Below are positions 1 to 64,000 of a stretch of 64,000 nucleotides of DNA, piece by piece. The stretch is from Ascidia mentula. Taxonomy: Eukaryota; Chordata; Ascidiacea; Phlebobranchia; Ascidiidae. The stretch spans positions 7,192,001 to 7,256,000 of the forward strand of contig OX387198.1 in assembly GCA_947561715.1 (NCBI GenBank). The letters are read 5' to 3'. The position numbers and the translations under genes are program-made. How positions within the stretch are numbered: position 1 is the stretch's first letter; every line of letters starts with the position of its first letter. The notes under the pieces are model-generated. The model did not search any database, was not told the origin of the DNA, and saw only the letters and a program-made list of their open reading frames with translations.

Positions 1-180
1 ATCAAAGACTTCACTTTGTGGTGACTATACAATCACCGTCATCCATTGGGCACCAAACTAGGTGCAACCAAAACGGAGAAAACAAGGTGGAAACACTATG
101 GCCAAGCAAAGCTCAACCAATAGTGCCATCAAGCCCCGTGTCACAATAATCATATGATAAGCAAATTGCTTATCATATAG
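1..180. repeat. dispersed repeat fragment at left edge
   Basis: This stretch shares several landmarks in the same order with about 21,140-21,300: a ccactttgtgg-like start, accaaactaggt, cactatggccaa and caatag.gc. It ends in a short palindrome around the repeated word gcttatcatat. It looks like the outer part of the fold-back repeat family seen at 21.0-21.5 kb. Similarity was judged by eye only. Confidence 0.45.
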
Positions 181-279
181 AATATTATCTATGGCGGAGC
201 AGACTACGGCACATTTCTAGAATTACTTGAATAATAAGAAATTTTCGCAAAAAGCATGAGCGTAAGTGCTTCGTTTTAC

Positions 280-442
280 CTGCAGGTATAATTTGACACC
301 ACCCTCCATCGCAAAATGTGAATAATCCCAATGATGCACCTTCACCTATTTTCCTTGCCCAGTGTGGCAACTCGACAGCGACAATCGCCAAGCACAGAGA
401 AGTGATTAGAAGTACTCCAGTGATTACAAATAGCGTTTTTCT
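280..442 (-). CDS. claudin-like domain exon (TM1 plus first extracellular loop), partial gene
   Basis: A 163-nt exon lies between a tttcag acceptor (exon starts at 442 on the minus strand) and a gtaaaa donor after 280. It enters in phase 0 and leaves in phase 1. It encodes one transmembrane helix followed by a loop with the claudin signature W...GLF..C....C (LPHWARK, then GLFTFCDGGWC). It has no ATG, so it must be an internal exon. Size class, phases and sequence match exon 5 of the gene at 22.3-26.6 kb, which is the second claudin-like domain there (RKTLFVITG versus KTQFVLTG). It is therefore probably the second domain of the gene starting at 2011, and later exons would lie beyond the left edge. 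The linker exon expected between 443 and 1373 was not identified. Confidence 0.6.
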
Positions 443-583
443 CTGAAAATGTGAAGAAATGATTTAGGACTCAAAATTTTACTCATTTTAGTTTATGGTC
501 TACAAGAGCAACTAAGATAGACACAGTTATAGCATAAGGCATATTCACAAAATCTGTCCGTATTTACAAATTTTGTTTTTTAG

Positions 584-616
584 ACGCCATGGATAACATG
601 CCTCGTTATTACAAAG
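584..616 (+). pseudogene. orphan copy of the A-type mini-exon
   Basis: A 33-nt block flanked by ttttttag and gtaggtg encodes D-AMDNMPRYYK in phase 1-1, identical in protein to most A-type mini-exons of the 10-20 kb array. About 100 bp of flank on each side also matches the array introns, for example catattcacaaaatctgtcc upstream and gtgtaatgcgaatac downstream. No signal exon or other mini-exon lies nearby on this strand. It sits between claudin-like exons on the opposite strand, so it is most likely a stray repeat copy without function. Confidence 0.8.
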
Positions 617-1373
617 GTAGGTGTAATGCGAATACTTTTTTGACATGGTTTTGTACATCGCCTTTTTGCCTAAACAATTTCTGCAGATCGTTTTGCTGCC
701 TCACTTAACTATTGAGGGACCAATACACAATAATAATTACAAAATGTAACGGAATGATTTTGGTATTGTAGCGTCCGTGGTGAATTTTTTTTTTTGAAAT
801 TAAATGCATCGTGAAACAAAGGCAACAGTGAGCACTGCCAGCAGTGGATTGGGTAAAAGACGTGTTGGTTTCAAGCGATAGTTGCTTTGGGGTACCTATA
901 AAGCTTCGACTTGGTACACAGACTTAAAATGACCAAACGAACATATTTTGCATTAAAATGTTTGTGTGCGACTTTGTGGTGGCTGAAGGTCGTGTTTAAT
1001 TTTTTAAATCCCAGGCAACAGAACTGACGACAATGCAAGAAACACTTCTGGAATAGACCCTGTTTCTTTATATGTTAATGGCGCACGGTTATATTAATAT
1101 AGATTATAGCCTACATATTGAATTTCAATGGATTGTAACTGTTAATTTCAGTTCCACTTGGGATATTTGCGTAATTTAGGACTCAATGCAGTCGTGATCT
1201 AAAAGTCTAACATATTATTTTTCACAGTTAATATTATTGCCCAAATGTAAACAAACATACTTACCCTTATACAGAAGATCCCACAGAAGAGATATAACCA
1301 AAAACCTGATCCATCCCAAATAAAAAAATTCACCTGTTACAAGCAGATCAAGAACATGCTTTAACGTACTTAC

Positions 1374-2011
1374 TTGGCGGTAAAATATAACTGAGCCCAG
1401 AAGCAATGGAAATCACAAGTGCTGCAACAAGCATATTAAAACTCTTTTCCATGGAACCATGAAGATTCTGTGAACTGGCAAAAATCCCAACGCTGACTGA
1501 ATACAAGAGAGCTGAAACGCAAAAGAAAAATACATAGCAAATTACAAAAAAATGAATACACTTGGTAAAGGCTAGTGCTTGTCAAGTTGTGAAGTATAGA
1601 AGATACAAACAGCATTATCCAAACGAAAATTGCTTCAACAAAACAGGAATTATTTAACATACTTGTTAGGATCCACTCGATCGTGATAACGCATATCTCA
1701 CGCGGTGTGATTCCTGGGTGAGTTGTACAGCAGCAGATAATATATTTTAAAGCAAAATAAAGTGTGAGACATTGTAAAATAATCCCAGTTGCCATTGTAG
1801 CGACAACAGCGAAGGCTGCTTGGTTTCCTATTTGAAATAGTGAAGATTTTTTAAGTTGATTTGCTTAGATTCAATTAACATAAACTATCGTATTCCAATA
1901 TCTACCTTTATCGAAAAAGCCATCCCACGGTGGTAACTCAATTGCAGCTATGGCTAATCCCAGACTAGCGACACGACCCACTCCATACAGAAAAACCCTA
2001 TTTTTGTCCAT
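1374..2011 (-). CDS. claudin-like four-pass membrane domain, first domain of left-edge gene
   Basis: Three exons in consistent phase: 2011-1906 (ATG start, 106 nt, ends phase 1), 1827-1663 (165 nt) and 1511-1374 (138 nt, ends phase 1). Exon 1 gives TM1 and a very short first loop (LPPWDGFFDKG). The GLW-C-C part of the claudin signature is missing, unlike the sister domains in this window. Exon 2 gives TM2 and the start of TM3 (AFAVVATMATGIILQ). Exon 3 gives the second loop and TM4 (NMLVAALVISIASG). Intron positions and phases match the domains of the 22.3-26.6 kb gene. The protein may continue into the exon at 442-280, or end early by reading through the last donor to a nearby stop. A further exon near 1215-1330 is possible but unproven. 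Confidence 0.62.
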
Positions 2012-3480
2012 TTTGATGTATATAGGCGTAAACAACGTAACCTATTTTTTCAATCTACAGAAAAAGGCTTAAATGACGCAAATTCGTAACATTTTAATGT
2101 AAATCAATTCGATATGCAAGCACCGAACTGATCAAACAAATACATTTGTGATCGCCGAACGGCACATGGCTTAAAGAAGTTATTACAAATAAACCAATTA
2201 GAATGTCTGCTTTTTCATAATTCATAATGGCTTGCTCAAAACAAACTACATGTTGGTATGTAAAAACTTTTCAAATTGACATTTTCAAGCCTCCGATTTT
2301 TAACTTTTCTGTTCTGATTTCGATAAATGTTTCAACACAAAACAAACCAGTCTTCATGAGAAAATCCGATTTTTTCCTCCTGTTTCTCTTCAACTTCATT
2401 CATAACTGCAACTACCGTACGATTGTGTGTTTCCTTTTATAACATAGTACCACAAACGGGTCCTATACCTTTCTGGCAACGGAGACAAAGCCTTCAACGA
2501 CCTATTCATTCACCGCAGTAATAACGACCACAATGGCGATTAAATTGCTTCCCTAATCAGTACCTTTTTGTTAACTTGAAAACGACAATTTGTGTATCGA
2601 CCCGAAGGCTTTTGAATAGCCGGACATCGCTATTCCAAAATATGTATTTCAATTTGTGTTGTGTGCCGTGCTCAAACGCAATCAACCACAAAATTCAAGC
2701 TTGATTTTCATCTGAAATAATTCCCATCAGGTTAAATCTTTTTTGTTCGCCAATCCGTGATCAAGACTATTCCTCAGATAATATGACCTACAGCTAAAAC
2801 ACAAACTGCGGACTATGTTTTTTTTAAATGATCGGTTTAAATGGGCAATTCTTTAGGTTGCCATACTGTGCTTATTTGTTGAAGCAGTTTCTTAGAAATA
2901 TAAATGAGCATTTCTTACGTACTTATCTTCAATTGAGATGCTTTTTTATTTTAACCTAATCAGTTTGCATCAAATGCTTTTAGCGCACTGCGGTGTGCGG
3001 TTTATGGCGTTTTCGGGCACTAACTTTGACAAACAATTAAATCGTGTCCACCAAAATGTTCATCGGACCAAAAATGTTTGTTTGCAGCCTAATTGCTTTC
3101 CCAATCAGAAAAATATATTATTTTGCTTGAAAAGCAAAACCTTGCCTTAATCATTTTTAAACTTCAGCTGCTGGTACATTACCGAAATAAACGCTTGTGC
3201 GTGCAGAACTGCGCTGCCTGACAGCATTCATACTTCAACAAATTACCAAGTAAGAAACTTGACTAAAAGACACGACTTCGAATTCCGTAGCGTTCAAAAT
3301 ACTTTCTCCCTACGAAAAAGTGCTTGCTGGGTGGTGTTTAAGTGCTTAATCATTTTCACATTACGCATCAGTTACCTTGCAGAGGGTTATTTGTGAGTAG
3401 AATGCAACTATACAACAGCCTTCAAAAAGCTATATACACTTCTTCTAACCACTTCAACAAAAATGGTCATATATGCAACA
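2012..3480. other. intergenic, no gene recognised
   Basis: AT-rich sequence with only short open frames on both strands. None has a recognisable domain or a convincing set of splice sites. It separates the left claudin-like gene from the 3' end of the minus-strand arginine-rich peptide gene. Confidence 0.5.
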
Positions 3481-3487
3481 ACCCGGT

Positions 3488-3493
3488 TTTATT
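3488..3493 (-). terminator. poly(A) signal AATAAA
   Basis: On the minus strand this reads AATAAA about 70 nt downstream of the stop codon of the arginine-rich peptide gene, a usual spacing. Confidence 0.65.
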
Positions 3494-3563
3494 ATGCCAA
3501 GCCACATGAGCATGACAAGAAAGTTCGTATTTGCTAAAACCGGGTAGAAAACAAGAGTTTAAT

Positions 3564-4206
3564 TTATTCTTCTGGTTCAGGGGAATCCTCCAACAATTCA
3601 TCAACTTCGTTTTCATCCAAGTCATCGTCCTGTTTTTCCTCTTCTTCATCTAAAACAAAATATAAACATATCTCACACATGGAAAACTACTCTCTCGGTG
3701 AAAAAACTTCATCGAGTGTCGAATCAAATCATTTTTACAATAAACGTGAAACGTAAATGGCAAGGGCACCGAGAAAACCACTGGGGTTATTCGGTCAAAC
3801 ACCACCCAAGTGAAAGTGATTTCCTCACGGAGAATCATCGTCTGCCGTAGGACAGGCAGTCGCACTGGGAGGTAATGGGTTACGACAAGTTGTATATGAC
3901 GTCGGTATGCTACTCGGTCGTGAGTATCACAAAGGTTTAAACGTAAACGCCATATTTATACCTTTAAACGTGTGCTTAGTTACATTAGGCAAAAGTAATC
4001 TTTTACTTTAGACCGCAAAGCATTTCAAGTCATAAAATGTCAATTTTACCTCCTCTAACACAACGCCTTCGTCGCCTGTACACATGTCGTCGTCGCCTGT
4101 AGACGTGTCGGCGACGCCGTCGTCTGGCGCACCAATTGCCTTCAGATTCTTCAACCATGGTGCAGAGCACCGCAACAAGAAGGAGAGCGAGGAGAAGCTT
4201 GTTCAT
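3564..4206 (-). CDS. arginine-rich secreted peptide precursor 1 (antimicrobial-peptide-like)
   Basis: Two coding exons, 4206-4050 (157 nt, ends phase 1) and 3649-3564 (86 nt), give 80 residues. The ATG follows the acceptor ttgcag directly, so a non-coding 5' exon precedes it. Residues 1-23 are a signal peptide (MNKLLLALLL..., ending SEG). Residues 24-52 are extremely basic: 16 of 29 are Arg, arranged as Arg blocks separated by HVY, with Cys near each end (C26, C49) that could form one disulphide. Residues 53-80 are acidic (many Asp/Glu, ending EPEE). Signal, cationic peptide and anionic tail is the order seen in tachyplesin and several ascidian antimicrobial-peptide precursors. The mature region ends VRG, so the Gly could be an amidation donor. 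Secretion and antimicrobial activity are inferred; no named family was recognised. Confidence 0.82.
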
Positions 4207-4336
4207 CTGCAATGCAAAGCACACAGGTGGTGTAAGTTTGACTCATTTTGACAAACAAGCAATTGACTTACCTTAAATGCTTATTTACTTGATGACAAAA
4301 TGAGTGATAAATTCATTCCGCCACCGCGTATTTATG
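4207..4336 (-). promoter_or_regulatory. promoter, 5'UTR exon and 5'UTR intron of precursor 1
   Basis: On the minus strand a CATAAATA element (4336-4329) in the context ataaatacgcggtgg precedes a short non-coding exon that ends at 4272 with a gtaagt donor. The intron (4271-4207, 65 bp) ends exactly at the ATG. The block closely matches 6660-6806 on the plus strand, in the TATA region, the 5'UTR and the intron. Confidence 0.7.
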
Positions 4337-4339
4337 CAC

Positions 4340-6655
4340 ATCAAAACATATTGCCACGTTTAACGGCTGTTTTTCGGTTGCACAAAAGCTGTTGCATTAT
4401 ATCAATTGAAACAAATTCAATATAAATCAAAGGAAATTCAGTCTCATCCGCTTGTGGAAACTGTCTTATTCTGCAAACTATACAAATGTTTTTTTCAATT
4501 GATCTATTGATTGATGCATATGGTGTTTCTTTCCCACATATTGTAACAGTACATCACACCATTGTTGTCTTATTCAGACGTTGGAAAACGTATAGTTTCA
4601 AACGAATTATATGGCCTACCCTTTGCCAAACGTCACGTGCTTCAGATTTTAACCACTCACAAGAGCACGATTAATCACGTGTTATTAGCACAGTGACAAA
4701 CCAGGTATACGTAATTTAGGATGAAGTGAATATAAAGTGAATTTAATGGTGATTTTGGAGAATAAATTATTCCTTTTGCTTGCTGTACCTACAGTTACAA
4801 TATGATTTTGGGTACGAAAATATTTTAACAAGTCGCTTAAATGCATTTTGCTGGGGCTGAAATTTATTGCCCAAATTATTAAGCGTTATGTTATTTCGTT
4901 GCATTTGGAGTTGCTAGATTGCAATATCACGTGACTCCTACAATAGTTGTTACCAGTCAAGCGTAACAAGTTGCAAACACATCAATTTATTCATTGCTTC
5001 TGAACTTTCGGAATTGAAGTAGTATGTCAAACATATCGTAATTGCTAATATAATGTTACATATAAACTGAGAAATCCAAATTTATTTTTAAATAATTTCC
5101 TTCATCAAACAAAATAACTGATTGGAACAAGACTAAAATATTTTATCAAATGACAAACAACGGGAAAAATAGTCTTGGAGGTGAACGTACATAACTGTTT
5201 GTTGGGCCAGCGGACGAATTTTGTTTGCCGATCATGTTGGGCGTGGTACACAAAGTTGACAGCTGGTTGTCGAACTGCTCAAGCAGATAATTTGAACTGA
5301 ATGATAGGAAAGAGCAAGCTCATAGCGGAAATTAAAGAACTCAAAAATTTCCCACAGCTGTGGTGAAACATATGTTGGAATAGGTTGGGACTTTGTTCCC
5401 ACACAAGCAGCAACTGTCCATCAAACGCAAGCGAGTATGGATAGGGTTACCATATGCCTACACTCTGATTTTGCGACGACCCAGTGTACCTCCACTTGCT
5501 TGTTTCAAGATTTTACGTACCAATTCCAGTAGTCCCAGCTTGTTTCACTGGATTTAAATAATGCCAGCAAAAAGCAGCAAATTTTGTTTTTGGAAAACTT
5601 TTTGAAACACGAAAACTTCGTGGTTTCAATATAACCATCAATAAAAACTAACCAAATTAAACAAAATATCCAAACAAACACAAAATGATTACGTTGGGTA
5701 TAGATGTCCACGTTTTTAGTGCACCAGCTGTCAATCAACCACGCGAACAAACAGAATGCTGAAGCGGACACATGTTGCAATTCAACGTTTAAGTATTTTC
5801 TTACACACAAGTGAGCTGGGTTAAAGACAGAGTAAAATCCATCAAAAATATGCAGGTTTGCCTCGGACTTGTTGCTGTACTGTAGTGTTGCAAATTTCAT
5901 GCAGTTTCTCTCAATTGTTCCTGATTGAAAACATGCTAAAATAGACAATTGCAAATTAATTTACAGATCGCATTGCTTTGGCGAAGCATGCACATACTTC
6001 CCTAACGGACTAACTTATGATTGGTTGACAAGTAGACCACGTGACTGGGTATTGAATGACGATTTTCCGGATACTTCTTGCAGTTTGGTTAATGGCTTTA
6101 ACATAAAAACATTTGTGTTACCAACCGCTGTATGCTGTCACATATCGCTTACCATGTACTAAATGCAACTCTATATAAAACATAATCAATGTGAATTTTC
6201 CAAATATTTGCATAAATATATCTAAATAGCCCACGCAGAATTGTATCACGCTCTCCGACAATTTTCCACGGAATGTGACATTTCAAAGAATTATATGATC
6301 CTGTACACATCGATAGCACGTAAATTTTGATGGTCTTTTGAATGTCGTTGGTTGAAATGTAAAAAACGTGAGACTTCGTCCATAACAATTGTTCCTCATG
6401 GTTGAATTGCACGCATAAACGTGCAGCAAATTGTGGAACGTTGAACTAATTAAATTAAAGGAAAACCGGGGGGTCATATGCGACATATGCTTTAAACATT
6501 AAAGGAAGTTCGTAAAACAGCTTGAACGAAGGGCAAAATGTCATTGGTTTTCAAAACCGGATAACTCTGAGTTTCCTTTGATTTTTTATGAATATGTTTT
6601 AATTGACTAATCAGTATTGCAACCATTCCATTGTTGAACCAGCCGTTGGACCTGA
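4340..6655. other. spacer between the head-to-head peptide genes, no gene recognised
   Basis: About 2.3 kb separates the two divergent promoters. Open frames are present, the longest a 149-codon frame at 5505-5954 on the minus strand, but none shows a domain, a signal peptide or supporting splice structure. Confidence 0.45.
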
Positions 6656-6659
6656 CAAT

Positions 6660-6806
6660 ATGTTTTGATGTGCTTAAATACGCGGTGGCGGAATGAATTT
6701 ATCACTCATTTTGTCATCAAGCAAATAACCATTCGAGGTAAGTTATTTGGTTTGCTTGTCAAAATGAGTCAAACTTTTATCACCACCTGTGTGATTTGCA
6801 TTTCAG
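6660..6806 (+). promoter_or_regulatory. promoter, 5'UTR exon and 5'UTR intron of precursor 2
   Basis: A cttaaatacg TATA-like element at about 6673-6682 is followed by a short leader exon ending at 6737 (donor gtaagt) and a 69-bp intron, 6738-6806, whose acceptor abuts the ATG. It is nearly the mirror image of 4207-4336, so the promoter was duplicated along with the gene. Confidence 0.7.
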
Positions 6807-7229
6807 ATGAACAAGCTTCTCCTCGCTCTCCTTCTTGTTGCGGTGCTCTGCACCATGGTTGAAGAATCTGAAGGTATCTTGTGTGCCGCCAGACGACGTC
6901 GTCGACACGTCGCTAGGCGACGACGACATGTGTACAGGCGACGAAGGCGTTGTGTGAGAGGAGGTAAGTTTATGTTTGACAGTTGCGTGTATTTCAATAA
7001 CTGATTGTTAATAGCCACGCCTTATTTGGGCATAAACAGGCATATTGCATGTGTTTACCTGGCTGCTGCATGCCACTCGGAATAAAATCTGATTTTAAGT
7101 TTGTTTGAATGAAACGTACGCAACCGAAAAATTGTTGTTTCAGACGAAGAGGACAACCAAGAGGTAGACATGGAGGCAAATGATGTTGATGATTTGCTGG
7201 AGGAGGATGCTGCTGAACCAGAAGAGTAA
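6807..7229 (+). CDS. arginine-rich secreted peptide precursor 2 (antimicrobial-peptide-like)
   Basis: Exons 6807-6963 (157 nt, ends phase 1) and 7144-7229 (86 nt) give 80 residues, the same exon sizes and phase as the minus-strand copy at 3564-4206. The signal peptide (residues 1-23) is identical. The basic region (24-52) has 15 Arg in 29 residues, the same HVY spacers (one changed to HVA), Cys at 26 and 49, and a VRG end. The acidic tail (53-80) is diverged in sequence (DEEDNQEVDM...EPEE) but keeps its charge and length. Conserved cysteines, charge pattern and tail length despite residue changes suggest a working paralogue. A membrane-active or nucleic-acid-binding defence peptide is the likeliest role; a nuclear basic protein is unlikely given the signal peptide. 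Confidence 0.84.
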
Positions 7230-7272
7230 ATTCAACTCTTCGTTTCACCACACACATATATTTCGATCCTGA

Positions 7273-7278
7273 AATAAA
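7273..7278 (+). terminator. poly(A) signal AATAAA
   Basis: AATAAA lies 44 nt downstream of the stop codon of arginine-rich precursor 2. Confidence 0.75.
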
Positions 7279-7279
7279 A

Positions 7280-9490
7280 TGAAAGTATGTAATGTCTTGT
7301 GTCGATTTGTTTGCAGACGCACGATGACGCACTTGAAGCCATGAAAATTTAAATGCGGATAACTTTGCCATTTTACTTGATAACGGGGTATTTCACATGT
7401 TATATTGAACTTGAGAACGACCTCAAAATCATATTTAGTTGCGTTAAAAGTAAATTTGCCCGTGGACTTATATTGTAAGCAGGTAAATTGTAAACAAAGC
7501 GAAAACCATCTTAACGCACAACAGGAATTAATGTTAAGTCATAGTAATTTAATGCAAACGCAAAACGACGGAAAAGCTTTGGAATATTTGCTATTAGTAA
7601 ATGAAACAATAACAGAATCGAATCATATAAACAAGTGCTACATTCGTTAAACACAACCCTTACCAATTGTTTTACCCGTCAATTATGTGGCGTTGACACT
7701 TGTTCGCACGCCGAAGAATTAAAATATATCGTCTCATTCAATTTTACATTCTGGTGTAATTTAAAGTTTTTCATTCTGATGAAATTGGATCACTGACATT
7801 GAAGCCAAGGCGTTGCAGCCTGTAGCTGAATCAAAGCCTATTATTCAGGTTAAATCGGGGCGAGATATGCAAAAGCTCCCGGTTTCAATGTCAGTAAGCC
7901 AATTAAATCAGTATGTAAGAAAATTCCCGGTAAGGTTTGAATGCAAGACACTTTGCATACCGGGCCGCGAATATTATTCAACGTCACCAACACAAGCCAG
8001 GGCCTTGGTCAGATAAGGTAACACTAGTTCAGCCACTAATCTCTATATATGTTTAATAGAGATCAGTGAGTTCAGCTGGTTGCAGTCATGCGTCAGCACG
8101 GTGAACTCAATATGGACAAAATAAATTTCAACCGACTTGTGGTATATCAATGTTGGTAATAATTATGGCTGATATTGTTTTGGTTGCCCGGATTAGAGAT
8201 ATGCTAAATTAATGCTGAAATTAATGACTGTTTAAATACGAAGAATTGGGCGGAAACCAATTTCCACATGTTTGACCATTGAACTGTGGCTGTTTACATA
8301 GAAATCGGATATGGCAAAGTTCCAAACTGCTCCAGCATATGTTCCAACATAAAATCCCAAAAACTTCATCTTTTTAAATGCTAAAACCGCTTGTTGAAAA
8401 ACACACGTCTGTCTTGAAACAAGAAAAAAAGCCAGAAAAGAACAAAAATGTAAATGAAACATCGTGTTTTTCTGATTTGTAAGTATTCGAGTCTGTTTTG
8501 GCCCATTCTAGTTTGGAATTGATTGTTGTTTTTTGCGTATTATTTGATGATATTGCACACCCGGCATGAACTTTCACCCACACAAAACGTAATCTAGAAT
8601 TTTCACTGTTTGCTTTAGTGGTTAGTCACATGAGTAAGGTAACAAGCTTACACATAGAGTTTAACCGATACACCACGTACTCTAATTGCGTCATCACTTG
8701 CAACATTGCAACGTGGCTTCAATGATTGTCACGTGATCCAAACGGCTTTGCGTAATTGGTTGAACTACCACGAAACGGGACCCTATTATGTGCGACTACG
8801 CGGATAGTTTTCGTCCGGCAATATTGTTTACTTGTCACAAGAATTTCAAATGGTATTGGAGATTCGTTGTCGGTGAAAGCGTTTGTACTGAAAGACAGAA
8901 GTTGTACAAAAATGCCCCAATATGAATACACAGATAAGAACCATGAACCGGATTTACCATTCCACATGATTTGCAAATTTTCCGCCGATTTCTCTATTTT
9001 TTCCGCCTTAAACTTGTTAGGTGCAATATATGTATATTGTCAGACCACTTTCACAAATTGCCTTAGGGCCAGTGTTGAGTCTTAATCCAGCACGGCACGA
9101 CCCGAAACAAAGGCATTGTTAATGTGATGTTCCTCAGGGACCAAAAAACCACATGTCCATGCAATTTAAGCAAAATATGCATAAATACGATAACTGCACC
9201 TATAATGCAGCTCAGCAGCCTGCACAATTTATTGCGTAGAATCGTTCCAGTTGGCAGCGGTACATGAGAGCAAGCCAATCGCATTTTCACTGAAGAATGC
9301 CGTATGTTCAAAGCTTCCTTGAGTGGTTCGCGTTTCCTTGGTAAATTGAATCGACTTCCGGCAGTAGAAGTTCACATTTACAAAATGCTGTGAATGAAGC
9401 TTCTGTTGGAATGAGTTGCTGTTTGTACAATAGAAGCCGTTTGATATTATGCGAGCGGACTTTGTTTCCGTCAATACAATGTTCCAGCAA
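7280..9490. other. intergenic region, no supported gene
   Basis: About 2.2 kb. Two open frames look mildly protein-like (8756-9082 plus; 9229-9474 minus), but neither has an ATG plus conserved motif or matching splice sites, so no gene is called. The 3' part is the upstream region of the mini-exon gene. Confidence 0.45.
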
Positions 9491-9503
9491 TATGTTTAAC
9501 AGC

Positions 9504-9638
9504 TATAAATACACAGATGTTGCTGCAGAACATCGTTAAATTTTTGATCAACAGAAATAAGCACAAAGGTAAGTTGAACCTGTGTATTTCCATAAAGTGA
9601 GTAGAGATTTTATTTAATCTATGTGTTTTGCATTGCAG
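9504..9638 (+). promoter_or_regulatory. TATA box, 5'UTR exon and 5'UTR intron of the mini-exon gene
   Basis: TATAAA at 9504-9509. A leader exon ends at 9568 (gcacaaag before gtaagt). The 70-bp intron 9569-9638 ends cattgcag, directly before the ATG. This is the same architecture as both arginine-rich peptide genes (short untranslated exon, intron of about 70 bp, ATG at the acceptor), which supports common descent of the 5' ends. Confidence 0.72.
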
Positions 9639-12600
9639 ATGAACAAGCTTACACTCGCTCTCCTTCTTATTACGGTGCTCTGCACCATGATTGAGAAATC
9701 TTACGGGCATCCATTGCATGGTAAGTACAGTTTTTCAGACCATTTTGCGTTCAGTTACTAAGGTGGCAAAATCTGAAATATTACCGTAAGCAATTTTCAA
9801 ATTTGCCACAACTTGACGACGCAAAAAAGAAAATACCCTGATATTCGTAATTAAATCAGTTACGATACTGGCAATAACCACCGCATTTACGTTTCTATAA
9901 ATCGCTAAATAGTCACAAACAGCCGTGAATTGCAAAAAAAGAGAAACAATGCTTGTATCAAACACAAAACTATTTTAAGCGAAAATTTCCACCATGTTTT
10001 AAGCAATCTCCATTCTTTACAAATAAATGGTTCCGATTGTCATTTGTAACTTGCTTGTAACTTGCTATTTAGTCTTAGTACCTTCGTGGTAGTTTTGGGG
10101 GATTAGTTAGTATATTTGCCTCGCAGCAGCAAATATCAAATCATAGTCGATATAACCATCTAACATTTTTCAGATTCCGAGCCTGATGGTTACTACAAAG
10201 GTAGGAGAAAAATGACAAAACTTTACTCATTTTAGTTTATGGGCTAAGATAGACACAGTTATAGCATAAGGCATATTCACAAAATCTGTCCGTATTTACG
10301 AATATTTTTTTAGACGCCATGGATAACATGCCTCGTTATTACAAAGGTAGGTGAAATGCGAATACTTTTTTGACATGTTTTTGTACATTTCTACAGATTG
10401 TTTTGCTGTCTCACTTAACTAAATGCGCTTGAAAATTACGATACATGAATGAAAATACTTTGTGATTCATAATTTAATCAGTTACGGTACCGCCAATATC
10501 AACGACATTTACTTTGGTTACAAATTAGCCCTATTTAGTCCTATAGTTGTATTTCTTCTCCTTGATTATTTGGAATATTTGCATCTTAAGAGCAAGTTAT
10601 AAACTACTGTCGATATAACAATATGACATTTTTCAGATTCCGAGGAATTGCCAGGTTACTACAAAGGTAAGCAAAATGACAACATTTCATTCGATTTAGC
10701 TCATGGCTTACAAAAGCATTTAAATTGGACCTATCTTTAATAATAAGCAACAAGTTATAAATCCTGTCGCTACAGCTTTTGATGACGAAGTTAATATAAG
10801 TAAAATATAAAAGTCCATATCTGTAAATTATTGGCAAAGCACAGTTATAGTATAAGGCACATTCACAAAATCTATCAGTATTTACGAATTTTGTTTTACA
10901 GACGTCATGGATAACTTGCCTCGTTATTACAAAGGTAGGTGAAATGCGAATACTTTTCTGACATGGTTTTGTACATTTCTACAGATTGTTTTGCTGCCTC
11001 ACTTAACTAAATGCGCTTGAAAATTACTAGGGATGCACCGAAAGTTCGGTTTGCCGAATTTATTCGGCCGAAACTAAGGTTTTCGCAATTAATATTTCTG
11101 CAAAATTCGGCCGAAACCGAAACTTTTTTACTGCATGTAACGCTGATACGCGAAGTTCAGAAAAGGTTAGAATCCTTGTTTTAACTGTACGAATGTGTTG
11201 GTTAAAAGGATAAAAATCAAGTTATAGCAGTAAGAAAAATACGCGGTTATTCTTTATGAGTCAAAAAAGGCTGTACGATAAGATTAGATCCAATCCAGCA
11301 CATGTTTTGTTTAAATTTATTGCGTTGAAAGAGATGATATACCAAAATTAGTTTCGGTTTATTCGGCCGAATTAATTCGGCAACTTTTGCCGAATATTCG
11401 GTTTCGGCCGAATATAAAAATAGCTGTTTCGGTGCATCACTAAAAATTACGATACATGAATGAAAATACTTTGTGATTCATAATTTAATCAGTTAAGGTA
11501 CCGCAAATATCAACGACATTTACAAGTTTATTCTTTCTTTGCCATTATACGTCGTTCCGATTGTCATTCGTTACTTTGGTTACAAATTAGCCCTATTTAG
11601 TCCTATAGTTGTATTTCTTTTCTTTGATTATTTGGAATATTTGCATCTTAAGAGCAAGTTATAAACTACTGTCGATATAACAATATGACATTTTTCAGAT
11701 TCCGAGGAATTGCCAGGTTACTACAAAGGTAAGTAAAATGACAACATTTCATTCGATTTAGCCTATGGTACACAAAAGCATTTAAATTAGACCTTCCTTT
11801 AAATATAATTAACAAGTTGTAAGCCCTGTCGCTACGAATTTTGATGACGATGATAACATAAGTAAAATATGAAAGTCCATATTTGCAAATTATTGGCAAG
11901 GCACAGTTATATTATAATGGTTATTTACAAAATCTGTCAGTATTTACGAATTTTGTTTTACAGACGCCATGGATAACAAGCCTCGTTATTACAAAGGTAG
12001 GTGTAATGCGAATACATTTTGACAGGATCTTGTACACAGTGCCTTTATTGTACAAACAATTTCTGCAGATTGTTTTGCTGCCTCACTTAACTAAATCCGC
12101 TTGAAAATTACGATAAATGAATGAAAATACTTTGTGATTCATAATTTATTCAGTTACGGTACCGCAAATATCAACGAGGTTTACAAGTTTATTCTTTCTT
12201 TGCCATTATACGTCGTTCCGATTGTCATTGGTTTCTTTCGTTACAAATAAGCCCTATTTAGTCCTATAGTTGTATTTCTTCTTTTTGAATAATTGGAATA
12301 TTTGCATCTTAAGAGCATGTTATAAACTACTGTCGATATAACAATATAATATTTTTCAGATTCCGAGGAATTGCCTGGTTACTACAAAGGTAAGTAAAAT
12401 GACAACATTTCATTCGAGTTAGCCTATGGTACACAAAAGCATTTAAATTGGACCTATCTTTAATTATAATTAACAAGTTATAAATCCTGTCGCTATAGCT
12501 TTTGATGACGAAGTTAATATAAGTAAAATATAAAAGTCCATATCTGTAAATTATTGGTAAAGCACAGTTATAAGCCATATTCACAAAATGTATCAGTATT

Positions 12601-15600
12601 TACAAATTTTGTTTTACAGACGCCATGGACAACATGCCTCGTTATTACAAAGGTAGGTGAAATGCCAATACTTTTCTGACATGGTTTTGTACATTACTAC
12701 AGATTGTTTTTCTGCCTCACTTAACTAAATGCGCTTGAAAATTACGATACATGAATGAAAATACTTTGTGATTCAAAATTTAATCTGTTACGGTACCGCC
12801 AATATCAACGACATTTACAAGTTTCATCTTTCTTTGCCATTATACGTCGTTCCGATTGTCATTCGTTACTTTGGTTACAAATTAGCCTTATTTAGTCCTA
12901 TATTTGTATTTCTTCTCTTTGATTATTTGGAATATTTGCATCTTAAGAGCAAGTTATAAACTATTGTCGATATAACAATATGACATTTTTCAGATTCCCA
13001 GGAATTGCCAGGTTACTACAAAGGTAAGCAAAATGACAACATTTCATTCGATTTACCCTATGGTCCACAAAAGCATTTAAATTGGACCTATCTTTAATTA
13101 TAATTAACAAGTTATAAATCCTGTCGCTACAGCTTTTGATGACGAAGTTAATATAAGTAAAATATAAAAGTCCACATTTGCAAATTATTGGCAAGGCACA
13201 GTTATATGATAAGGATTATTCACAAAATCTGTCAGTATTCACGAATTTTGTTTTACAGACGACAAGGATAACATGCCTCGTTATTACAAAGGTAGGTGTA
13301 ATGCGAATACTTTTTGACAGGATCTTGTACACAGTGCCTTTATTGTACAAACAATTTCTGCAGATCATTTTGCTGCTTCTCTTGACTAAATCCGCCTGAA
13401 AATTACGATAAATGAATGATAATACTTTGTGATTCATAATTTAATCTGTTACGGTACCGCCAATATCAACGACATTTACAAGCTTATTCTTTCTTTGCCA
13501 TTATACGTCGTTCCGATTGTCATTGGTTACTTTGGTTACAAATTAGCCCTATTTAGTCCTATATTTGTATTTCTTCTCTTTGATTATTTGGAATATTTGC
13601 ATCTTAAGAGCAAGTTATAAACTATTGTCGATATGACAATATGACATTTTTCAGATTCCCAGGAATTGCCAGGTTACTACAAAGGTAAGCAAAATGACAA
13701 CATTTCATTCGATTTACCCTATGGTCCACAAACGCATTTAAATTGGACCTATCTTTAATTATAATTAACAAGTTATAAATCCTGTCGCTACACCTTTTGA
13801 TGACGAAGTTAATATAAGTAAAATATAAAAGTCCATATCTGTAAATTATTGGCAAAGCACAGTTATAGTATAAGGCATATTCACAAAATCTGTCAGTATT
13901 TACGAATTTTGTTTTACAGACGCCATGGATAACTTGCCTCGTTATTACAAAGGTAGGTGAAATGCGAATACTTTTCTGACATGGTTTTGTACATTTCTAC
14001 AGAATGTTTTGCTGCCTCACTTAACTAAATGCGCTTGAAAATTACGATACATAAATGAAAATACTTTGTGATTCAAAATTTAATCTGTTACGGTACCGCC
14101 AATATCAACGACATTTACAAGTTTCATCTTTCTTTGCCATTATACGTCGTTCCGATTGTCATTCGTTACTTTGGTTACAAATTAGCCCTATTTAGTCCTA
14201 TAGTTGTATCACTTATCTTTGATTATTTGGAATATTTGCATCTTAAGAGCAAGTTATAAACTACTGTCGATATAACAATATGATATTTTTCAGATTCCCA
14301 GGAATTGCCAGGTTACTACAAAGGTAAGCAAAATGACAACATTTCATTCGATTTAGCCTATGGTCCACCAAAGCATTTAAATTGGACCTATATTTAATTA
14401 TAATTAACAAGTTATAAATCCTGTCGCTACAGCTTTTGATGACGAAGTTAATATAAGTAAAATATAAAAGTCCATATCTGTAAATTATTGGCAAAGCACA
14501 GTTATAAGCCATATTCACAAAATCTATCAGTATTTACAAATTTTGTTTTACAGACGCCATGGATAACTTGCCTCGTTATTACAAAGGTAGGTGAAATGCG
14601 AATACTTTTCTGACATGGTTTTGTACATTTCTACAGATTGTTTTGCTGCCTCACTTAACTAAATGCGCTTCAAAATTACGATACATGAATGAAATACTTT
14701 GTGATTTATAATTTAATCTGTTACGGTACCGCCAATATCAACGACATTTACAAGTTTCATCTTTCTTTGCCATTATACGTCGTTTCGATTGTCATTCGTT
14801 ACTTTGGTTACAAATTAGCCCTATTTAGTCCTATAGTTGTATTTCTTCTCTTTGATTATTTGGAATATTTGCATCTTAAGAGCAAGTTATAAACTACTGT
14901 CGATATAACAATATGACATTTTTCAGATTCCGAGGAATTGCCTGGTTACTACAAAGGTAAGCAAAATGACAACATTTCATTCGATTTAGCCTATGGTACA
15001 CAAAAGCATTTAAATTGGACCTATCTTTAATTGTAATTAACAAGTTATAAATCCTGTCGCTACGGCTTTTGATGACGAAGTTAATATAAGTAAAATATAA
15101 AAGTCCATATCTGTAAATTATTGGCAAAGCACAGTTTTTGTATAAGGCATTTTCACAAAATCTATCAGTATTTACGAATTTTGTTTTACAGACGCCATGG
15201 ATAACATGCCTCGTTATTACAAAGGTATGTGAAATGCGAATACTTTTCTGACATGGTCTTGTACATTTCTACAGATTGTTTTGCTGCCTCACTTAACTAA
15301 ATGCGCTTGAAAATTACGATACATGAATGAAAATTCTTTGTGATTCATAATTTATTCAGTTACGATACCGCAAATATCAACGACATTTACAAGTTTCATC
15401 TTTCTTTGCCATTATACGTCGTTCCGATTGTCATTCGTTACTTTGGTTACAAATTAGCCCTGTTTAGTCCTATAGTTGTATTTCTTCTCTTTGATTATTT
15501 GGAATATTTGCATCTTAGGAGCAAGTTATAAACTACTGTCGATATAACAATATGACATTTTTCAGATTCCGAGGAATTGCCAGGTTACTACAAAGGTAAG

Positions 15601-18600
15601 TAAAATGACAACATTTCATTCGATTTAGCCTATGGTACACAAAAGCATTTAAATTAGACCTTCCTTTAAATATAATTAACAAGTTGTAAGCCCTGTCGCT
15701 ACGAATTTTGATGACGATGATAACATAAGTAAAATATGAAAGTCCATATTTGCAAATTATTGGCAAGGCACAGTTATATTATAAGGATTATTCACAAAAT
15801 CTGTCAGTATTTACGAATTTTGTTTTACAGACGCCATGGATAACATGCCTCGTTATTACAAAGGTAGGTGTAATGCGAATACATTTTGACAGGATCTTGT
15901 ACACAGTGCCTTTATTGTACAAACAATTTCTGCAGATTGTTTTGCTGTCTCACTTAACTAAATCCGCCTGAAAATTACGATACATGAATGAAAATACTTT
16001 GTGATTCATAATTTAATCAGTTACGGTACCGCCAATATCAACGACATTTACAAGTTTCTTCTTTCTTTGCCATTATACGTCGTTCCGATTGTCATTCCTT
16101 ACTTTGGTTACAAATTAGCCCTATTTAGTCCTATAGTTGTATTTCTTCTCTTTGATTATTTGGAATATTTGCATCTTAAGAGCAAGTTATAAACTACTGT
16201 CGATATAACAATATGACATTTTTCAGATTCCGAGGAATTGCCAGGTTACTACAAAGGTACGTAAAATGACAAAAATTTCATTCGACTTAGCCTATGGTAC
16301 ACAAAAGCATTTAAATTGGATCTGTCTTTAATTATAATTAACAAGTTATAAGTACTGTCGCTACAGCTTTTGATGACGAAGTTAATATGAGTAAAATATA
16401 AAAGTCCATATTTGCAAATTATTGGCAAAGCACAGTTATATTATAAGCCATATTCACAAAATCTATCAGTATTTACAAATTTTGTTTTACAGACGCCATG
16501 GATAACATGCCTCGTTATTACAAAGGTAGGTGAAATGCGAATACTTTTCTGACATGGTTTTGTACATTTCTACAGATTGTTTTGCTGCCTCACTTAACTA
16601 AATGCGCTTGAAAATTACGATACATGAATGAAAAAACTTTGTGATTCATAATTTAATCAGTTACGGTACCGCCAATATCAACGACATTTACAAGTTTCAT
16701 CTTTCTTTGCCATAATACGTAGTTCCGATTGTCATTCGTTTCTTTCGTTACAAATTAGCCTTATTTAGTCCTTTCTTTGTATTTTTTCTCTTTGAATATT
16801 TGGAATATTTGCATCTTAAGAGCAAGTTACAAACTATTGTCGATATAACAATATGACATTTTTCAGATTCCGAGGAATTGCCTGATGGTTACTACAAAGG
16901 TAAGTGAAATGACAACATTTCATTCGATTTAGTCTATGTTACACAAAAGCATTTAAATTAGACCTTACTTTAAATATAATTAACATGCTATAAGCCCTGT
17001 CGCTACGAATTTTCATGACGAAGTTAACATAAGTAAAACAGAAAAGTCCTTATTTGCAAATTATTGGCAAAGCACAGTTATATTATAAGGCATATTCACA
17101 AAATCTGTCAGTATTTACGAATTTTGTTTTACAGACGCCATGGATAACATGCCTCGTTATTACAAAGGTAGGTGAAATGCGAATACTTTTCTGACAGGGT
17201 TTTGTACATTTCTACAGATTGTTTCGCTGCCTCACTTAACTAAATGCGCTTGAAAATTACGATACATGAATGAAAATTCTTTGTGATTCATAATTTATTC
17301 AGTTACGATACCGCAAATATCAACGACATTTACAAGTTTCATCTTTCTTTGCCATTATACGTCGTTCCGATTGTCATTCGTTACTTTGGTTACAAATTAG
17401 CCCTGTTTAGTCCTATAGTTGTATTTCTTCTCTTTGATTATTTGGAATATTTGCATCTTAGGAGCAAGTTATAAACTACTGTCGATATAACAATATGACA
17501 TTTTTCAGATTCCGAGGAATTGCCAGGTTACTACAAAGGTAAGTAAAATGACAACATTTCATTCGATTTAGCCTATGGTACACAAAAGCATTTAAATTAG
17601 ACCTTCCTTTAAATATAATTAACAAGTTGTAAGCCCTGTCGCTACGAATTTTGATGACGATGATAACATAAGTAAAATATGAAAGTCCATATTTGCAAAT
17701 TATTGGCAAGGCACAGTTATATTATAAGGATTATTCACAAAATCTGTCAGTATTTACGAATTTTGTTTTACAGACGACATGGATAACATGCCTCGTTATT
17801 ACAAAGGTAGGTGTAATGCGAATACATTTTGACAGGATCTTGTACACAGTGCCTTTATTGTACAAACAATTTCTGCAGATTGTTTTGCTGTCTCACTTAA
17901 CTAAATGCGCTTGAAAATTACGATACATGAATGAAAATACTTTGTGATTCATAATTTAATCAGTTACGGTACCGCCAATATCAACGACATTTACACGTTT
18001 CTTCTTTCTTTTTCATTATACGTCGTTCCGATTGTCATTCCTTACTTTGGTTACAAATTAGCCCTATTTAGTCCTATAGTTGTATTTCTTCTCTTTGATT
18101 ATTTGGAATATTTGCATCTTAAGAGCAAGTTATAAACTACTGTCGATATAACAATATGACATTTTTCAGATTCCGAGGAATTGCCTGGTTACTACAAAGG
18201 TACGTAAAATGACAAAAATTTCATTCGACTTAGCCTATGGTACACAAAAGCATTTAAATTGGACCTGTCTTTAATTATAATTAACAAGTTATAAGTACTG
18301 TCGCTACAGCTTTTGATGACGAAGTTAATATGAGTAAAATATAAAAGTCCATATTTGCAAATTATTGGCAAAGCACAGTTATATTATAAGCCATATTCAC
18401 AAAATCTATCAGTATTTACAAATTTTGTTTTACAGACGCTATGGATAACATGCCTCGTTATTACAAAGGTATGTGAAATGCGAATACTTTTCTGACATGG
18501 TTTTGTACATTTCTACAGATTGTTTTGCTGCCTTACTTAACTAAATGCGCTTGAAAATTACGATACATGAATGAAAATACTTTGTAATTCATAATTTAAT

Positions 18601-20485
18601 CAGTTACGGTACAGCCAATATCAACGACATTTACAAGTTTCATCTTTCTTTGCCATTATTCGTCGTTTCGATTGTCATTCGTTACTTTCGTTACAAATTA
18701 GCCCTATTTAGTCCTATAGTTGTATTTCTTCTCTTTGATTATTTGGAATATTTGCATCTTAAGAGCAAGTTATAAACTACTGTCGATATAACAATATGAT
18801 ATTTTTCAGATTCCGAGGAATTGCCTGGTTACTACAAAGGTAAGTAAAATGACAACATTTCATTCGATTTAGCCTATGGTACGCAAAAGCATTTAAATTA
18901 GACCTTCCTTTATGTATAATTAACAAGTTATAAACCCTGTCGCTACGACTTTTGATGACGTTGTTAACACAAGTAAAACAGAAAAGTCCTTATTTGCAAA
19001 TTATTGCCAACGCGCAACTATATTATAAGGCATATTCACAAAATTTGTCAGTATTTACAAATTTTATTTTTTAGACGCCATGGATAACATGCCTCGTTAT
19101 TACAAAGGTAAGTGTAATGCGAATACTTTTTTGACAGGGCCTTGTACATAGTGCCTTTATTGTGAAAACAATTTCTATAGATCATTTTGCTGCCTCACTT
19201 AACTAAATCCGCCTGAAAATTACGATACATGAATGAAAATACTTGGTGATTCATAATTTAATCTGTTACGGTACCGCCAATATCAACGACATTTACAAGC
19301 TTATTCTTTCTTTGCCATTATACGTCGTTCCGATTGTCATTGGTTTCTTTTGTTACAAATATGCCTTATTTAGTCCTATATTTGTATTTCTTCTTTTTGA
19401 ATAATTGGAATATTTGCATCTTAAGAGCAGGTTACAAACTACTGTCGATATAACAATATGATATTTTTCAGATTCCGAGGAATTGCCAGGTTACTACAAA
19501 GGTAAATAAAATGACAACATTTCATTCGTTTTAGCCTATGGTACACAAAAGCATTTAAATTAGACCTTCCTTTATTTATAATTAACAAGTTATAAAACCT
19601 GTCGCTATGACTTTTGATGACGAAGTTAACATAAGTAAAATACAAAAGTCCATATTTGCAAATTATTGGCAAGGCACAGTTATATTATAAGGATTATTCA
19701 CAAAATTTGTCAGTATTTACGAATTTTATTTTTTAGACACCATGGATAACATGCCTCGTTATTACAAAGGTAGGTGTAATGCGAATAATTTTTTGACAGG
19801 GTCTTGTACACGGTGCCTTTATTGTAAAAACAATTTCTACAGATCATTTTGCTGCCTCACTTAACTAAATCCGCCTGAATATTACGATACATGAATGAAA
19901 ATACTTTGTGATTCATAATTTAATCTGTTACGGTACCGCCAATATCAACGACATTTACAAGTTTCATCTTTCTTTGCCATTATACGTCGTTCCGATTGTC
20001 ATTTGGTTACAAATTAGCCCTATTCAGTCCTATAGTTGTATTTCTTCTCTTTGTTTATTTGTAATATTTGTATCTTAAAGCGAGTTACAAACTACTGTCG
20101 ATATAACAATATGACAATTTTTAGATTCCGAGGAATTGCCTGGTTACTACAAAGGTAAGTAAAATGACAACATTTCATGCCATATTCACAAAATCTATCA
20201 GTATTGACAGGGCCTTGTACACAGTGCCATTATCGTACAAACCATTTCTACAGATCATTTTGCTGCCTCACTTAACAAAAATTAATGGAATCGGTAAACT
20301 TTATATAAAATAACTTGTGAACAAACTTGTTCTCTATGGTGGACAAAATCTAGCCCCTGATGTAGCACTGTCTTAACACCCCCGACAGCAATAATTTGTG
20401 GACCACCATCTATTCTTGTTACATACTTCAATATGTAAAGGTTGTTATCCAAACTAACCCAATTTTGTATTTTTTAGATGCTTAA
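9639..20485 (+). CDS. secreted tyrosine-rich repeat protein encoded by 31 mini-exons
   Basis: Exon 1 (9639-9720) encodes a signal peptide, MNKLTLALLLITVLCTM..., close to that of the arginine-rich peptides, and ends in phase 1. Then 31 mini-exons, all phase 1-1, alternate between S and A types. S: 10174-10200, 10637-10666, 11699-11728, 12360-12389, 12994-13023, 13655-13684, 14294-14323, 14927-14956, 15566-15595, 16227-16256, 16867-16899, 17509-17538, 18170-18199, 18810-18839, 19472-19501, 20125-20154. A: 10314-10346, 10902-10934, 11964-11996, 12620-12652, 13259-13291, 13920-13952, 14554-14586, 15192-15224, 15831-15863, 16493-16525, 17135-17167, 17774-17806, 18436-18468, 19075-19107, 19737-19769. 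The last exon (20478) gives Asp-Ala-stop. The sum is 354 residues. S units read DSEELPGYYK (variants DSEPDGYYK, DSQELPGYYK, DSEELPDGYYK); A units read DAMDNMPRYYK with changes at positions 2, 3 and 6. Every unit ends YYK. There are no cysteines or dibasic sites in the repeats. Function unknown. Confidence 0.85.
10174..20154 (+). repeat. tandem genomic array, about 640 bp per two-exon unit
   Basis: A-exon starts recur every 634-662 bp from 11964 to 19737, with steps of about 639 and 662 bp. Introns are as similar between units as exons, including markers such as gcatcttaagagcaagtt and gatgacgaagtt, so the array grew by recent tandem duplication or is homogenised. The step from 10902 to 11964 is longer only because of the inserted MITE. 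The first unit is shorter (588 bp) and more diverged. The 3' end carries a deletion that removed an A exon. Confidence 0.9.
11028..11442. mobile_element. hAT-like non-autonomous element (MITE), copy 1
   Basis: A 415-bp insertion in an array intron. Terminal inverted repeats are tagggatgcaccgaaa at the left and, at the right reversed, tagtgatgcaccgaaa. It is flanked by a perfect 8-bp duplication aaaattac (11020-11027 and 11443-11450). Neighbouring array units show the empty site gcgcttgaaaattacgatac with a single copy. An 8-bp target duplication is typical of hAT elements. Internal sequence is rich in ttcggccgaa palindromes and has no transposase. Confidence 0.9.
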
Positions 20486-20598
20486 GAAGGTATGCAGAGC
20501 CTTCTGAGGAGAACAACCAGTTTCTTCTCGCGGCTTCGATACAAATGCTGTCACGACACTTTTATTGAAAGTTTGATGTCAGTGTTTCGAAGTCAAGC

Positions 20599-20604
20599 AA
20601 TAAA
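20599..20604 (+). terminator. poly(A) signal of the mini-exon gene
   Basis: AATAAA lies 114 nt past the stop codon in the last exon (stop at 20483-20485). The exon's 5' border at 20478 follows a pyrimidine-rich tttttag acceptor. Confidence 0.6.
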
Positions 20605-21029
20605 CCAAAAAAAATACTTGAAACGTTTCATGTTCTCCCTTGTGTGTGCTGCCAGTCTGAGTAGGATTGTAAATCGTCATTCAACAGCATGTCATAGTTG
20701 CTGCTTTTATGAGTAATTAGAATTCCTTAGTCCAGTGGGTTTAATAATTAGGATGTGGATATCAGAAATATTAGTGGAATGAAAACCAACTAATGCATGT
20801 CCATTATTTGCATTCTGCGACGGTTATAATTTAAAAAGTACTGAAAGAAATACTCTCAAACCCACCGGATATTAAATGTATACGCTCAACTCTATCAGGA
20901 CACCTTCACAATATTTTAATTGTGAGAGATTGGGCTACATTAAGTGTCCGTATGATCAGTTACAGCACCAAGATTAGCAGTAGCCGTAAAGGTCAAAACA
21001 GTATGGATGTTGTAGCACCAAACATTTAA

Positions 21030-21520
21030 AGAGAGCTTTAGACAGGGTGTATACACGCACTGTTTCGACCTGTAAGGTCTCATCAGTGCAGCTGTTGATG
21101 TGACATCTGTGCTAGCTGGTAGACTAGCAGGCACACAAATTTCCACTTTGTGGTACCTTTCGGTCAATCGTCGATGTGTTGGGTACCAAACTAGGTACCA
21201 ATCAACACAGACGAACCACATGGAGCGCACTATGGCCAAAACAACTGTTTGGGACCCAATAGCGCTATAGGCTCGGCTTTCACCCAAATCATATTATATG
21301 CGCAAAAGAGCCATAATAATCAATGAGAGCTGCAGACAGGGTGTATACACGCACTGTTTCGACCTGTAAGGTCTCATCAGTGCAGCTGTTGAGTGGCACT
21401 TTGCTAGCTGGTAGACTAGCAGGCACACAAATTTCCACTTTGTGGTACCTTTCGGTCGAAACAGTGCGTGTATACACCCTGTCTGCAGCTCACATTGATT
21501 ATTATGGCTCTTTTGCGCAT
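21030..21520. repeat. fold-back repeat cluster with a 67-bp inverted repeat
   Basis: Arms at 21298-21364 and 21454-21520 are reverse complements over 67 bp with one mismatch, separated by 89 bp. They carry gctgcagacagggtgtatac, cactgtttcgacc and, outermost, atgcgcaaaagagcc. The left arm plus the loop (aaggtctcatcagtgcagctg, ctagctggtagactagcagg) is also present as a direct copy at about 21,035-21,170. Related copies lie at 43.3, 53.6 and 62.4 kb, so this is a dispersed fold-back or MITE-like family. Confidence 0.8.
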
Positions 21521-22317
21521 ACAAACATTTAAAACTCATGAAAAGATTAGCAGTAGACGTAAAGGTCAGAACAATATGGATCTTGGGAGTTAGGAAAGCA
21601 TGTGATTTTTTCGGGCTGAACACTAACCAGAAAATAGTCACCCACATTTATTTTACGTGTGAAATCTGTTCCAGACGTTAGATGTCAATAAAAACGATTT
21701 GTTGCGCCAGTCAGTGTATTCAGTGCCGTCCATTAAAATATCGTGGCTAAGGGCAAGCGTTGCAAACCTTTTGCCTACCAAGAGCCAATTTTTTTTTATT
21801 TCATATGCAGATGTGAAGCAACATCCACATCTTTCATTCATTTAAATTATGTTAATTTTAGATTACAAATAAATTCAGAAAAATTCAGTTTTAGCTAAGT
21901 TTCTTAAATTTTGTTTATGCAATAGACCAACAATAGTCCATTAGTTGACAATAGACCTGTCAGTCACCAACTGCACTGATATGACATGATAAGCCGAAAA
22001 ACACAACTACTTGAAGTTCCTTGTCTTGTGAGAGATAAAGTACGGCTACGACTGTTGCGTCTCACGGCGCTTGAATGCTTGCAGGTATAAGACGTTTGTG
22101 TATAATTTTAACACGTCATACAGGTTTTGATTGTAGAGCGACAACGCGTTTGAACAGGGAAAACTTTATCAACGAATCACTACAACGTAATTTCGATACA
22201 ACACATTTAACAATGAATAAATTGAAAATCCTACAACTATAGTGTGCTTCTCCCTACTGTTGCTTATTTTTATATGCTTGCAATCTAACTATAAATACCT
22301 ATAGCGCCTTTTATGCT

Positions 22318-25300
22318 TTACCCGAAGTAGGTGATTACATACTTTGCGTATGCGCTAGCATCTCTAAACACTACGAATATGGTAGGATTTGTCATGTCGT
22401 CTACAACGGAGTCGTAAGGAATATTGTTACGGAATGTGGGAGCAACTCTCATCGTGTTGTTTCCTAGAAAATAATTTCCGGTCACCACTTCAGCGAGAAT
22501 AACCTTGCACAGTCCTTGGTTGTCTGCTAGCGCAAAATCTTTCGAATACGAAGCGTTCTTCGCAAAGTACACACCATGACCAAGCCGGGTTCCTGCGCGC
22601 AAGATGTATACGTAAATCAGTTTCGTTTTCTCTTATTCTATTAGATTGGGATGTTTCCCTCATTTGACTTTAGCAGTTGACCATGTTCACAGCAAAACAT
22701 ATTACAGCAATATTACCTAACATAATAGCAATAAAAAAATATTACCCAAACTGTAAGGCGAAATACATTTTTCAATTGTTCTACTTAAACATCAACTAAA
22801 CTATCTGCGTAATCGGTGTTTTAACCTCACACAGAAATATATATATGTATATATATATATAATACCGTTTGTTCCTGCGTAATTTCTGTCGAACCCAGAC
22901 TTGCAAATGCTTCTGGTCGCATCCACATTTGTGCCGTGGAAAAGGTCCTGGCTGACAACTTGGGAATTTCCCTGCCTCTGAAGACGTGCTTGGATGCCTC
23001 GTTTTTGCGCCTCAAACTGCGTGTAATGCATTTTATGTTGAACCCGTTCAATCTGAAACAAAAATATTATCTTCTTGCTAGCACTGAGCAAAGTACATAA
23101 CCAATAATATAATCGTTTTAATTTTTTTAAACAAAATCCTTTTCAAAAGAAATACATAGAAATTACTTTCGACAACAATCGAATTGTACCAGGGAGAAAT
23201 ACCTTCGCGATATTTTTTGCCAAAGTAGCCTTAAACTTCGCTTCTACGGCACGATATTCATCAGATTGCCTTTGTACTTTCACCACCATATGTTCCTTAC
23301 CATTCATTGCTGTCCACGTGCTAGGCTGCTGTTCACCTTAACCGTTTATATTAAATTTGAATATAAATACTGATGATGGGGTATAGGCGAAATGTATATA
23401 TTCTGTAGACCAGTATCTTGGAAGATTGCGCTATATTATAGGTCAGTCCTAGTAATCACATTTTTAGTAAATTGGATCAGACTAAACTTACAGACACGTA
23501 CCTGCTCTTCGGTTGAGTGCAGTCTGAACATATTGAACAAATATTAGTTTTATATCACATTTCGTAGGCCTACATCTGGTCAAATCACGAACCTGAGGCA
23601 AGGCACGGTATTCTTGAATTAATCGCGTGGCTGCGTTTACGACCTCTGCGTTGTTGTTCTCCACCAAGCTGACCTGTTAGTATGTACATCAGCAACCAAT
23701 TGTGTTATCAACTACACGATGCAAAAAATCCAGAAAAACAATGCTTACTTTACGCAAGGACGTCTGTGGGTTGCTTCGCACAAAGTTTTCGATAGTTTTT
23801 AAAATAATCGGAACACAAACTTCAGCACTTCCCTGATTCTGAGCCCCGCACCCTATAGCAACAGTGGCGACATGGCTCAAATTCAGATGACTGGCCGTTT
23901 CCAACACGCTTTTTATACAACATGAAAGCAACAGTTCATGTCCTTCTGTATCGTGTACAGCAGACCAGCTGCCAACAAAACACTCAATTGTAGGCAAATT
24001 ATTTTTACTGTCACAACGACTGGTATTTGTTAACTTTCAATTTACTTACTCTGGTCCGTCTATTGACACTTTGAATTTGTACGGACGACCTGGTTCTGCT
24101 TCATTAAAATTGACAATATCGGGACAGCCCGCTGTTAAATTTAAAGACAGCAGTTAGGCCCAGCTTTTATTTTTAAGTTATATCATTCCATAACTATACT
24201 TACATTCGGACATTACGATTGCGTCACAGTTATACGTGGTAATATCCCTTTCCTCGAGACATAGGTCAACTGCGCTTCCCGGAAAGCGAACAGTATTCTG
24301 AGCAGAAAATCCAAGTTAACAGCATAGATAGGAAACTAGACTTATCGATTTTTAACCAGACAGCTTATGCGGAATGCTCACAGGTTTCCTTTACATGGTG
24401 GAAAAACACTAAAACTATGTACTTACATACGATATTGTGCCAACCGAGACTGAAACACTTGTGATTTCCGAGGCTGGACGAACCCTCGTGACGACTGACG
24501 GTGTTGGGTGATCTATAGTATCACGCATTACGTCTACTTTTGCGAATGAAAATGGGAGTTTTCTTATGTACAGGTTTAAGAAATAAGGCTACCTAGTTTT
24601 CCTAAGCATGCACTGAAGCATGAAATAAATGCAATACAAAAAACCGCGACAGTTTCGGAATAACTTGGTCCTCGATTCCACGATCCGGATAAATTTTGTA
24701 GACCGACCGGACTGCCGAAAATCACAACGGCGAAAAAGTACAGAAAACCTGAAATGGAATAAGATACCTACAGAGCTTGTTACAATCAACCTTTCCGTTT
24801 ACGTTTTTCATATTTTAAAGGAAATTCAAATAATAATGCATAAATTACGATAACATGAACGTACTTGTCAAAACAACTGATATCCTCATTGCCTTTAAAA
24901 TTTTCTTTTCTCTTTTGCATATGTAAGCAACGTACGCAAAGATCGAAACAATGTGAATAATAATTCCAATCACCAAAAAGGCGGCAACAGCTCTTCTCGC
25001 ATCGTTTTGTAACCCTGTAAAAAGAATGATGTTGGTTATGCAAACGTTTTACGCATGATTTTACCTTTAGTTAGTCTTTTTTTCCATTGTATTTAAACCA
25101 AACGTCGGTGGTTATGTTAAAATATCATTAGAAACTAAACCTTATGTACGTTTCATTCCATTACGTGTGACGTTTTCAAACATATTGTGAATGTCATACC
25201 GTTCGGGACACTTCTGCAAAACACCACGTCGCAAAGTGTGAACAATCCCAAAAACAATCCATCCTCACTGTTTTCAGCCCAATTAGGAGTGGCCGCGGCA

Positions 25301-26605
25301 GTGATTGCCAAACTTACTCCAACGGTCAGATATATGCCGGTAAGAACAAATTGTGTCTTCTGCAATAAGTTTATATTATTTTAGACAATGACCGAAAGGC
25401 AAACAATATATACAGGTTATGTACGTATAACTGTAGTTCTATATTTAGAAACAACTGCAGGAATATATAGTTGCACTTGAACATAAACTTACCTCATTTA
25501 AGAGTTCCGCTAGCTGTTTTCCTGCATTTTAAATAAAATGGTTTATTTACCTTGAAATAGTATGTAGCTCCGAAGCAGGCCAAAGTTTGTAGATCGATAG
25601 ACGGATCAACAAATTCTTGGCAAATATGTATTTAAAAACTTTTACAAATCCAAACGTCGTACTTGAAAATAACCCTTCCCAACCCAAATTTATAATTTAT
25701 AGCCTAAGAAAAGGGAAATGGCTCTTACCTAATATTCCAATGTAACCACTAAAGCAAGAGGCAAAGGAAAAAACGAAAGCCACTATCGCCCAATCAAAAG
25801 CTATTCCACGATGCCAACTTCCACCACCAAGATCCTCTAAAGCAACAGGACTCCCGAAGATTGCGACAACAAGGAAATAAAAGAAAGCTATGGAATAAAA
25901 CATAGAATACTACTTATTTTAACTTAACATTATATTCCATACATCAAACACGTTAGAAAAGTAAGTCTATTAGCTATTCCTGTTAGTCTGCAAAAGCAAT
26001 ATATAATGTGGCTTTCAAACGTACTTGTTGCATACATCACAATCTCCGTTGCCTGAAGTAAGATTATCTTGTCTTTGCCTTTTCCGACGATAAAAAGAAC
26101 CACAGACACTAATTGTAATATCATTCCAATTACAAGCATCGCGGCGACTGCTTTCCTTGCGTCGTTCAACATACCTGAAAACGCAGGGTAACCTTTCCTA
26201 ATTCCCGAGTTTTGTTTTTATGATAAAACAGATAAAGAGTTGCACTTAGAAAATTTGAAAGTTAGCATAAGAATGTCCGAAGTTCAATTTAACAAATATA
26301 CCATTTCCACACATTGCGTTGAAAAACGTGTTTTCTTTTCCCCACAACCGCAAAATATGTTATTGTAAATTGTTTATATCTGTACTGCTCTTACCATTTG
26401 CAACATCTTGGCAGTAGAGCCCATAACAAACAGTAAACAATCCAAGCGAGACGCCAGTAAGATCATTTCGTGCCCAATTCGCCGAGTCGGCGGCGGCGAT
26501 TGCCAGACTGAGCGAGATAATTCGGTAGATTGCTGTCAAGCAAAGCTGTGTTTTTTTCGAAAACAGGAACTTGCAAGCCATTAGTTTAATTGTCGGGTCT
26601 TCCAT
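22318..26605 (-). CDS. tandem claudin-like / macrodomain / PARP14-type ADP-ribosyltransferase
   Basis: Sixteen exons with matching phases: 26605-26395, 26174-26025, 25887-25729, 25521-25493, 25359-25200, 25014-24865, 24748-24593, 24536-24427, 24297-24204, 24131-24050, 24019-23749, 23673-23593, 23523-23502, 23336-23203, 23052-22866, 22592-22318. They total 2271 nt, or 756 residues. Residues 1-173 and 184-338 are claudin-like four-helix domains with the W..GLF..C..C loop (GLFTVCYGLYC; GLFTLCDVVFC). Residues about 376-551 form a macrodomain (CDAIVMSES; GCGAQNQGSAEV) lacking the usual Asn and Gly-rich loop. Residues about 559-756 match PARP14/15 ART domains: WTAMN, QDLFHGTN, GFDRNYAGTNG, GHGVYFAKNASYS, TNPTIFVVFRD. 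The triad is His-Tyr-Ile, which predicts mono-ADP-ribosylation. The weakest link is the 56-bp intron 24592-24537 joining the claudin and macro parts. Alternatives are a separate PARP gene starting at the ATG at 24528 and one or two claudin-like genes upstream. Confidence 0.68.
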
Positions 26606-29353
26606 TCGTGATAGGTGGCCAAACTGGGGGCTTGTAATTTCCTTACATTAACACAATTTACAGACAAAATTAGAAGATGTGAAGCAATTTTGAAAATTGT
26701 TAAAGTCAACAAAGAATTCAATGCAACAGACGCAATTTTAAGATTTTGTCTTACGTCAAACCCTTCGTAAAAACGGGAAATAAACCCTTCTGTTATCGGC
26801 TGGAGTAGATAAATATTGACTGCGATGTTCAAGATATGTTACTATGGGGCTAAAGCAAAAACGTAGCCTGTATTATCCAAAAACTAAAGATGTTTTGACC
26901 AATCGGGGATGTTCCATTGAACGTTTTAGGTAATGCAAGTCTCCGTGTTTTTTAACGTGGTTCTTTGCGTGAACTGACACAAAGAACACTCTGCAGTAAA
27001 TATATACAAAATAAGACTCTATATAACTGTGGCAATGCTAAGCTAAACTGAAATTCAGCCTCAAAAGTGTGTTTACCATAATGTCATACAAAATGAGCTA
27101 AGTAATTGCCTGATCGACATCGGGATAACAATATGCTGATACTTGTTCTATATCTGATACTTGTTCTTTACCCGAACCAACGCAAATAGTTACACAGTAG
27201 AGCCACACAAAATAAGATAAAAAGTGCCTGTTGCACCACTCAGCTAAACTGAAACCCAACCCATAAAAGTTTGTAGTGTTTACTTTAATGTCAAACTCAC
27301 ACATAACGGACTGAGTAATTACTTGATCAACGAAAATCACTATCTTGTGACAATCACCCAACCTGTGACAGGATATCAATGTATGTGCATGGATTACAAT
27401 AAATTCTTTTTCCTCTAAAAAGTCTAGGGTTGATATACCACGAACACTTTATGTTGTTTAATATTTTTTTGTCAATCAGCATACAACAGCTGATTGCGAA
27501 AAGGCCAAATAGAAATTGGAGATATGGTCATTGATTAACCACCGCAAAGTTTATTGCCCAAACATAAATTGAGCGACGCCGTAAACAGGCTTGGTGTTTG
27601 TGGAGTAAGTAACTGGGCAACCCACCCAAATTGTTTGTATAACAATCTCGTTTAAGAGGAACCATCTTTCCACGAGTACCAAGTGTAGAAAAATACTTTA
27701 TTTTCATGTTCCCAGGATGTCAAACAAAGTGTTTAATGTATAATAACATCATTCGCTAACTTGGCACACGATACGCTCGTAACTATACATATTCACAAGC
27801 CACCCAGACCCAGGCAAAATTAACATAATTTCAGCAAAGCATCGTCAAGTTGTTGAATGCAATTGCCAGTGCTTGGTGTGTAACAAGATGTAAGGTATGA
27901 CGTACTGTGGATACATGCTGATATATGCGGATAGCAACGTAGATGTAATTTTCCATGTTTTGCAATTTTTTTTTTATGTATTTTCACGTAAAAGAATTGT
28001 GTCTGCTAGGGGTTATACATGTTTCAATTGTGCCTTTGTTATTCGTACATCTTAAACTTACTTTCATGTGAAGGACATTCATTTATACTTACACCAAAAA
28101 ATTTTTTCTATATTCCTATTTAACGAATAGATCGACGAACTTGCATGATTTAAATAACTGCGGCGATTAGCCTTTTCGGCGAGATCCGTACCGAATCCAA
28201 GTGTTTTAATGACGTCATAAATTTCAATAATGGTGGTAAAAATTAGTGATGCACCGAAACAGCATTTTTTTTTCGGCCAAAACCAAACATTCGGCAAAAG
28301 TTCTCGAATAAATTCGGCCCAATAAATCGAAACTAATTTTGGAATAGGTACATATCTTTAAATGCAATAAATCATAGCGCCCTCAATAAATTTAAATCAT
28401 GTGCTGGATTGGATCTAATCCTATCATACAGCCTTTTATTGGCACTGAAAGAATAACCTCAACTGCTGTACCAAATGCTTAAAGTTGATTTTAATCATTT
28501 CGGGGACAATAAACAAATAAAACGAACACATTCGTGCAGTTTGGACAATGATTCTAATCTACACTAAACTTTGCGTATTAGCGCTGGGTGCAGTAAAAAG
28601 TTAGTTATAAAAACTAAGAATAATTATAAAAACCTTGGTTTCGGCCGGATAAATTCGGCAAACCGAAAGTTGGGTGCATCCCTTGTAAAAACGTACACGT
28701 ACTGTTTGTATTTTCGCTGTTGCGACCTCACAGTGTTGCAATAGAAAACCCTTTGCAAATAACGTTTTCTCTGCAGTTGTGAATGTTCTCTTGCATTACA
28801 CAAAACAAAATCGCTTGTATTTTGTACAAATATGTACCACGCGCATGAACAATGAATAAGTGATATTTACTCACGGAACATCACCATGTTGGTGGTATAA
28901 ATCGCTTGTCAAACGGTTCCATGGTATGCATACTGAACAAAACGATTAAATTGCTATAGTTACCAATTTATGGTGTTGCTGAGATTACTTGTAATTTCGA
29001 CGTGTGGTTTTGCTTTTGGATTTTCATACCGCAACGAGCATTTCTCTATATTTTATTACGAGGAACAATTTCTTCAAGGGTTTCGTAAATTTAACTCCTG
29101 TTACGCTTCAGTTGCTACAGATGAACATTTGCAGATTTGGGTTTTGCAAATTTTCTTACGTTCAGTTAGAAGACGATTGTGGCGGCGTTCTTAAGTTTGC
29201 AAAGCGGAGTTTTCAAAAAGGTTTATGCTTTTAACTGTAGCTACTGTGAAACAATGGTGTAATTTTAATTTTGTTCAGATTTACAACTAGCAAACCATTA
29301 TTATTTGCAGCAACGGAATCTCTGCACAAATATTTTACCTGTAAAAGTGAATA
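26606..29353. other. intergenic region upstream of PPP6C and of the claudin-ART gene
   Basis: A divergent intergenic space of about 2.7 kb. Apart from the MITE at 28244-28683 it holds only short open frames. Just before the PPP6C ATG an acceptor-like ttatttgcag near 29,311 suggests a 5'UTR intron or a spliced-leader addition site. Confidence 0.45.
28244..28683. mobile_element. hAT-like non-autonomous element (MITE), copy 2
   Basis: A 440-bp relative of the 11028-11442 element in opposite orientation. It starts tagtgatgcaccgaaac and ends gggtgcatccctt. Imperfect 8-bp duplications flank it (gtaaaaat, gtaaaaac; 7 of 8 match). It shares internal words such as ggattggatctaatcc in reverse and the ttcggcc palindromes. 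It is more diverged than copy 1, so probably older. Confidence 0.8.
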
Positions 29354-30271
29354 ATGGTTCCATTTGACCTTGATAAAATGATAGAGATTGCAAAAGAGTG
29401 CAAGTACCTCCCTGAATATGACCTGAAACGACTGTGTGATTATGTGTGTGACTTGTTACTGGAAGAATCAAATGTGCAACCTGTTAGCACACCAGTGACA
29501 GTGTGTGGTGACATTCATGGGCAATTTTATGATCTGCTTGAGCTCTTTAAAAATGGTGGGGAGATACCGGAAACAAACTATGTATTTATGGGAGACTTTG
29601 TGGATCGTGGGTATTACAGTTTGGAAACTTTTACCTATCTTCTTGCCTTGAAGGCCAAGTGGTCCAATAAAATCACACTGCTGCGTGGAAACCATGAAAG
29701 CAGGCAAATTACCCAAGTGTATGGCTTCTATGATGAATGTCAAACAAAGTATGGGAACGCAAATGCTTGGAGGTATTGTACAAAGGTGTTCGACCTGCTG
29801 ACAATTGCTGCAATCATTGACTCAACCATACTCTGTGTTCATGGAGGCTTGTCGCCGGACATAAAAACCTTGGATCAAGTTAGAACCATAGACAGACAAC
29901 AAGAGATTCCACACAAAGGAGCATTTTGTGATCTAGTGTGGTCTGACCCTGAAGATGTCGACACTTGGGCAGTTTCACCAAGGGGTGCCGGCTGGCTATT
30001 TGGCGCCAAAGTTACAAATGAGTTTGTGCACCTCAACAACCTGTCGTTGATTTGCAGGGCCCACCAGTTGGTACATGAGGGTTATAAGTATATGTTCGAT
30101 GAAAAATTGGTAACGGTATGGTCTGCACCAAACTACTGCTATAGGTGTGGCAACATTGCTGCAATCCTTGTTATCAAAGAAAAGGGTGATAAAGAGGCAA
30201 AGCTGTTTCATGCAGTGCCTGATAATATGCGTGTGATACCAGAGAGAAACACCACTCCTTATTTTCTTTGA
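29354..30271 (+). CDS. PPP6C: serine/threonine protein phosphatase 6 catalytic subunit
   Basis: A single uninterrupted frame of 305 residues, the same length as the vertebrate protein and collinear with it from residue 1 to the end. PPP-family metal and catalytic motifs are all present: [28 protein letters not shown] and CVHGGLSPD. The PP6-type N-terminal stretch [17 protein letters not shown] and the C-terminal TPYFL, the substrate of carboxymethylation in PP2A-like enzymes, are intact. The enzyme acts with SAPS-domain and ankyrin subunits in cell-cycle and DNA-damage signalling. No intron interrupts the coding region, unusual beside the intron-rich neighbours. Full conservation argues against a dead retrocopy. 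Confidence 0.96.
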
Positions 30272-31129
30272 TTTTATTACCAGGGTCAAACAAATTGTGT
30301 TCCACTGTGTAACTGTGTTTAAATGTGTTTTGATGTTCCATTCATGGAAACGCTTGTTTTATTATTTTACCTTTTTCAACTGTGTTGATGCGTTATGATG
30401 TGTAGCCTTATCCATATGAAACATTTTGTAGCCATTTCCTGCCCTTGTTTTCCAACTGGTTAGATGCAAATATGGTATGTTTTTCATGACATTAACTTCC
30501 CATTAATTTTAAAAATTATAAAATTATTTAGTTTGAAATGACCAACAAAAATTTAGTATTGCTGACTTGGTGACGGTATCATTTGATAGATTTGCAAAAC
30601 TTCAATTTCGTTCCTTACGCTTTTAAGAATTAATCCAGAGCAAATGGAAGCATTGAGTTGTTGTGAGTTTATTCAGTTTGCCCGTGGGCGTAATGACAGG
30701 TCTTGTTGGTACGTGGGCACGTTGACAAATTTTGCACTGAGCAGTCGGTGAAATAATAGATGCGTATAAAGCGTGTTGGACTAGTTTGGGGAATTATTAT
30801 GAGTGAGAAGTGAATTTAAAAACGGTTAAAAAGGCATTTCGAGATTCTAAACTCTACTCACAAACTATTTGTCGAAGCAAAGCAACGACCGTCGAACTAA
30901 AAGTTCAGGCAAATTATTTTGGATGAGAGAAAGGCGGGAGGAACTTTTTTGCAAGTTTGGTGGTGTCAGCGCGTTCGTTGTTGGACAGGCTTGAAAATAA
31001 AGGAGCCTATGGTTTTTTTTGCAGTTAAGCGTTAAAATAGTTGCTTTTATATATAAATGCAGGTCTGTTCAATAGTGCGTAGGTTATTCTTGACATTTCC
31101 GTTACCCTTTTTTTGAGAAATGAAACCTC

Positions 31130-34100
31130 GTTTCCAGGTGCTACACAGAAATGAACAATGTTTACCTTCACCTAGACTCATCTTTGCAGGTTAAGCTTGT
31201 GTGCTTTTTGTAATGTGTTTCCACCTTTAGGTTGCAAAGTTTGGTTTATTTTCTATGTTGTTTTGTTTCACAAATCTTATTTTCACGTAGGGCCAACGTA
31301 CCCGAACCCATAAGGAAGACGCAAAGAGTGATATTGATCTTCGCAATGAAGATACGTTTGGTTCAGGAGCAGTAGGTACGTATATTTGTTTTATCAATCT
31401 TGTTAATTACAGAATATTGCGACTGCACCAAACTAAGGTAAATGGTTTTCATATCTTTTTTCCAGAGGAGGATTGGGAGTGCGATCACAACCAGCTTGTC
31501 CAGTTGGATTTTCCAAAACTAAATCTCCCCAAGCAAAATGCAGGTAGAATCCCTCATCCCTGTGTAATATAACTAAATGCCCGTCAATGTAAAAACATAC
31601 TACAAGGTTTGCATATGTTTACAGACAGTCCAGTCCATAATGGCCATGTAAATGACCTTGACTCTTTTGTTGGTGGTCCATTACTGTCTCCCTCACAACT
31701 TAATGATGATGAATTAGAAATATCTAATCAGCAATTAGCTGCCGCTGTGGAGGAACTGGTTTTAAACAGTGACCAAGATCAAGATGCAATTGACCCGGCA
31801 ATTGTGAGCTTGAGGAAACAATCGTTGCCATCTCCGGGGGGTTTGTCCGGGACCCCACAGTGAGTCTATTATTTATTGGAATTGTATATATATATATCAT
31901 ATTGCATGCTTCTGTATGTAAATTCCTTAAGTTTTGTTAATGGTGATAGTAAGACTATCACTTTGTTTCATGTTTACAAAATTTCTCTGTTTGCTATCCA
32001 TGCAGTAAAATATATGCTGAAGCTTGTAAATGTAAACATGTAACACAGTGCCAAAAAAACATACAAACTATTGCATAGAACATTTTCAGAACCATAAATA
32101 AATCCAAATGTTAATATTTTTTATTCAGACCCATTGGATTTGCTGGTTTACCTAATAGATTTGCCAATGCCAATGTTACTGCTCTGTTTGGAAATCCTTC
32201 ACCTGTTTTTGACTCAGATAATATGGTATGACCTAAATATACACAAGACAGTTTTGAACGGTTCATACTTCAATATTTACATGATGAAAATTTGTGAGAA
32301 AATATTATCCAGTGGACAAAAAACTTGTATATACATAATTATTATTTTATAGCAAAACATTTGGCATGAAGATTTTCATCAGAAGACCCAGCAGCATCAG
32401 CAATCCCAGATACAGAAACTTTTTCCACAATTTCAAAACCTTAGAAAACCATTCAGTGACCAGGTAAATGTTGTGCTTTTGGATTTTTTCATTTACATTT
32501 TGCAGGACGTTGTAAATACAAAGTAATAATGTTGTTTACAATTGTGTTTTAACCAATCGCAGATCTGTCTTCCTTGATGGAAAACACCCTTTAAAAGCAT
32601 TACAAATACAGTCAATTTTTGTACTTTAGTTGGTTTCCACAGATAACCTAAACCACTGGAATGTACTTGTTATAAATGCTACTAAACATGGTCATAGTGT
32701 TGCAAGTGCTTGGCCATTCATAAGAAAAATAAGTCGCTGTCCAGAAAGTTAAACTTTTTTGTTTCAATCTTGCAGCTATACTCCCCACATAAAGTTGAAA
32801 ACAGCATGTCCAAGCCAATAATTTTAAAAGCAGAGGATCTGGAAAGGGAAATGCAGGCTTCACCACCCAGGTAAACATCACTTAATTACACACTAATGAT
32901 GTTCTGTAACTCACAAAAAAGTGCTCTTTGTGGTTTGTGTAAGACTTGCAAAGCCATCACATAACACAGTAAAAATATTCTATGTTAACAGGTAAAAGTA
33001 AACCACATTTTATTTCAGAAAATACCTACACATATTATATTATTGAGGTAATTGACAGCCGTTGATTCCTATTTTAGGATGCACTAAAGCAAGTTGGGCA
33101 TTCAAAACCCTGTTTTTAGGTCACCTTCCCCTCTGTATGGAGTAAGCATTCCTGAGCGAAATAACTCAAATTTGAATGATGAACATGACCGCTCACTTCC
33201 AGCCAGATCAGTGTCACCTGTTTTTGGAAGCCCTAAACCCTCAAACTTGCCGATAGGAACACCACCCAAGCACATCATAATGGATATGATGCACCAATTA
33301 GAACAGGTTGGCTTGGTTTGCTTTATTTGGTTGATTTTAAAACTGATAAATTTCGAAGTGATTTGTTATATGATTAATGCCTGTCTGTAAATTTGTGGAA
33401 TGTATTTATCATATTACACTAAAGGGCTTGCATTCTATCTTGAAGTTTCTAAATTTGTGGTTAAAATATCTACATACATTCCAAGTCTTTATAAACTCGA
33501 AGTATGTAATATTGTTACATCCATCTCATAACAACAGAAGCCAAGCTTCATAACATGATTTTCTTGTCAAACTTTACAGATTTCGCCATATTTATCTTAC
33601 AACGGTAACAAACCTAAAATGCATATCTTCTGACAACAAGACATTTAAAACAAGACCAAAAATATCAATCAACAGCAACAAACAAACTCCCCTGGTTCAA
33701 GTCCACATGTGGCGGGAGGTTCAGGTTCTCTTCAGCGTCCTCCTCTACCACCAGGCATCTCTCCCCATCAACTCCCATTCTTCATGCAAGCTCCCCCTCC
33801 TCCGCCAAGACTTCCTGTTCACATGGGACATCCTGGGATCAGGATGATGCCTCCACGAATGGCATTTTTGTCACCGGTATGATTGTAATGTATGTCATAG
33901 TTGTCACACGCAAAACCAGCTAGTTGTTTTTTATATGTGTAAAACCTGTTATTGGAATATAATGTACTTATTATGTCATTTGTTTTTTATTTCAATAAAC
34001 AAAGATTATATCTTGTAATTTTACATTTTTGTTTGCATTTAAAACAAGCTGTATACTGTTAAACTTTTTATTTAAAGGCAAGCAGAACTGACTGATACTT

Positions 34101-37100
34101 TTTGACATTTTTAGGATATCATGCATCGCTTGGGATTAAGACCTCCAAGTCCATTTCACAGCCCAGTTGGTTCTCCAAGGCGTTTTCCTTCACCATCGGG
34201 CCCAGTGATGGGCCCAGGGCCTCCTGGCCTTGGTTCTCCTGTAAGAATGCCCCCAGCAGGTTTAATACGACCGGGAATGCGAGGTCCAATTGTTGGGTTC
34301 GCTGGCAACATGCCAAGGTAGAAACACACTAATCACTACAGATATGTTCATGATTATTACACAGCTCACAACAGAGGGCACTGTGGTTTGGTTTTGTATA
34401 AGGCATGTTCATTCCCGATTTTATCTGTAATTTCACTACTTGTTTGTATCAAATTTAACTATGTTTTGGGTCATGGTTTTATTGAAAAAGGTTATGATTT
34501 TGTGTTTATACATCCCCAATGCAAGTCATCTTAGCAAATTTGTGTTATCGTGCTGTTTTTTTCTAGAATGCCAGGAATGAATGCAGTTCGTCTTGGCCCT
34601 GGACACTTGCATCCAGAGCATAGTAAATATGTGAGGTTAAGGGAACAGAGAAGGGGAAGAATGGACAGAAGAGGATACAACAATAATCACCAACAGAGGT
34701 TTGTGTGTTTTTCGACTGCCGTCGTTGCATGTTAATTATTTTAATCACTGGGTTGTTGTAGTTGTGCAAATAGGTCGAAAACCGCTCTAGTAAGAAACCA
34801 GTAAGATAAGAAAAAATATAATGTAACAAAAAAGGTTTTTAGTTGATTTTTGCAATCCCAACTTTCCTTGCCATGGGTTTAGCTCCTTAAATGGGCGTTT
34901 TTGTTGCCTGCTAAATCTACATCCCAAACTTTCGTTTGAACAAATATAGATAATAGGGGTTAAGACTTCATTACCTATGACTTAATTATACATACCATCA
35001 CAGAATGCGGCACCGAGAAGGTATGATTGGAATTCCAGGCGATCCCTATGCCAACATCATGTTACAAAGGGACAAGGACTGGGTGATCAAAATACAAATG
35101 ATGGCTCTGCAAAGTGATCGACCTGAAATTGACGACTACTATTATCAGGTCTGTAAACACCATTCCAGGAAGTTGGGTGTGTATAACGTTAAACTATCCC
35201 ATCCTCCACCACCATGTCTGTGGTCTTTAATGTGCGCACAAATGTGTGTATTGTAAAAAAATGAAATAATCTTCTTGTATTTACAGAACTACATAGAGAG
35301 GAGGCTCCGAGATGGCAAATTAAACATGGACGATTCTGGTAAAGCAACACAGCGTCTCATAACACCAACAAAGCCCAATTTGGACAACAAAAAATATGTA
35401 CCAGGTGAACTAAAATTAACATGTAAAAAATCAACATGGAACCTTGTAAATCAAAACAGTGGCCAACTGTATGCAGCTAACCATCAATATTTTGTACTTT
35501 AGTGCAATTCACCAACTCGCTTGGAAAGCTGACAGCATCAAGCGTTTACAACCCGAGGCAAATTATCGACATTGCACCGAGTCAGGATGAAGAAACCGTA
35601 GTAAGATGGTGTTGAGTTGAAATGTCCGTCGGAAAAATTTATGCAAACCATTTTTGTTTCAGAGTCAAGACGAAAGCAAACAAACCCTTAGTAAACGGCT
35701 GAAAATCTACAAAACAATAGAAAAGGTTGGTGATTGCTTTTTCTTTTGTTATGAACAAATTAAACTTCACAACGTGACATGTTAATTGAATATAGGCTTA
35801 TGTGCTGGTGATATCCCTGGAAGAAATAGAAGCCCAGCTTATGTTTACTGCAATGGATGATGTCGGAAGGTAATTCGAAAACAACTACACAATCTGGCAA
35901 GTTGTTTTGTTACGTCATAGTTATATTTTTGCAATTCTGCTGCAGAGAACAAATTGAACTTGAACTAAAATCGAAGACGGAGAATCTTGAAGAAGTTCTT
36001 GGACTGAATGACAACAGTCGCTTCAGTGTACACGACGATCCAATCTTCCAAGTTCTTAAAATTAGAAAGGGAAAGAAACTTATCATGAGGTCTCTCGGCT
36101 ACCTAAAACAAGTATGTCTTTCACTTCAACTTTCAGCCATTTTAGAGATGTACTTATTTTGCTCTATATGTTCAGGCCCATGCAATCCTTGTGGTGCAGT
36201 CTGTCCTCTCACATCTTGCCATTCTGATCAAACGTGATTCTCGTGATGGGGTAAGTACCATACTCCTAGTGTTTGAAAATCCTTAACATTTTACCAAACC
36301 CAAAAATTTAAAATTAGATAACAGTTAACAACTAGTCTGATATAGCAAATTGTTTGGTGAAACTGTCCAAAAGTGATTTATGGTTGCTGAAGATTTACCC
36401 AGTATGTGTTAGGTCCTGCATGAAATGTATGGCCCTATAAGCGAAGTGTTGTCATCCCTGGACATGGAGCAACTTGTCCCCCTTTGCTCTGTGTTGTCCA
36501 CCTTTGCACTTACTGCTGCTGTCAAAGACCAGGTTCATACCATGTGTATTTTTGTGTAGAATTAATATTTTTTGTATCACTTGTTTATGTATAAAGTGTA
36601 CTTAAACAACAACCCCAGGGTCAGTACTTGGCATTTTTGCCAAATCGGGCCCTGGGGCTTTGAGCACCCCCAAAATGAGCCCCCACTCTTCAGGGCCCTG
36701 CAGTTTACAAGAGGACCCATTCCCCACATTATCTATATCAAGCCGTGACAGTAAGGTATTGTTGCATTGCAGGTTGGGATATCGTTGATATGCAAGTTGC
36801 TCTGCTGCGGTAAACAAGCTCAGGGAAATGAGACTACTAAACACGAGCAATGGTAAGTGTACCCAGCGATATAAGGATTATTCATGAACGTAAATACAGC
36901 ATCACAATGGTTTACCTTTTCCGTGTAAATTCAATTGTTTTTTTTAGCCGATTCGGCTTTATTACAAAACTGGAGAGTTTTTTTTATCTCCATCACTAAA
37001 AATTCTCGTGTTCACCTTCACTTTACAAACCTCGTTGCGTAACTAATAATTTTTTTCTCAGGCAAAAATTCGTTGTCGACGTATCGGACGCCATGTTGGC

Positions 37101-37281
37101 CGTCACTAACCCGAAAGGAGGACGCCAGGCCCGTCCGAGCGTCCCTTCCCCTTTGTTGGAGGAATTTCCCATCGACGTGTTCGACATTCTGGCCGGAGAA
37201 ACGCCCCCTGCCACGCCCACCGATAAACTGCGCACGTCCTTCGACCAGTTGGTGGCAGCAAAAAGTGCCACCTTCAGTTAA
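31130..37281 (+). CDS. PATL1: PAT1 homologue, mRNA decapping and P-body factor
   Basis: Twenty-one exons in phase: 31130-31147 (tentative start), 31291-31375, 31466-31543, 31625-31859, 32129-32225, 32353-32463, 32776-32870, 33120-33306, 33676-33876, 34115-34317, 34567-34698, 35004-35148, 35287-35404, 35503-35600, 35663-35725, 35796-35869, 35946-36111, 36176-36250, 36413-36532, 36773-36852, 37062-37281. They total 866 residues. Landmarks shared with vertebrate PATL1: the acidic N-terminus with [12 protein letters not shown] (the DDX6-binding region), [15 protein letters not shown] and IGTPPK motifs, a long Pro/Met-rich middle, then [36 protein letters not shown] and a helical C-terminal domain with KIRKGKKL. 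Pat1 bridges the Lsm1-7 ring, Dcp2 and DDX6. The first exon is the least certain, because MKPRFQ is not the usual N-terminus. Confidence 0.9.
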
Positions 37282-39580
37282 AGAGCTTATTTTCGCTCGT
37301 AGAGAAATCTATCCATGTAGCTAGTGCTTGTCGCTAGGGGGCGATACTTGATTTTAAACGTAAAGTTACTCGTACAGCTGAAACCTACCTTGTAAAAAAT
37401 GTGCTGTTGAAACTGTGACAAAAATTGAAAATTTGCCATCTTATAATACGACTTAAAAACGAACTCCTCATGTACATAAGCAATCCACATTAGCAATAAG
37501 ACAAGCGTATATTCGCACATTAGTCTTAAACCACGATATGATGTAATTTTATACGCATATATAGGCAAACTTAATAATATCGCGCCATTGGTTTGTTAGT
37601 GTGTCACGTTCCTTGTGGCAAATTGCTATAATATAATCAATTCTTTTTACTGTTCGAACTGCAACAGCATTTGTACAAGGCCAATCACATCACAAGTTCA
37701 TTACTATGGCACGTGAATATGCCTGCGCGCGTATAAGGCGCAATATCTCAGTTAAGTTTGCTTTGGTGCAACTTTTCCCCATAAATGCGATTGGTAATCT
37801 ACGTAGCATTGATTGCTCTTGTACAAATGCGGTTCCCAATATGTCACGTGCTTTAACTACATATTTGTTGTTTTAAGCCAAAAACTCACACCTTTCTTTT
37901 CGATTTTGTAAGAGCAGGCGCCGGGTTGGCGCTGGGCTCATTGCGGTTAATCTATACCGCGGAGGTGAAATAGGTTATGCCTCTTGAGCTCATCCGACCC
38001 CAAAATTCTATGGGACGTGACGTCACTTTAATAATAAAATCTTAAACCTGCACGCATGTCTTGTCATTGGGATCAAACTGCTATGTAGAATTGTGTGAAT
38101 GATTGAAACAGGATTACTTAACCGGAAAGGTTTCCACTAAAAGGGTTCGAAGGTTTGTTGAGAAAAAAATCTTGTTTATTTTTAGCAAAACAATACACCG
38201 TAATTGAACTCGATTCCTGATGTAATCGAACTAGACGTGCAAAAGTTAAAATGACATTACCGAGTCTGGCGCTTATGAGAGGAATTTACTTTTCTTATTG
38301 TGACAGAAAGGGGTTTTGAGTTACAAATTTTCGCTATAAGAAGCAGAACGTATCGAGAGGCTTTGCTACATCTGATAATGTCGGCCAAACTTGTTGGCGT
38401 GGTTGGGATCAAGCAGAATCTAACTGGTTCAAAATTCGGGAAATTTTCCTTTTCTGTGACAGCGCAGATATGACAGGTTGTGTGGTTCAGAAAAAAAATT
38501 AACATTTTATTTGGAACCATTTCAACACTTGGAAATTTCAAGGCCCAAAATTTGTTCTATTAATTTGAAATAGGGTGTTTTAGCTTGCAAAAGAGTTAAA
38601 CGGACTGTTTGTATGCTAAATTTTGCATTTAATACCAATACGAAGTACAAGCTTGATTCTTATATCTGCACTTCATCAACACACAAAACATTAACGTGCT
38701 GCAACTTGTTTTCTGCAAACGACGCACTAAATTTCTCAACAATAAATCAAAGCGACAACAGCATCGATAGATGGCCCGCTGACACCTCATATAATTTGTT
38801 AGGTTGCGTGCAAATGCCGGTGGTTAAACGGAGAAAAAGTGAAACAGAAGAATGCTGGGCAAAACTGCAAACGAGGCAACAACGCACACAGTTATATTTG
38901 TTGTTTAATCATGCGGCTGCAGCTTATCATCAATTTTTCAGGGATTGAAACTTAATCTTGCGTGCCTGAAGGCAATAAGATAATGTACGTGTGACGTCAT
39001 AACGCTTATTTATACCTAACAAAGAAAACAAGAGGTTTGGAACTTGAAATGTCATTTTTTAATACGTATAGCTGCATGTTTTGTTTTGTTTTTGTTAAAA
39101 ACGCGAAATAATAGTCAAAGAGTTTTTATTGCCCTTTTCACAGAAAAAAAGCGACACGGCCCGCGAACACCGCTGTTTATCAGTCGTCACACCCTGGGCC
39201 CGCCATAGACCCGGCAACATAGATAAATATATGTGTAAACGCGCGAGCCTTTCTGGTACATCATGCCCACACTTATTTAGGTTTAAATTTGCTGAGCCGG
39301 ATTTTACGCAAACCGACCTCCAATGCAAAACGCGCGTATATAAAATATGTATGTACAAAAGCGTGCACGTTGCTGGCAAATTTAAGATGGGGGAAATGTC
39401 ATAGAAAAGACATAAAAAACTGACGGCCGACAATTTGGCAAGACGCATTCCCCAAGCAGAAAGAAAAGTACAAAAAATTGAGCAAAAGAAAAAGCGACTC
39501 AAAGCAAATCTTATGTCCAATCTTTTAAAAAGCGGAATCTTTTAGCAGTTGACTTGCGGATTTTGCAAATCCACTTGGGT
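37282..39580. other. intergenic space between convergent PATL1 and KNL1
   Basis: About 2.3 kb between the two stop codons. Open frames at 38613-38945 (plus) and 39095-39520 (minus) show no domain or splice support. The stretch near 37,915-38,000 is more GC-rich than its surroundings (gcgccgggttggcgctgg) but was not identified. Confidence 0.45.
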
Positions 39581-42500
39581 TCATCTTTTATTCCTTATTA
39601 GGTTAAGAACGGCGTCGGCCAAGTCGCGGAAATAAAAGATTGACGTCGGTGACACTTCTCCGAGGGCCTTTTCAATGGCGGATTTGCTGAAAATGAACGT
39701 AAAGTGGCAAAATTAGGCATGACTGCAACAAGATGATAGGGAAAGCATTGTCGTTGCAAGTTTCTAAAGGCTTGATTACACTTGTGTATGAACTTTGAAC
39801 AATGTACTAAAATGTCATACAAGATGTGTAGCGTGTACTGTCTTTTGCTGATGAATTGTTAGTTGTCAGAAATATTTTACACGAATTTGTATTTTTTGTA
39901 AGTGTTATCCATTCGCACACAAAAAATTACATAAAAAATTTAAATTTTTACGAAGCAGCAGTCGTAGCAGTTTGCTTGATAGCGAATGTAGGCTTGTTTG
40001 TATGGCAACGTCAACAAAGCAGTCTGTACACTTACTCGTATTTGCCAAATGAGGTTTCTGATTCGAGGAAGGTGTAGCAAACCGGTTTAAACGCGGTGGA
40101 ATCGTCGTCCCGGACAAAGTCGAACCGGACTTGGAAGCTTGAAAATAAGGTTCTAAAATGCTAATTTTGCCAAATATATTGTTCGCTTTCAAAAACGACT
40201 AAAAAGTACAAGAAAAAATTAAAAAATTTACGCCGTCAAAGACTAACCTGCACAAGTTAGGTGAATCCCCATCAAAATCGGCGACCACCGACTTTTCCTT
40301 CAGGAAAATACCGACGTTGGAATAAAAAGACTGCACCGAACTTATTTGCTTTAGGAGGCGCCTGGCCTTCGATACATGGATTGATGCGAAATTGATTGCC
40401 TGCGAAAAAACTCGTGGTCACATCAGTAGACACACGCGGTACAGTATATAAGGTAGGCTTTCCAACTTTGATGAACCGTTGACACATTAACTCTAACAAC
40501 GTACCATGACGAAGCAACTAAAAAGTGTTGACCCGTTTTTTAGGACGAATTCGCTTGCGTAATACGATAATTAGTTTTTTAATCACTAGAGCAGCTGAAT
40601 AGTTATGCAGTCTGTTATGGAACCAAAATTATACTGAAGTCTCAAAGTATAGGCTTGCAACGCACCAACAACATTAGAATGACGTACCAGTGCGTCGTGA
40701 CGCACCATTGAGGAACCTCTGGTATCCGGTAATACTTAAATATGACAACAGACATCACAATACACTAAGTAGCCTACGATTGTTGCACTTTTGATTATAT
40801 TCTTTCAATCGAATAAAGACAAGACTCTACTGAGGGGTAAAACCTTCAATTACCGTTTTTACCCATAGTATTGAAAATGTCAGGCGGGGTACAATTTAGT
40901 TCATATCGGGGTTTTATCGTCATTACTTACTCGATGGATTGAATCTTTGTTGGGACCTTTTTCGAGAAGCACCGTGGATGTAAGGTTCCGCTGAAGTAAC
41001 CCGATGACGAATTTAGAATTCATCTTTTGCCGTCTCGTTAGTTTTGCATCTGCGCGTAAAACGTACTTTCAGCTCATTTTAAATCAAACTGTAGCTGGTA
41101 TGGTAACTCTGGAGGGCGTTTGCCGTGGATTGGTCATGGAGTTTATACAATAACACAGCAGTGACTTCGTCAAAATAAGCATCTAATTACTGCTTGAAAT
41201 TCAACTAACGTTTCTTGTGATAGTTAGGAAGAAAAAGGTGCCGAGAAACGCAAAAAGTTACTTACGTTGCAGATTGTCGTCAACATTATAACAGTCGACT
41301 TCTTGTTTGTCAGTTTTTGCGTAAATCGCACGAACGATCAAAGAATTGTTCAAAAAACTGAAGTCGGTCGACCGCTCGTCGTCTTTCACAAGCTTCCAAA
41401 AACAATGCCTACAACATAATTTTCTATCAAGCACAAGAGAATCAAAACATCCCTCAATTACGAGACAAATGCGACTTGATCTGTAGCCAGTGTTGTCTGC
41501 CAAATATCCGCCCTATTTTTAAAGTTTAATGTGCAGCAACTTGTCATTTGGCCAGCGTTTTGACGTGACAAGAATTCCAATGTCCTTTAAACGTTTTGTT
41601 TGTTAGGTCTGTGATTCTCCAGTCAAAAAAGATCGTTTTACAGGCACTTTTAAATGAATATTCCAAACATCGGAATAAACGAGAATCACATGAGAGGTGG
41701 GTAAGATTTTGTTACTGTTTCTGAAGCTCCAAGTCTTCTGCGGCTTTTTTCCTCCTCTCCTCCTGCTCCCGCTCCGAGCACTCCTTCTCCTCAACCATGC
41801 TCCAGAGATGCTCCAGTTTGCTCTTCATCTCCGCCCGTCGTCCAGTGGCTTTCGCTCTCGACTCCTCAGCATATTTAAGGTCTGGAAACGAGAATTTCAA
41901 ATGCAAAAACTTTGCTAAGGGCAAGAAATCGTTGTACGCAAAGTAAAGCACTGTCAGGCTGACATTGATGAAATTTTTCATAAAACACCCTTAGGTACTT
42001 AGAAACACAAGTTACGGATCTACTCATAATTCTTAGAATAAGAACGTATAGTCATGTCAGCTTTGTAATCGTGGAAATAGACGAACCGCATTATTTTCAA
42101 CATATGATGATATAAGCTCTTGCCGAAACGTTTTACATAAATAAAACATGTCAATGTTTTCAAAGTTTCGACCAGTCCCTTTATCCTCACCCTTAGGTAC
42201 GACTCCCCTTTTTACTTTGGTTAAGGCAGTGGCTTCCAACCTGTATTCTAACGCAGATATACGATTCATTACGAAACCTATGCCACTAATGAGTGAAAAG
42301 CCACTTTTTCGCATTATTTGTGGACCAGGCCCTTTGTGAATGTGTAATTTCTAAATAAAGTCAGCTTTTCAATGTATAGGTTATAGTTTCTCCGCACCAA
42401 ACTTGAATGTTCGCGTACCACGTATGACTCGTGTACCACCGGTCGGGAGCCACGACGGTTAAGGGGACTCCCCGTTGCTAAAGCCCGCCGTCGTTTTTAT

Positions 42501-45500
42501 TCTTCTAAACCCCCTAACGTACAAACTCACGGTTCGCCTCGAAAACAGAACCTAACTCAGCAAACCGAACGCGCATCACAACAAGTGACAATAGGGCGTT
42601 CATGCCTGAATTGTACATTTGCACAGTTTTTTGTGCTAATACCGTAGGCGTCGCAATAACTCACTCTTTGAGAGATTCGAGATTTCTTCGCTTTGTTCTT
42701 TGTAACAGTCGATCTGCTCGTCTGTCGGGGGGTCATCCGGGAGGGCTTGTAGCTGTTCAACCGCGACCGCATTCGCTGCGAAAATCAGCTAATGTAAAAG
42801 AGCCAGCGTTGTTACGTTTTTTTACAGCCGCTAGAAAAAACATGTTGCCGTTTAACACAGGCACTAACGTTGTTGAAAACGTTCTGTGTTTTCTACGCAC
42901 ATGGTATTGTTAGTATTAAACTGTGCAGTATATCCCGCGTATGTGCATTTTCTATTTTGGAGTTAAACCTTTCACATCTTAGCAGTGTCAATACTTGCGC
43001 CCATACCGTCGATTTCGGTCAGCTATTGGCAGGAAGTAACCTGGCCAAAATGCACAGGAAAAATGTGTATGACGTCACAGTGGAGAATCCATTGTGTGTT
43101 GTCACTACTTAGGGCCACAGATGTAGTACCTCGTTCAAGGTCTTCAACCGCCGCTTGCATAAGCTCTTCGATTTTTCCAAACTGGTTAAGGCAGTTGCCT
43201 ATGGGCTCAAGGTCATTTTTGTATGTGTCTTCTTTCAGTTTTGCCAGAGCTTTATTCAACTTTCCTTTGTCTCTCTTCCATTCTGCCTGCATTGCAGATA
43301 AACAATGTTCAGGAATTGTGTATAAGCTGCAGACAGATGGCCACTGTTTTGACCTAAAAGGTCTCATCAGTGCAGCTGGTGTGACTGTAAGACGACTTTG
43401 CTGACCAAATGGCCAAGCAAAGACTTCCACTTTGTGTTCAGGAAGTCTAACTAAACAACTACAAGTGTTTAACGTTGGGGTAGATTTGTACAAATATGAC
43501 CACTATTTGGTGATTGTTTGCATTGCTACCTGAATTGAATTTTCAAAATGAGACACAAAGTCAACAATTGAATGGTGAAAATCAATTTTCTTATGTTTGT
43601 ATTTTTGTCCAGAGCTTTCCAATATTTATTATTGCCTGTCACCACACTAATTGGGCAAGGGATTCGCATTTCTTGTCATTGTATTGAACCCACATAAAAC
43701 TATACGAGAAAAGGGCGATAAGTAGTTTTTTTTAATAGTGGTTTATTGCCATATCTCCTAAAGTAGCTCATTTTAAAAACCATTAGACAACAAATCTCAT
43801 AATAGGCGAAACAAAATTTTCCTTTACGTCATTGCATGGCCATGCCATTAAATTTGTGTACCAAACTAGAAAAGATTGAAAGCCACAGGTCTACGAGACC
43901 AAATTTCAACAAACACAGCGTACAGCATATAAAAAAAGCAACACTTACTTTAGCCACCTGCCTGCAGCGGGAGGCGAGACTTTCAACCTCAGCTCTCAGA
44001 TGTTCACTTTCCTCCTCCGATCCGAACCTGATCCTCCTCATCACCTCAGTGTTGTTTGCATGAATCTGTTGTTCCAAACCCTCCACCTCTTCAGAGAGGC
44101 TGCAACATATAAAACATGCATGCATGCTAACAGACAAGCTTTAATAGAAGCCCTTGGGTCAAATCCAGCCTGTTGGTTCATTTAATCTGGCCTGCCAAAT
44201 GTTGGAAAATTTATGTTGCTTTTATGGCATTTCGGCTATATATGGCTTTTACACATTGATTATCATATATAGGTTCATAAACTGCCATGAAAATACTCAC
44301 ATAGCCCACTGGCATGCATGTCAAATCTTTTACTAAAATATGTGGCCTGTAGCTATAGTACATTTTGATTGACACCTATCAATGGCACATATCACACCTT
44401 TCCATTTTCTGTTGCACTGATTGAAGAAACTTGTTACAAATTGGGTTGCTTCGAGCATATACAAACACTGCTTCCGCTCTTTCACCAATATTTTCTGGTT
44501 TCTTGTGCGGTACTAAGCTCTGTCCACGCTTCATTGTCTAAAATAAAAAAAATAATGCACATTTTAGGTATATACTTATTATGGTTATGAACTACAATTT
44601 GCTGCTGCAATTTTGAAAGTGCATTACACAACAAAATGTGATGGGTGCCATGAGCTACTATCTACAATAGTTTTAGGCAAAAATTCAGTTTAAAAAAATC
44701 TTTGTTAAACCTTTGGGTAACAACAATTCAGGTAAAAAAAATGTTTGCTGCTTTTGAGGTTTCCTGTTAAATCAGATAAAAAAGTTTGGGAAACACTGCT
44801 CTAACCAACCCAAACTAAGTTAATCTGTTGTTAAGACCAACACAAATGCAAAAAACGCAGAACAGCAAGAATGTACAGTTTATATATACAATTAGTAACC
44901 TTTATGTAGGATCCCAATCGCACATCAGTATAGTTTTGCAGGAAGTCCTGTATTCCAATGCTATCAGGCTAACAAACAAAAAAATGTTCAGTGAAACAGT
45001 GAATAAACCTATTTTTGAGACAACAGGAAAACGTACCAGGACTTTCTGAATTTCTGTCATCGAGGTCAACATCAACAACGCATCTTGAGTTGAAGGTAGT
45101 TCGGTTATCCTAAAAATATATATATGTCGGTGGAATAACACTTGATAGCAAACTTTACATTATATTGATACCTATCCTCCTTGTTCTGCAAGTCTGTTTT
45201 TTCTGCAAGACCTGCCTTGCTAGAGCTGTCATCCAATGACTCAACATGGTCAGGTACATCCAAGCATATTTTCTTTTCCGCACTCACTTCTTTCTCTTCT
45301 TGTGTTTCTGGTGAAGCCTCCATTTCTTCACTGTGCCTCTTGCCACCTCTGGAAGGATCCAGTACCGGACTGCCCTCAAATAAGTCACATTTCTCCTCTT
45401 CACAGTTTTCGAGGGGTGAGAACTTGAACATATTGTCGTCTGACTTGCCTTCAAGCATTGCCCGTGGCGTGCAGTCCTGCTCATCAGAAAAACACTCCTC

Positions 45501-48344
45501 ACCGAGAACTTGCTCCGGAGATACAAGGTCATTTATCTCGTCCTCTGCTACCATACTGGAAGACAGCATTCTGTCAGTGTACTTTTCTGGTGACTGTATG
45601 GAGGTAACGTCGTTTTCGAGAGGTGAATGAGGGTACTGTGGACTCTTTGGCGACTGGGTAATGGTATCGCTAAGGCCGAGTCGATCAAATTCTTCATCAG
45701 TACGAAGCGACTGCGACGAATGAATAATATGTCGAGTATACAAACTTATTGAGTTTCTTGCCTTGGACAGTTTGGTGAAATCAGAGGAGACCCCTTGGGC
45801 ATTACCCCCATTTGCTTGGTCCATCACATCGTTCTTGATCAACATGTTTTCACTATGATGGCCCTTCGGTGTGGTCACATATAGGGCACTAGTAGCGACA
45901 ACCCTATTTTCAGGTGATGTTTCCACCATGCTGGGTTCAGCGTAATCTTTAGGGTATAGAGTTAAAAACTCATTTATTTTACCACCACCGCTGGGGCTAT
46001 TGGCTTCAGGTACAGGTTGCACCATGGTAAACTCCATTCCTTCAGTAGAGACCTCTTTATCAAATACCTTAGGCATGCATGTCAACTCAACACTGTCATT
46101 GAGGCCCATGTTCGTATGGTCATTTGTCTCGGACATATTACCACTGCCGCCACCAGGCCCCTGATTATTGGACACAATGCATGTGAATTCCAATTCATTT
46201 CTCTCGTCAGACTGCATGGTTCGAATTGGTGAGAGGACACTTTCGGATGATGGCAAAACTGCCTTCTTTTGGGGTGTCAGAAATGGTGAGGTTACATGAT
46301 GTTGTATTACAGATGTCAGTTTGCATGTCACCTCCATATCCTGTTGATTGAGATCTGGTGCTATTGATTCATTTGTGACATCGCTATTAGCTTCTGTCAT
46401 CTGTAGAGCAGAGACCTTGTTTTTGATTATCCATGAAGGCATTGATAATGGAGGGCTTGGTTCAGGTATTGGGGCATCATAGCCAGAACTGACCGATACT
46501 TGGTCGGGCACATGCACTGTCATTTCCACTGTTTCATTGAGGAAAACAGTATTGTCCCCATCATTGCCATCCATTGGATTATCTGAGTCTGCTGTGGAAT
46601 CGGGACGAATTGAGGTTGGCGGCCGAGCACTGTAGTTCCTCGCAGCCAGGGGTGGCAGCGACTTATTCGGGATGGCATCGGTCAATATCACACTGGAGTG
46701 AAGTGTGTTGTAGGCATTATTTTCACATATTATTTCCACGGACACCCCGGAGGGCGAGGCTAAAGGCGCTTTTTCCATCCTGTCAACTGTGCTTGATTTA
46801 GAGCTAGAAAGAAGGAACGAAGGCACTGGGACATTTTTCAATGAATCAACTACAGCAGTGTCCTCTTCGTCCTCGTTCATGTTGTAAAGAGGAAAACCAG
46901 GTTCATCTTCACTGGTTTCTTCCTTAATCATGAACATTGGCTCCAGCGGAGTCTGCTTCAATGGCAGCATGGCTTCACCATTGAAAGGAACCTGCTTTCC
47001 TGTCGACTGTTGCTTGTCATGAGATGCTCGTTGGAAGGCAGTGGAACAGATAGTGGTCAATTCCATGTTGGAATCATTAAACTGCATGAAATACAAGAAA
47101 TATTTGTGAAAGTTTTATTGCACATCACTGCATTTGACATGTTAAAACCCCAGATGACCAAACTGTGTTCAGGAATAAACAAATTACTTGAAATTTTTTA
47201 AAGCATAGTCATTTTAATGTTAACTTCCTTTTATCATGAACCTAAATTTACTGAAGACACATCAGACTTAAACACATCTCTTACTGCATCAGAACTTGTA
47301 GTTGGGCACTGGTTTGATGCAAGTGGGGCAAGTAGAAGAGATGACAAACTGCTTACATCCATGTCAGAGGATGGTTTTTTGGTCGGAACAGCACAACTTA
47401 ACCGAGATGCATCACTGATGTTAGTTGTGTCTGGTGAAAACACACATTTTAATCTACATTTGTGTTGGTGTGTGGTGTCCATATTTCATCAGGCAAATGT
47501 CCACAACTGACATTATGTGATGGTAAATAATTTCTTAGTGGTAATATATATACCTATTATAGACCAACAATTTATGTATAATATCACATTTATAATTTTA
47601 GTAAACATTTAAAACTCATTAAATGTTAATACTTACCAACATGTAACGTGGGGTCCGGCCATTTTTCGGCAATATCCGCAACTCGTGTAATTTCCCTGTT
47701 GATTGTATGCTCATTACAATACACTATAACCATGCACAAACTGTTAAACTTTAAATTGATTTTCAAGACAAAAAACATGGACAAAAAAGAAAGTATAGAA
47801 TGAACATTTAAAATGGCAGTTTTAACAAACTGTGGTAAAAAATGTATTATAAATAACTTTCTTACTTCACTTGGTAAGTGTTGGCAAAACTAACTCTTCG
47901 TTTCAGTCCTTTGCGATCTTCTTCAGTCTTGCAAATAAAAAGTACGTAAAGATTTTTTTACCAATGTCTTAGTGAAGGCATATATGATAGTTTTTGAGTA
48001 ACTATCCTTTTGGCACAAGTTAAGGTGACTGATCTAATGCACATCAATGCTTTAACAGATACACAAGCAAAAGCATATGATGGTCATATGTGTATTACCA
48101 TAGTTACATCAAAAGCATTGGAGTCGACATCAGCTAAAGATTTTCGGTTCTTCAATATCTGTTTAAACAAATAAACCTGATGATTTTGGAAGAACTAGAC
48201 TGTGCAAGCGGCAAAATTAGTGGAATTATAAAACGTCTTACAAGACAAGATAACATATTAAATGTAGCAAAGATTAATAAACATTTGCATGTCCAAAACC
48301 ATATCTACCGATGATCTGCGTTTCTTTTTCTGTCTTGCTTCCAT
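39581..48344 (-). CDS. KNL1: KNL1 kinetochore scaffold
   Basis: Seventeen exons in phase: 48344-48309, 48158-48099, 47927-47866, 47695-47637, 47430-47252, 47081-45172, 45109-45037, 44537-44398, 44099-43949, 43286-43130, 42775-42665, 41881-41716, 41408-41266, 41049-40931, 40399-40248, 40137-40036, 39686-39581. They total 1241 residues. The N-terminus has the two PP1-docking motifs of KNL1: SSILK at 11-15 and RVSF at 43-46. The large exon (residues 133-769) holds degenerate MELT repeats that recruit BUB3-BUB1 after MPS1 phosphorylation: MELT, VEMT, MEVT, LEFT, VELT and MEFT. Residues about 794-1034 are coiled coil (EEVEGLEQQI, EEEESEHLRAEVESL). The end forms the RWD region that binds MIS12 (FWKLVKDDE, FASIHVSKARRLLKQI, FYFRDLADAVLNLI). 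It is shorter than human KNL1 and has fewer, weaker MELT repeats. Confidence 0.92.
43321..43437. repeat. dispersed fold-back family member in KNL1 intron 9
   Basis: Contains gctgcagacagatggccact, gacctaaaaggtctcatcag, tgcagctggtgtgact and aagacgactttgctgacc. It matches 62441-62550 in reverse orientation along its whole length and shares its first half with the 21.0-21.5 kb repeats. Confidence 0.75.
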
Positions 48345-51300
48345 ACTCCAACAAACATCCACGACATACAAGACAAACTCCACAGAGGTAGCTCTGAAAC
48401 TTGTATTACATGCAAAAAAAAAATTACTGACCTACAACAAAAAAGTAATTGCAACTTGAACAAAAATTCACACTTGTTTTAGCTTTTTAGTAATTGTAAT
48501 CAAAATAACAAAGTCATTATTGCAAAGTTTCTGCTTCATTTTTAAAGTCAAACGAAATTCAAATGAATGTGTTGCATTGGCTTGTTACATTTTATACACG
48601 TTACAACCTGCCTTGCTTCAGAAATACAATTTGTAAACACAATATATGTGCAATTTTGTTTTAGGTATACTTTAAAGCTAAAATAAATAAAGATTAGATG
48701 AAATTCAGAACCGCGCTTCAAAGCAATATTTGCAGTAACTAAACGAATGGAAATGGTACAACATCACAAAAATCCGAACAATCCAAACCCCGCAATGGCG
48801 CTTTATTTACAAACGAAACGGAGTCGTTGTTATGTCATGCTTTCAGTTCCGCGAACACCAGAGTATTTCAAAATGACGTGCCCAAGACACTAATAAAAGT
48901 TGAAAATAATTTATTAAGTAAATTTTACCATAAAGAACCTCAACTTACAAACACTTTTTGCATCGTTTTGGGAGATGTCAAAAGGAATATAAATAACATT
49001 TTCCATAATTTTGCACCAATCGTTGTGAGCAAGGAGAAGTTTTCTGACAAAAATTCCCGCTTTTATCTGATGGCACTTAACGAACGATTTATTAACCAAA
49101 ATCTGGGGTTTAGTTTCTGACTAAACTGTACTTAGTTGTCCAACACAACCAAGTAGTCATTGACAAAGCTTTTTGTAAGATTTGGTATTTTAGGTATCTG
49201 GTCAACACACCAATCCAAAAGGTTTTATTTAATGTGGTAGTTTTCTAATTTAAAAGCGAACAGGTATTGGCGTAAACCACAAGCTTTGGTGATGTTTTTT
49301 TCCGAGCACTAAAATCGTTAACGTTTCGACTGCTGACAAAAAAAATTGGTCAAAATGTTAACTTGCTCGAACCGATGGCCAAAGACTTTTAAACGAATGT
49401 TAAAGTTATGTTTTAATTGTGAAAATTAGCTTAAGATTTACTTCAGGTAGTACTATAAAAAGTAGCAGCAGTAGCTTTTTATTACAGGATCAGCCAGGCT
49501 TATAATAAGGAATTTTTTTAGTATTAATAAATAAGTTACAGTGATCGGTAGGCCTACAGCCGCAGTTTTGGGTAGATCCCAATATTTCAACTTTTGAAGT
49601 TACTTCAGGTAAAGCACGTTTTTTTAATTCGTTTTTCTTAAGTAGCAGTTAAAAAAGTAAAAAAAAAATTGTTTTCTGAAAAAAGGCGTGTCCACTGAAT
49701 GTAGCCTACAATTTCAAGGTAGTGATTGCTCTTGGGTTTTGCACGAAATATAATTTTGGAGTATAATATGCTAACTCGTAAGCACAACACAGTTTCTCTC
49801 AAAGATCAATGTTGCTAAATTTTTTGGGTCCCGCCCAGATTAACCCCATATCTCGTGTCGATCGCGACGTAATTATATGTGCTTGGCAATGTGGTTCGTC
49901 ACGCACTAACCACACGAGATTCCACGCAAACGTCACAAGGAAACTTGTGTGCAGACCAGACCACAATCGTAAACCGGCGGGCTTGGAGATTTTTGCTCGT
50001 TCCTGTAGCGAGTTAATAATTAACCGATCGGTTTATTACATATGATGTAGAGTTAGCAGAACTTATTCGGAAGTTAAAGCAATCATGAATATATGGTTTA
50101 CTTCGGCAGCCTAGCCTATATGCTTAGATGAAGGCAAAAAAACTGTGAATTTGTCGTGTATAGGTGCACAGCAGGCCTGGAACAAAGCTTTTTTGTTTGG
50201 GCATCAGCCAAACACTCACCAGAAAATACGCATGCAAAAAATCGTAGTTGTTCTTTGGATCGTTATTGACAAGATGACCAGTAGAAGCGATGACCAGTAG
50301 TCGGAGAAGTTTTCAGTTCATATAATGTAATTAGTGAGGTTATAATTAATAAATTGTGTGTATTGTCGGCAATTATAGCCTGCAAATGTGATGCAGAAAT
50401 TGTAACAATCTTTCTTGGATCCTATATAGGAACTATCTCACGTCTCAAAAAACAGGCAATACGTTGTAACCGAAGATTTGAACTTGTATAATCCACTTTT
50501 AAACAAAACTTGTTTTTGTTCTGTCCTTCTATAGAAAGAAACGGATGCGCCGTTTCCCACTGTAAATTTTTAGGGTAAAAAAAAGGTAGTAATTACGAAC
50601 ATAGCTAGGAATTTTCCAACCTATGTTTGACTTTTCCACCCCGAAGTGGAATTATACCACCTTTACTTGTGAAAATCAACCCCTTTGTTGTATTTTTCCA
50701 CCTCGACAATTTTTGAAATTTTCGGTGGAAAGTTACACCCATGCGGTTGTTGCAGTTCCACCCTTGTAGGCTCAGTGATCATTGCAATTGTAAAGTGTTT
50801 TCCATTGATGGAGAATGGCTTATGGGTAGAACTAACTAAATTTGCCTTCTGAAGGCCTGTGGAAATGAATTTCTTGGTCTGGAAATGCCATTCTCGAACT
50901 CCTGCGTAACAGAGTCAGTTGTGTGCAATGGGTCATGCATGGGTGCCAGTGTTTTGGTTGAATGAGCGGAAATGAACAGGCTGTTGCCAGAGCGATTTTC
51001 AGCGAGCTTGGGGCAGTTTTCCTGTGGTTTTCAGGGTTATTAGTAAGACAGTAAATTGGTAGAGGGTGATGTTAAACACGTAGCTGAAAATCTACCAAAC
51101 TATTGAGGTGGATTTTGTGGAAAAATGAATCACAGAAAGTATGCTCAATTTGTGATTTTCTGTTAGTCCCGACCCTTGTCTAGGAATTCTGGTCAAAATT
51201 ACATTCGAGATAACTACTTTAACCGCTCCCCATGGGCATTTTGCCCCCCTGTTGGACATTATTTTGGCTAAAAAAGCAAAAACATGTGTAGGTTTGTTTT

Positions 51301-52285
51301 GTGAAAAAATAAATCACAGCAAGTAGGCTACCCTCCATTTGCAACAAAGTAAAGTCACTAACCTTTCTCCACACAATGCATTCAGAATTAGATGTCAAAT
51401 AACTGTTTATGTTCCCCTCAGGGCTGTTTGCACCCCCCGTAAGATTGGCGGTTTGGTGGTAAGCCTTTGCAAACACCCCATGTGCTGCCTTAATGCAGCT
51501 GCAATCAATTATTAAGCAATAGTATAGTCCCCCTTCGTGAGTCATCAGACCCGGAAATTGTGTTTGGCAAACAAGAGAAACTGTCACCAGGTGTATGAAG
51601 GCGAATGACCTCTAAAGCTAAATTTTTCAAGATTTAATTGTGAGATACGGCCTACATGTAGCTTTTTTTGCAATCTACCAATCAATGTATATTCGACCGA
51701 TTTCACCAGATTAATTAAAAATTTTGAATTAACGTTCAGTTTTGCAATGAGAGTTTAAAAATAATAATAAATTAGGCATTGTATCGTTGTTTAACAAGCA
51801 TTACGTTACGCAAACGAAGATTGTATACAAAGAAAAGAAAAAAGTATGTATTCGCATAACATTTTTATGTTTTGCCGCGTATTTTCGAAACTTGTTATTT
51901 GGAAGAGACTTGGCTAAATCGGACTTTCTGTGGCTAAAGTTGAGTTTATTTAGTGAACGATGCGTTTTGGAAGGAAAGCTGCTTGTTAAAACTAAAGGTT
52001 GGTACTTGTGTTTTAGTTTTGCAACCCACGTCAAATCATACCGTTTTTATGCCGTTGTGTGAGTGTGTTATACCAGTTTGTGTATTAAACGACAACTTCC
52101 ACAGATTCAGACATTGAAGTAGCCTACTAATCCTGGTGCCCCCTTAATGTACTAACAATTCAGTTGTAGCTTGGAATTTTTTGACCACCCCTCGGGTTGG
52201 TAAATTCCACGCTTTTGATTTACAGTGATAACGCACTCGCACTTCGTCTAATAGGGTGTGAAAATATTTGTGACCCTTCGTCAAT
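48345..52285. other. long intergenic region, no gene recognised
   Basis: About 3.9 kb between the KNL1 start and the first FSP1-like gene. Open frames (48827-49117 plus, 49809-50042 plus, 51219-51587 minus, 51787-52059 plus) lack recognisable domains, signal peptides or splice partners. A stretch near 50,630-50,770 repeats the word ttttccacc on both strands and may be a decayed repeat. KNL1 and FSP1-A are divergent, so both promoters should lie here. Confidence 0.45.
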
Positions 52286-55200
52286 ATGGGGAGCCTGATG
52301 TCAGTTCCCTATCAACACGACATGCATGTTGTGATAGTGGGAGGTGGATACGGCGGTGCATACCTGGCAGCTTTATTGAAAAAGAAAGATTTTTGCAAAC
52401 TGACGTTGATCGACCCAAAAGATTGCATGATTCATTGCGTTGCTGCGCTGCGGGCGAGTGTCCAAAAAGGTGTAAACCAAAATGTAGCATTCAGTTCGTT
52501 TGCCCATATTTAATTCAAAAACAATTTTTTTTCATTTGTAGGTTATGCTAAAAAGGTGTTCGTGCCTTTGGAACAAGTAGCGGGCGATTCGTTCGTTCGA
52601 GGCCGGGTGGTAAAAATCGACAAGGAAAACAAAACAGTCATTCTTGAAAGCGGTGTTAAGGTTTAAAATGTTTGTAAATTAATATATTGACCAATCGGTC
52701 TGTTTTTCAATACAAAACTTTGGTTTTGCACTAGGTAAACGACCTCTACACACGACCTACATGGCTAAATTTGTTTTAATATTCTAGTTGACTACGACTT
52801 CCTTCGTTAAAACTGTGGTTAACTTACGCAATAAAGTCGCGATTGTGACGTCACGAAAATCCTTGAGTGCGATTGTTCGAATTCGACTAATCTTGTTTCG
52901 CAACATCGGTACAAATTTGACGTTTCTGTAGTCGCTAATCGTATAGGTTATCCTTTATATGTAGTATGCAACAGTTATTTGTAGAACTAAGGATTTGAGT
53001 CGTGTTATTTAAGCTACTCCAGCTTCACACAAAAACCCTCGACTCTGACTCCACAACCATCAGTGTGAGGTCGCTGTCTTGTTAATTGATAATATTTGGT
53101 CAAACTTTCTTGTGAACTTGTGTTTATCGCAGAAAGAAAATTCAAATATGTGTTTTGTCAACAGTATTCGCTAATATGCTTGCGGTTTTATTTCCTTCAC
53201 CACAGATAACATACACTCACCTGGTCATAGCAACAGGTTCAACTTCTCCATTTCCTGGAAAAATTGTTTCAACCCATCCCAACGTGTCGGCAGAGGATGG
53301 TATTAAAGTTTACGACGAATATGCGTTGGAGGTATGTATACAAGACTGAACACACAGATATTTGCAATTATTTTAAATACAACTGCTGAGTTGCTTCTAC
53401 GTAAAGACAGTATTCACGTTTTCGCGAGTTTAGTTTGTATGCAAAAAAATGGGACTCTAACGGGTGGGTGCTGGCAGAATTAAACATTTGGGAAAAGGTT
53501 TAAATCGAAGCTTTTCAACCGAGTTCAAGCTTAGACTGGGCTTCTGTATATGGGACAAAATTTTGAACCACTGGTTTAAATCAAAAAAATATGTGGTGAG
53601 CTGCAGATGAGCCACTGTTTCGACCTTTACGAAATTTCGACCCATCAGTGCAAGTATATAGTGTGATTTACAACGACGTTTTAGGTCCAAACAGTGGCCC
53701 TGTCTGCAGCTCACTTTAAAAACAGTATTGGTTATATTGCTTGTGCAAAATAAATATAGTAATACACTTTACACAGCGTATACGGGAAATGCTTTGGTGG
53801 TTGTTGAATTATTTAAGTTAACGGTCGTATTCATCGGTTCCAGATTGAAAAATCGAATCAGGTGGTTTGTGTCGGTGGTGGAGCGGTCGGAGTCGAGATG
53901 GCAGCTGAAATAAAAGTTGAATTTCCCGATAAAGAAGTAAGAAAAATATCACGCAATCTGTTGTCATGCAGTCATTATACATACGCGTGTTTTTCAAGGT
54001 GACCTTGATCCACTCAAACAAAGGTTTGGCCTCCGGAAGGTTAAGGGACGACGTCCAAAGTGAGCTTAAGGAAGAAATTGAGAAATTAGGAATTAAACTT
54101 ATGCTGGGTAATACTGATGTTATACTAAGTGTAATTGCTACCAATAAAACACTTTAAAGAAAAGTATTTTAATTGTTTCACAACCGTTAGCTTCCAGAGA
54201 CGTTTTACATTCATCTATTTTTTTAATTGAATTATTATTTGAGTGTGACAAATGCTAAATTCTTATAGTACACGCTGCAGCTAGCTAAGGTAGTTGTGTC
54301 CAACCAAGTAATTTTGTGCTCAAATATAGTTTTTGACGCACCCGATACGTTTGGCTACAGTTTGTGTTCCTACAGTTGCTTTCGCAAGATTAATTAATTC
54401 AAAGCTATATTTTAAAGCGCAATCTATTTGCAAAACCTTAATAAGGTGTACCCCAAAATTTTGGCACTGCGGACCGGTTTAACACAAGAAATATTTCAGA
54501 TTTAAACCTTTGTACTCTTACGATACGGCAGGTGAACGAGTTCAAAATATCGACGAGTTGACCTTGAACAAATCAATTAAGGGTCAAGTGGTGAAGACTA
54601 AGAGTGGGAAAGGCATTATAGCTGATCTGGTTATCCCATGCACTGGAAATAAACCAAACAATGAGTTCTTTAAAGACGATTTGGGTTGGTATTTTACATA
54701 AACTATGTGCTATAGCACGTTTTAAACGCTAGGGACAACAGAATTTTGCTTCGATAATAAGGGATGTTACGTTTATTTAAATTCCTGCACACAAACTTTC
54801 ACTTGTTAATAGCCATATATTTGTGTTTGTCTTTTAAAGTATCTTTTCACAATCTCCGGTGCAAACATGTCCTTCTTTTGAAATCTAAAAAATAATTCAT
54901 CACAGTTTCGTCGTTAACTGAAACCGGATTTCTAAAAGTCGACGATTTTTTTCAAATCGAGGGCGAAGCGAATCTCTACGCAATTGGTGACGTCACCAAC
55001 AGTAACGAGGAAAAGTTGGCTTACGTGGCAAAGCTACATGCAGAGTTGCTGGTGGATAACTGGATCGCCGAAGCAACCGGATCACAGAAAAAAACGTATA
55101 AACCGGAAAGTACGTATATGGGCGTCATGAGAACTTTAAGATTTCTTCGTCAAAGTGATAAAACGTTCGTTGCATGGGAAACAGGTGGTCGCACAACCTA

Positions 55201-55583
55201 TTTTTCTTTTTGAATACCCTGCATCAGTTAAAATTGGGATATATAAACCTAATATAACATAAGAATTTTTAGGGAACGAAAATTTTTACGATTTTCATTA
55301 CGTCAAACTGACACCTTTTACACTCACCGTAACCTGAAAGAATGAAAGATCATAAGTACAAAAGCACTTGTTGTGCGTTTTCGCGAAACCCTTAGCCTAT
55401 TACGTGGTTGTTGTACATCACACAGGCTCCTTCACAATGTTGATACCCCTGGGTCGAAATGGTGGAATCGGGGAATTGAAGGGAATCAAAGTCGGTGGAT
55501 TTGTGACGAAAACACTCAAGAGTTCCGACCTGTTCTCAGCCAAAATATGGGGCGACATGGGCGTGAAACCCCCGAAGGTTTAG
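52286..55583 (+). CDS. AIFM2: FSP1/AIFM2-like NAD(P)H oxidoreductase, copy A
   Basis: Eight exons: 52286-52469, 52542-52660, 53206-53331, 53844-53936, 53999-54107, 54532-54684, 54906-55109, 55426-55583. They total 381 residues (human FSP1 has 373). The N-terminus MGSLMSV fits the N-myristoylation signal of FSP1 (Gly2). The FAD-binding Rossmann motif is [14 protein letters not shown] (residues about 15-28), followed by CVAALRAS as in the family. The second, NAD(P)H-binding motif [17 protein letters not shown] is intact, as are the late motifs [10 protein letters not shown] and [18 protein letters not shown]. The C-terminus [15 protein letters not shown] aligns with the human end. FSP1 reduces ubiquinone at membranes to block lipid peroxidation and ferroptosis. 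The true exon 6 begins at GTGAACG (54532); the earlier acceptor-like cag at 54499 would break the frame. Confidence 0.9.
53597..53714. repeat. fold-back repeat copy in intron 3 of FSP1-like copy A
   Basis: Outer ends gtgagctgcagatgagccac and gtggccctgtctgcagctca are imperfect inverted repeats. Inside are cactgtttcgacc and cccatcagtgcaag, as in the 21 kb family. It sits wholly inside an intron and does not touch splice sites. Confidence 0.7.
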
Positions 55584-55699
55584 ATTCCAACGATAAAGCT
55601 TGTTGTGACCGATATTGCGGATTCAACATTATGCCAAGTATTACTGATGTCACGTGATATATTTCATTTTCGTATATTTGTTGTTAATGCTATGAGAGT

Positions 55700-55705
55700 A
55701 ATAAA
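55700..55705 (+). terminator. poly(A) signal of FSP1-like copy A
   Basis: AATAAA lies 117 nt after the stop codon of copy A. Confidence 0.55.
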
Positions 55706-56623
55706 CAACAGCGTTCACACCATCATGCACTGTAACGGATTACAATAACTCGCACTTATCATTTGCGTGCATTTTTGTCTGAGCTTGACTATTTTTCAGC
55801 AAGCGATAACACTCAAGGTTTGAGCAAATTCCACTTTTTTTCATAGTCCTCTGCGGTCGAGTTAATGTGACTCTGTCCATCTAAACTCAGGTGTTGCCGC
55901 TTTATGAAAGACGTATTTCGTTAATCGTAATGCGAACTGTTTAAATGCGTCTGTCCTTTTGTATTGACTGTTCCTGCAATACGTCAAAAGTGTGAAATGG
56001 AAAGCCTTTCTGGCTGGAAACCGTGATGTACAATTTTAGCAAAATTTTGATTTCAGCGAGTGGTCTGACACCCTGTCTGGTTAAGCGAATACCAACAACA
56101 CAGCTTGTCAAAAGTTGCGTTAGCGAGGTCGCCATACTTAGCGAGAAGGGGTCATCACGGCGCCCCGGGTCATTTAGCATTTCCAAGACATAGCTGGTCA
56201 GAATATTGCACAGTTGAAGTGGCATAAGTTGATGTGCGTCAACCTCGCTTACTCGTTTGATGCGGTGGTCGAGAGTCCTGAGACCATAGAGCAGAAGAGT
56301 TTAAAAGAGATTAGCGTTGTCAAATCAGCCAATACTTATTATGCGTAACATGCGAATGAATAGCTGCGTGCCAGTGATTTCTTATCCCCACTGACAATGC
56401 AATAAAGATGTGAACCAGCTTTTGTATAAAATCTTAATTTATTCGAGATGTGAACCAAATAGAGGTGGACTAGCAGTGAGCCTGTCAGGCAGTATGCCAC
56501 CGTTTTAAAACCAAAATTCTTGTTCGTTCTTCTGAAATAATTTGCTTAAAAGATACGCTTTTTTACAAGTAAGTCACATTGAGATTTTATACGACGTGAA
56601 AATATCTGAAATCCTTCGACAAT
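55706..56623. other. spacer between FSP1-like copies A and B, duplicated block
   Basis: The stretch 55,845-55,985 resembles 60,610-60,780 after copy B: both contain cctctgcggtcg, then a version of aactcaggtgt, cgaactgtttaaatgcgtc and a final tacgtc word. The tandem duplication unit therefore included 3' flank. A 94-codon frame on the minus strand (55941-56225) was not recognised. Confidence 0.5.
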
Positions 56624-59600
56624 ATGGGAAGCCTGTTGTCAGTTCCCTATCAAGACGAGATGCACGTTGTGATAGTGGGAGGTGGATACGGCGGTGCATA
56701 CCTGGCAGCTTTATTAAAAAAGAAAAATTTTTGCAAACTGACGTTGATCGACCCAAAAGATTGCATGGTTCATTGCGTTGCTGCGCTGCGGGCGTGTGTC
56801 CAAAAAGGTTAGCATGTGTTGAATAATAATTAAAATGTAGCATACAGTTTTGTTTGCGTTTGTGGTATTTTGAAAGACCCTCAACCGTTAAACGAGTATT
56901 ATACAATTGAATACAGGATACGCTAAAAAGGTGTTCGTACCTTTGCAACAAGTAGCGGGCGATTCGTTCATCCGAGGCCGGGTGGTGAAAATCGACAAAG
57001 AAAACAAAACAGTTATTCTTGAAATCGGAACAAAGGTTTAAAATGATTTAACTTTCAAAATTAATCTATTGATTAGTTACTCTGTTTTTCCATTCGAAAC
57101 TTTAGTTTTTGCGGTGCGAAGGAAGCTATTGTATTTACCATCAGTTGCTGTTATCATTGGGTAAATTTCGCCAAAATGCGAGTATACTTTATCCATCTTT
57201 ATATTAGGACTTCAATTCATTTTTACCAATCCACTCCGGCAAACATTTTAGAACATCAAATTGCTTTTTAGAATGGGTGCCATCCCAAGGGTTTCTAAAA
57301 CGCACACTGCCACCATTGATGTGCATTTGGCACCGTTGCCAGTGTATTTTTCGGACCTGATGGGTGTGTATTAGGAAGACCACAACTTCGATTACATTTC
57401 CCATAATGTACAATAGCTCCAATAGCGCCATTAGCTCCAATAGCGTCAATGTGCGCTTCAAAAACATTCCTTGCCACAGCTAAATTCCGAATAATTACCT
57501 CCTTCTTGTGCCTTGTTATGCATTTATGGTTTGACATACTGTTTTATTTGAGAAATTGTCAGTTGTTTACCAGCTACAGTTTCAACAATAAGTAGAGTTT
57601 GAAACTCGTTTATGATTCTTCGCGCACCATAGATAACATACACTCACCTGGTCATAGCAACGGGTTCAACTTCTCCATTTCCTGGAAAAATTGTTTCAAC
57701 CCATCCCAACGTGTCGGCAGAGGATGGTATTAAAGTTTACGACGAATATGCATTGGAGGTATGTAAACGAATCGTATACATACGTTGTAGGAGAGGTCTT
57801 TCATTTTTTAGGTCTTATAAATGACTCAACCAGAGGTAGGCCTCTCTTTAATTATAAATGTTAAACTTGTAGGAATGTTAAAATTGCAAACATTGGAGCG
57901 GGTCACAGCCCCAGTGTCCTCTCCCGAATCGGTACGTTTTAAATTTGTTGAATTCGTGAATTTGGTATTTTTGGATGAACCGTCTAATAACATTTTGGAT
58001 CAATAAGCGTAGAAAGTATGATTCCGATCAATTTGGCACTTTAGTTTAGCGAAAAATACTTGTTCTTACTTCAACGAACCAAGGAAAACACGACGCCTGA
58101 TGAAGAATTTATTTTACTGTTGAAAATTCCAGATTGAAAAATCGAATCACGTGGTTTGTGTGGGTGGTGGAGCGGTCGGAGTCGAGATGGCAGCTGAAAT
58201 AAAAGTTGAATTTCCCGATAAAGAAGTAAGAAAAATATCACGCAATCTGTTGTCATATGCACGTATATTTTCAGTTTTACGTGTTTTAATATAACTAGGG
58301 TTCTTATAAACGTTTTCTGGAGGATGCCACCCTTGAACTTACTGAAGCGTGATGCGTTTTGCTTTTTGTGTTTTGCTTTTTTCTGCGCGCCTCTCGAAAT
58401 TAAGCGTGTTCTTGCAACGACGCGCAGTCATTTAAAATACACGCTATCAAGCACCCGATACAGTTTCACGTGCGACGCAGTTGGAAAGTTTCACCTACCT
58501 TACGACGAACCAAATATAATGCCCGACCCAGCATAACCAAGAAGAAAAACCTGATCAGGATTCGTGCCCAGGACATCCTGGGTTCAAATTCCGGTGTGGT
58601 CAGTAAAAATAACCTCGAACGCTTTAAAGGTGACTCTCGTCCACCCAAAGCAGATGTTGGCTTCCAGAAGGTTGAGGGACGAGGTACTAAGTGAGCTTAC
58701 CGAAAAAATCCAGAAATTAGGAGTTAAACTTATGCTTGGTAAGATCGAAGGTTTTGACTTTTGGAAATATTGTACTTACGTCAAAATTGTGTTTTTTAAA
58801 ATTCAGTTAATTTTTGTGGCTTCCCGTGCGGCAAATGTTCTTATTATTCCAGCTGCGACTATTGCTGGGTAGCTTTGGCAAAAACATTTTTTGTGCTCAC
58901 GTCGAAGTTTGGTCGCAGTCAATGCTTAACTGTTAAATCAAACTTATCATTTTCATTTATATTTTTTTGCCATGTATGGAAATTTTTTTTTTGAAACCTC
59001 ATTGTGACGTAATGTTTGTACTCTTACGACACGACAGGTGAACGAGTTCAAAATATCGACGAGTTGACCTTGAACAAATCAATTGAGGGTCAAGAGGTTA
59101 AGACCGAAAGTGGGAAAGGCATTATAGCTGATCTGGTTATCCCTTGCACAGGAAATAAACCAAACAATGAGTTCTTTAAAGACGATTTAGGTTGGTATTT
59201 TTAATAATTTATTGGCCTAATAAACAAAACATACCGATATTTGCTGCGATAAATGATTGCACAAAAAATCACATCCGGTATTTAGTGTTCTGCTGTTTCT
59301 CAACTTTCGCGTAAACATATATTTGCCTCTCTGCCAAATCAAGGTGTTTGACATTTTAGAGCATCTCGATATACTGTGATTGTTTGTGGTCAACATTTAT
59401 TGTGTTCCTTGTTAACAAATATATTTATCTCAGGTTCGTCGTTAACTGATTCCGGGTATTTAAAAGTCGACCAGTTTTTTCAAATCAAAGGAGAAGAAAA
59501 TCTTTACGCAATCGGTGACATCACCAACAGCGACGAGGAAAAGTTGGCTTACGTGGCAAAGCTACATGCGGAGTTGTTGGTCGATAACTGGATCGCCGAA

Positions 59601-60153
59601 GCAACCGGATCACAGAAAAAAACGTATAAACCGGAAAGTACGTATATATGTTGTCACAGACTTTGTTCTTTTAAAATAATATGTGACGTTTTATGCATTT
59701 GATTAAATTTTCACCAGAAACTTAGCAAAAATGTAGGCCATGAATATTCGTTATTATAACCATCAAAGCATTCGCTGTTGCCATTAAAAATCAACCTTTT
59801 TCAAACCATTATTTGTACCGCACGTCAAACTGGCTTCGCGGCCATAAGCCGAACAAATTTGACAGATAAAAATTCAAAGCGTCGAGTAACAAACACATTT
59901 GGGCACTGCTCAATACACTAGTGGCGTGTAAGGACCCTCATTGTTATTTTCCACAAAAACCCGCTGCACATTTTATAAGTTTGCTATACACACAGGTGCT
60001 TTCACAATGTTGCTACCCTTGGGTCGAAGTGGTGGAATCGGAGAATTGAAGGGAATCAAAGTCGGTGGATTCGTGACCAAAACTCTCAAGAGTTCCGACC
60101 TGTTCTCAGCCAAAATATGGGGCGACATGGGCGTGAAACCCCCGAAGATTTAG
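56624..60153 (+). CDS. AIFM2: FSP1/AIFM2-like NAD(P)H oxidoreductase, copy B
   Basis: Eight exons: 56624-56807, 56917-57035, 57633-57758, 58133-58225, 58630-58738, 59038-59190, 59434-59637, 59996-60153. Each has exactly the length of its counterpart in copy A, again 381 residues. The N-terminus MGSLLSVPYQDEM keeps Gly2. Both Rossmann motifs are intact ([28 protein letters not shown]), as are IPCTGNKP and YAIGDITNSDEEKLAY. Exons are very similar to copy A while introns are largely unrelated. That pattern suggests an older duplication with constraint or exon-level conversion. The most changed coding exon is exon 5 (VHPKQMLASRRLRDEV versus [16 protein letters not shown]). Exon 5 lies just downstream of a tRNA-like repeat insertion. 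Likely the same ubiquinone-reducing membrane enzyme as copy A. Confidence 0.9.
58555..58612 (+). repeat. tRNA-derived SINE-like fragment
   Basis: Contains ggttcaaattcc (58581-58592), close to the RNA polymerase III B box / tRNA T-arm consensus, within catcctgggttcaaattccg followed by gtgtggt. A matching block in opposite orientation is at 63,950-63,994. No cloverleaf is complete, so this is not a functional tRNA gene. It lies in intron 4 of FSP1-like copy B, 18 bp upstream of exon 5. Confidence 0.5.
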
Positions 60154-61260
60154 ATTTCAACGATAAAGCTTGTAGTGACCGATATTTCGTATATATATAT
60201 GCCACTTAATGTGCTTAGAAACTTCGTACGTGGCTGTTACATGGTACTTAAACAACGTTTTTGTTTCGTTATTAACATTTTTGTGATGCGAATTAACGTG
60301 ACTTTCGATCAACAAGGAGTTATAATAATATTCATGATTTGACAATTTTGCTTATTTATTGTAATGAGGAACATATGAAGGCCGCTATTACGCTGGATTG
60401 CGGAAATTTGCACATCTTGCTTTCGTGCACATTGCCCTGACCATCGATCTCCGCCATTTCGACAAGCGAGAAAACATGGTTTGTAGTAATTTCCAGCCCT
60501 TTTATCGCCATCGCGATATATACTCGTCATAAGAGTATCGTGTTCCGTGTTTTTGTTTGGTGTCAGCTCGACGCCGGCGTCTGTTTTCATGGTCGCTATT
60601 GTGCGAGATCGTTGGTCCTCTGCGGTCGTTTGAGTGGGACCCGGGCAACCTGAACTCAAGTGTCGACAGAAACGACGTAGCTGCTGTGTAATCTTGATAC
60701 GAACTGTTTAAATGCGTCGACCCTCTTAGCTTGAGTGTATTGGCTATTACTGCGGTACGTCCAATGTTGACTGCCAAGTGATCGCACGCACTGCCAAGAC
60801 TTAAAGTCAGCTGCATGTAGAATCGTAAGGCTGTGAGGAAAAGAGACGGCAAAGTTTTAATAGCGAGGTACTTGCCTGAGCATGTGAAGCTGCTGTGTTG
60901 TTTCAGCTTTAGTTTTAAGTGCAGTTGCTTCAACCTAGACCGCAGTTTAAGACTGGTACATGTTCTCCAACTATTTGCAATCAAGTCCAGTGCAAAGTTT
61001 AAGCATGAAGAAAAACTCAATTTTATGCAAAAGTCCAGTCATCATGCTACTGGAATGTAAACAGTAGCTACCGTAAGAAATCCTTAATTAAGTAAAAATC
61101 AAATCTATATTTTCATATTTGTAAAGAAACAATGTTATAATCTCGTGAAGCATGCAATATGGGTAAACGTGTAAGTGCAAGCTAACACCAGCACATATAC
61201 AAGCATTACTTACGCTTTTTACCCTCTCTATCTCTCCCAGACTACTGTAAATAAGAAATA
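60154..61260. other. spacer between FSP1-like copies B and C, possible transposase remnant
   Basis: Contains the counterpart of the 55.8-56.0 kb block. On the minus strand a 172-codon frame (60502-61020) includes LFLTALRFYMQ, then GSACDHLAVNIGRTAV. This faintly resembles the start of PIF/Harbinger (HARBI1-type) transposases, where a LxALRFYATGS segment is followed by a DHLGVS-type helix. No catalytic residues can be confirmed. Confidence 0.3.
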
Positions 61261-63556
61261 ATGGGTTTCGGTCTGTCGAAACCAAAGATACCTCATGTTG
61301 TGATAATAGGCGGAGGCTACTCCGGCACCGCACTAGCCTGCATCCTCCAAAAGAAGCCGTTCTGTAAAACAACGCTAATCGACCCCATGGAGGCTTTACA
61401 TCACAATTTGGCATCGGCCCGCACCATAGTTGAACCCGGTGGGTTTTTTCCTTCCAAACTTTTCTTTAGCTTAAAAATTATCCTCCGTCCATACAGTATT
61501 TTGATACTACAGCAATTTAAAGCTAAATAAATACAATACAACGCAGCAGTGATTTTTCATGCAATGGCATGGTTGGCAGGATCGCCCCACAACGCAGGTC
61601 CTTACTTGGCGATCACAGCTATCGTATCGAGCTCATTATGTTTATTTGTCGGGAAAAAGTGGCTGATCCAGCTCGGTTGCAATGACAAAGTCTGTAAGCC
61701 TAATGATAAATACAATACATACATAAAACTTTAAATAATATAGTCTCACCCCTAATGTAACGATTCAGCTATGCATTGTTCCATATAACGTATATCGTCT
61801 TTAGATGTGATTGTGTTCAAATTATGAAAGGGTTTACTTATTTTTGATTTTTTTAATCTTGCTCCGACTTGTCAGGAAAAAGTGGCTGATCCAGCTAGGC
61901 TGCATTGCCTTGGCTGCCAAGCCTGCAAACCTCATGAGGTTTTACTTGAATATTATTTTTGCAGTTAACCTTAAAACCGGTGATATCATATGCTTTAAAA
62001 ACATTTGCCAATCTTGTGCGATTTTTTGTCTTAGGATTCGTCAACAAACTTTTCCTGCCTTACGACAAGTTCATCTCCAATCACTTGAAACAGAGAGTTG
62101 CTTCAATACGGAAAGAAAAGAATGTCGTTATTTTGCAAAGCGGCAAAAAGGTATTCGCGCCTTGCATCGTGATGTATAGGAAATTTATCTCTAAATTAGT
62201 TTGTTCTCATTTGTCTATAGTTTTTAGTATTCTGTGTGCGTGTTGGAATGGCGTGTGGTGTCTTCAACTTCGACTTAAACGTCACAAAAATTTTAGGTAT
62301 CATATGACTATCTAGTGATAGCGACCGGATCTTTAGAACCATTTCCATACAAACTTGAGGGTAACATTGACGAAGCGATTTCTTCCTACAAAAAGATTAC
62401 AGAAGCAGTAAGTTAAAACTATGTGCATATGATAAGCAATGTGGAAGTCGTCTTGGCCGTTTGGTCAGCAAAGTCGTCTTATAGTCACACCAGCTGCACT
62501 GATGAGATCTTTTAGGTCGAAACAGTGGCCATCTGTCTGCAGCTTATACACAATTGTGTGCATATGTTGCAATACTTTGCGCAGGATTTCAAAACTGCGA
62601 ATTATCGCATTTGAATTGATCGACCAACGAAAATTGACGATAAGCTTGAATAAAAAGTCGGTGAAATTTATTACTTCATCATTTGTAAGAAATAAAAAAA
62701 GATTTTCTGTCCTTCAGCGTTGCTATCGTTATGTTGTTAAAAACACATAGAATATAGGCTAAGGAATAATACAACCTTGGCTTTTACCATCAGATGAAAA
62801 AGGCCCATCGCATTGCTTGCATTGGAGGCAACGTATTTGCTTGCGAGTTGGCTGGAGAGATTAAAACTGACTACCCCGACAAACAGGTAAAAACGGACAC
62901 TACCACGTTATACAGACATCGTAATTGTAAAAATAAGCTGTTTTTCTGGCACAAAAAACTTTATTTTTATGTAAAAACGACAGATATTTCATAAAAAACG
63001 GGTATTTCAACAGGTCATTATCATTCACTCAAACAAACAACTGGCGTCTAACAGAATGAACGAGGAACTGCAAAACGAACTGCAGCAAAAGTTGAACCGA
63101 AAAGATATTGATCTTATTCTGGGTACCTGCTGTTTTCTTTTCCTGTTTTATGAACAAAATTATATGGAAAGTAGTTTTGAATTTTTCATTTGCCCTAAAA
63201 ACCTGTATCTGTTACAATCAAAAGTTACTGTTACTGATTCTACTTGGATACTGTGATAATGCATGAAGGCTCCTCCAGCGAGAACTCTTGCTGCCATGTT
63301 GGCCAGATGAGCCTGTCTGCATAATCACCATATAGCAACATTTGGTGATTGTAAGGAAGTTTAAAGCAAAGTAAAAAACATTACAGACTTTCATACCATA
63401 TAGGTCAGAACCCGACGAATGCAGACACGTTAACTTTAAACGAGCATGCTCCGAACCAAGTGATTAAAACATCCGATGAGAAAGAGGTCGAAGTGGATTT
63501 GATTATAACTTGCAGCGATCATTCCCCGTCAACATCATTCTGCAAATCTGCCTTGG
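61261..63556 (+). CDS. divergent FSP1/AIFM2-like gene, copy C (3' end beyond window)
   Basis: Six exons are visible: 61261-61438, 62035-62150, 62297-62407, 62794-62886, 63014-63122, 63404-63556. Phases are the same as in copies A and B. MGFGLSKPK starts with Gly2. The FAD motif VVIIGGGYSGTALA is intact. The second dinucleotide motif is IACIGGNVFACELAGEI instead of [16 protein letters not shown], so the central glycines are partly lost. The late CTGNKP motif has become TCSDHSPS. The frame is open and splice sites are good, so it is not an obvious pseudogene, but NAD(P)H use is doubtful. Exons 7 and 8 were not found before position 64000 and should lie downstream. Confidence 0.8.
62441..62550. 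repeat. dispersed fold-back family member in intron 3 of FSP1-like copy C
   Basis: Reads ggaagtcgtcttggccgttt, ggtcagcaaagtcgtctta, cagctgcactgatgagatc, ggtcgaaacagtggccat and ctgtctgcagctta. This is nearly the reverse complement of 43321-43437. Confidence 0.75.
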
Positions 63557-63949
63557 GTATGTTACAACGCAGTTAAAATGTGCATTCTATCGCTGTACGG
63601 CAAAGACGCATATATTCTTATAAACGTTTCATGTCGCGGTTGAACAAGTTTCAAATATTTTCAAATTTAAGAACACAGGAAATATGTAATGTATACACGA
63701 ACATTAATTTAACACATTATTTTATGAAGTGTTTTCACGGTCGCATAGGCGTCCACAGAAAAACATAAATCAGGAGGGACACATTTTTTGTATGTTGTTT
63801 TTGGGTTTCCTACTTTATGCCCTGATAGCTATGTTTTAGTTTTCGTTTTCTATAGTCCCTCTCCGCACGCCCATGCACTATCGTGACTTTGTGTCATACG
63901 CGGGAAAAAAACAAAACATTTTTGTGTAACTATGTTTTAATTGTATTTT

Positions 63950-63994
63950 TTTTACCACACCGGGATTCGAACCCAGCATATCCTGGCCAGAAAA
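63950..63994 (-). repeat. tRNA-derived SINE-like fragment at right edge
   Basis: On the minus strand gggttcgaatcc (63974-63963) followed by cggtgtggt and a poly(A)-like run, preceded by ccaggatatgct. It is related to 58555-58612. The T-arm/B-box match is good, but the upstream half continues to the window end and no full tRNA can be folded. Confidence 0.45.
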
Positions 63995-64000
63995 CAGTTT

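Follow-up and report, generated by a model that had tools for sequence, protein, structure and literature searches.

Thirty-one alternating symmetric mini-exons are predicted to encode a probably secreted Tyr-Tyr-Lys repeat protein in the sea squirt Ascidia mentula

Genes assembled largely from very short exons are known from schistosomes and aphids. In schistosome MEGs about 80% of the coding sequence lies in symmetric exons of 6-36 bp, and MEG-26 shows an internal duplication of its exon-length pattern (available part of PMC5825161). In aphids one megacycle gene contains over 100 microexons, and the bicycle genes, in which internal exons are almost all of phase 2, encode putatively secreted proteins (available part of PMC9168663). 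The mussel polyphenolic protein (foot protein 1) carries a Tyr/DOPA decapeptide in up to 75 repeats, and ascidian blood cells contain tunichromes, mostly modified Tyr-type tripeptides with proposed roles in cross-linking and tunic formation, as well as the bromo-Trp/TOPA peptide morulin (available part of PMC3039461). According to the same 2010 review, what is known of how dehydrotyrosine and dehydro-DOPA compounds are biosynthesized is "pretty scarce".

The window analyzed here, 64,000 nucleotides of the A. mentula genome, contains a gene whose layout had been proposed in a sequence-only reading: a signal exon, 31 alternating mini-exons of phase 1-1 and a final Asp-Ala-stop, giving 354 residues. 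Exon finding and joined translation confirmed this layout (Table 1). Absent from the earlier reading were the TATA box with its predicted 5'UTR exon, the poly(A) signal, an intronic insertion, an orphan B exon and two related genes nearby; it is the paralogs that are most informative as to function. The mini-exons span 10174 to 20154, measure 27 (one), 30 (14) or 33 nt (16) and contribute 975 of the 1065 coding nucleotides (92%). Type A (16 copies, mostly DSEELPGYYK) and type B (15 copies, mostly DAMDNMPRYYK) alternate strictly, and every mini-exon codes for 9-11 residues with Tyr-Tyr-Lys at the end. Since the finder demanded AG in front, TACAAAG|GT at the end and length differences in multiples of 3, intact splice sites and a Tyr-Lys end partly follow from the search design, as do the length differences; only 4 of the 30 introns between mini-exons have a length divisible by 3. 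The A-B pair forms a tandem repeat unit of about 640-660 bp, and an independent DNA search recovered 14 of the 15 pairs in full, the first pair being matched in two separate parts. Judged by spacing, each module holds both exons except the last, from which the B exon has been deleted.

Table 1 Features of the mini-exon gene, its two neighboring paralogs and the orphan exon (window positions)
Feature	Position	Strand	Basis or remark
Paralog 1: signal exon and cationic core NWCARRRRRRHVYRRRRHVYRRRRRCVRG	4050..4206	-	signal-exon similarity
Paralog 1: predicted acidic last exon DEEEEKQDDDLDENEVDELLEDSPEPEE	3564..3649	-	tail joining
Paralog 2: signal exon and cationic core ILCAARRRRRHVARRRRHVYRRRRRCVRG	6807..6963	+	signal-exon similarity
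Paralog 2: predicted acidic last exon DEEDNQEVDMEANDVDDLLEEDAAEPEE	7144..7229	+	tail joining
Orphan B mini-exon DAMDNMPRYYK, with ~190 bp of array-type sequence	584..616	+	9 kb upstream of gene
TATA-type promoter element TATAAATACA	9504..9513	+	63 nt ahead of 5'UTR donor
Predicted 5'UTR exon, start approximate	9535..9568	+	donor AAAG|GTAAGT at 9569; start inferred from TATA box
Signal-peptide exon MNKLTLALLLITVLCTMIEKSYGHPLH, ATG at 9639, ends in phase 1	9639..9720	+	DNA identity to paralog signal exons
Mini-exon 1 A DSEPDGYYK	10174..10200	+	exon finder
Mini-exon 2 B DAMDNMPRYYK	10314..10346	+	exon finder
Mini-exon 3 A DSEELPGYYK	10637..10666	+	exon finder
Mini-exon 4 B DVMDNLPRYYK	10902..10934	+	exon finder
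415-bp insertion in intron; inverted ends TAGGGATGCACCGAAA / TAGTGATGCACCGAAA; 8-bp target duplication AAAATTAC	11028..11442	.	
Mini-exon 5 A DSEELPGYYK	11699..11728	+	exon finder
Mini-exon 6 B DAMDNKPRYYK	11964..11996	+	exon finder
Mini-exon 7 A DSEELPGYYK	12360..12389	+	exon finder
Mini-exon 8 B DAMDNMPRYYK	12620..12652	+	exon finder
Mini-exon 9 A DSQELPGYYK	12994..13023	+	exon finder
Mini-exon 10 B DDKDNMPRYYK	13259..13291	+	exon finder
Mini-exon 11 A DSQELPGYYK	13655..13684	+	exon finder
Mini-exon 12 B DAMDNLPRYYK	13920..13952	+	exon finder
Mini-exon 13 A DSQELPGYYK	14294..14323	+	exon finder
Mini-exon 14 B DAMDNLPRYYK	14554..14586	+	exon finder
Mini-exon 15 A DSEELPGYYK	14927..14956	+	exon finder
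Mini-exon 16 B DAMDNMPRYYK	15192..15224	+	exon finder
Mini-exon 17 A DSEELPGYYK	15566..15595	+	exon finder
Mini-exon 18 B DAMDNMPRYYK	15831..15863	+	exon finder
Mini-exon 19 A DSEELPGYYK	16227..16256	+	exon finder
Mini-exon 20 B DAMDNMPRYYK	16493..16525	+	exon finder
Mini-exon 21 A DSEELPDGYYK	16867..16899	+	exon finder
Mini-exon 22 B DAMDNMPRYYK	17135..17167	+	exon finder
Mini-exon 23 A DSEELPGYYK	17509..17538	+	exon finder
Mini-exon 24 B DDMDNMPRYYK	17774..17806	+	exon finder
Mini-exon 25 A DSEELPGYYK	18170..18199	+	exon finder
Mini-exon 26 B DAMDNMPRYYK	18436..18468	+	exon finder
Mini-exon 27 A DSEELPGYYK	18810..18839	+	exon finder
Mini-exon 28 B DAMDNMPRYYK	19075..19107	+	exon finder
Mini-exon 29 A DSEELPGYYK	19472..19501	+	exon finder
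Mini-exon 30 B DTMDNMPRYYK	19737..19769	+	exon finder
Mini-exon 31 A DSEELPGYYK	20125..20154	+	exon finder
Last intron, deleted-B-exon scar	20155..20477	+	A donor side and pre-B stretch fused to post-B stretch
Last exon, coding part: Asp-Ala-stop	20478..20485	+	joined translation
Poly(A) signal AATAAA	20599..20604	+	motif

The suggestion that no described gene family has such a layout proved wrong, as schistosome MEGs and aphid bicycle/megacycle genes have it (available parts of PMC5825161 and PMC9168663). Like the MEGs, the present gene has a coding sequence made mostly of short symmetric exons; MEG products are secreted, and the present product would probably be so. Many microexons are shared with the aphid genes, whose products are putatively secreted. 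It differs from the MEGs in phylum and in the regular alternation of two near-identical exon types, and no sequence relation was found. Membership in the bicycle family was rejected because all 31 mini-exons are of phase 1-1 and internal bicycle exons almost all of phase 2 (available part of PMC9168663). Membership in the MEG family was likewise rejected, there being no homology, and a flatworm origin is contradicted by the Ciona matches of the paralogs described below and by the GH6 domain, presumably a tunicate mark among animals, which exceeds its cut-off of 27 at two places in the genome (32.0 and 27.8 bits). The novelty lies in the setting: the architecture is known, and its sea-squirt Tyr-Tyr-Lys context is new. 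Among the papers listed by a literature search that covered few subscription papers, none was recognized as a description of this gene or of any tunichrome gene. Micro-exon genes for secreted proteins were known from parasites and gall aphids; the same architecture in a chordate with no host to evade, for a predicted regular polymer, suggests that symmetric mini-exons are a widespread means of lengthening repeat proteins.

As every unit is symmetric, Tyr-Tyr-Lys units can be added to or removed from the genome with the frame kept, and splicing might vary their number in the same way. The in-frame tolerance to exon skipping proposed earlier is right, and one B exon has actually been lost with the frame intact. 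Isoform diversity through splicing is possible as far as exon phase is concerned, and the gene might act as a MEG-like generator of many secreted variants, perhaps in defence, by skipping of mini-exons. The symmetry of all 31 exons, the large share of the coding sequence held in exons of 27-33 nt and the uneven distribution of exact GTAAGT donors (7 of 16 A exons vs. only 1 of 15 B exons) fit this explanation. Nevertheless, the 31 exons code for no more than 11 different unit peptides (4 A and 7 B), so that the "very large" variant diversity once expected was overstated; the units are near-identical and skipping would mainly alter length. We regard a variant generator as quite improbable.

Between-module divergence (14 modules) is 2.9% for A exons, 4.4% for B exons and 7.5% for introns. 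Codon comparison of 29 of the 31 mini-exons (two length variants were dropped) gave 12 nonsynonymous and 7 synonymous changes, and a simulation of 31 exons, with divergence set to half that measured pairwise between introns, gave 25.8 and 5.8, respectively; the observed amino-acid changes are about half of those in this neutral simulation. Stop codons are absent (2.4 simulated), although this is a weak part of the evidence, the chance of zero stops alone being 0.08. On these sequence comparisons the mini-exons are under selection, their conservation exceeding what chance would give. A decaying or silent tandem duplication without function would be in keeping with ongoing turnover, visible in the orphan exon at 584-616 and the lost B exon. 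The exon constraint with zero stops speaks against it, as does the full set of promoter, UTR and poly(A) elements, and we consider it very unlikely indeed. One intron holds an insertion that we take to be hAT-like.

The A and B exons are homologous by an alignment score reached in 0 of 500 shuffles (one pair compared). No homology was found between the introns flanking A and those flanking B, so their common origin by duplication rests on 19 aligned bases. A likely origin of the gene would begin with a family gene losing its cationic core; one exon of the type D..EE(L/M)P.YYK would then have duplicated to give an A/B pair, which subsequently multiplied in tandem. A genome-wide DNA search for further arrays found only this array and the orphan, and a more diverged array would escape it. 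The same holds for a YYK-plus-donor pattern, which gave 67 matches: 30 in the array, one in the orphan exon and 36 elsewhere. Other arrays of this type were rejected as an explanation of the latter, since a reversed-pattern control gave 41.

The signal exon links the gene to a large Arg/Tyr-rich family. It matches signal exons at nine other places (76-88% DNA identity over 75-99 nt), and protein-level searches gave 27 matches including the gene itself (E up to 1) and, with a second query, 46 (E up to 0.5), one gene being matched twice. Twenty-six loci are readable as a signal followed by an Arg-rich core. For 12 of 14 loci tried, an acidic final exon could be attached by a script that kept only acidic phase-1 tails; the mini-exons are themselves acidic and of phase 1, with a last exon of only Asp-Ala. 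The gene also shares with the family a TATA element, a short 5'UTR exon and, ahead of the ATG exon, a brief intron. The distance from TATA to donor is 63 nt in the mini-exon gene and, with TATA variants accepted, 62-65 nt in six of the seven paralogs examined; the pattern gave no TATA for the remaining one, c73, where TATAAAAG can nevertheless be seen. Two family members adjoin the mini-exon gene, at 4206 (-) and 6807 (+). A Pfam search with two paralogs gave no matches. In a paralog profile search (7983 candidates scored) three of the four matches at E <= 0.01 were Ciona proteins; these concern the Arg-rich paralogs, with E of 3.7e-5 to 1.4e-4, and composition may have helped the score.

Several paralogs read like RRRR-YYY-RRRR-YYYY, which is as expected for tunichrome precursors, and some carry Trp and RRRR-separated YYY, YYYY or YYA cores reminiscent of tunichrome and morulin peptides (available part of PMC3039461). 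The Arg/Tyr-rich paralogs could be precursors of sea-squirt tunichromes, a link that is putative. These genes predict ribosomal precursors and make the question of dehydrotyrosine and dehydro-DOPA biosynthesis testable. The mini-exon gene is unlike them: it lacks the cationic core, HPLH running straight into acidic units, and was filed as a derived paralog. With neither core nor RRRR sites, its protein is itself no tunichrome-like precursor.

The encoded protein has a pI of 4.4, a charge of about -31 after the signal part and 63 Tyr among 354 residues. Judged by inspection and by paralogy, it has a hydrophobic N-terminus that closes with a cleavage-type S-Y-G, and it is probably secreted. Bicycle proteins follow a two-CYC-motif rule; the single Cys here lies within the signal part. 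A database search gave no match at E <= 0.001 among 7996 scored candidates out of 5.8 billion, low complexity limiting the search, Pfam returned seven low-complexity matches, all below cut-offs, and a PDB search with the first 152 residues gave nothing useful. The protein might be a polyprotein, cleavage after each Lys freeing up to 31 short Tyr-Tyr peptides for later modification, as the RRRR-flanked paralogs would free YYY/YYA cores. Lys closes each unit and the paralogs resemble multi-core precursors with basic cleavage sites, but no dibasic or RRRR sites were found in the mini-exon protein, and Lys-Asp is a poor site for the known prohormone enzymes; we find this unlikely.

We give about even credence to a structural role. 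The 31 mini-exons would be spliced into one acidic secreted chain, the tyrosines of which would be oxidized to DOPA; this scaffold would pair with the basic Arg/Tyr-rich peptides and likely become cross-linked with them into tunic or clot material. The exon architecture, the selection on the exons, the family-like signal exon with its TATA/5'UTR layout and the similar Ciona proteins are drawn from sequence; the reading presupposes that Tyr is converted to DOPA and that gene and paralogs are expressed together. In ascidian adhesive organs DOPA-forming enzymes could not be localized and phenol tanning was deemed unlikely (available part of PMC4275875), which counts against DOPA-based cross-linking. 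More tentatively, and less likely than not in our view, the locus and its 40-odd relatives may hold the genes so far missing for ascidian tunichrome chemistry: precursors with RRRR-spaced YYY would yield small cationic cross-linkers, and from the mini-exon gene would come a matched acidic Tyr-Tyr-Lys scaffold, its length set per decapeptide exon.

Mussel foot protein 1 is basic. The mini-exon protein is acidic, and each of its units has an exon of its own. The two proteins share tandem Tyr-bearing units, here 31 of 9-11 residues ending in YYK and predicted from the gene (available part of PMC3039461).

A PP6 gene lies near the locus at 29357-30271. Among the 120 matches listed, the best named identities are to vertebrates (86-87%), with one further contig at 88% and no tunicate name, which is not decisive for the taxon. 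For tyrosinase, 16 exon-level matches were found, which count in favor of the proposed cross-linked scaffold.

The exons of the focal gene were parsed by script and by reading of the window sequence, and the architecture described in the sequence-only reading (a signal exon, 31 alternating mini-exons and Asp-Ala-stop) was derived again. One mini-exon is 27 nt long, 14 are 30 nt and 16 are 33 nt; all 31 are of phase 1-1, with 16 exons of type A and 15 of type B in strict alternation. Translation of the joined predicted exons gives a protein of 354 residues, of which 63 are Tyr, with a computed pI of 4.4 and a net charge of about -31 beyond the signal part.

Features of the focal gene, its window (C2:7192001-7256000) and two paralogs; positions without contig name are counted within the window
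Feature	Position	Strand	Basis
TATA box, focal gene	9504	+	sequence
Predicted short 5'UTR exon, focal gene	ends 9568	+	sequence
Signal-type exon, focal gene	9639-9720	+	sequence reading, script parse
31 mini-exons, focal gene	10174 to 20154	+	script parse
Last exon (Asp-Ala-stop), focal gene	enters at 20478	+	script parse
AATAAA, focal gene	20599	+	sequence
415-bp element, inverted ends, 8-bp target duplication	11028-11442		sequence
Orphan B exon with ~190 bp of array-like sequence	584-616	+	sequence
Family gene	4206	-	
Family gene	6807	+	
Single-exon PP6-type phosphatase	29357-30271	+	86-87% identity to vertebrate PP6
669-aa open exon, repeated M-E-L/F/V-T motifs	45105-47114	-	sequence
Paralog reading RRRRYYYRRRRYYYYRRRRYYY	C67:8237430		sequence reading
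Paralog reading WWWARRRRYYARRRRYYYARRRRYY	C2 at 3.62 Mb		sequence reading

Comparison of the modules, each an A-B exon pair with its introns, shows constraint on the exons at the sequence level. Divergence among 14 modules (first omitted) was 2.9% in A exons, 4.4% in B exons and 7.5% in introns (2.9, 4.2 and 8.0% with all 15). The 29 consensus-length exons, two length variants being omitted, carry 12 codon changes that alter the amino acid and 7 silent ones, vs. 25.8 and 5.8 in a neutral simulation of 31 exons at half the intron difference. No stop codon was observed vs. 2.4 simulated, the chance of zero stops alone being 0.08, and amino-acid changes in B exons are confined to 3 of 11 positions. 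Intact splice sites and Tyr-Lys ends are not independent evidence, because the exon-finding pattern demanded AG, GT and a TACAAAG end; the regular spacing and an independent DNA search show that none of the modules was missed.

The two exon types are homologous (alignment score 23 vs. a shuffle maximum of 18; one pair, 500 shuffles), and homology of their 120-bp flanks was not detected (score reached by 465/500 and 146/500 shuffles). The genomic repeat unit is the A-B pair. Thirteen of the 15 A-to-A intervals span 633-662 bp, one 463 bp and one 1062 bp, the last holding the 415-bp insertion, probably a hAT-type MITE, between copies of an 8-bp duplication. The last intron consists of an A donor side, a pre-B and a post-B stretch with the B exon itself absent, which is direct evidence of tolerated exon loss.

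The layout had been thought to match no described gene family, but symmetric mini-exon genes for secreted proteins are already known, according to excerpts on the bicycle and megacycle genes of aphids (PMC9168663) and on the micro-exon genes of schistosomes (MEGs; review PMC10526429). In MEGs, symmetric exons of 6-36 bp are stated to make up ~80% of the CDS (PMC5825161, excerpt); the focal gene is alike, with 92% in such exons, and is a variant of this known layout. Membership of the MEGs was rejected (no homology, other lineage), as was that of the bicycle genes (no homology, other lineage, other exon phase). As for the large variant diversity proposed earlier, the isoform potential stands in principle and the variety appears overstated: with only 11 distinct unit peptides, predicted splice isoforms would differ mainly in length.

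The reading of the focal gene is decided by its signal exon and the Arg-rich paralogs that share it. In the assembly (79 contigs, 195.8 Mb), this exon matched 9 other places by DNA search and gave 27 protein matches, itself included (E up to 1); a second query gave 46, one gene being matched twice (E up to 0.5). The matches are spread over seven contigs, and the weakest may be due to chance. The 26 of these loci that were read code for a signal peptide together with a core rich in Arg, in which Tyr, Trp, His or other residues separate the Arg runs; two of six small stretches gave no reading under the pattern used. For 12 of 14 paralogs tried, a script that retained only phase 1, acidic tails found a predicted last exon of this kind to join. 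Six of 7 paralogs have, like the focal gene, a TATA-type element 62-65 nt upstream of the first donor. These sequence features show kinship of the focal gene's 5' part with the family; since the gene lacks the cationic core, it is classed as a derived paralog and is not a precursor of the Arg-rich kind. The paralog at C2:7569170 has a predicted intron beginning with GC, not GT.

RRRR runs between YYY, YYYY or YYA, some headed by WWWA, occur at C67:8237430-8237621, C2:3618415-3632723 and C2:15558484, and these paralogs are candidate tunichrome/morulin precursors. Similar proteins were found in Ciona and on one contig: a profile of eight precursors retrieved four of 7983 scored candidates at E <= 0.01, namely two Ciona intestinalis entries (LOC100177571), one from Ciona savignyi and one contig that reads WWARRRRYYYRRRRYYYRRRRYDT. 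Further family clusters lie at C73:12780346-12808031 (one gene read, RRRR/SS cores) and C52:22826544-22840159 (one gene read, YYA cores). GH6 fused to cellulose synthase is a tunicate mark among animals; the genome has GH6-domain matches at two sites, which score 32.0 and 27.8 bits (cut-off 27), and tyrosinase-domain matches, counted at exon level, numbered 16. The genome is accordingly read as that of an ascidian.

Two sources (PMC3039461, PMC10531651) describe the tunichromes of ascidian blood cells, most of which are modified tripeptides of Tyr type; they have been proposed to cross-link, to seal wounds and to harden the tunic. The same sources describe TOPA and bromo-Trp in morulin of Phallusia, and a Tyr/DOPA decapeptide with up to 75 repeats in mussel polyphenolic protein. 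The composition expected of tunichrome/morulin-type peptides is seen in some paralogs. The focal protein has the opposite charge and Tyr-Tyr-Lys in each unit, which could provide catechols for oxidation and lysines as partners. The protein may serve as an acidic scaffold to which the cationic paralog peptides bind and with which they are tanned; splicing, secretion, oxidation, pairing and site of use of the product are what we infer. Elsewhere in the window, the repeated motifs of the 669-aa open exon, which had no Pfam match, resemble the kinetochore protein KNL1.
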